From: Enterococcus faecalis 13-SD-W-01
GTDB lineage: Bacteria > Bacillota > Bacilli > Lactobacillales > Enterococcaceae
Direction: 5' to 3'
Length of the DNA stretch: 32,762 bases
Assembly (NCBI GenBank): GCA_000415185.1
Contig: KE351646.1
Span: forward strand, 319,711-352,472
Shown: in pieces, positions 1 to 32,762 of the stretch
How positions within the stretch are numbered: position 1 is the stretch's first letter
Layout of the letters: every line of letters begins with the position of its first letter
Program-made: the position numbers and the translations under genes
The notes under the pieces: model-generated
What the model was told of the DNA's origin: nothing
What the model saw: only the letters and a program-made list of their open reading frames with translations
Databases searched by the model: none

Positions 1-51
1 GAACAGTTTCTCATCCGCAAAGAATCTTAATGCTTAAGTCAGAACACTGAG

Positions 52-80
52 TTTACAACCTCTTTTCTTTTGTCTATAAT
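52..80 (+). promoter_or_regulatory. Promoter of the MarR-family gene
   Basis: A TTTACA -35 box (52-57) and a perfect TATAAT -10 box (75-80) are 17 bp apart. They lie 36 bp upstream of the preferred start codon. Confidence 0.75.
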
Positions 81-115
81 TGAGCTACGTTCAACGACAA
101 GGGCAGGGGATAAAA

Positions 116-583
116 ATGGATCAGGAAGAACTGGTTATCGAAAAGTTGAAAGATTTGATAAATAAGATGTCTTGGCTGAACAAAGGAAAGATGGAAAAAG
201 CACTGAGAGGCCATAAATCTTCAGAGATACACTGTATTGAAGCAATCGAAAAAAACACCGATCCAAATGTAACAAAGCTGGCAGAAACTTTGTACATGAC
301 AAGAGGCGCAATCAGTAAAATCACAAAAAAATTGTTAGAAAAACAATTGATCGAGACCTATCAAAAAGAAAACAACAAAAAAGAAATCTATTTCCGTCTA
401 ACCGAAGAAGGAAAAAAATTATATGACCTTCATGAAGAATTGCATCAAGAGTTCCAAGAGCGTGACAAAGTCGTTTTTGAACAGACCACTAAAGAAGAGT
501 TAAAAAGCATGCTGGATTTCTTGGATAAATATAACCATCATCTGGATGAAGAAATCAAAAGAAAAGAATTGGATACTTTTTAA
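116..583 (+). CDS. MarR-family transcriptional regulator
   Basis: A winged-helix DNA-binding protein of 155 residues. The region VTKLAETLYMTRGAISKITKKL is the recognition-helix block of MarR proteins, followed by a charged wing and the typical EEGKKLYDLHEELH stretch leading into the C-terminal dimerisation helix. The ATG at 116 is chosen because AGGGG sits just ahead of it; an in-frame TTG at 80 overlaps the -10 box and cannot be the start. The gene is monocistronic, with its own promoter and a terminator, and the next gene is an MFS exporter. MarR proteins often control a neighbouring efflux gene, and an inverted repeat covers that gene's -10 box. The ligand is unknown. Confidence 0.85.
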   Translation: MDQEELVIEKLKDLINKMSWLNKGKMEKALRGHKSSEIHCIEAIEKNTDPNVTKLAETLYMTRGAISKITKKLLEKQLIETYQKENNKKEIYFRLTEEGKKLYDLHEELHQEFQERDKVVFEQTTKEELKSMLDFLDKYNHHLDEEIKRKELDTF

Positions 584-588
584 GATAT

Positions 589-618
589 AAGAAGCTGTTT
601 GCAACGGCTTCTTTTTTT
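589..618 (+). terminator. Intrinsic terminator after the MarR gene
   Basis: The arms AAGAAGC and GCTTCTT, with an extra GTT/AAC pairing, are followed by a run of T. Confidence 0.8.
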
Positions 619-645
619 TATGGAAAAATATTCTGGCTATTTTTG

Positions 646-677
646 TTGACAAAGAAACAAAAACGGAGTATTGTTTC
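646..677 (+). promoter_or_regulatory. Promoter and candidate operator of the MFS gene
   Basis: TTGACA (646-651) and TATTGT (669-674) are separated by 17 bp. An inverted repeat GAAACAA (654-660) / TTGTTTC (671-677) fills the spacer and overlaps the -10 box, a geometry suited to repression by a dimeric regulator such as the adjacent MarR protein. The promoter is well supported; the operator role is inference. Confidence 0.7.
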
Positions 678-707
678 CTTGGAAATAATAATTCAAAGGA
701 GAAATAC

Positions 708-1949
708 ATGCATACTTATCAATTTTCAGCAAATCCAAATCAACCTATCAATAAGCGAGCTTTGTCTTTTGGGCTCTTTTCTGTTTTTCTTTGCGGCATC
801 GGTTTTAGCATCATCAATCCAGTTGTTCCGTTTTTAGTTAGCCCTTATGTCCATTCAACAAGTCAGCAAGCCTTTTTCGTTACACTATTATCATCTGTTT
901 ATGCACTTTGTTTATTTTTTGCCTCGCCGATATTAGGAGCATTGAGTGATAAATACGGCAGACGTCCGCTGCTGCTGATTTGTCTTTTAGGCTCCGCTGT
1001 TGGTTATCTTATTTTTGGCTTAGGCGGCGCACTTTGGATACTGTTTGCTGGACGAATCATAGAAGGGATCACAGGTGGAAGTATTGGAACGCTTTTTGCC
1101 TATTTCTCAGATATTCTTCCTCCAGAACAGCGGACAAAATATTTCGGTTGGGTCAGTGCATTTGTAGGCGCTGGAACGATTATTGGACCAGCAGTTGGCG
1201 GTTTATTGGCTAAGTTTGGTTACCCAGTGCCGATGTACGTTGGTGCGGCAGTCACATTATTAAATGTTTGTTATGGGTATTTCTATATGCCGGAAAGTTT
1301 AGCTAAAAATCGTCGTTCTCAAAATCTTTCTTTAAAGAAACTCAATCCTATCCATCAGTTTTCTGGTATTTTGTCTATGAAAACATTGCGGATCTTACTT
1401 CTTTCTGGTTTCTTATTGTGGATACCAAGCGGCGCACTACAGGCTGTTTTTTCTCAATTTACGATGGATGCCTTTCATTGGAAACCAGTTATTATTGGCT
1501 TGATGTTTTCGATTATGGGCTTTCAAGATATCTTTTCTCAAAGTCTGATCATGCCTCAGCTTTTGAAGAAATTCAGCGACAAGAAAATTGCACTTTTTGG
1601 CATGGGAGGAGAAGGTCTGGGTTATTTGTTCATTGCGTTATCTGGGATTTATTCTTTTTATCCATTGTTTATTGTCGGAATGTTTCTTTTCGGCTTCGGT
1701 GATTCGATTTTCGGTCCATCTTTCACTGGGATGCTTTCAAAAAGTGCCAGTCCGGATGAACAGGGACGAATCCAAGGAAGCAGTCAGTCGATTCAAGCAT
1801 TAGCCAGAATGATTGGTCCCATACTTGGCGGACAACTCTATATCTCAGCAGGAAATTTTGCACCTGCGCTGATGGGTGTTTTGTTGATGATTGCAGCAGC
1901 TGGTATTTTGAAGAAATTCAAAGAAAGTGCGTTTATTCAAGAAGGTTAG
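708..1949 (+). CDS. MFS drug-type efflux transporter (DHA1-like, 12 TM)
   Basis: A 413-residue membrane transporter with about twelve hydrophobic segments in two halves. MFS motif A is visible as GALSDKYGRRPL (residues ~77-88) between TM2 and TM3, and the antiporter motif C as GAGTIIGPAVGG in TM5, which points to proton-coupled export. The start ATG at 708 follows AAAGGAG at good spacing. It is transcribed alone from a consensus-like promoter that carries a possible MarR operator, and it ends at a terminator shared with the converging kinase gene. Substrates cannot be read from the sequence; multidrug export is the family expectation. Confidence 0.85.
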   Translation: MHTYQFSANPNQPINKRALSFGLFSVFLCGIGFSIINPVVPFLVSPYVHSTSQQAFFVTLLSSVYALCLFFASPILGALSDKYGRRPLLLICLLGSAVGYLIFGLGGALWILFAGRIIEGITGGSIGTLFAYFSDILPPEQRTKYFGWVSAFVGAGTIIGPAVGGLLAKFGYPVPMYVGAAVTLLNVCYGYFYMPESLAKNRRSQNLSLKKLNPIHQFSGILSMKTLRILLLSGFLLWIPSGALQAVFSQFTMDAFHWKPVIIGLMFSIMGFQDIFSQSLIMPQLLKKFSDKKIALFGMGGEGLGYLFIALSGIYSFYPLFIVGMFLFGFGDSIFGPSFTGMLSKSASPDEQGRIQGSSQSIQALARMIGPILGGQLYISAGNFAPALMGVLLMIAAAGILKKFKESAFIQEG

Positions 1950-1994
1950 TAAAACGTACGTTTGAAAATTTTAAAAAGAAAAAGATTCTATACC

Positions 1995-2027
1995 AAAAAA
2001 GACCCGGTCTGCAACCGGATCTTTTTT
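1995..2027. terminator. Bidirectional terminator between MFS and kinase genes
   Basis: An A6 run, the stem CCGGT/ACCGG extended by GA/TC, and a T6 run give a terminator usable from both strands between convergent genes. Confidence 0.85.
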
Positions 2028-2041
2028 CGCTATTGCGTGAT

Positions 2042-3490
2042 TTATTCATCTTTGATTTCTACATCTGGCAAGGTGATAGTAAAAGTGGTTCCTTCACCTA
2101 AAGTACTTTCTACAGCGATTTTTCCTTTATGCAGTCTGACCAGCTGCTGTACGATCGGCAGTCCTAAACCTGATTCGCCATATTTTGTATTTTTTCGAGA
2201 AGGATCGGCTTTGTAATAGCGATCCCAAATACTTTTCATTTGCTGTTCGGACATTCCGATACCAGTATCTGTGATTTTGATGATCGTTTCCAAATAGCCT
2301 TTTTCGATTTGCAAGGTAATACGACCATTTTGTGTAAACTGGATCGCATTTTGAAGAATATTGACCACGATTTGGACAAATCGATCATAATCAGCATAGA
2401 CATCTACTTCTTCAGTTGTTTCTAAAATAAGTTGATTGCCCGCGGCTTCCGCTTTATTTTCTAACTGAGTAATGATATTTTTCAATGTTTCTGTCCCATT
2501 AAATTTCTTGATCACCATACTGATTTGATTCGTTCGGATTTTTTCATAGTCCAGATTTTCATTGACTAACCGTATCAAGCGTTCCGTTTCATTTTTCATA
2601 AGGTGGATGGCATTGTCTCGCTGGTTTTCAGGGATAGCATGGTATTCCAAGCCTTCCAATAAACCATTGATAGTTGTAAGAGGTGTCCGCATCTCATGGG
2701 ACGCATCTGCCATGAACTGCCGCCTGCGTTCTTCTTGTTCTTCGATTTCTGCCCGCGATTCCTTTAAAGAATTTGTCATTTTATTGAAATCATCAGCCAG
2801 ATCATCAAATTCATCTCGATCATTGACAGGCAGCTGGATATCAAAGTTTCCGTTCGTGACTTCTTTCGTCGCTTTTCGCAAACGGCTGATCCGTTTTACC
2901 TGGAAAGCAGCGAAGAAGTAACTGGCAATAATAGCCACGATACTAGAAAAGATCAATCCTTTGAAAAGATTCAAAGTCACTGAACGAACACTGTTTTCAA
3001 TATTTCGGGCAGGTTGACTGACAACCAGTGCACCATAAAACTCATGATTCAGGTTAAAGGGGATGAGAGCATAGGATGTTGCTTGCTGCTGTCCCCAGAT
3101 GTTTTTGTTCGCTGTATACTTTTCTTGTTTTCCTTGACTAAGGTTTTTCCATTGCGCGGAAGTAATATTTAGATTCAATAATGAAGAATTGGTCGGATAA
3201 ATCGTCCGCTCATTTCGGTCGATAAAAACAAAATTGACATTTTGTTCAGATAATACTTGTTCCGTTAATAACAGCGCATTTTGGAAAGCCTGATCCTGAT
3301 TCAGATTCGGAAAAGTGTCGGCATAGGTTTGAGTTGTCTTTTCAACAGATTCAGCATAACCAAAGAGCTGCTGGTAATTGTTTTCTTCAATCGTCTGTTT
3401 TGTCAGCTGAGTAAAAGAGATCCCCACAATCAGCACGATAATGATGATCATGCTGAAAAAAGCAAGGAGCTGCTGATAAAGATAACGCAT
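2042..3490 (-). CDS. Sensor histidine kinase (HAMP-HisKA-HATPase)
   Basis: A 482-residue membrane kinase. TM1 (residues ~9-29) and TM2 (~177-197) enclose an extracytoplasmic sensor domain of about 145 residues. HAMP follows (~198-250), then the H-box ADASHEMRTP with phospho-acceptor His265, then the ATPase core with an N-box (VVNILQNAIQFT), the G1 motif DTGIGM and the G2 motif GLGL. The start ATG overlaps the stop of the response regulator by one base (TGATG), so the two are translationally coupled. It is the third gene of the SdpI-like/regulator/kinase operon. The stimulus is unknown; cell-envelope stress is a reasonable guess from the company it keeps. Confidence 0.92.
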   Translation of the reverse strand: MRYLYQQLLAFFSMIIIIVLIVGISFTQLTKQTIEENNYQQLFGYAESVEKTTQTYADTFPNLNQDQAFQNALLLTEQVLSEQNVNFVFIDRNERTIYPTNSSLLNLNITSAQWKNLSQGKQEKYTANKNIWGQQQATSYALIPFNLNHEFYGALVVSQPARNIENSVRSVTLNLFKGLIFSSIVAIIASYFFAAFQVKRISRLRKATKEVTNGNFDIQLPVNDRDEFDDLADDFNKMTNSLKESRAEIEEQEERRRQFMADASHEMRTPLTTINGLLEGLEYHAIPENQRDNAIHLMKNETERLIRLVNENLDYEKIRTNQISMVIKKFNGTETLKNIITQLENKAEAAGNQLILETTEEVDVYADYDRFVQIVVNILQNAIQFTQNGRITLQIEKGYLETIIKITDTGIGMSEQQMKSIWDRYYKADPSRKNTKYGESGLGLPIVQQLVRLHKGKIAVESTLGEGTTFTITLPDVEIKDE

Positions 3491-4206
3491 CAGGCAACAC
3501 CAGAATCATCGAATTTATAGCCGACGCCCCAAACCGTTTGGATGATCTGCGGTCCTACTTTTTCGATTTTTTGACGCAGTTTTTTGATATGCGCATCTAC
3601 AGTTCGTTCGTCACCAAAATATTGATAATCCCAAACCAATTCCAAAAGTTGTTCCCGTGAAAAGACTTGTCGAGGTTTTTTTGCCAAAGTAAAAAGCAGA
3701 TCAAACTCTTTTGGTGTCAAACCTTCGATCGGCTGTTCGTTCAAGTAAGCTTCACGTGTTTTTGTATTCATTTTGAAATGTTCCGTTTGAATGTCAAAGA
3801 AGCTGTCTGTTTTTTCCAGTTCATCTTTTGTTTCAGTCAATTCGCTGCGGCGATGCAATGCTTTCATTCGAGCAATCAGTGTCAGCGGGCTGAAAGGTTT
3901 TGTCACATAATCATCTGCGCCCATTTCTAAACCAATCACTTGATCACTTTCTGAATCTCGTGCAGTCAGCATGATAATAGGAACAGTGCTGGAAACTTTA
4001 CGTATCTCGCGGCCCACAATCATTCCGTCTAACGTTGGCAGATTCAAATCGAGCGTAATCATGTCCCAGTATTCTGGTCGTTCTAAAAACGCATCTAAGC
4101 CGTCTTGCCCATCATATTTGAAGGTTGCTTCCCAGCCTTCATTCAAAAAGAACATCTGCATCATTTCTGAAACAGACTGATTATCTTCAATCATTAGTAT
4201 ATTCAT
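3490..4206 (-). CDS. OmpR-family response regulator
   Basis: A 238-residue two-domain regulator. The receiver domain (1-~120) has the acidic pair E7/D8, phospho-acceptor Asp53 (LDLNLPTLDG), Thr81 and Lys103. The C-terminal winged helix (~140-235) carries the LTPKEFDLLFTLAKKP and ERTVDAHIKKLRQKI signatures of the OmpR/PhoB class. The ribosome site GGAGG lies inside the end of the preceding gene, which overlaps by 20 bp. It is cognate to the coupled kinase. I do not assign a named enterococcal system because several are similar. Confidence 0.92.
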   Translation of the reverse strand: MNILMIEDNQSVSEMMQMFFLNEGWEATFKYDGQDGLDAFLERPEYWDMITLDLNLPTLDGMIVGREIRKVSSTVPIIMLTARDSESDQVIGLEMGADDYVTKPFSPLTLIARMKALHRRSELTETKDELEKTDSFFDIQTEHFKMNTKTREAYLNEQPIEGLTPKEFDLLFTLAKKPRQVFSREQLLELVWDYQYFGDERTVDAHIKKLRQKIEKVGPQIIQTVWGVGYKFDDSGVA

Positions 4207-4537
4207 TCGTGTCTCCTCCGTGTTCGCGGTCGTATTTTTGTAATTTCTTTTCAGTCAATAGAAAGACCGGCAGAATTGGAAAAATCAATAGCAGTATCTC
4301 AACTAAAAAATAATTGGTATTTCCAGAAGATGTCAGCAAATAGCCAATTATTGTCATAAATAAACCGGCCAGTAAAAAATAAGTACCACTGGTTCTTTGT
4401 GCAAGAAACCAATGGGCATCAGACTTTCCAGCTAAAGGAGAGTGATAGCCGTAGAAAGGAAGATTCCCTTTAGATGGCAATAATCTGTGTAATGCGCCAA
4501 TCAGACAGAAAAAGATTCCTATAACTAAAAATATCAT
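4187..4537 (-). CDS. SdpI/YhfL-family small membrane protein
   Basis: A protein of about 116 residues with three hydrophobic segments. The YGYHSPLAGKSDAHWFLAQR stretch after TM1 matches the SdpI-family signature (G-[YF]-R/H-[ST]-P...S...W..A...). The ATG at 4537 is preferred because AAGGAGG precedes it at 5-6 bp; an upstream in-frame ATG at 4585 has no ribosome site. In Bacillus, SdpI is an immunity protein and signal transducer for the SdpC toxin. Here the gene heads an operon with a two-component system, so a sensory or accessory role is plausible but unproven. Confidence 0.75.
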   Translation of the reverse strand: MIFLVIGIFFCLIGALHRLLPSKGNLPFYGYHSPLAGKSDAHWFLAQRTSGTYFLLAGLFMTIIGYLLTSSGNTNYFLVEILLLIFPILPVFLLTEKKLQKYDREHGGDTNEYTND

Positions 4538-4609
4538 ATCTTCCTCCTTGAAATAACTGGTTTGAAAGTGAATCATTTTGTACATAAATGATCTGTTCTT
4601 TCTATATGT

Positions 4610-4638
4610 AGTATACTCTAAAATTTTCTGACAACCAA
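4610..4638 (-). promoter_or_regulatory. Promoter of the SdpI-like/two-component operon
   Basis: On the minus strand TTGGTT (4638-4633) and TATACT (4615-4610) are 17 bp apart. The -10 is strong and the -35 partial. Confidence 0.55.
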
Positions 4639-4724
4639 TATATTCGTGAATTCTTCATGAAAGGTTTGTCTTTTGTTCATTCTTTGTTAAGATAAAGGTA
4701 TTCGATATAAAAGGGGTTTTATAT

Positions 4725-5498
4725 GTGTCAAATTATCGCGGAATCACATTTTTCGATTTAGACGGAACATTATTAGATGCAAAATCAAAGATCACACCTG
4801 AAATCGCAGAAGCAATGGAAGCTTTGAAAAAGAATCAAGTCCTGCCAGTAATCGCTACGGGCAGAACAGAAGTGGAGATACGAGGGATCATGGCACATGC
4901 TGGCATTACTTCAGCTGTGACGATGAATGGTTCATTTGTTCGTGTAGACGGTGAAGCCGTTCATTCGGAGCAGTTTTCTGTAGAAGAATGTCAACGAATG
5001 TATGACCATGTGCAAATACAAGGACATGAGCTGTCTTATTACAATCCAGACAAGATTTGGTGTACAGGACATAACGATGTTATGAAAAGTGCTTATGATT
5101 ATATCCATTCCGATGTACCAATGATTGATCCATTTGGTTTCAAAAATGAACCAGTCAACATGCTGCTTATTCTTTCCGAAGATGGCGACGAGTATTACCA
5201 TGAACAATTTCCAGAGTTGACTTTTTACCGCAATGGCCCATATTCTATCGACACAGTGAAAAAGGGTATTTCCAAAGGGGCAGGAGTCAAGCGTTTGAAA
5301 GAAAAATTGGGATTGGAAGATGTGCCGACATTTGGGTTTGGCGACGGACCGAATGACTTTGCTTTACTCGAAGCTTGCGACAACAAAATCGCGATGGGGA
5401 ATGCCTATGATGGCCTAAAAGAAATCTCAACCTTCATTACGAAGAAGAATACAGAAGGCGGCATTGTCCACGCGTTAAAACATTTTGATCTGATTTAA
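4725..5498 (+). CDS. Cof-type HAD-superfamily phosphatase
   Basis: A 257-residue HAD hydrolase of the Cof/YkrA (IIB cap) type, which dephosphorylates small phosphometabolites in the cytoplasm. Motif I is FFDLDGTLLD with nucleophile Asp11 and acid/base Asp13, motif II is ATGR, a lysine lies in KKGISKGAGVK, and motif IV is GFGDGPNDFALL with the Mg2+-binding aspartates. The start is GTG at 4725, placed by AAGGGG upstream; the ATG two bases earlier is out of frame. It is a single gene between divergent operons and ends at a strong terminator. The substrate is unknown. Confidence 0.88.
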   Translation: MSNYRGITFFDLDGTLLDAKSKITPEIAEAMEALKKNQVLPVIATGRTEVEIRGIMAHAGITSAVTMNGSFVRVDGEAVHSEQFSVEECQRMYDHVQIQGHELSYYNPDKIWCTGHNDVMKSAYDYIHSDVPMIDPFGFKNEPVNMLLILSEDGDEYYHEQFPELTFYRNGPYSIDTVKKGISKGAGVKRLKEKLGLEDVPTFGFGDGPNDFALLEACDNKIAMGNAYDGLKEISTFITKKNTEGGIVHALKHFDLI

Positions 5499-5528
5499 AA
5501 GGACGATCTTATAAAAGAGTATTTTAAT

Positions 5529-5564
5529 AAGACAGCATGAGCGCGCATGCTGTCTTTGTTTTTG
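5529..5564 (+). terminator. Terminator after the HAD phosphatase
   Basis: A perfect 11-bp stem AAGACAGCATG/CATGCTGTCTT is followed by a T-rich tail. Confidence 0.9.
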
Positions 5565-5629
5565 TATACAATTGCCGCAAGCAATTACTTAAGAAAACAA
5601 AAAGAAAACTTTCTGAGATTTCTCATCAG

Positions 5630-5658
5630 TTGAAAAAAACAAAAAGTATGATATACTA
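5630..5658 (+). promoter_or_regulatory. ssrA promoter
   Basis: TTGAAA (5630-5635) and TATACT (5653-5658) are 17 bp apart. Initiation would lie about 30 bp ahead of the mature tmRNA 5' end. Confidence 0.75.
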
Positions 5659-5696
5659 TAAATGTATAAAATATACGTAACCCTTGTTAGCTAACG

Positions 5697-6060
5697 GGGA
5701 CGTTACGGATTCGACAGGCATAGTTCGAGCTTGAATTGCGCTTCGTAGGTTACGTCTACGCAAAAACGTTACAGTTAAATATAACTGCTAAAAACGAAAA
5801 CAACTCTTACGCTTTAGCTGCCTAAAAACAGTTAACGTAGATCCTCTCGGCATCGCCCATGTGCTCGAGTAAGGGTCCTAAATTTAGTGGGATACGCTAG
5901 ATTTTTCCGTCTGTAAAATCTAGAAGAGCATATCAGACTAGCAATGCAAATCGCCCGTTCTCCGGCAGTCTGCAGAGCGAATCTTCAATAGGAGCAACTA
6001 TGAGCGTAGATTTTTGAGTGTCGATATGTTTGGACGCGGGTTCGACTCCCGCCGTCTCCA
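5697..6060 (+). ncRNA. ssrA: tmRNA (ssrA)
   Basis: Transfer-messenger RNA, which rescues stalled ribosomes by trans-translation. The 5' end GGGGACGTTACGGATTCGAC and the 3' end GGTTCGACTCCCGCCGTCTCCA are the diagnostic tRNA-like half-sequences, and the acceptor stem pairs with one G-U. The reading frame starts with the GCT resume codon at 5787 and encodes AKNENNSYALAA before TAA (5823-5825). I recall this tag as the E. faecium form; E. faecalis has F instead of Y. CCA is not encoded. It has its own promoter and a strong terminator. Confidence 0.97.
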
Positions 6061-6075
6061 TTCAGAGAAGACTTT

Positions 6076-6120
6076 AAACGTTTCAACCTTTATTGATCAA
6101 AGGTTGGAACGTTTTTTGTT
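6076..6120. terminator. Terminator after ssrA
   Basis: A long stem AAACGTTtCAACCTTT / AAAGGTTGgAACGTTT with a T-rich tail. It sits between ssrA and the converging channel gene, so it may serve both. Confidence 0.88.
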
Positions 6121-6132
6121 TTTCTGTGTTCA

Positions 6133-6876
6133 TTATTTTTTATTGTTTTCCTTTTTATTCAATTCCGACACTTGTTTTTCTAAATGGTCGATTTTTTGAA
6201 GCAGGAGATCGATTTTTTCGTCCATTTCTGTCTGTTCATGAACAGTATTTCGGTTAAAGTATTCTGTAATGGTTGAGGTCAATAAACTGATAAAACCAAT
6301 ACCCAGAAACATGAGAAGGATCGCAGCAAGTTTTCCTAAAACAGTGTGTGGTGCAACATCGCCGTAGCCAACAGTTGTCGCTGTAACGAAAGCCCACCAC
6401 AAGGATTCAGGCAAAGGAAAATTTTCCGCATAAGAGAAAGTCAAAGAAGACAAAACAATCAAAATAAGACTTGTGTAAAGGACATTGATAAAGCCGTTGA
6501 TCTTTAGAAAATCAGATAAACGATTCGTCATTTTCCCAGAGACACCCACTAATCTTCCTAAATGAGACAAGCGAGAGACTTTCGTAATTCTGATAATACG
6601 TGCGATTCGAAAGAAACTGAACAGAGCATCCAAGGGTAAAATAGCAATCAAATCAAAAATATTATGAACAAAGAACTCCTTTTTGTTAGGTGCAAAAAAC
6701 CAGCGAATGACATAGTCAGCCGTAAAAACAGCAAGAATCAACTCATCAATAAAACGATAGGGATAGCGGTCAAGATGAATGATATTCGAAAAATCAAAAA
6801 CTACTAAAAGAATAGAAAAAACAGATAAAAGAATAATCAGAGAATCATATCCTTTTTTATAACTTGCAGAAATCAT
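6133..6876 (-). CDS. Voltage-gated-type potassium channel (6 TM)
   Basis: About 247 residues. Six hydrophobic segments are visible; S4 is positively charged (FRIARIIRITKVSRL, ~89-103), the pore loop precedes the selectivity filter TTVGYGD (~167-173), and a short C-terminal coiled coil (about residues 215-245, EKIDLLLQKIDHLEKQVSEL) could help the tetramer assemble. It conducts K+ across the cytoplasmic membrane. The ATG at 6876 is chosen because AAGGTG precedes it; a GTG two codons upstream overlaps that site. No cytoplasmic RCK or cyclic-nucleotide domain is present. Confidence 0.88.
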   Translation of the reverse strand: MISASYKKGYDSLIILLSVFSILLVVFDFSNIIHLDRYPYRFIDELILAVFTADYVIRWFFAPNKKEFFVHNIFDLIAILPLDALFSFFRIARIIRITKVSRLSHLGRLVGVSGKMTNRLSDFLKINGFINVLYTSLILIVLSSLTFSYAENFPLPESLWWAFVTATTVGYGDVAPHTVLGKLAAILLMFLGIGFISLLTSTITEYFNRNTVHEQTEMDEKIDLLLQKIDHLEKQVSELNKKENNKK

Positions 6877-6980
6877 AAGCACACCTTGTTTCTAAACTGG
6901 ATTACTCAGGGCAATGAGCTTATGCTATTATAAAGTTTTTGCGGAAAAAATCAGTCTCGTTTTTTCTGGGAGAAACAAGA

Positions 6981-7025
6981 AAAGCTGAAAAAGAGAAGGA
7001 GCAAATTCTCCTCTTTTTCAGCTTT
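6981..7025 (-). terminator. Terminator of the permease/ATPase-like operon
   Basis: A near-perfect long stem: AAAGCTGAAAAAGAG...CTCTTTTTCAGCTTT with an inner GGAG/CTCC, directly after the stop codon at 7026. Confidence 0.85.
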
Positions 7026-7535
7026 TTAAGAGACGATTTTAAGTTCATCTACATAGGAGCTTTGAGCGATTGTCGCATCATCTGTAAAGACCAGGATACT
7101 GAACTGTTTTTCTTTCACAAGCAATTTCAAAATCGTCAAAATTTCTTGGATTTCAGGAATCGTCAACTGGTCAAATACTTCTTCTAAAAGAAGCTGCTTT
7201 TTGTCCGCAATCAACGAGTGGAGCAGCTGGAGTTTGATTTTTTCCAAAAGTGTCAGTTCCTGTGCCTGTTTTGCCAAAGTCTCTGAAGAAAGTTTCAAGC
7301 AATCGAGATAAGCAGCTGTTTTTGCATGATTCTTTTTCTCTTTTTTACCAGAAGTATTCAAGAATACTTGATCTTTCAAAGAGAGATAAGGGAAAAGCGG
7401 CCATTCTTTTTGGATGATCACTGTTTTTGAAGGCTGTTCTTTTAACACTTTTTTTCGTGCTTCAGCGAGTATGTGCTGCTGCAGGCGAAGAGGACACAAC
7501 ACAACAGATAAACGATGGTCAAAAGGGATATCCAT
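7026..7535 (-). CDS. Degenerate ABC-ATPase-like protein lacking catalytic motifs
   Basis: About 169 residues that align by pattern with the middle and C-terminal parts of an ABC ATPase. IIQKEWPLFPYLSLKDQVFL resembles the Q-loop region, LTLLEKIKLQLLHSLIADKK stands where LSGGEKQRVALARAL would be, QLLLEEVFDQL stands for the Walker B LLLDEPFDQL, and ILVFTDDATIA for the H-loop TTHD. There is no Walker A and the SGG, Walker B Glu and switch His are all replaced. It overlaps the permease gene by a few bases after AAAGGAG (GTG 7538 or ATG 7535). Reading frame and ribosome site are intact, so it may be a structural or regulatory partner rather than a pump motor. Confidence 0.6.
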   Translation of the reverse strand: MDIPFDHRLSVVLCPLRLQQHILAEARKKVLKEQPSKTVIIQKEWPLFPYLSLKDQVFLNTSGKKEKKNHAKTAAYLDCLKLSSETLAKQAQELTLLEKIKLQLLHSLIADKKQLLLEEVFDQLTIPEIQEILTILKLLVKEKQFSILVFTDDATIAQSSYVDELKIVS

Positions 7536-7537
7536 CA

Positions 7538-8242
7538 CTATTCACTCCTTTTCTCAATCGTGCGATAAAATAGACAAAAACTTAGTAAGCTGATAACGAA
7601 ACTGCATAAAAGAAGACTGGCAGCAGTTTGATTGATTCCTTTCAGGGTATCTGTCAGCAGAAAATCTGTTTTAAAATCGATTTCCAAGAACGCTTGCTGT
7701 GTCTGCGGAATCGTTAAACCAGACCCGTCAATAACGTTGGAAGGAATGGATTGGAATTCTTTGAAATGCAGTAAAGGTAAATTGATTCTTTGGAGCAGCG
7801 ATTCATAAATGGGCTGAAAAGCAATGACCCACAACAGCAGCAGCAAAGCAATCACGATCAATGGCAGAAGAAGCTGCCAAAAAACAAAAAAGAATAGTTT
7901 TCCTGGAGAAAAGCCCATCAAACGCCAATTGTATAATTCTTTACGGCTGTTTTTCAAAAGAAGCAAAAAATAGATCGAGAAAAAAACAGCGAATCCAATC
8001 AGCAAAAAAAGAACGATATATTGATAAAATTTAGTCACGTCATCCAGAGATGGGATATTTTTAGAAGTCGGATCATAAAACAAGATCCTATTTTTGATTT
8101 GGGTATATAAAGTCGTTTGAAGATTCATCAAGTTGAAAAAAACCATCAACGAAAAAGCGAAAACGCTAGAAACAGCAGTATAAAATAAAGTACGCTTTTT
8201 GTGATAGAACAAACTGGCAGTTGCGTAACGCATCACTCTCAT
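7538..8242 (-). CDS. FtsX-like ABC permease subunit (4 TM)
   Basis: About 234 residues with TM1 near the N-terminus (residues ~20-40), TM2 and TM3 in the middle (~85-160, separated by a short loop with the NWRLMGFSPGKL coupling-helix-like stretch), then a ~50-residue extracytoplasmic loop and a last TM. This is the FtsX/MacB permease fold. The ATG at 8242 follows AGAGG at 8 bp and is preferred over the GTG at 8251. It is coupled to the ATPase-like gene downstream. Both genes look like a reduced FtsEX/MacB-type pair; the substrate is unknown. Confidence 0.65.
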   Translation of the reverse strand: MRVMRYATASLFYHKKRTLFYTAVSSVFAFSLMVFFNLMNLQTTLYTQIKNRILFYDPTSKNIPSLDDVTKFYQYIVLFLLIGFAVFFSIYFLLLLKNSRKELYNWRLMGFSPGKLFFFVFWQLLLPLIVIALLLLLWVIAFQPIYESLLQRINLPLLHFKEFQSIPSNVIDGSGLTIPQTQQAFLEIDFKTDFLLTDTLKGINQTAASLLLCSFVISLLSFCLFYRTIEKRSE

Positions 8243-8325
8243 CTTTTTCACCTCTGTTATAAAGTATAAAAAATGAATATGAATAAAGTATGAAATTCTT
8301 TTAGTGAAAAACAGAAAGTCTTTCG

Positions 8326-8382
8326 AAAAAAGAACCAGACATTGCAGAAAGGGTCACTTTCTATGCAATATCTGGTTCTTTT
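8326..8382 (-). terminator. Terminator of ltaS
   Basis: A long stem AAGAACCAGA.ATTGCA / TGCAAT.TCTGGTTCTT with T runs on both strands, placed right after the ltaS stop. Confidence 0.85.
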
Positions 8383-8389
8383 CGTTTAA

Positions 8390-10510
8390 TTATTCGGCAG
8401 AAGTATCAGTGGTGCCATTATACTCTTTATACGTTTTTGAGTCGTATAGGTTAGCCGTTGATTGGTTGTTGTTTTGGCTGAAGATACTTGTCGAATCAGC
8501 ACCTAGTTTTTTCTCTGTTTCAGTAAGTTTGTCTAATGCATTCTTATAATCAAAATCTTCTGTATTCAGCGGTTTTAGATTGCTGTCTGTATGGAAACGA
8601 AGCAAGTCTCCGTTATTGATTTGATCAGAAACAGCTAACTGCTGATTCACTTCTTGACGCCAATGATCGACTTTATCTTGTAACTCCGGTGATAATTCAG
8701 AAATTTCCTCACCAGTAGCATTATCATATAAAGTATTACCATAGTAAGTGTACTCTGGAGTGACGAAATCGCCATCGCGGAAGCTTACTAATTGCTCGTG
8801 GTCTTTAGAAAAGAGATCTTGACCTAATTGGATATAGTTTTTCGTATCAACACCTAATAGATGAAGCAGAGTAGGCAGTGCATCGACTTGTCCGCCATAC
8901 GTATGATTGATCCCGCCGTTTGTTTGTCCAGGAATATGGATCATGTAAGGCACACGCTGCATTTGCGCATTGTCGTAGTTTGACCAAGTTGATTTGTCTT
9001 TCCCTAAAAGCTCCGCTAAGCTCTTATTACGTGAATTAGAGATACCATAATGGTCCCCGTAAAGGACGATCACAGAATTTTCGTAAAGTCCGCTCGCTTT
9101 CAAGTAGTTAAAGAATTCTTCTACTGCTTTGTCCAAATAGTTTGCTGTTGCAAAATAGCCGTTGATCGTTTCATCATTGGTATTCGCTAGTGGGAAACCA
9201 GCTTCTTCATTCGTGAACTTAGAATAAGGGAAGTGGTTCGACACAGCAATAAATTTAGAGTAAAACGGTTGTTGCAAGTGTTCCAAGTATTGAACAGATT
9301 GTTCAAAGAATGGTTTGTCGTGCAAACCATATTGGAATGAGTTTTCATCCGTTACATCATAATAAGAAGCATCAAAGAAATAATCATAACCTAATTTTTT
9401 ATAGGTCTCATTTCTGTTCCAGAAACTTCCGGTATTTCCGTGGAAAGCTGCACTTGTGTATCCTTGTGTTTGTTTCAAGATATCTGGAGCAGCTTGGAAA
9501 GTATTTTTTCCACCTAATTGAGTGAACAATGATCCTTGATTCAAGCCGAAAAGAGAATTTTCGAATAATGTTTCTGCATCACTTGTTTTCCCAGCTTTTA
9601 CTTGATGGAAAAAGTTGTCAAAACTATACGTACTATTGCTATGGAACAAGCTGTTGATGAATGGCGTTACCTCATGTTCTACGCCATTGGCATCTTTTAG
9701 TTTATAGTCGATCAAAAACTGCTGGAAACTTTCCAAGTGGAGATAGATCACATTTTTACCTTTTGCGATACCATACATCTCATCGTTTGGTTCAGCATAA
9801 TGTTCTTTGACATAGCTTTCGACTTCTTTTGTATCATTTGGACTCGCTTCCGCACGTACCTGGTTTGTTTGATACGTTTGGATTCCGTCATAAACAGTAA
9901 AAGCATTCAAACCTAGATATTTTACTAAATAATCTCTTGAGAACGTACGAGTCAAAAGTTCTGGACGGTCGGCTTCAGCAAGAAACAAGTTTCCTGAAAA
10001 AATCATGATCGCTAATGTTGATACGGCAAATGCCATGCGGGCACGGACAGGTCGTGCATCCATTTTGATTTTTTTGGTAAAGAGCAGTACGCTTAGAATA
10101 ACGATATCTATCCAGTAAAGAATGTCAGTGATTCTGAATAAACGTAAAGCTGTTTCGCCTAGTCCGCTGGCAACTTTTCCAGCACCTAGAATCGAGTTGA
10201 CCGTAATGAAATCTGTAAATTCACGATAGTAGCTGATATTTGAAAACAACAGCAAAGTCAGTAGAAAATAAATGACCATCATCGTGATATAAGCTGCTTT
10301 CGGCCGTCTTACATAAAGTGCGATCCCTAACAATAACAATGTCGTAGCAATCGGATTGATAAACAAAATAAAGTATTGGATCGGACTTTCAATACCCAGA
10401 TTGAAGTCTACCAAGTAGGCAAGAATCGTTTTCAACCACAGCAGAGCGGCGATAAACGCAAAGAAGCCCAGCCGCTTGTTCAAAAAAGCGGGAGTTTTTA
10501 TTCGTTTCAA
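8390..10510 (-). CDS. ltaS: Lipoteichoic acid synthase, LtaS family
   Basis: A 706-residue enzyme that polymerises glycerophosphate from phosphatidylglycerol onto the LTA glycolipid anchor. Five TM segments occupy residues ~13-180, then a linker with a likely signal-peptidase site AEA|S (~222/223), then the extracellular sulfatase-fold domain. Metal-ligand Glu260 (LHLESFQ), nucleophile Thr309 (GKTSDAE) and the DHYG metal ligands are present. Translation appears to start at TTG (10510) after AGGAAG; no other good start lies near. The C-terminal ~100 residues are a polar Asn/Ser/Thr-rich tail. Alternative: an LtaS paralogue or LTA primase, since enterococci carry more than one. Confidence 0.88.
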   Translation of the reverse strand: MKRIKTPAFLNKRLGFFAFIAALLWLKTILAYLVDFNLGIESPIQYFILFINPIATTLLLLGIALYVRRPKAAYITMMVIYFLLTLLLFSNISYYREFTDFITVNSILGAGKVASGLGETALRLFRITDILYWIDIVILSVLLFTKKIKMDARPVRARMAFAVSTLAIMIFSGNLFLAEADRPELLTRTFSRDYLVKYLGLNAFTVYDGIQTYQTNQVRAEASPNDTKEVESYVKEHYAEPNDEMYGIAKGKNVIYLHLESFQQFLIDYKLKDANGVEHEVTPFINSLFHSNSTYSFDNFFHQVKAGKTSDAETLFENSLFGLNQGSLFTQLGGKNTFQAAPDILKQTQGYTSAAFHGNTGSFWNRNETYKKLGYDYFFDASYYDVTDENSFQYGLHDKPFFEQSVQYLEHLQQPFYSKFIAVSNHFPYSKFTNEEAGFPLANTNDETINGYFATANYLDKAVEEFFNYLKASGLYENSVIVLYGDHYGISNSRNKSLAELLGKDKSTWSNYDNAQMQRVPYMIHIPGQTNGGINHTYGGQVDALPTLLHLLGVDTKNYIQLGQDLFSKDHEQLVSFRDGDFVTPEYTYYGNTLYDNATGEEISELSPELQDKVDHWRQEVNQQLAVSDQINNGDLLRFHTDSNLKPLNTEDFDYKNALDKLTETEKKLGADSTSIFSQNNNQSTANLYDSKTYKEYNGTTDTSAE

Positions 10511-10595
10511 GTTTAATCTTCCTTTCTACATCTTTCTCTTCAATAAGCGAAAGTGCATATCAGACCTAAGTCTACAATATAATATATTCTTCATT

Positions 10596-10624
10596 ATTTT
10601 ACTCGTCCCATGCTGGGGTGTCAA
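10596..10624 (-). promoter_or_regulatory. ltaS promoter
   Basis: On the minus strand TTGACA (10624-10619) and TAAAAT (10601-10596) are 17 bp apart. The leader before the TTG start is about 80 nt. Confidence 0.8.
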
Positions 10625-10737
10625 TTATTTCACAAGGAAAAACAAGCTCTATTAAGCTTTCTTTAAGGTATGAGAGCTAAGACAAACATGTGTTTTTTTG
10701 TTATACTTAAGCGGAGAAAGTTAAAGCAGGTGACGAA

Positions 10738-11910
10738 ATGAAAGTACAAGTGAAAAAAAGAGCAGCCAGCCGCTTTAAAAAGGCCTATCCGCTCGTCCAA
10801 GAAGAAGACTTAGTTAAATCAGTCCCGACAACCGAAGAATGGATCGAATTTACAGATCAGTATGGACAGTTTGTCGGTAAAGGTTATTTAGGAAAACAAA
10901 ATAAAGGAATCGGATGGATCTTGAGCCAAAAAGATCGCCCGTTTGATTCAGACTTTTTTGAGAAGTTGTTTTTTAAAGCCAAAGAATACCGCAAACCGTT
11001 TTTTGCAGATGAATTAACGACCGCTTTTCGCTTATTTAATGGCGAAGGAGATGGGATCGGCGGATTGATCATCGATTATTATGACGGTTATGCTGTTTTT
11101 TCTTGGTATAACGAAACACTATACAGTTACCGTAAATTATTAGTTGAAGCGTTTAAGAAAAGCTGCCCCGAGATTGTCGGGATTTATGAAAAAATTCGAT
11201 TTGATGCGCCAAGTTTACCAGAAAGCAGTCATGTATCAGGGAAACAAGCGCCAGAACCATTGATCGTCAAAGAAAATGGGATCAATTTTGCCGTTTACTT
11301 GAATGAAGGGCTGATGACTGGGATTTTCCTTGACCAAAAAGAAGTACGCGGTGCCTTGTCAGAAGGAGCAGCATTAGGAAAAACAGTTTTGAATATGTTC
11401 AGTTATACTGGTGCATTTTCTGTCGCTGCGGCAATGGGTGGAGCATCGGAAACTACCAGTGTCGATTTAGCAAAACGCAGCTTGAAAAAAACACAGGAAC
11501 AATTCCAAGTAAACGGATTAAGTTTAGAAAATCACAAAATCGTGGTGATGGACGTATTTGAGTATTTCAAATATGCTGTCAAAAAAGGTTTTACTTACGA
11601 TATGATCGTTTTAGATCCGCCAAGTTTTGCTCGAAACAAGAAAAAAGTATTTCGGGTAGCAAAAAATTATGGTGAATTAGTCAGAGACAGTATCGATATC
11701 CTTGAAGATGAGGGAATCTTGATTACTTCCGCGAACACTGCAAATCTACCAGCGGAACAATTTCAAAAAATGATCGAAGAAGAATTTGACAAAAAAAATG
11801 TGGATTATGTACAAAAAGCAGCCTATCGTCTGCCGGCTGATTTTCGTACGATACCAGCCTTTGAAGAAGGCAATTATTTAAAAGTATTCATTTACCAAAT
11901 CAAGAAGTGA
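10738..11910 (+). CDS. rlmI: RlmI-family class I SAM-dependent rRNA methyltransferase
   Basis: A 390-residue protein with an N-terminal PUA RNA-binding domain (~1-75), a RlmI-type middle domain and a Rossmann methyltransferase fold. SAM motif I is LNMFSYTGAFSVAAA (~218-232), the acidic residue follows in TSVDLAKRS, and motif IV is LDPPSFAR (~292-299). In E. coli RlmI methylates C1962 of 23S rRNA. The position of the catalytic Cys I recall for E. coli (FSCS) reads ITSANTAN here, and the only Cys in the protein is C143, so the exact product may differ. First gene of an operon with aroD 18 bp downstream. Ribosome site: AGCAGGTGA. Confidence 0.82.
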   Translation: MKVQVKKRAASRFKKAYPLVQEEDLVKSVPTTEEWIEFTDQYGQFVGKGYLGKQNKGIGWILSQKDRPFDSDFFEKLFFKAKEYRKPFFADELTTAFRLFNGEGDGIGGLIIDYYDGYAVFSWYNETLYSYRKLLVEAFKKSCPEIVGIYEKIRFDAPSLPESSHVSGKQAPEPLIVKENGINFAVYLNEGLMTGIFLDQKEVRGALSEGAALGKTVLNMFSYTGAFSVAAAMGGASETTSVDLAKRSLKKTQEQFQVNGLSLENHKIVVMDVFEYFKYAVKKGFTYDMIVLDPPSFARNKKKVFRVAKNYGELVRDSIDILEDEGILITSANTANLPAEQFQKMIEEEFDKKNVDYVQKAAYRLPADFRTIPAFEEGNYLKVFIYQIKK

Positions 11911-11928
11911 GAAGGGAGCTAGAAGCAA

Positions 11929-12666
11929 ATGACAAAAGAACTGCGGTTTGATTCAACGATACCTAAAATCTGTGTACCTATTACTGGGGCAACGCAAGAA
12001 GAGATTTTTCGCGAAGCCGAGATGATCCGCCAAAGTCCAGCACAACTGGCAGAATGGCGAGCAGATTATTATGAAGATGGTTTGCTTCTAGAAAAAGTCG
12101 TTGAGACCCTGGAACGATTACAAATGATTTTGCAAGAGAAGCCGCTATTATTTACGTTTCGAACAATAAAAGAAGGCGGCCAGCAAGATATCACTCTCAC
12201 AGATTACAAAAGTCTTTATGAATTGGTAACAAGCAAACAATTAGTAGATCTAGTCGATATCGAGCTTCAGCAAATCGAACATTTCGGAAAAAGTCTGATT
12301 AGTGAAATCAAAAAAACGAATGTGCCGATTATTATCAGCAATCATGAATTTGAAGAGACACCAGCTGATCCAATCTTGCTGTACCGGTTGAATATGATGG
12401 AACATTTTGGTGCATCGATCGGAAAACTTGCAGTAATGCCGAAAAACGTGCAAGATGTACTACGATTGATGGATTTGACCCGAAGAGCGAGCGCCTTTGT
12501 GTCAATACCTTTGATTACTGTTTCGATGGGAGAAATGGGCAAGATATCACGAGTTTCGGGCAAACTCACAGGATCTGTCATGACTTTCGGCGCTTTAGAG
12601 AATGCTTCAGCTCCTGGTCAAATCCCAGTGAACGATTTGGCTCAAGCACTAGATACACTTAAATGA
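11929..12666 (+). CDS. aroD: Type I 3-dehydroquinate dehydratase
   Basis: A 245-residue cytoplasmic enzyme of the shikimate pathway that dehydrates 3-dehydroquinate to 3-dehydroshikimate through a Schiff base. Visible active-site residues: E42 and R44 (AEWRAD), R78, H139 (ISNHEFEET) and the Schiff-base lysine K166 (IGKLAVMP), with the C-terminal SRVSGKLTGSVMTFG substrate-binding stretch. Length is normal. The start follows AGGGAGC and the gene is 18 bp from rlmI, so the two are probably cotranscribed. No other aro genes are nearby. Confidence 0.95.
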   Translation: MTKELRFDSTIPKICVPITGATQEEIFREAEMIRQSPAQLAEWRADYYEDGLLLEKVVETLERLQMILQEKPLLFTFRTIKEGGQQDITLTDYKSLYELVTSKQLVDLVDIELQQIEHFGKSLISEIKKTNVPIIISNHEFEETPADPILLYRLNMMEHFGASIGKLAVMPKNVQDVLRLMDLTRRASAFVSIPLITVSMGEMGKISRVSGKLTGSVMTFGALENASAPGQIPVNDLAQALDTLK

Positions 12667-12703
12667 AACATGGTTTTACGGATATTTATCGAGGTGAAGA
12701 AAG

Positions 12704-13192
12704 TTGTCTAAGAAAAAACAAGCAAAAACGAATGCGATTCGTTTGATCGAACAAAAAAAGATTCCCTATATTGAGCATGAATATGCATGGGATGAAAATC
12801 ATATTAGTGCGTCCTATGCGGCAGAAGAACTCGGAACAGATGTCGGACGAGTGTTCAAAACACTCGTAACCGTAGGCAACAACACTGGACCTTTAGTCGC
12901 AGTTATCCCAGGAAACGAAGAACTGGATCTGAAAAAATTGGCTAAAGTATCAGGAAATAAAAGAGTCGAAATGCTTCATGTAAAAGATCTTGAACAAACG
13001 ACTGGTTATATTCGAGGCGGCTGCTCGCCAATCGGTATGAAAAAACTTTTTCCTACTTATGTGGATGACCGTGCGGAAAATTTTGAAACCATCACTGTTT
13101 CGGCTGGGCGCAGGGGCATGCAGGTGGAATTAGATCCGCAGGCGATTTTGCAGCTGACGAATGGTAAATTTGCTTCTTTGACCGCAGAATAA
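12704..13192 (+). CDS. ybaK: YbaK/EbsC-family aminoacyl-tRNA deacylase
   Basis: A 162-residue editing-type protein. YbaK hydrolyses Cys-tRNA(Pro) made by mistake by ProRS; the enterococcal member has been called EbsC. The family signature is clear: RVFKTLVTVG with the key lysine, VAVIPGNEELDLKKLAK, and the GGCSPIGMKKLFPTYVD loop. The start is TTG at 12704, fixed by GAGGTGA 6 bp upstream. It is the last gene of the rlmI-aroD run and is followed by a strong terminator. Confidence 0.9.
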   Translation: MSKKKQAKTNAIRLIEQKKIPYIEHEYAWDENHISASYAAEELGTDVGRVFKTLVTVGNNTGPLVAVIPGNEELDLKKLAKVSGNKRVEMLHVKDLEQTTGYIRGGCSPIGMKKLFPTYVDDRAENFETITVSAGRRGMQVELDPQAILQLTNGKFASLTAE

Positions 13193-13250
13193 GAGTAGTC
13201 GGCCAAAGTAAAAAAGAGTGCTATTGAACAGAGGCTAAAAAACAAATAAA

Positions 13251-13297
13251 GACACCCTCGTTTTTCATTACTGAATGAAAAACGAGGGTGTTTTTTG
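13251..13297 (+). terminator. Terminator after ybaK
   Basis: A perfect 17-bp stem ACACCCTCGTTTTTCAT/ATGAAAAACGAGGGTGT with a 6-base loop and a T6 tail. It may also serve the converging flavoprotein gene. Confidence 0.92.
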
Positions 13298-13327
13298 TAT
13301 CATATGGTTAGTTTTCACTATACAGGG

Positions 13328-14599
13328 TTAGTCAAGATACGTATAACTGGCTGTTTCTGCTGCATGGATGCCTGCTGTATGTCCAGTAGCAAAGGCAGCG
13401 GTGATATTGAATCCGCCGGTATAGCCATTGATATCAAGCAGTTCGCCGCCAAAGAACAAACCATTTACGAGTTTGCTTTCTAATGTTTTCGGTGCGACTT
13501 CTTTTAAAGAAACGCCTCCGCCAGTTACAAAAGATTTTTCTAAAGGAAACGTTTTGACAACAGTGATTTTGAAATTTTTGCAAAGCTCTGCAAAAGTCTC
13601 GATTTGTTCTGCAGAAACTTGGACACCGATTTGTTCTTGCAGCTGTGCTTTTTCGACAAAGAATTGAAGCAGACGTTCAGGCAAAAATCCGTGCCAAGCA
13701 TTAATCACTTGTTTTCTGGATTGTTTTGCTTCCGCTGTCAATCGATCGATGATTTCTTGCAATGAACGTTCAGGGAAACAATCAAGGACAACAGTGACTG
13801 GCTGATCTTGCTGTTTAAGTTCCTGATTGACGAAGCTTGAACAGCGTAATGCAGCCGGACCAGAGAGACCGAAATGGGTGAAGAGCAGATCCATGACATG
13901 AGAAGTCACGACTTTTCCTTGGCTGTTCAGCACACTAAGCGAAACATCTTGCAGTGCTAGACCTTGCAGTGTTTTTTTCGCAATAAAGCTTTCCTCAGAG
14001 ATCAGCGGAGATTCTGTTGGGTATAGCGGAGTAATAGTATGACCAAGTTTTTTGACTAATTTATACCCATCTCCAGTGGAACCAGTCGAAGGATAAGTCC
14101 GTCCGCCAGTTGTCAGGATCACGCAAGGTGCTTTGAACTCTTCAAATTCTGTACGAAGCCCATAAATCTGGTTGTTTTTATGGATCAATTTTTCTACTTT
14201 TGTGCCGAATAATACGTCAACACCTAGTTCGTTCAAGTAAGTCAAAAGAGCTTCAACGATGGTTTTGGATTTGTTTGTTACAGGAAACATTCTTCCATGA
14301 TCTTCTTCTTTTAAATGAACGCCTCTTGATTCAAAGAATTCCATGATATCAAAATTGTTCCATTGTGAAAACGTACTGTAAAGAAATTTTCCATTCCCAG
14401 GGATGTGGGCAATCAAATCCTCTACAGGACGATTGTTGGTAACGTTGCAGCGGCCTCCGCCGGTCATGAGCAGTTTCTTGCCTGCTTTTTTATTTTTTTC
14501 GATCAGCAAAACAGCAGCACCAGCTTCAGCCGCACTAATTGCTGCCATCATACCGCTAGTTCCAGCGCCGACCACGATTACATCATAGGTTTTTTTCAT
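13328..14599 (-). CDS. FAD-dependent oxidoreductase, HI0933/BaiN family
   Basis: About 423 residues. The N-terminal dinucleotide-binding motif VVGAGTSGMMAAISAAEAG is followed by the family's KKLLMTGGGRCNVTN block (~44-58), a second FAD segment LTTGGRTYPSTGSTGDGY, and the C-terminal GGELLDINGYTGGFNITAAFATGHTAG. This family of cytoplasmic flavoproteins is widespread; BaiN of gut clostridia acts in bile-acid dehydroxylation, but most members have no assigned substrate. The ATG at 14599 is preferred because GGGAGG precedes it by 8 bp; a GTG three codons upstream overlaps that site. Confidence 0.88.
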   Translation of the reverse strand: MKKTYDVIVVGAGTSGMMAAISAAEAGAAVLLIEKNKKAGKKLLMTGGGRCNVTNNRPVEDLIAHIPGNGKFLYSTFSQWNNFDIMEFFESRGVHLKEEDHGRMFPVTNKSKTIVEALLTYLNELGVDVLFGTKVEKLIHKNNQIYGLRTEFEEFKAPCVILTTGGRTYPSTGSTGDGYKLVKKLGHTITPLYPTESPLISEESFIAKKTLQGLALQDVSLSVLNSQGKVVTSHVMDLLFTHFGLSGPAALRCSSFVNQELKQQDQPVTVVLDCFPERSLQEIIDRLTAEAKQSRKQVINAWHGFLPERLLQFFVEKAQLQEQIGVQVSAEQIETFAELCKNFKITVVKTFPLEKSFVTGGGVSLKEVAPKTLESKLVNGLFFGGELLDINGYTGGFNITAAFATGHTAGIHAAETASYTYLD

Positions 14600-14654
14600 C
14601 TTTTTCACCTCCCAAAGAGTTTAGCATATTTAGCAAAAGAAAGCAGAATTTTTT

Positions 14655-14683
14655 TGAGAAAGGGGGAGAGTTGCGATAGAATG
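14655..14683 (+). promoter_or_regulatory. gdhA promoter
   Basis: TTGAGA (14655-14660) and TAGAAT (14678-14683) are 17 bp apart, just upstream of the AAAGGAG ribosome site. Confidence 0.7.
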
Positions 14684-14694
14684 GAAACAGATAA

Positions 14695-16062
<1,368 letters not shown>

Positions 16063-16105
16063 AATGAAATTTTCTTGAAAATAACGAATGTTCTATATTA
16101 TTTGC

Positions 16106-16134
16106 TTGAAAAAAACGCAAAAAAAACGTAAAGT
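16106..16134 (+). promoter_or_regulatory. pgi promoter
   Basis: TTGAAA (16106-16111) and TAAAGT (16129-16134) are 17 bp apart in an A-rich region; TAATAC just downstream is an alternative -10. Confidence 0.5.
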
Positions 16135-16173
16135 AATACCTGTATGAAGTGAACTTTTAAAGGAGGAAAACAC

Positions 16174-17520
16174 ATGTCACACATTCGTTTTGACTACTCT
16201 AAAGTAGCCCCATTTGTCAACGAACACGAATTAAGCTACATGCAAAGCCAAGTTACAGCAGCAGATAAATTATTACGCGAAGGAACTGGCGCAGGCAGCG
16301 ACTTTTTAGGATGGGTGGATCTTCCAACCAACTATGATAAAGAAGAATTTGCTCGCATCAAAAAAGCAGCAGAAAAAATCCAATCTGATTCAGAAGTATT
16401 GGTAGTTATCGGTATCGGCGGTTCTTACTTAGGTGCCCGCGCAGCCATCGATTTCTTGAACCATTCATTCTTCAACATGTTGGATAGCGACAAACGCAAA
16501 GCACCACAAATCTTCTTTGCTGGAAATTCAATCAGCTCTACTTACATTGCTGACTTGATCGAAGTAATCGGAGACCGCGATTTCTCAGTTAACGTTATTT
16601 CTAAATCAGGAACAACTACTGAACCAGCAATCGCATTCCGTGTCTTCAAAGAATTATTGATCAAAAAATATGGTCAAGAAGAAGCAAACAAACGCATCTA
16701 TGCAACAACCGATAAAGCAAAAGGTGCCGTAAAAGTCGAAGCAGATGCTGAAGGATGGCAAACATTTGTGATCCCAGATGATATCGGCGGACGTTTCTCT
16801 GTACTAACAGCAGTTGGGTTACTTCCAATCGCAGTCAGCGGAGCAGATATCGACAGCTTGATGCAAGGTGCTGCAGATGCAAGCAAAGCTTATTCAAGCG
16901 ATAAATTAGAAGAAAACGAAGCTTACCAATATGCAGCAATGCGTAACATCCTTTACCGCAAAGGAAAAGTAACAGAATTACTAGTCAACTACGAACCAGG
17001 CATGCAATATTTCTCTGAATGGTGGAAACAATTATTTGGCGAATCAGAAGGGAAAGACCAAAAAGGAATCTATCCTTCAAGCGCAAACTTCTCAACTGAC
17101 TTACATTCATTAGGTCAATATATCCAAGAAGGCCGCCGCAACATTTTCGAAACAATCGTCAAAGTGGAAAAACCACGTAAATCTGTTGTGATCCCTGAAC
17201 AAGAAGAAGACTTAGACGGCTTAGGTTATTTACAAGGTAAAGAAGTTGACTTTGTAAATACAAAAGCATTCGAAGGAACATTATTGGCGCATACAGATGG
17301 CGATGTACCAAACCTATTAGTAAAAATCCCAACAATGGATGCTTACACATTAGGATACACAATGTATTTCTTCGAGATTGCAGTTGGAATCTCAGGCTAC
17401 TTGAACGGTATCAATCCATTTGACCAACCAGGTGTAGAAGCTTACAAGAAAAACATGTTCGCACTTCTAGGCAAACCAGGTTTCGAAGATCTTGCAAAAG
17501 AATTGAACGAACGTCTATAA
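16174..17520 (+). CDS. pgi: Glucose-6-phosphate isomerase
   Basis: A 448-residue glycolytic enzyme that converts glucose-6-phosphate and fructose-6-phosphate. Substrate and catalytic motifs are present: [30 protein letters not shown] (sugar-phosphate SIS loop), the conserved [30 protein letters not shown] and the C-terminal [11 protein letters not shown] with the catalytic lysine. Codon choice is strongly biased compared with neighbours, as expected of a highly expressed gene, and AAAGGAGG is ideally placed. Single-gene unit ending in a strong terminator. Confidence 0.97.
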
Positions 17521-17574
17521 AATAAATTTTGACATGTATTGAACAATCAAAAGCATGTTAGAGTTGAACATTCA

Positions 17575-17610
17575 AAAGGATGGCTGATAGTTCAGCCATC
17601 CTTTTTTTGT
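17575..17610 (+). terminator. pgi terminator
   Basis: A perfect stem AAAAGGATGGCTGA/TCAGCCATCCTTTT with a 4-base loop and a T run. Confidence 0.93.
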
Positions 17611-17634
17611 GCAATCAATACTGAAGATACAACT

Positions 17635-17665
17635 AAGATAGTTCTTTTCAAAAAATAACTATCTT
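17635..17665. repeat. Perfect 9-bp inverted repeat upstream of a small membrane protein
   Basis: AAGATAGTT (17635-17643) and AACTATCTT (17657-17665) flank 13 bases, then T-rich sequence. It may be a second terminator or an operator; the sequence does not decide. Confidence 0.5.
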
Positions 17666-17813
17666 TACTTCTTTTTTTGTTTTTTTCACGTTTTAGTAAA
17701 AAAACATGAAAAAATTTAACAAAAAAATGCATTTTCAGTTGAAAAGAGTCTTATAATGAGAGTGAGAGAAACAATCAAATTTCGTTGTTTCAGCGGAAAA
17801 AGAGGTGGTAAAA

Positions 17814-18041
17814 ATGGCAAAAAAACAAAGAAGGACAGGTATGTACATACTTCAATTTTTACGGATCATCGTCTTGCTCTTGGCTTGCGGCCTAGAATAC
17901 ATATTTGTCAGAGACTCCGTGATTTATGGAGCACTTGGCGAAATTGCACAAACGATTTTATTTGTCGGTTTGTCTATTCTGTTTTGTTGGGGGATCCTTT
18001 GGCAGACAGATGTTTTTCTTAAGGGGTTTGAGGGGAAATAG
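17814..18041 (+). CDS. Small two-TM membrane protein, unknown function
   Basis: About 75 residues: a basic N-terminus (MAKKQRRTG), one long hydrophobic segment (~10-32), a short loop with charged RD, and a second hydrophobic segment (~42-65). I do not recognise the family. The ATG at 17814 follows AGAGG at 8 bp and is preferred over an overlapping GTG at 17805. A TATAAT at 17752-17757 is a plausible -10, without a clear -35. It stands alone between two terminators, and its frame and ribosome site are good, so it is probably real. Confidence 0.65.
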   Translation: MAKKQRRTGMYILQFLRIIVLLLACGLEYIFVRDSVIYGALGEIAQTILFVGLSILFCWGILWQTDVFLKGFEGK

Positions 18042-18064
18042 AAAGTAAAATTCTAATTAATAGT

Positions 18065-18120
18065 AAAAAAACAAAGAATACCCAAGTCCTTATAGAGGCT
18101 TTGGGTATTCTTTGTTTTTT
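18065..18120. terminator. Bidirectional terminator
   Basis: A6, then the stem ACAAAGAATACCCAA/TTGGGTATTCTTTGT, then T6, between convergent genes. Confidence 0.9.
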
Positions 18121-18607
18121 AAGATGTAAATGCTTCTGTTAATAAATGATCGACTTCGTTTTTTATAAGTTTAGATCTTTTATTCTTTATTTCTGGACTA
18201 ATCAATCCAATTCGAGCTCTTTTGATTTCATGATTCTTTATGACAACAAAAAATGGAACGACAAGTCCATCTATATGATTTGTTTGCTGAATGATTTTTT
18301 CTAAAACGTTTTTTTCTTTTTTAGAATATTTTTTGTCATGGATATTTGTGATATTTACAGAAACATGTTTGTTGATTGCCTCTTCTTTAAGAATAGGCAT
18401 GATTTCCTTACACCACGGACATTCAGGAAAATAAAAGAAATATATTCCGTCTTTTTTATGTTCGAGATTTTTAAACACATAAGTTTGGTTTTGGCGCAAA
18501 ATATCTTTATGAGTGATTTTCTGATAAGAAATGAAGAGAATACAAAACAAAAGAATAGATAAAAAGAGTAATTTTACTTTTTTTGTTTTTTTGAATAAAT
18601 TATTCAT
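18119..18607 (-). CDS. Membrane-anchored thioredoxin-like protein (CPWC)
   Basis: A 162-residue protein with an uncleaved-looking N-terminal TM segment (~12-28) and an extracytoplasmic thioredoxin fold. YFFYFPECPWCKEIMPIL carries the redox pair C63/C66, and VVPFF (P118) is the cis-proline loop. It resembles the PedC/BrcD-type bacteriocin transport accessory proteins and other extracytoplasmic thiol-disulfide enzymes. It starts 5 bp after the stop of the upstream repeat-rich gene, without a strong ribosome site, so translation is probably coupled. That partner has two cysteines in its C-terminal domain, a possible substrate. Confidence 0.78.
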   Translation of the reverse strand: MNNLFKKTKKVKLLFLSILLFCILFISYQKITHKDILRQNQTYVFKNLEHKKDGIYFFYFPECPWCKEIMPILKEEAINKHVSVNITNIHDKKYSKKEKNVLEKIIQQTNHIDGLVVPFFVVIKNHEIKRARIGLISPEIKNKRSKLIKNEVDHLLTEAFTS

Positions 18608-18612
18608 GTTCT

Positions 18613-19128
18613 TTATCTAACCCATCCGCCGTGGCCATAACAAGAATTTGCTTTTCCGCGAGCGCTCGGATTTCCGCTAGCAGGTGTGCCATCTTTACAA
18701 TAACCAGTGATACCTGAACTTTGATTCTGTTGACTAGCTGTTTGAGCTTGTTGTTCAGCTTGCTGTTGAGCTGCGGCTTGAGCCTGTTGTTCAGCTTGCT
18801 GTTGAGCAGCAGCTTCTTGGGCTTGTTTTTCTTCTTCAGCCTTTTTGGCAGCTTCTTGAGCTTGTTTTTCTTCTTCGGCTTTTTTAGCAGCCTCTTGTTT
18901 TTTCTTTTTCTTCACTGCAGCAGTTGTATCACTCGTACTATGAGTAGTTGCAGATGTACTGTTTGTATCATTTGGACTGATAATTGCTCCTGTAAAAAAT
19001 ACAATAAAAGAAATTCCCATGATAATCAAATTTTTCTTTTTAGCAGTTTTCTTGAAAAAAGATCGGATAAGCATACCAAAACCAACAAGGAATCCGACAA
19101 ATCCTATTAACCCTAAAAATGTACCCAC
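18613..19128 (-). CDS. Membrane protein with Ala/Gln/Glu repeats and DUF3761-like C-terminus
   Basis: About 171 residues. Two TM segments (~7-29 and ~39-55 counted from the upstream TTG) are followed by a Ser/Thr linker, a KKKKK patch, two copies of a 13-residue repeat (AAKKAEEEKQAQE) and two of a 12-residue repeat (AAAQQQAEQQAQ), which should form a long helix. The C-terminal ~30 residues, with YCKDGTPASG and CYGHGGWVR, resemble DUF3761. GTG at 19128 is preferred because GGAGG lies 8 bp upstream; the TTG at 19143 overlaps no site. The function is unknown; coupling to a thiol-redox gene suggests the two C-terminal cysteines form a disulfide outside the cell. Confidence 0.7.
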   Translation of the reverse strand: MGTFLGLIGFVGFLVGFGMLIRSFFKKTAKKKNLIIMGISFIVFFTGAIISPNDTNSTSATTHSTSDTTAAVKKKKKQEAAKKAEEEKQAQEAAKKAEEEKQAQEAAAQQQAEQQAQAAAQQQAEQQAQTASQQNQSSGITGYCKDGTPASGNPSARGKANSCYGHGGWVR

Positions 19129-19143
19129 TTTTTCATCCTCCAA

Positions 19144-19556
19144 AATAAAATTATTTCAACTCCCACTTTATGGCAGGTAGAAGTAGTCGCCAATAATCGT
19201 TATTTTCTGTTGGGTATGCTTACATATTTTTTATAAATAATAGCATGATGAAATAAAAAAATATATCGCTTTTATTAGAAATATGAGCGTTAAATAACCT
19301 TTTTTGTTAAATATAAGTGGCTTTAAGATTATAAAGTTCGTTGTTTTTTTGCGAAAACAGACTGTTTAAACACTTGAATGTAAGGAAATATTTTAATCAA
19401 TTTTTTATCAATGTTTTTTTAAAATGGATATAAAAAACGGTGATTTAAACAAAAAGATAACGATGAGGGCATTTCGAAAAATCATTTTTTTCACCTTACA
19501 AGAAAAATAAAACGTTTTCAAATAGCGCTTTCTGTGTTATTATACTATTAGAAAAA
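19144..19556. other. AT-rich intergenic region between divergent genes
   Basis: No coding frame is convincing. It must hold the leftward promoter of the DUF3761-like operon, for which I see no clear match. The only good signal is the rightward -10 at 19541. A half-match to a catabolite-response element (AAACGTTTTCA, 19510-19520) lies by the -35 of the rightward gene but fails the other half of the consensus. Confidence 0.5.
19517..19546 (+). promoter_or_regulatory. Promoter of the small DUF2187-like gene
   Basis: TATACT (19541-19546) is a strong -10; TTCAAA (19517-19522), 18 bp upstream, is a partial -35. Confidence 0.5.
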
Positions 19557-19576
19557 ATAGGAGAGGAAGTGAACGG

Positions 19577-19789
19577 ATGTTTGAAATAGAAATTGGGAAA
19601 TCATACATATGCAAGCCAATTGGTGCGAAAAAAGAAGTAGTAGGTTATATTGAACATACATACGCGAACACTGTGCTGATTTGTGTAGAAGAGTATGATG
19701 AGAAAGACCGTTCGACCATTATTGAAAAGCAGCATCGGATGCTTGTAAAATATGAAGATATCTTGTCTCAGATAGAATTGGTTTCTTAA
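19577..19789 (+). CDS. Small conserved protein, DUF2187/YkvS-like
   Basis: A 70-residue soluble protein with alternating strands: an IEIGKSYICKPIG start, a VVGYIEHTYANTVLICVEEYDE middle and a C-terminal HRMLVKYEDI. The pattern resembles the small SH3-like DUF2187 (YkvS) proteins of Firmicutes, whose role is unknown. The start is fixed by GGAGAGGAAG upstream. Single gene with its own -10 and a strong shared terminator. Confidence 0.65.
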   Translation: MFEIEIGKSYICKPIGAKKEVVGYIEHTYANTVLICVEEYDEKDRSTIIEKQHRMLVKYEDILSQIELVS

Positions 19790-19795
19790 AAAAAT

Positions 19796-19838
19796 AAAAA
19801 AAGATCAGTGGTCGCAAGCGATCACTGATCTTTTTTAT
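19796..19838. terminator. Bidirectional terminator
   Basis: An A run, the stem GATCAGTGgTCG/CGATCACTGATC with one mismatch, and T6, between convergent genes. Confidence 0.9.
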
Positions 19839-19844
19839 AACGAA

Positions 19845-21641
19845 TCAACCGACACCAAGAACGAAATTCAATAACTTATCAGAATAGGTGATTTCGTCTT
19901 TTTGATGTACCTCTTCATTCAATAGATCCATTCTGTCGGTAATGATACCGTCAGCACCGTAGAAAATCATCCGGCTGATCGTATCGGACTCATTCGGTGT
20001 CCAAACATAGACCTTTTTTCCATCTGCATGAGCGGCATTGATAAAGTTCCGATTGATCGTACTGTATTCCATGCTCAAAAAATCAGCTGGTGTAATCGGA
20101 GGACCAACCACATTGAACGGCAGAATATAACCAACATAAAACCGCGGCTCGACTGTTTTTAGATCACTGACAGTCTGATAAGTCAGGCTTTGAAGAATAT
20201 GTCCATGCTTCAGAATATTTTCACCATATTTTTTGGAAAAGCGTTCGACCAAATCATGACTATCCATCTTTGTTGTTTTGATCTCGATCACTAATTTTTG
20301 TTTCAATTCATTCGCTTTTTCCAAATAATCATCAAAAGAAGCTAAGGGAGCACGTGTATGATTTTCGTCAACAATCAGTTTTTTTAGGTCTTCTAAGGAA
20401 AGATCTTGCGGACGGCTGTCAAGTCCAGTTAGATTTTTCAAATTGAAATCGTGGACGACCGCAAATTGACCATCTTTCGTTTCCTGAACATCCATTTCGA
20501 TATAATCAGGGTGATAAGTCTTGCTGGTTTTTTCCAACGCATCGATCGTATTTTGTGCACTATTTTGATTGCTGACGCCGCGATGAGAGATCGTAATAGG
20601 GACTTTATCCGAAGCTGAAGTCAAATAATCCATGTTATAAAGACAGACACCTACACCAAAAAATACGGCAAATAAGAAAAACAAGCTGCTTTTTAAATGG
20701 ACAAAGCGTGGTTCGGCCTTCACAGGAGTAAACCATTCAGGGATTTCGGGAAGAAAACCTTCATCATCCATGAAATCAACAATGATATAAAAGATACCCA
20801 CCGTAGACATAACGATATTGAACAATAAAATCCCTTGAAGTAACGTCATCGCAAAGACAGCACTGATCAAGGCGTAATCTGGAAGTGCTGTTTCCACAAC
20901 TATCTGTGCAATGAAAATCACAAGATAACCAATGGAAGAAAGGATCAGGATACTGCCGCCGATAATAATAAATTGTCCTAAAATCGCAAAAAAACGATAT
21001 TTTGTCAGACGCCAGCTTTCTTTAACAGCTGTGCGAAAGGGGCGATCTCTTAAAATCATTTCTGGCAATGCAAAAATCAACCGGATCCCAATATATGCTA
21101 AGAATAAGTAAAGCAAGATAAATGAACTAACGACAACCCAGCGATTCGTAAAAATAAAATCCATAATGAATGCAGGAATCTTTACTTTTGAAAGAAAATC
21201 AGAATTAAAACTCAATCCGCTGATGGGCAAGATCAAAAGAAAATAGGCCATGAAAAACAGAAAAGTCAGCGGTCTGACTTTTTTTATTTGTGCAAATGTC
21301 ATTTTCAACAACTGTCTAAGAAAAACAGCTTCTCGCTTTTTAATGAAATAGACACTGATCAATAAGAATGTGAATTCGAAATAAACAAGTAATAAAATCA
21401 TCAATAAAACTGCAAACAGCGAAGCCAAAACACCTGGATGCTGCGAAAAAATCAACGGAATATTATCATAAGAAAGATAATCGATCGATCCGCGGTGCAA
21501 AATAAACCGTGTTGCACTATTCAACAAAGGAAGACAAATAAATAAAATGGCGCCATGCATCAAGAGGACATCACGGAAATATGCTTTTGTTCCTTTCAAA
21601 AAATCCCAGGTGTTGACCACACTGTTTTTAAAATAATTCAA
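19845..21641 (-). CDS. Membrane glycerophosphodiester phosphodiesterase
   Basis: A 598-residue enzyme with an N-terminal membrane domain (about eight TM segments across residues 30-340, GPDPase_memb type) joined to an extracytoplasmic GDPD TIM-barrel (~347-580). Catalytic residues are seen: H353/R354 (SHRG), metal ligands E382 and D384 (IEMDVQ), H397 (VVHDFNL) and E in VIEIK. It hydrolyses glycerophosphodiesters at the membrane, possibly debris of lipid or lipoteichoic-acid turnover. The start is TTG at 21641 after AAAGGTGA. Single gene. Confidence 0.9.
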   Translation of the reverse strand: MNYFKNSVVNTWDFLKGTKAYFRDVLLMHGAILFICLPLLNSATRFILHRGSIDYLSYDNIPLIFSQHPGVLASLFAVLLMILLLVYFEFTFLLISVYFIKKREAVFLRQLLKMTFAQIKKVRPLTFLFFMAYFLLILPISGLSFNSDFLSKVKIPAFIMDFIFTNRWVVVSSFILLYLFLAYIGIRLIFALPEMILRDRPFRTAVKESWRLTKYRFFAILGQFIIIGGSILILSSIGYLVIFIAQIVVETALPDYALISAVFAMTLLQGILLFNIVMSTVGIFYIIVDFMDDEGFLPEIPEWFTPVKAEPRFVHLKSSLFFLFAVFFGVGVCLYNMDYLTSASDKVPITISHRGVSNQNSAQNTIDALEKTSKTYHPDYIEMDVQETKDGQFAVVHDFNLKNLTGLDSRPQDLSLEDLKKLIVDENHTRAPLASFDDYLEKANELKQKLVIEIKTTKMDSHDLVERFSKKYGENILKHGHILQSLTYQTVSDLKTVEPRFYVGYILPFNVVGPPITPADFLSMEYSTINRNFINAAHADGKKVYVWTPNESDTISRMIFYGADGIITDRMDLLNEEVHQKDEITYSDKLLNFVLGVG

Positions 21642-21699
21642 ACTATCACCTTTTTCTAAAAAAATATTTCTCTATCTGAAAAGCAGCTGTCCGCAAGAA

Positions 21700-21746
21700 A
21701 AGCAAGTAGCTTGAAAACACGGAAGCTGTTTTTAGCTACTTGCTCT
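21700..21746 (-). terminator. Terminator of the TVP38-family gene
   Basis: On the minus strand AGCAAGTAGCT / AGCTACTTGCT with a loop of about 22 bases, followed by TTTTCTT. The loop contains an extra AGCTG-type pairing option. Confidence 0.65.
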
Positions 21747-21782
21747 TAGGTTTTTAAAGGTGCAGATTTGATTTCAGATGTC

Positions 21783-22379
21783 TCAGCCAAGTAATCCTGT
21801 CAAGAAATGGCCGCCGTAGATCAAAGCCATGCTATAAAGGAAGATAGACAAAGGTTTTGCTAATAAAATGATCAGTGTAAATTTCTTCACAGAAATATTT
21901 GTCAGACCTGCCATCAAACATAAGGCATCATCTGGAGCAACGGGAAGAAAGATCGCTAATGCAAATAATTTTTCAAAACGAGATTGATTGTCTAACCAGC
22001 CAATGTACTTATTATATGTTTTATCATTAATCAGACTTAAAATCAAAGGTTTTCCATAACGACGTCCTAATAAAAAGATGATTACTGAACCAATACTTAT
22101 ACCAACATAGTTATAAACAAAACCAGCATACGGACCAAAAATCAATACACCAGCTGCTGTACTGATCCCGCCAGGAATGATAGGGATGACGACTTGCAGG
22201 ATCTGGATCAGCATAAAAATGATCGGTCCCAAGATAACGGAGTTTCCAACGAGTCCTCGCAGTGCATCCATATCTTTAAAAACACCTAGGTTGAAGAAGT
22301 AGACCGTCAAAGCGATCGATAAAAGCAACCCGATGATCGAAATAAAGTTGATAAGTTTTCTTGATGTTGCAATACTCAT
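21783..22379 (-). CDS. TVP38/TMEM64 (DedA-superfamily, VTT domain) membrane protein
   Basis: About 198 residues with five or six hydrophobic segments. The VTT signature is present: IPIIPGGISTAAGVLIFGPYAGFVYNYVG, then GSVIIFLLGRRYGKPL and the re-entrant FLPVAPDDALCLMAGLTNIS loop with its acidic pair. Relatives are lipid scramblases or transporters; the substrate is not predictable. The ATG at 22379 has AAGGAG at 9 bp. Two upstream in-frame ATGs (22421, 22388) are less well placed. Confidence 0.85.
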   Translation of the reverse strand: MSIATSRKLINFISIIGLLLSIALTVYFFNLGVFKDMDALRGLVGNSVILGPIIFMLIQILQVVIPIIPGGISTAAGVLIFGPYAGFVYNYVGISIGSVIIFLLGRRYGKPLILSLINDKTYNKYIGWLDNQSRFEKLFALAIFLPVAPDDALCLMAGLTNISVKKFTLIILLAKPLSIFLYSMALIYGGHFLTGLLG

Positions 22380-22566
22380 GTTGTTCATCTCCTTGATACA
22401 TGTTTGATTGATTATATTCACTATAACAGCTGATAGAGAAAAGCCGCCATTTTTTCAGATGACAAGAAACAAACATTTTTGTCACTTCTCAGTTCTTCCA
22501 TGTAAGTATAAGAGAGATGGCACAAAAAAACATCCTACTAAAGACTTATTTAATAATCAGACTTAT

Positions 22567-22902
22567 TTATTTATGTCGGAAAATCTTGATATTCAGATGC
22601 GGCTGATCGTACATGATCTCGATATCATCGATCAAGCTTCCTAATAAGTAATAATCTTCTTTTACGTGGTGCATGTTGCCCAGCAATTCTTGGTAATAAC
22701 TTTCGATACTAGGATCTCTAGGCGTTTCTAAAATACGAGCAAACTTATCCAAATCTTCTGGTTGTTCATCGCAGACACCTTGGAATTCAGCAAAAAATCC
22801 TTCCTCAGAAAAATCCAGACCGATCCGGATCTCTGCAATATCCAGCGAATAAAAATAAGTAAGCAATTCATCAATGATTCTTTTTGATATCTCTTTTTCC
22901 AA
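22567..22902 (-). CDS. Unrecognised acidic cytoplasmic protein
   Basis: A 111-residue protein without TM segments, rich in Asp and Glu, with a likely alpha/beta arrangement (EIRIGLDFSEEGFFAEFQGV ... HLNIKIFRHK). I do not recognise the family. The frame overlaps the end of the DUF1576 gene by 32 bp, and the start is TTG at 22902 with AGGAAGG some 12 bp upstream, so translation is probably coupled to the transporter-like gene. The tight pairing suggests a shared function. Confidence 0.65.
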   Translation of the reverse strand: MEKEISKRIIDELLTYFYSLDIAEIRIGLDFSEEGFFAEFQGVCDEQPEDLDKFARILETPRDPSIESYYQELLGNMHHVKEDYYLLGSLIDDIEIMYDQPHLNIKIFRHK

Positions 22903-24199
22903 ATTTTTGTTTTTCCTTCCTAAGCGCAGTGAAATTATCTAATACAGGTACCATAATACCAGCTACGAAGCCTGTAGAAAACCCGCTGTTGTATAAATTA
23001 AGTCCGCCGTGCAGAGAACTTACATTATGGACAAGAGCGATATGTAAAAAGCCAGCAAGAATACCATAAAAACTGCCGTAAAATCCGCTGATTGGCGCTA
23101 AGCCTGTGCCAAAAGCAGCAGCTACGATCATACTTGTGTGATTGATGTCGTAAAAGGTTCCAAATAATGAAGCAATCGTAATACCAACTAAAATCGGAAA
23201 ACTATTTCTAAGATGGTTACCAAATGCACTAAACCCCACAGCAGACAAAATCGCGCCAATCACTGGTCCGTTCAACTGACCTTGGACAAGTAATACATAA
23301 GAAACCAGCATGATCCCCATCAATCCCATGTTGATCAATGTAGGACCGAGACCGGCAATCAGGATAAAATCAGTGATCAGTTTGCCAGAAGTCTTGAAAA
23401 TATCTCGCAGTCCTTTCAAACGAAAATTATTGAACAAGACGCCTAAGAAGACAGTCAAACAAAAAAAGGAAAGCATGATGATCAGCAATTCTGTATGATG
23501 ATCTGTGGAAAGCTTGGTATTGTTTTCGACGGAATAGCTGAACAAACGCAAAACGCCCGTGAAACCCATGGCAATCAGACCAGAAGTAAATCCAATGTTA
23601 TATAGTGTAAAACCTTGATGGAAAACAAGTGCTTGGACAGAGAGCGGAGGTAAGAGGAGGCCAATCAGGATACCTGCCAGATTGCCTAAAACAACCCCTT
23701 GAAGCAGCGGCAGTTCCATACCGAACGTGACGTAACTGACAACTGGTGAGAGTGCACTTCCAAAGAGCCCGATCATAATATATTGAGAAAAAGATTTCTT
23801 GACAAATTTAGCATATAAATAGACGCCAAGAATGATTGCAATCGAATTGTAGAGATTTTTTCCGAAAAAAGAACAACCTGTAACAGTCATGATCGCAGCG
23901 AACATCGGCCCGTTTAAAAGAACCTTTTGCCTATACGCTAAAAAAACAGCCAACAATGTCAATATTCCTGAATTTATAAATGCGCTTCCAAAACCGCCTA
24001 AATAAAAATAATCTGTTAAAAGATTACTAGGCGATGTAACGATTCTATTTAAACCCGCAATATTATTCGAGAGAGAGTCTGAAAATAAACCGATAAGCAG
24101 AAAATAAAGCCCGCAAATAGATAGGTAGATATACTTTTGCTGCTGAGAAACGATCCGCTTTTGCGGGTGGATATAAATAACGTCAGTTTCTTTTTTCAT
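22871..24199 (-). CDS. DUF1576 multi-pass membrane protein
   Basis: A 442-residue membrane protein with about twelve hydrophobic segments and an internal duplication. GGFGSAFINSGILTLLAVF and GLGPTLINMGLMGIMLVSY begin matching halves, and the motif LYNIGFTSGLIAMGFTGVL recurs as LYNSGFSTGFVAGIMVPVL near the end of each half. These repeats are typical of the DUF1576 family, whose role is unknown; the duplicated halves look transporter-like. It starts at ATG 24199 after GAAGGTG and heads a two-gene operon. Confidence 0.8.
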   Translation of the reverse strand: MKKETDVIYIHPQKRIVSQQQKYIYLSICGLYFLLIGLFSDSLSNNIAGLNRIVTSPSNLLTDYFYLGGFGSAFINSGILTLLAVFLAYRQKVLLNGPMFAAIMTVTGCSFFGKNLYNSIAIILGVYLYAKFVKKSFSQYIMIGLFGSALSPVVSYVTFGMELPLLQGVVLGNLAGILIGLLLPPLSVQALVFHQGFTLYNIGFTSGLIAMGFTGVLRLFSYSVENNTKLSTDHHTELLIIMLSFFCLTVFLGVLFNNFRLKGLRDIFKTSGKLITDFILIAGLGPTLINMGLMGIMLVSYVLLVQGQLNGPVIGAILSAVGFSAFGNHLRNSFPILVGITIASLFGTFYDINHTSMIVAAAFGTGLAPISGFYGSFYGILAGFLHIALVHNVSSLHGGLNLYNSGFSTGFVAGIMVPVLDNFTALRKEKQKFGKRDIKKNH

Positions 24200-24226
24200 G
24201 GCACACCTTCTTTCTTCTTTTATTTA

Positions 24227-24256
24227 ACTATAACGTGAATAAAAAGCCTAGGTCAA
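24227..24256 (-). promoter_or_regulatory. Promoter of the DUF1576 operon
   Basis: On the minus strand TTGACC (24256-24251) and TATAGT (24232-24227) are 18 bp apart. Confidence 0.65.
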
Positions 24257-24349
24257 CCTATATCGTTAAATTAGGAAATTTTGGAAAGGGAACCAATAAG
24301 CAGATAAAAAGGCATTTTTTGGTTAAAAAAACTTTAATATTCGGGATAG

Positions 24350-24368
24350 TTTGTTAAAATATAACAAA
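24350..24368. promoter_or_regulatory. Palindrome, candidate TetR operator
   Basis: TTTGTTA (24350-24356) and TAACAAA (24362-24368) around a 5-bp centre, in the divergent intergenic region just upstream of the TetR promoter. The role is inferred from position. Confidence 0.45.
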
Positions 24369-24382
24369 ATTAGGTAAATTAT

Positions 24383-24412
24383 TTGCTAAAGAGGACGTTT
24401 ATCAGGTAAAAT
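24383..24412 (+). promoter_or_regulatory. Promoter of the TetR gene
   Basis: TTGCTA (24383-24388) and TAAAAT (24407-24412) are 18 bp apart. Confidence 0.5.
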
Positions 24413-24451
24413 AAAAGAACATATAGAGCAGTGAGAAGTGGGGGATTTTGA

Positions 24452-25018
24452 ATGAGAAGGAAAGTGTATACAAAAGAGCAGATTTTAAAAGCTGCTTATG
24501 AAGTTGTCGCTAAAGAAGGATTCAAAGGATTTACTGCTAGAAATATCGCAAAGAAAATGGGTATTTCTACACAACCAATCTATCTGGAATTTGAAAATAT
24601 GGATGATTTGAAAAACACGTTGCTGGATTCGATTTTGGAAAACTTGAAAGAAGAAGTATTTCCTGTAGAACGAACAGGGGATAAAATCATTGATCTAGGT
24701 TTGAACTATATTTATTTTGCACAAAAACATCACAGCTTATATATGGCGTTATTTATTGACGAACATGGTGACGGACAAAAGATGCATGATTTTTCTTACA
24801 ATTACTTCAAGGAAATCGTTAAAGAAGATGAACATTACAGTCATCTATCTGAACAATATATCGATGCGCTCCATACTGGTACTTGGATCGTGGTCACAGG
24901 GCTTGCATCATTGATGTCTTCGAATATCATGCACCCAACAGAAGAGCAGATCATCAACTTGATCCGTCAGTCGATCGATATGATTCTTAAACTAGAAAAT
25001 CCAGAGATGATTCGTTAA
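24452..25018 (+). CDS. TetR-family transcriptional regulator
   Basis: A 188-residue regulator. The N-terminal TetR HTH spans ~7-50 (EQILKAAYEVVAKEGFKGFTARNIAKKMGISTQPIYLEFENMDDL), and the C-terminal ~140 residues form an all-helical ligand domain with an aromatic, His-rich stretch (YFAQKHHSLYMALF). The start follows AAGTGGGGGAT. It is divergent from the DUF1576 operon, and a palindrome between them is a possible operator, so the DUF1576 pair is its most likely local target. The ligand is unknown. Confidence 0.88.
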   Translation: MRRKVYTKEQILKAAYEVVAKEGFKGFTARNIAKKMGISTQPIYLEFENMDDLKNTLLDSILENLKEEVFPVERTGDKIIDLGLNYIYFAQKHHSLYMALFIDEHGDGQKMHDFSYNYFKEIVKEDEHYSHLSEQYIDALHTGTWIVVTGLASLMSSNIMHPTEEQIINLIRQSIDMILKLENPEMIR

Positions 25019-25082
25019 CCATGAAAACTGAAACAACAATATACACCAACTCTGACATCCTCCCGCTGTCTTTTGAAATTTT

Positions 25083-25114
25083 TTCTTGACTTTTTAATGA
25101 AAAAAGTCAAGAAT
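25083..25114 (+). promoter_or_regulatory. tRNA-Ser promoter within a perfect 13-bp inverted repeat
   Basis: TTGACT (25086-25091) and AAGAAT (25109-25114) are 17 bp apart and end 9 bp before the tRNA. TTCTTGACTTTTT (25083-25095) and its exact complement (25101-25113) put the -35 in one arm and most of the -10 in the other. No T run follows either arm, so it is not a terminator. Confidence 0.55.
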
Positions 25115-25123
25115 AGAACTCGC

Positions 25124-25211
25124 GGAAGGTTGGCAGAGTGGTAATGCACCGGACTCGAAATCCGGCGAGCCGGTTTATACTGGTGCACGGGTTCAAATCC
25201 CGTACCTTCCT
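25124..25211 (+). tRNA. tRNA-Ser (CGA)
   Basis: Class II tRNA. The acceptor stem GGAAGGT/ACCTTCC pairs perfectly, the anticodon arm is CCGGA-CTCGAAA-TCCGG with anticodon CGA, a long variable arm (GAGCCGGTTTATACTGGTGC region) follows, and the T arm is ACGGGTTCAAATCCCGT. CCA is not encoded, and the discriminator position reads T rather than the usual G of tRNA-Ser. The 3' end (from 25202) belongs to the repeated att core of the downstream element, so this gene is the integration site. Confidence 0.95.
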
Positions 25212-25215
25212 TATA
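25202..25215 (+). repeat. Left att core (tRNA-Ser 3' end)
   Basis: GTACCTTCCTTATA, identical to 28595-28608. It includes the 3' half of the tRNA acceptor stem, so integration leaves the tRNA intact. Confidence 0.75.
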
Positions 25216-25228
25216 AACACTATAATAT

Positions 25229-25287
25229 AAAGCTAGAAGTATTGATACAGAGCCATTCTGTTGATATCTCTAGCTTTATTTTTTTGT
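25229..25287 (+). terminator. Rightward terminator after tRNA-Ser, inside the element's left end
   Basis: AAAGCTAGA (25229-25237) pairs with TCTAGCTTT (25269-25277), with an inner ACAGA/TCTGT stem, followed by ATTTTTTT. Confidence 0.7.
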
Positions 25288-25291
25288 TTCC

Positions 25292-25312
25292 ACTGCAATT
25301 CCACGGCATTTG
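25292..25312. repeat. Left copy of an imperfect direct repeat near the element end
   Basis: 21 bp, 18 of 21 identical to 28470-28490 in the same orientation; see ACTG.AATTCCAC.GCAT.TG. Possibly an integrase arm-type site. Confidence 0.45.
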
Positions 25313-25314
25313 GT

Positions 25315-25677
25315 CTAGTTTTCGAGATAATTCATTACTTGGTCTACATTCTCACGTTTTCTTTTCTCAGTAACATGGATGTATAAATCACTAGTAATCT
25401 CGATTGATGAATGGCCTAAACGATCGGAGACATCTTTTAAGGTTAAGCCTGACTCTAGCATCATAGTCGCTGCAGTGTGACGTAATCCGTGCAATGTGAT
25501 TCTTCTTAATCCATTTTGTTTAAGGATTGTATGCAGCCATTTTTGAGGAGTGGCCAACTCGATGAATGAATTGTCCTCTAAACTAGAAAAAACTAACTGA
25601 TGATCGCCGATAGAGTTGTGACCAAATTTAAGTAAATCTTTTCTTTGTTGTATTCGCCACTGCTTTAACATATCCAT
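25315..25677 (-). pseudogene. Tyrosine integrase, 3' fragment
   Basis: Encodes the C-terminal ~120 residues of a phage-type tyrosine recombinase that is normally ~370-390 residues long. The catalytic HGLRHT (His-x-x-Arg), the LGHSS box and nucleophile Tyr (SDLYIHVT) are present. The N-terminal arm-binding and core-binding domains and the first catalytic Arg are missing. The open frame extends upstream only to a TAA at about 25727, and the homologous part seems to begin near 25700, exactly at a 14-bp sequence found inverted at 28441. An internal GGGAGG could start a short product, but it would not be an active integrase. Confidence 0.8.
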
Positions 25678-25696
25678 TGTTTTTTCCTCCCAGTAC

Positions 25697-25710
25697 CTAA
25701 CGTGGGCGTT
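25697..25710. repeat. Inverted repeat copy 1, at the integrase breakpoint
   Basis: CTAACGTGGGCGTT; its complement AACGCCCACGTTAG recurs with one extra C at 28441-28455. Confidence 0.55.
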
Positions 25711-25760
25711 AATATATGGGGAGTGTTAGTCGTAATATTTTTTGACAAGCTGTAAAATAA

Positions 25761-26708
25761 TTAGTTTTTATTCTCGTCAATCGATATATTTTTTTTCTCT
25801 TTAATAAATTCTGAAGCAAGGTGAACGAATAGCTGTTTCGTTGTATCGGATAAATTTAATTCATCTTTATTGTCACTTTCTCCAGAATGATACCATAGTG
25901 AATCATCTTTGCGAGAAATTAAAACAGTTAGCTGTTCAATATTACTTTTTTTGTCGGAATACTTTGTTTTTAGATTTTTAATTTTATCCCTTGTATCATT
26001 TAATATTTTATTTAATTCGTCTTTTAGTTCATCATCGATAGAGCTTTCGTAAGTATGAGCAATCAATATTGTATCAGAATTAATCAATTGCATTATTTCT
26101 TTTTCCTGCTCCTTAGGCAAAAAGTGGACTGTCTTTAAAAAATTTTTTGTTACAGGTATTTGTATTTCATCTGGAAAATCTGCATAACCATTAATATCAT
26201 CGGTAGATGGAATATTATGATACGTATTTGTAATTAAATTTTGATTTGTTTTGACTTCCTCCCTATATCGGCCTACTAAATCCCATTCTAGCCATTTATA
26301 AAGAAAACTTTTATTTTCAAGAGATTGCCAATCTGTGTTCCATGCAAGTGCTGGGACTGTAAAATAGCGTCCCATTGCTTGCTGTAAGATACTATCTAAA
26401 TCATCTGTGTTGAAATATTCTAGAGCTTTTCGAGTTTCTTTGTCTAAGTCATCATCGGAAAGATAAGATTGATAAACCTTCTTAGCGATATTTAAGGCTT
26501 TTTCTTCGCTCATTTTTTGATCATTAACGCCCATTAAGTAGCCGATAGAGACGTTAAAGTAGTTGGCTAGTTTTTCCCAGGTTTCCTTTTTTGGCTCGCT
26601 TTCACCATTTTCATATCTATTAAGGGTAGAACGTGGTATACCTAGCTTAGCGCTTAAATCGACTAAAGTAATTTTATTTTCTTTCCGCATTTCTTTTAAC
26701 CTGTTCAT
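25761..26708 (-). CDS. Phage-type XRE (cI-like) repressor without S24 peptidase domain
   Basis: A 315-residue protein. The N-terminal XRE helix-turn-helix (residues 4-58: KENKITLVDLSAKLGIPRSTLNRYENGESEP) is typical of lactic-phage repressors and is followed by YFNVSIGYLMG. The C-terminal ~240 residues are acidic and unrecognised, with a possible coiled coil (~225-270). The self-cleaving S24 peptidase of classical cI is not seen, so induction would work differently. The gene reads divergently from a cro-like remnant across an intergenic region with two matching operators. ATG 26708 follows GAAAGGA. Confidence 0.8.
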   Translation of the reverse strand: MNRLKEMRKENKITLVDLSAKLGIPRSTLNRYENGESEPKKETWEKLANYFNVSIGYLMGVNDQKMSEEKALNIAKKVYQSYLSDDDLDKETRKALEYFNTDDLDSILQQAMGRYFTVPALAWNTDWQSLENKSFLYKWLEWDLVGRYREEVKTNQNLITNTYHNIPSTDDINGYADFPDEIQIPVTKNFLKTVHFLPKEQEKEIMQLINSDTILIAHTYESSIDDELKDELNKILNDTRDKIKNLKTKYSDKKSNIEQLTVLISRKDDSLWYHSGESDNKDELNLSDTTKQLFVHLASEFIKEKKNISIDENKN

Positions 26709-26743
26709 TAGAAAAATCCTTTCTTAGAAATATTCTCATAGCT

Positions 26744-26772
26744 AGACTACAGCAAATTTTACATAAAATCAA
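26744..26772 (-). promoter_or_regulatory. Candidate repressor-maintenance promoter
   Basis: On the minus strand TTGATT (26772-26767) and TAGTCT (26749-26744) are 17 bp apart, about 36 bp ahead of the repressor start. Confidence 0.45.
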
Positions 26773-26778
26773 ACTCAA

Positions 26779-26795
26779 TTCCCAAAAAATGAGAA
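26779..26795. promoter_or_regulatory. Repressor operator O1 (predicted)
   Basis: TTCCCaaaaaatGAGAA, an inverted repeat with one mismatched pair. It shares CCCAAAAAATG with O2; centres are 28 bp apart. Confidence 0.6.
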
Positions 26796-26801
26796 AATGC
26801 A

Positions 26802-26830
26802 TTGACATCCCAAAAAATGGGAATTATAAT
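26802..26830 (+). promoter_or_regulatory. Rightward promoter with operator O2 in its spacer
   Basis: Perfect TTGACA (26802-26807) and TATAAT (26825-26830) are 17 bp apart. The perfect palindrome TCCCAaaaaaTGGGA (26808-26822) fills the spacer, so a bound repressor would block polymerase. Confidence 0.85.
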
Positions 26831-26894
26831 TAATTTATAGTATCTCGATAATTGGGAAAAAGAGGGGGTAACAAAGTTTTAAATTGATAAAGAA

Positions 26895-27071
26895 ATGTAC
26901 GCAAAGACTCGTGAGCGCCGAGCACGTAAGAATACTACGTTAGAAGCTGCTGCTTGCGAGATTGGTATTTCAGCTAAAACTTTGAGAATGATAGAAAATG
27001 AACAAATTCTATCCATTCGAAAAACAGACGCCCTTTTTGGTGGAAAATGTTCAGTAGGGAATTTTTTGTGA
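26895..27071 (+). pseudogene. Cro/XRE-like HTH remnant
   Basis: A frame of 58 codons starting MYAKTRERRARKNTTLEAAA and continuing CEIGISAKTLRMIENEQ, a recognisable helix-turn-helix of a Cro-like regulator. The expected second half (helices 4-5) is replaced by unrelated sequence before TGA at 27069. The strong AGAGGGGG ribosome site (26861-26868) is 26 bp from this ATG, and an in-frame stop lies just upstream of it, so both ends look damaged. It lies where cro should be, under the rightward promoter. Confidence 0.5.
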
Positions 27072-27116
27072 GTTTACAGCTTGAAACGTTTTGACTTCTG
27101 TTAAATTATTCTATTA

Positions 27117-27146
27117 TTGTAAAGAGTTAAAACGTAATGATATAAT
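27117..27146 (+). promoter_or_regulatory. Promoter of the abi gene
   Basis: TTGTAA (27117-27122) and TATAAT (27141-27146) are 18 bp apart, with an extended -10 TGA before TATAAT. The leader is about 75 nt and begins near a hairpin GACTTA/TAAGTC (27147-27164). Confidence 0.7.
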
Positions 27147-27227
27147 GACTTAGAAATATAAGTCTATGAATTATAGAGAAAATTGATTAAAAGTAACATG
27201 AGACTTAATGGGAAAGGTATTTAAACT

Positions 27228-28220
27228 ATGGATGAAAATGCCAAACGAGAATTAAATACGATAAAAGAAACATTGGAAATAAATATGAAAGAAGAAGCTA
27301 TAAAGCGACATCCCAAAGCTTCATTTGAAGATCTTATAAATGAATTGTCTATGAAAGGCGTTAAATTCAATGTAATGAGTGAAAATAACGCAAAAGATAT
27401 CCTGAATGATTTAAATTATTACTATAAGTTATCTGTCTATAGGAGGAATTTTAAAAGAGATTTAACTGGAAAATATATAAATTTAGAGTTCAGTTATTTG
27501 GCAGATTTAGCTAGTGTTGATATGCAACTAAGATATTTACTTTTAACTGCTACTCTGGATATAGAACATGCTATGAAAACTTTTTTAATTACCCATATTA
27601 CTGAAAATGAAGAAGTAGACGGATATGCTATAGTTGATAGATTTTTTCATTCTACAATAGGTACTGAATACGAGTTAAATAAGGTAACTGTTTTAGAAAA
27701 AGTTAAACATAAAAGTCATTATCAAAGAAAATTGTATGAGGCTCATAAAGATGCACCTTCTGCCTGGGTTCTTGTCGAAATAATGAGTTTTGGAGAATTT
27801 ATAAGATTTTTTGAATTTTATTTTAAAAAATATCCAACTCCTAAATTTGATTTTTCTATCATGAGTGGGTTGCTAAATGCTGTAAAAAGGATTAGAAACT
27901 GTTGTGCTCATAATAATGCTTTCTTGTTTTACATGAGTAAAAATGAGTTGAGACATCCTAATAGCTATGTTGTAGCATATGCTGAAAAAGCAAAAATAGG
28001 GAAAGCATTTTATTTTTGTGCTAAAGTTCATGATATTATTGCAGTTTTATACACTCATAATTTTTTTGTTAAAGGGATAGGTTCTAGAAAGTATCGGCAT
28101 AAAGAATTATCAGACTTAACTGATAGAAGCATTGAACGATTTAAATGTTTGGATAAAGATAATGATATTGTTTATTTTTTTGGAATATTAAAGAAACTAC
28201 TTAACTCTTATCACGTTTAG
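27228..28220 (+). CDS. Abi_2 (AbiD/AbiF) family HEPN abortive-infection protein
   Basis: A 330-residue soluble protein of the Abi_2 family, known for abortive-infection phage defence in lactococci. Family landmarks: the N-terminal ILNDLNYYYKLSVYRRNF (~58-75), DMQLRYLLLTATLDIEHAMKTFL (~98-120), the SAWVLVEIMSFGEFIRFFEFY block (~178-198) and the HEPN ribonuclease motif RNCCAH (Arg223-x4-His228). HEPN proteins of this kind usually cleave RNA and arrest growth, so control is needed. It has its own extended -10 promoter and GGGAAAGG ribosome site. A promoter-terminator unit for a small RNA begins 11 bp after its stop. That and the mobile setting make a toxin-antitoxin-like defence role likely, though unproven. 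Confidence 0.85.
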   Translation: MDENAKRELNTIKETLEINMKEEAIKRHPKASFEDLINELSMKGVKFNVMSENNAKDILNDLNYYYKLSVYRRNFKRDLTGKYINLEFSYLADLASVDMQLRYLLLTATLDIEHAMKTFLITHITENEEVDGYAIVDRFFHSTIGTEYELNKVTVLEKVKHKSHYQRKLYEAHKDAPSAWVLVEIMSFGEFIRFFEFYFKKYPTPKFDFSIMSGLLNAVKRIRNCCAHNNAFLFYMSKNELRHPNSYVVAYAEKAKIGKAFYFCAKVHDIIAVLYTHNFFVKGIGSRKYRHKELSDLTDRSIERFKCLDKDNDIVYFFGILKKLLNSYHV

Positions 28221-28231
28221 TAATTTATCTC

Positions 28232-28261
28232 TTGACAGGGATAAAAAAGAATTGGTATGAT
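28232..28261 (+). promoter_or_regulatory. Promoter of the candidate small RNA
   Basis: A perfect TTGACA (28232-28237) and TATGAT (28256-28261) are 18 bp apart, right after the abi stop. Initiation is expected at about 28268. Confidence 0.7.
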
Positions 28262-28267
28262 GTATAC

Positions 28268-28373
28268 GTAGAAACAACGTGTAGGAACGTTGGGCGTGGA
28301 TGGATTTATTCAGAAACGTTTAAACACTTTTATTATGAAGGTGTTAACCCCAAAAGGTTAGCTCCTTCTTTTT
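28268..28373 (+). ncRNA. Candidate small RNA downstream of abi
   Basis: A predicted transcript of about 105 nt. Hairpin 1 is CAACGT/ACGTTG around GTAGGA (28275-28292). A linker follows, with an AGAAAC repeat (28270 and 28312) and overlapping palindromes AAACGTTT and GTTTAAAC; it ends in a strong terminator stem. No start codon with a ribosome site lies within it; a 64-codon frame crossing it would begin at the TTG of the -35 box. Placement next to an Abi_2 HEPN gene suggests an RNA antitoxin or guide-like partner. From memory, recent work links AbiF proteins to adjacent non-coding RNAs; I could not compare structures. Confidence 0.55.
28337..28373 (+). terminator. Terminator of the candidate small RNA (and abi)
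   Basis: GAAGG.GTTAACC pairs with GGTTAGC.CCTTC (12 pairs, one mismatch, one G-U) around a 6-base loop, followed by T5. Confidence 0.8.
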
Positions 28374-28407
28374 ATTTAACAAAAAACTGCTTTAAAAATA
28401 TTTATAG

Positions 28408-28424
28408 AAACAGGGAATCTGTTT
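28408..28424 (+). repeat. Small hairpin after the small-RNA terminator
   Basis: AAACAG/CTGTTT around GGAAT, starting within a third AGAAAC (28406-28411). Function unknown. Confidence 0.35.
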
Positions 28425-28440
28425 AAGTAAAGCTATATAA

Positions 28441-28455
28441 AACGCCCCACGTTAG
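28441..28455. repeat. Inverted repeat copy 2
   Basis: AACGCCCCACGTTAG, the complement of 25697-25710 with one extra C. Confidence 0.55.
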
Positions 28456-28469
28456 ATGAAGATTTTTAT

Positions 28470-28490
28470 ACTGAAATTCCACCGCATCTG
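28470..28490. repeat. Right copy of an imperfect direct repeat near the element end
   Basis: Matches 25292-25312 at 18 of 21 positions, about 105 bp inside the right att core. Confidence 0.45.
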
Positions 28491-28594
28491 AGTAAAATGC
28501 ATAGAAATTTCAATAAGCTATTTTTACCGAAACAACTTTATTTCATTAGTTTTTAAAGCTATAGACAAACTTATTAAATGTTTTATTGATTTCT

Positions 28595-28608
28595 GTACCT
28601 TCCTTATA
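28595..28608 (+). repeat. Right att core
   Basis: GTACCTTCCTTATA, identical to the tRNA-Ser 3' end at 25202-25215. Bases to its left do not continue the tRNA. Confidence 0.75.
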
Positions 28609-28619
28609 TAAATCATAGA

Positions 28620-28682
28620 ACAGAGGCGGAAACGTTGCTATACAAGCATTTGCTTGCGATGTTTTTGCCTCTGTACTTTTTT
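28620..28682 (+). terminator. Rightward terminator after the second att core
   Basis: ACAGAGGC (28620-28627) pairs with GCCTCTGT (28667-28674), with inner GTT/AAC and AAGC/GCTT pairing, then CTTTTTT. It mirrors the terminator after the first att copy. Confidence 0.7.
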
Positions 28683-28695
28683 GCCTCCGGTTTGT

Positions 28696-28866
28696 TTAAA
28701 TGCCAATATAGTCGGCAAATTGTGTCGCTGTTTCTTTTTTACGTTTATCAGTAATATGAATATAAAAATCCATAGTGATTTGTATAGAAGCGTGACCCAG
28801 ACGTTCTTGTACATCTTTGATATCTGCACCTGCTTCTAATAGTAAACTATTCTTACGAGCATCTGC
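28696..28866 (-). pseudogene. Second tyrosine integrase, C-terminal fragment
   Basis: Too short to stand out, but the minus strand encodes NSLLLEAGADIKDVQERLGH and then ASIQITMDFYIHITDKRKKE, ending ATQFADYIGI before TAA (28698-28696). LGHAS and the nucleophile Tyr in MDFYIHIT are the last two catalytic boxes of a phage integrase. The HxxR box and everything N-terminal are gone; homology stops at about 28850. It differs from the fragment at 25315, so it comes from another integrase and is not a duplication. Confidence 0.85.
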
Positions 28867-29117
28867 AGAAAATCATCGCTGATGCTGGCAACGAAAGTCG
28901 AGAAGTTGGATTAGCAAATTTATCAGCAGTGTTGCCTAACATGACAGACAATCTACTTGAATCTCTTTTCAATCAACAATAGTTTGAATTTATCTCAGCT
29001 ATCAAAAAAAGTGCAGAAAAGGGAAAGCATCTGGCTATTATTGACTATGCAATTCTAGTGGCTGTAATTGATCAAAGAAAAAATCAATGTCAAATTATTA
29101 ATGAAGTAACGAGATGA
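28851..29117 (+). pseudogene. Unrecognised coding remnant with an in-frame stop
   Basis: One plus-strand frame reads YEHLQKIIADAGNESREVGL and on to LLESLFNQQ, hits TAG at 28980-28982, then continues in the same frame as FEFISAIKKSAEKGKHLAII and on to INEVTR before TGA at 29115. There is no start codon with a ribosome site, and the 5' end abuts the integrase breakpoint. It looks like the 3' part of a gene cut by recombination. I do not recognise it. Confidence 0.4.
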
Positions 29118-29268
29118 CTCAAGTTTTTGTTTTGGTGTTTTTTTGATTTAGAATGAAATGTTTGTTTTATTGACAGATAATAGTAATGGTTCGTCAAAAA
29201 ACCCTCTGTTTTCCAAATAACCTCTTTGCTATACTTATAAGAAAAAGGCTATGGAGGAGAAAAATATA

Positions 29269-29853
29269 ATGGATCCGAACATTTTAGATTTAAGTGTTAG
29301 ATTAGCTGAAGCAGGTGCAAAAAGTACAGCAACTTCAATTTCAAGTGCAATAAAAGCATTGAAAGCGGACAGGGATAAAACAAAAACAATTGCTGGGATG
29401 AATGACTTAATTTATGAATTATTAGATGAAAAACAGGAAATAGAAGGAATTGCTAAATCTTATGAAGAAGAATTAGTTGCTCAAAAATTAACAAATTCGG
29501 ACTTGGAATATGTTGTCAATACAGTAATACCTGTCCTTAAAGAATTTTTTGTGAAACTATCCGAAAATGAAAATCAAGAAAGCCAGAAGAAATCAGCAGA
29601 AGCTATACAAAATCTTGAAGCCTTGGAGCCATTACTATCTCTCAATACTTTAGCAGTTCTACAAACGCTAGGATTTAATTTTAAAAAAGGTATTGGAGAA
29701 CCTTTGACTGAATTAACTAGAGGCATAATAAGCGGTAAAAATAAAGAAAACCAAACACGACTGAACGAATTAGCTTTAGAAAGAGAAGTAGAATACTTTA
29801 AGTTGATACAGGATGAAGAAGCATTTGAAAGATTTGTGAGTTTACGTAACTAA
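29269..29853 (+). CDS. Unrecognised helical protein in the accessory region
   Basis: About 194 residues, almost wholly helical by pattern: AEAGAKSTATSISSAIKALKADRDKTKTIAGMNDLI, a coiled-coil-like LLDEKQEIEGIAKSYEEELVAQKL, and a C-terminal amphipathic region ending VEYFKLIQDEEAFERFVSLRN. There is no signal peptide or TM segment. The ATG at 29269 follows GGAGGAG at 9 bp; the ATG at 29251 overlaps that site. TATACT at 29230-29235 is a good -10 with no clear -35. The next gene starts 73 bp downstream on the same strand. I cannot name a family; the setting makes phage- or defence-related cargo possible. Confidence 0.7.
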   Translation: MDPNILDLSVRLAEAGAKSTATSISSAIKALKADRDKTKTIAGMNDLIYELLDEKQEIEGIAKSYEEELVAQKLTNSDLEYVVNTVIPVLKEFFVKLSENENQESQKKSAEAIQNLEALEPLLSLNTLAVLQTLGFNFKKGIGEPLTELTRGIISGKNKENQTRLNELALEREVEYFKLIQDEEAFERFVSLRN

Positions 29854-29925
29854 AGGAATTCAACATAAAAATATTTTGAGTGATAAAAAGATGCTGCGTT
29901 TTCTGAATCTGAGAGGAAATGAACT

Positions 29926-30654
29926 ATGGATATAGAGAAAATATTCAAGGATTATGAACAAGATGTGTCATCAAAAAAGTTCTATAATCAGTTGGTAGAT
30001 TTAAAAAAACATGCTTTAATATTGGATACGAGTGAGTATAAATCTAACAAAGGCGAACAGGATGAAACGATGGGGAAAATGATGAGGTTATATATGCGTC
30101 CGATTTTAACAATCTATATAGATTTATCAAACACACTATATTATTGTTATGATTCCAAAAATTTTCATTCGCTAGAAGTGATATTTCGAACTTTAATGGA
30201 GCACCATGCGCAAGTACTATTTACTAAAAATAAAAAAGGGATAGACTTTCTTAAGCTGCAAGGTTGGTACTATTCAAATTTATTAGAGGAAAAAAAATCC
30301 ACTGAAAAATTAGTTCAATATGTTGATGGTTATGAAGAACATTATGAGCTAATAAAACAGATGGTTTCTGATCCAATCTATAAAAGAGTGAAAGAAATAG
30401 TAAAAGGAAATAAATATTGGTATCAATATTTTAATTACAATGAAAAAAAAGAAAAACCATCAGGAGTTAATAACTTAGTTAGTAACACATTTGGAAAAGA
30501 GTTCAAGACAATGTATGGAACATTATCAAGGTCAACACACTCAGTAGATTTCAATGCATATAGACGGGAAAAAAACTATTACGATATACTTTTGTGGATT
30601 GGAATAGAAATAATAAAAGAGGCTTTAAAATATTTTAGGTATGAATTTGATTAA
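29926..30654 (+). CDS. DUF5677-like protein (tentative)
   Basis: A 242-residue soluble protein, mostly helical. The centre has RTLMEHHAQVLFTKNKKGIDFLKLQGWYYSNLLEE and the C-terminal part TMYGTLSRSTHSVDFNAY, a pattern like the R...E and S..H motifs of DUF5677-type proteins, then a hydrophobic helix LLWIGIEIIKEALKYF. GAGAGG lies well placed ahead of ATG 29926. Whether it forms a two-gene system with the upstream gene is unknown. Family match is by eye only. Confidence 0.65.
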   Translation: MDIEKIFKDYEQDVSSKKFYNQLVDLKKHALILDTSEYKSNKGEQDETMGKMMRLYMRPILTIYIDLSNTLYYCYDSKNFHSLEVIFRTLMEHHAQVLFTKNKKGIDFLKLQGWYYSNLLEEKKSTEKLVQYVDGYEEHYELIKQMVSDPIYKRVKEIVKGNKYWYQYFNYNEKKEKPSGVNNLVSNTFGKEFKTMYGTLSRSTHSVDFNAYRREKNYYDILLWIGIEIIKEALKYFRYEFD

Positions 30655-30700
30655 AGTTATTTTAAGAACACTTATCGAATGGTCTTTTTATTTTATATGA

Positions 30701-30993
30701 CAGGAGCCCGCCCTTCATAGCGTTGAGAACAGACAAGGCGCTCGCCGCATTGCTTTTGATAAGAAAAGAAAGAAATTACTTAAGATGGAGAATGTCTGTG
30801 GTATCTGTAGAAAACCTATGAATAAAAAATTGATATTGATATAGCCAGAGAAATTAGAGAATACAGTGTCTCAAAAAGTGATGCCTGGAGTAAATGGAAT
30901 GACTATGATTCATATAAAAGAATTCAAAATCAATTTAGAGAAAAGTTGGAAATATCTCCATTTGATTGGGAACTCACCATGTGGAAACGGTGA
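30701..30993 (+). pseudogene. HNH-endonuclease-like fragment and adjoining debris
   Basis: A frame without start codon (30701-30844) reads NRQGARRIAFDKKRKKLLKM then ENVCGICRKPMN, the N-terminal zinc-knuckle part of a phage-type HNH endonuclease, and stops before the HNH core. A second frame (30826-30993) begins KIDIDIAREIREYSVSKSDA and ends PFDWELTMWKR; it has no start codon and I do not recognise it. The two overlap with a frame change, so this is degraded sequence. Confidence 0.55.
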
Positions 30994-31046
30994 AAATCAC
31001 TAGCCGTTAAAAACGAAAAGGGATATATAAGTTTTATTGTTGCAGT

Positions 31047-31094
31047 AAAAAGAAGCAGCTATGCTAACAGTAAGCTTAAGCTGCTTCTTTTTTG
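31047..31094. terminator. Terminator of the Ltp lipoprotein gene
   Basis: AAAAAGAAGCAGCT / AAGCTGCTTCTTTTTT with an ~18-base loop and T runs on both strands. Confidence 0.85.
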
Positions 31095-31150
31095 TCTAGC
31101 TATTTATCAGATTACTGGATGACAAAATAGGGTGATAAAGAATGAGTTAA

Positions 31151-31861
31151 TTAGTTTGGTACATTGTCGATAGCATATTGTGCTTCTTCTGGTGTATATT
31201 TTTCATAAATAAGTTGATCATATAATCCTTGTTGTGAAAAGGCGCTGTAATCTAAATAGTCTTTTGCAGCTTGCAGCGCGTTTTCATTCCAGTCTGCTTG
31301 AACATTATCAATAGCATATTGCGCTTCTTCTGGCGTGTATTTTTCGTGGATTAACTGGTCGTATAGTCCAAGTTTAGAAAAAGCAGTGTAGTCTAGGTAA
31401 TCATTAGCTGATTGCAACGCATTTTCGTTCCAATCTGCTTGAATATTATCAATAGCATACTGTGCTGCTTCTGATGGATATTTTTCATAACTCAATTGGT
31501 CATACAAACCAAGTTTAGAAAAAGCAGTATAGGCTAAATAATCATTTGCAGCTTGCAGTGCATTTTCGAATTCGCTTGAAATTGGTGTATTTAAGTCGTC
31601 GGTGCTTATTTCAGTTTCGCTCGTTTCAGAAGTAGCAGAAGGTTCTTCTGTGGTATTTGTTGTTTCTTCGACTACTTCAGGGTCAAGCAGGGAAATACTT
31701 GTAGCAGTTTCTTGACTTGATGATTCAACTGTTTCAGTTTCTATTGTTTTTTCGACTGTAGATTCAGAAGAGGAATAACTTCCATCTGAGCTATTTGTCC
31801 CACAAGCCCCTAAAATCAAACTTCCAACAACTGTGAATCCTAACAAACCAACTTTTCTCAT
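31151..31861 (-). CDS. Ltp-family surface lipoprotein with three repeats
   Basis: A 236-residue lipoprotein. The signal peptide ends in lipobox LGAC (Cys20), followed by a ~75-residue Ser/Thr/Glu linker and three tandem copies of a 47-residue Ltp domain (~100-146, 147-193, 194-236): ALQAANDYLAYTAFSKLGLYDQL...YAIDN. The DNA of the copies is also similar. In the streptococcal phage TP-J34, Ltp blocks entry of related phage DNA (superinfection exclusion), so a similar role is plausible here. The GAGGAG site lies in a 30-bp leader identical to that of the upstream lipoprotein gene. Confidence 0.85.
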   Translation of the reverse strand: MRKVGLLGFTVVGSLILGACGTNSSDGSYSSSESTVEKTIETETVESSSQETATSISLLDPEVVEETTNTTEEPSATSETSETEISTDDLNTPISSEFENALQAANDYLAYTAFSKLGLYDQLSYEKYPSEAAQYAIDNIQADWNENALQSANDYLDYTAFSKLGLYDQLIHEKYTPEEAQYAIDNVQADWNENALQAAKDYLDYSAFSQQGLYDQLIYEKYTPEEAQYAIDNVPN

Positions 31862-31880
31862 TTCTAACTCCTCATTTCTA
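31851..31880 (-). repeat. 30-bp leader/start repeat, copy 1
   Basis: Identical to 32733-32762. It covers the ribosome site and first four codons (MRKV) and contains its own internal direct repeat GAAATGAG. Confidence 0.85.
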
Positions 31881-31921
31881 TGTTATTCTTTTTATGTCTG
31901 TTCTTAACGGTAAGGTCATTG

Positions 31922-31948
31922 GTCCGTGTTGCAGCACGGACTTTTTTA
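31922..31948 (+). terminator. Hairpin with T run on the plus strand
   Basis: GTCCGTG (31922-31928) and CACGGAC (31935-31941), then TTTTTTATT. On the minus strand, where both flanking genes lie, the hairpin is followed by CAATGACC and not by T, so it is oriented to stop antisense transcription. Confidence 0.6.
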
Positions 31949-32743
31949 TTTAATCCTTAATTCTTGTCCAGGGTATAACATATAATTTTCTGGAGTCATT
32001 CCGTTTAGTCTAAGCAACTCATCTACACTGATGCCCACACGATCAGCAACTTGGTTGGGATTTTCTCCCGATTGTATAGTTGTTGTAGATGGAGCGGATG
32101 GTTCTGGATTCGAAGCTTCCGCTGGTATAGAATCTTGAGGAGTAATGCTGCTTGGCGCTGAAGCTGCTGTATTACTTTGACTAGAAGAATAAGCAAGATA
32201 TTCTCCTATAATTTTCTGTGACTCGACAGTATAGACATCTGTTAGTTTTGTTGCCCAACTTTCATAGGTTGAATAGTCATCAGAGTGCGAATGATGTAAG
32301 TCGGCCATTTTTCCTATACCTTCATTTGAAATAATGGCTAGTTTTTCAACTTTATTATTTGAGATAGCAGCAAGACCGTCAATTCCTCCAGTATTACTTG
32401 AGGCTTCATTTTTAAAATCCTGTATCAAACTAGGTGTGGCGCTTTGGATCTTCATGGTGTATTCATCTAGTATTGCTTGATAATCTGATGAAATATTTTC
32501 AGTGGTAGCTGGTACCGCAGATATAGTTGTCGCTGTTTTTACATTTTCGCTTGCTTCACTTTCGGTTGTCGATTGTGTGCTTGCTTCAGAAAATATTTCA
32601 GTAGTAGTTACTGAACTTGTTTTAGCAGTTTCTGTTATGGTACTGCTGCTAGAGTGTTTGGATTCTGAATCAGTAGTGTTGTTGCAACCCACGAACAAAG
32701 CAAGCAACCCCAAAGAAATAACACTTAGAAACACTTTTCTCAT
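31946..32743 (-). CDS. Lipoprotein with C-terminal LysM domain
   Basis: A 265-residue lipoprotein: signal peptide with lipobox FVGC (Cys20), a long Ser/Thr-rich linker, a middle helical domain (~85-180: SDYQAILDEYTMKIQSATPS ... SQKIIGEYLAYS), a Pro/Ser linker and a C-terminal LysM peptidoglycan-binding domain (~220-265: GENPNQVADRVGISVDELLRLNGMTPENYMLYPGQEL). It is anchored in the membrane and likely bound to the wall. The start MRKV and its GAGGAG leader match the Ltp gene base for base. The end of the leader touches the window edge, so its promoter is not visible. Confidence 0.85.
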   Translation of the reverse strand: MRKVFLSVISLGLLALFVGCNNTTDSESKHSSSSTITETAKTSSVTTTEIFSEASTQSTTESEASENVKTATTISAVPATTENISSDYQAILDEYTMKIQSATPSLIQDFKNEASSNTGGIDGLAAISNNKVEKLAIISNEGIGKMADLHHSHSDDYSTYESWATKLTDVYTVESQKIIGEYLAYSSSQSNTAASAPSSITPQDSIPAEASNPEPSAPSTTTIQSGENPNQVADRVGISVDELLRLNGMTPENYMLYPGQELRIK

Positions 32744-32762
32744 TTCTAACTCCTCATTTCTA
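32733..32762 (-). repeat. 30-bp leader/start repeat, copy 2
   Basis: Identical to 31851-31880; it reaches the window end, so the true length may be greater. Confidence 0.85.

Follow-up and report, generated by a model that had tools for sequence, protein, structure and literature searches.

The window analysed here is a stretch of 32,762 nucleotides of DNA from Enterococcus faecalis 13-SD-W-01 (contig KE351646.1), and it contains an Abi_2/AbiF-type gene followed by a short putative transcription unit (Table 1). The locus raises the question of whether this unit encodes an RNA that controls the neighbouring protein, and whether such an RNA is known or new. An earlier note on the same DNA had proposed an AbiF HEPN toxin, a neighbouring control RNA and a tie to Cas13, and this proposal is supported by the comparison of related sequences. 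In this study, we observed the gene, promoter and terminator signals, a covarying RNA structure, linkage of such RNAs to the toxin family, and solo copies of the RNA in phages. We consider it likely that the locus is an AbiF-like toxin-antitoxin or abortive-infection unit in a trailer layout, with the RNA as the antitoxin and the solo phage RNAs as antitoxin mimics.

Table 1. Positions of the toxin gene, the small RNA and their signals in the window
Feature	Position	Strand	Basis
Abi_2/AbiF-type HEPN protein, 330 aa, predicted ribonuclease toxin	27228-28220	+	ORF and profile matches
HEPN catalytic motif RNCCAH	27894-27911	+	residues 223-228 of the Abi_2 protein
Candidate abi gene promoter TTGTAA-18-TATAAT	27117-27146	+	consensus scan, 10/12; weak, near chance site number
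Small-RNA promoter TTGACA-18-TATGAT	28232-28261	+	consensus scan, 11/12; TATGAT at 28256-28261
Small-RNA core, two hairpins	28268-28325	+	covariation; R3 model; alignment of copies
Hairpin 1 (CAACGT/ACGTTG)	28275-28292	+	6 bp; covariation with toxin-linked relatives
Hairpin 2 (outer CGT/ACG, inner TGGA/TTCA, loop TTTA)	28295-28318	+	covariation
Small-RNA intrinsic terminator	28337-28373	+	listed terminator (hairpin and T-run 28343-28373); folds as a hairpin

The 330-aa protein matched Pfam Abi_2 (PF07751) with an E-value of 3.3e-27 (96.4 bits, cut-off 25.6) and the PADLOC AbiD model at 5.8e-25. Within its RNCCAH motif, R223 and H228 were invariant and N224 nearly invariant in an alignment of 22 sequences, giving the HEPN R...H pattern. 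The Pfam match and this motif agree with the earlier call of a probable Abi_2 ribonuclease toxin. The predicted fold was that of PbAbiF, with 17% identity in the Foldseek alignment to PbAbiF-AbiFr (PDB 8VZ6; Zilberzwige-Tal et al. 2025). There was no ToxN entry among the matches listed for the protein, an absence that is non-probative in such a list, and a single-query search with the protein against IMG/VR returned six pattern stretches and no relatives.

Past the stop codon, the scans recovered the promoter and the terminator described in the earlier note, and its 6-bp hairpin had the size claimed (hairpin 1). The second hairpin had been overlooked. The 2.9 kb scanned held 18 promoter-like sites against 13.0 expected from shuffles, and 6 terminator-like sites against 0.9. 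Because shuffles give nearly as many promoter-like sites, the promoter match is weak by itself, and conservation is the deciding evidence. The 109-nt RNA folded at -30.2 kcal/mol (z -3.2), with 1 of 200 shuffles as good, and its core gave a z of -2.7. The single frame of at least 8 codons in 28262-28376 has 23 codons with a TTG start at 28290; no counterpart was seen by eye in the relatives L006-L008, in line with the earlier view that the unit has no credible ORF. The AGAAAC repeats reported there did not stand up: we found a single 9-nt near-repeat, which was not seen in L006-L008. Tandem repeats like those of a type III (ToxIN-style) antitoxin RNA were absent.

We then turned to conservation. 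When 395 genomes of the order were searched at the protein level, 35 gave a match at E 1e-25. Three relatives, L006, L007 and L008, were 46-49% identical to the window protein, and in all three the gene end was followed by a promoter-like site and a two-hairpin RNA, so the RNA was conserved beside homologous abi genes, where the earlier note had held that its absence would count against the proposal. Once the four RNAs were aligned, 89.1% of cells paired compared with 68.9% in shuffles, and pairing fell to 30-42% when the partners were slid by 1-3 columns. Both sides had changed at 10 of 14 pairs, which none of 500 shuffles matched. Hairpin 1 kept all five counted pairs, three of them with both-side changes, and hairpin 2 showed both-side changes at seven of nine pairs; the set is small (n=4 sequences) and the signal spans both hairpins. 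Judged by this comparison, the window RNA is real.

To place the RNA in the wider family, we counted signals behind 61 intact Abi_2 genes and 79 other ORFs in the fetched loci, with identical ends collapsed and relatives retained. A promoter-like site lay within 45 nt past the stop of 55/61 Abi_2 genes and 30/79 other ORFs (Fisher p 1e-10), TTGAC lay near the stop of 46/61 and 13/79 (p 1e-12), and a promoter together with a terminator was found at 38/61 and 8/79 (p 5e-11). The scripted search found no promoter-like site at 6 of the 61 genes. When 57 RNAs were sorted into five architectures, the toxin tree required four changes, the minimum possible, compared with a shuffled mean of 26.8; the labels were assigned by eye and unblinded, on 57 proteins with near-copies and L076 excluded. 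Both the 61 genes and the 57 tree rows contain related sequences, and two of the five architecture groups were weakly supported in the tree (76/21 and 57/8). The window protein and L006-L008 formed a single clade with full support on a long branch. Covariation and linkage together therefore place a conserved structured RNA next to this AbiF-type gene, and the earlier pairing of an AbiF-family toxin with a neighbouring RNA is supported by them and by architectures that follow the toxin tree. One exception to the linkage was L076, an Abi_2 frame with no visible RNA, whose 3' end seems, by eye, to be rearranged. The genome of the window also carries a second Abi_2 gene, L005 (G000:C53:69972-70916), 36% identical and with a trailer RNA of another architecture, and the two units in one genome offer a natural test of pair specificity.

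These data also bear on the possibility that the RNA controls abi or other mRNAs by base pairing, as a small regulatory RNA or as a processed 3' region, and is not a protein-binding antitoxin. The RNA has its own promoter and terminator signals, and protein binding is a step that we infer, both of which would suit such a role. We regard it as very improbable, since the two-hairpin structure is kept despite sequence change, the RNA architectures follow the toxin tree, and the C. difficile RNA acts in trans through protein binding, as described in PMC12373285.

That C. difficile system, AbiFCd-RCd22 of prophage phi027, is the closest guide to a protein-binding antitoxin. Its RNA is reported to bind and neutralise the toxin in cis and in trans, and the stems of both abiF motifs to matter (PMC12373285). 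It resembles the window unit in combining an Abi_2 HEPN protein with an R...H motif and an adjoining small structured RNA (PMC12373285). RCd22, however, is described as an upstream, terminated leader of the toxin mRNA with two RF03085 motifs (PMC12373285), whereas the window RNA lies downstream, has its own promoter and gives no RF03085 score. Because of the homology with AbiFCd-RCd22 (PMC12373285), we propose that the window RNA neutralises its toxin. The HEPN protein would be a ribonuclease toxin, probably a dimer, and its own promoter just past the toxin gene would drive excess production of an RNA of about 105 nt. By analogy, this RNA would bind the HEPN dimer and hold the nuclease inactive. 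Infection would deplete or outcompete the RNA and free the toxin, and a phage-borne copy of the RNA core would keep the toxin inactive as an antitoxin mimic. From transcription through binding, inhibition and trigger to the anti-defence role, these are steps that we infer. AbiF-type proteins are also proposed ancestors of Cas13 (PMC12373285, PMC12737573), and the trailer RNA would be a simple candidate antitoxin for a large Abi_2 group.

AbiD1 of L. lactis plasmid pIL105 is likewise an Abi family protein, with a 50-base transcript that ends at a terminator just upstream (PMC2661086). In contrast to the window unit, the RNA there is upstream of the gene, and a trailer unit is unmentioned in the accessible text of PMC2661086. 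In pIL105 (L119, around 7290-7400), the abiD1 leader resembles the RF03085 box by eye; Rfam gave no score. This leader may be the 50-base transcript of PMC2661086.

We next assessed whether the RNA belongs to a described family. No Rfam family reached its cut-off over the window RNA, and a pT181 ctRNA match of 23.6 bits against a cut-off of 56 was noise. RF03085 was absent from the window at the gathering score, from 26700-28800 at E<=5 and from locus L001 at E<=3, and with strict filters at E 0.001 its 37-position model matched nowhere in the genome that holds the window. In the phylum sample, RF03085 matched in 16 of 348 genomes, 7 of them above the cut-off. An Abi_2 frame lay 3' of the RNA, the published C. 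difficile layout, at five of the 16 loci (L104, L105, L110, L117, L118); at L114 the frame lay about 750 nt ahead of the match, and at L111 and L113 the match fell within it. At eight of the 16, five of them above the cut-off, the profile saw no Abi_2 frame within the stretch. Four above-cut-off matches without such a frame (L103, L107, L108 and L109, position 1501) may have divergent partners or be solo leader-type RNAs. Because RF03085 loci and window-type RNAs differ in position, leader and trailer layouts both exist; the window RNA is downstream of its toxin gene and does not share the upstream position of the C. difficile type. For the earlier question of whether the RNA is known or new, the answer is partial: it gives no RF03085 or Rfam score and its layout is opposite to that of the C. 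difficile RNA as published, and the AbiF covariance models named in PMC12804078 may or may not cover it.

Our own covariance models gave a similar picture. R1, built from four distant trailer RNAs and without the window's close kin, found 13 places in 59 sources (E<=5), all just 3' of an Abi_2 gene and four of them seeds; in the window, the RNA site ranked second, beneath another site. R2, a general model from these 13 places, missed the window RNA with default filters. In a full scan the RNA was the best place of the window, at 16.4 bits and E 0.04, and genome-wide it was unlisted, with five other places at 14.9-21.2 bits. Since R2 fails genome-wide, it is position and the RNA's own clade, rather than a significant family score, that link the window RNA to the family. 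In 198 genomes, R2 gave 24 matches. Five adjoined an intact Abi_2 gene, each of these being a seed or a near-copy of one, six adjoined toxin remnants (L079-L082, L089, and L087 by its 3' end), L091 and L102 had neither gene nor remnant, and the remaining 11 were taken as chance or coding. R3 was built from four close RNAs including that of the window, and its hits are window-like by construction because it holds the window sequence. A window-free model from L006-L008 was abandoned because MAFFT misplaced the L007 insert.

Searching 390 genomes with R3 at E 0.1 gave matches in 13: the four seeds, three solo prophage copies, one false match (L131, within a 690-aa frame) and five weak ones that were dropped (L132-L136, E 0.048-0.068). 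The solo copies L128, L129 and L130 had E-values of 1.2e-10, 7e-10 and 5e-9. After those of L128 and L129 came a gene for a terminase small subunit (Pfam Terminase_2, E 8e-25 and 6e-25), and that of L130 had other phage-like genes around it. Neither the 1.5 kb on either side of the three copies nor their 12-20 kb stretches (L145-L147) gave an Abi_2 match. Genome G005 had no P0001 match at E 1e-20, and G236 and G316 were not among the 11 of 105 genomes of their family that matched P0001 (E 1e-10). In some temperate phages the sequence ahead of the RNA looked tRNA-like, but neither ARAGORN nor Rfam (on L146) bore this out.

In viral sequences, the exact core pattern matched 8 IMG/VR contigs, and BLASTN located the core in six Enterococcus phage records (134-142 kb; 85-90% identity), under no annotated feature; in three of them the match spans just 59-62% of the query. 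In the four inspected (EF1, VRE9_1, VRE9_3, VRE9_4), the copy lay in a tRNA array, flanked by tRNA-Pro and tRNA-Asn. PF07751 matched in none of 12 records, these four and the 8 IMG/VR contigs; the contigs may be fragments, as many viral records are. Neither the other two Enterococcus records nor 18 of the 22 S. thermophilus records described below were among 15 P0001-matching phage records. Searches found no plasmid copy of the window RNA, and no phage copies of the L005, L011, L016 and L036 RNAs at E 0.01.

The phage copies retained the RNA structure. Across nine window-type copies, the window's included, all 117 of 117 pair cells formed compared with 96.1% in shuffles (2/500 reached this), one inner pair of hairpin 2 varied among A-U, U-A, G-C and G-U, and the covariation score was reached by 2/500 shuffles. 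Pairs with both sides changed showed no excess (1 against 0.8 in shuffles; 406/500 reached it). Fold z scores were -3.3 for EF1 and -1.9 for the G236 copy. In the core alignment, 42 of 58 columns were invariant, and no 12-mer of the window's 200-nt flanks recurred in those of the 13 viral copies compared. The copies formed four context groups, two of which had a few downstream 12-mers in common. The core of about 57 nt, kept amid differing flanks, delimits the functional RNA, and from these sequences the window-type phage copies look selected. In VRE9_1 (L151) and VRE9_4 (L150), the hairpin-2 segment of the RNA copy was doubled.

We also weighed the idea that the RNA acts in a Cas13-like manner, directing the HEPN nuclease as a guide or activating it as a sensor, with the phage copies as the trigger. 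Phages would be expected to shed a trigger, yet copies occur in several contexts; the core copies have no variable guide-like part, and the characterised C. difficile RNA inhibits, as reported in PMC12373285. This was the least probable reading that we considered.

Solo copies may also arise by decay, because RNAs with decayed toxins exist. At L079, L080 and L082 (around position 1500, one genus), an RNA with a terminator-like end adjoined a C-terminal toxin remnant of about 46 aa, and at L081 and L089 the RNA was kept next to other remnants. Chromosomal RNAs thus persist after toxin decay, which is expected if prior loss of the antitoxin harms. The toxin-antitoxin reading could then be right and the solo phage RNAs be what remains of phage Abi units after toxin loss, and not mimics kept by selection; the loci with decayed toxin and intact RNA (L079-L082, L089) agree with this, and whole Abi_2 units do occur in phages. 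Nevertheless, we think this origin unlikely, since 16 phage or viral records (12 and 4) had no Abi_2 match, the same core recurs in four context groups, pairing survives letter changes, one copy type is placed in a tRNA array, and the copies of phages SW7 and CHPC577 have their own promoter-like site and terminator.

SW7 and CHPC577 belong to a second RNA class. The streptococcal trailer RNA L023 matched 25 phage records, 22 of them with S. thermophilus hosts, where the copies were about 87% identical in the 19 listed (7 being RefSeq duplicates of others listed). The other three records had the hosts of Javan427, Javan406 and Javan218, which have P0001 matches. None of four S. thermophilus phage records searched had a PF07751 match. 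In two of the four inspected, SW7 and CHPC577, a TTGACA...TAGAAT site preceded the RNA copy and a terminator followed it, and in SW7 an 'Acr-like protein' gene lay two genes upstream. Shuffles folded as well as the S. thermophilus copy (z 0.08) and its toxin-linked relative L023 (z -0.32), and the case for this class therefore rests on sequence conservation and context. Its members may, from these sequence data, likewise be phage mimics of AbiF-type antitoxin. In S. thermophilus, AbiD is described as the most frequent of the accessory defences (74 of 263 strains), with narrow activity, and its mechanism is entered as 'Unknown' in a table of the same paper (PMC12322248).

Near-copies of the RNA in several viruses of related bacteria lack the toxin (PF07751 in 0/12 and 0/4 records) and, in the window-type class, keep its structure, which suggests that these viruses bring the antidote in order to disarm the defence. 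On balance, and with more reserve than for the unit itself, we favour the view that mimics of AbiF-type antitoxin RNA form a counter-defence class matched to host toxin classes and encoded by several phage lineages, among them the large Enterococcus phages, with copies inside tRNA arrays, and S. thermophilus phages, where the SW7 copy is near an Acr-like gene. Such mimics would sit near packaging genes in temperate phages and within the tRNA array in large Enterococcus phages, with the second class in S. thermophilus phages. The role in phages is deduced with two precedents in mind. Pseudo-ToxI of phage PhiTE is a phage-encoded RNA that mimics an RNA antitoxin (PMC3475682), and Racrs, or RNA anti-CRISPRs, are solitary viral copies of a defence RNA, often near other anti-defence genes (PMC10651486). 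Pseudo-ToxI mimics ToxI repeats (PMC3475682) and Racrs mimic CRISPR repeats, not an Abi antitoxin (PMC10651486), whereas the copies here match a two-hairpin AbiF-type RNA. We found no report of phage mimics of AbiF-type RNA in titles and abstract openings, a weak absence with most subscription papers outside this coverage. If the copies are mimics, they could help to explain the escape of some phages from Abi_2 systems through RNA alone, and AbiF-type mimics would form a second antitoxin family beside the pseudo-ToxI precedent.

Several observations stand beside these results. L091 (position 1501) has a solo trailer-type RNA near lysis-like phage genes (R2 E 6.7e-4) in a genome without a PF07751 match. 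At L036 (1501-1537, minus strand), a sub-cut-off RF03085-like match lies ahead of a terminase small subunit gene with no Abi_2 nearby; that genome has an Abi_2 gene on a different contig. In the window, a tRNA-Ser (25124-25211) is followed by a short integrase-domain ORF (25315-25677), an HTH protein gene (25761-26708) lies between this ORF and the abi unit, and a second integrase-like stretch was seen by eye near 28700-28870. These features suggest that the abi unit lies within a mobile element that has decayed. A 12/12 promoter-like site at 26802-26830 (plus strand) is intergenic and lies ahead of a degenerate short reading frame.
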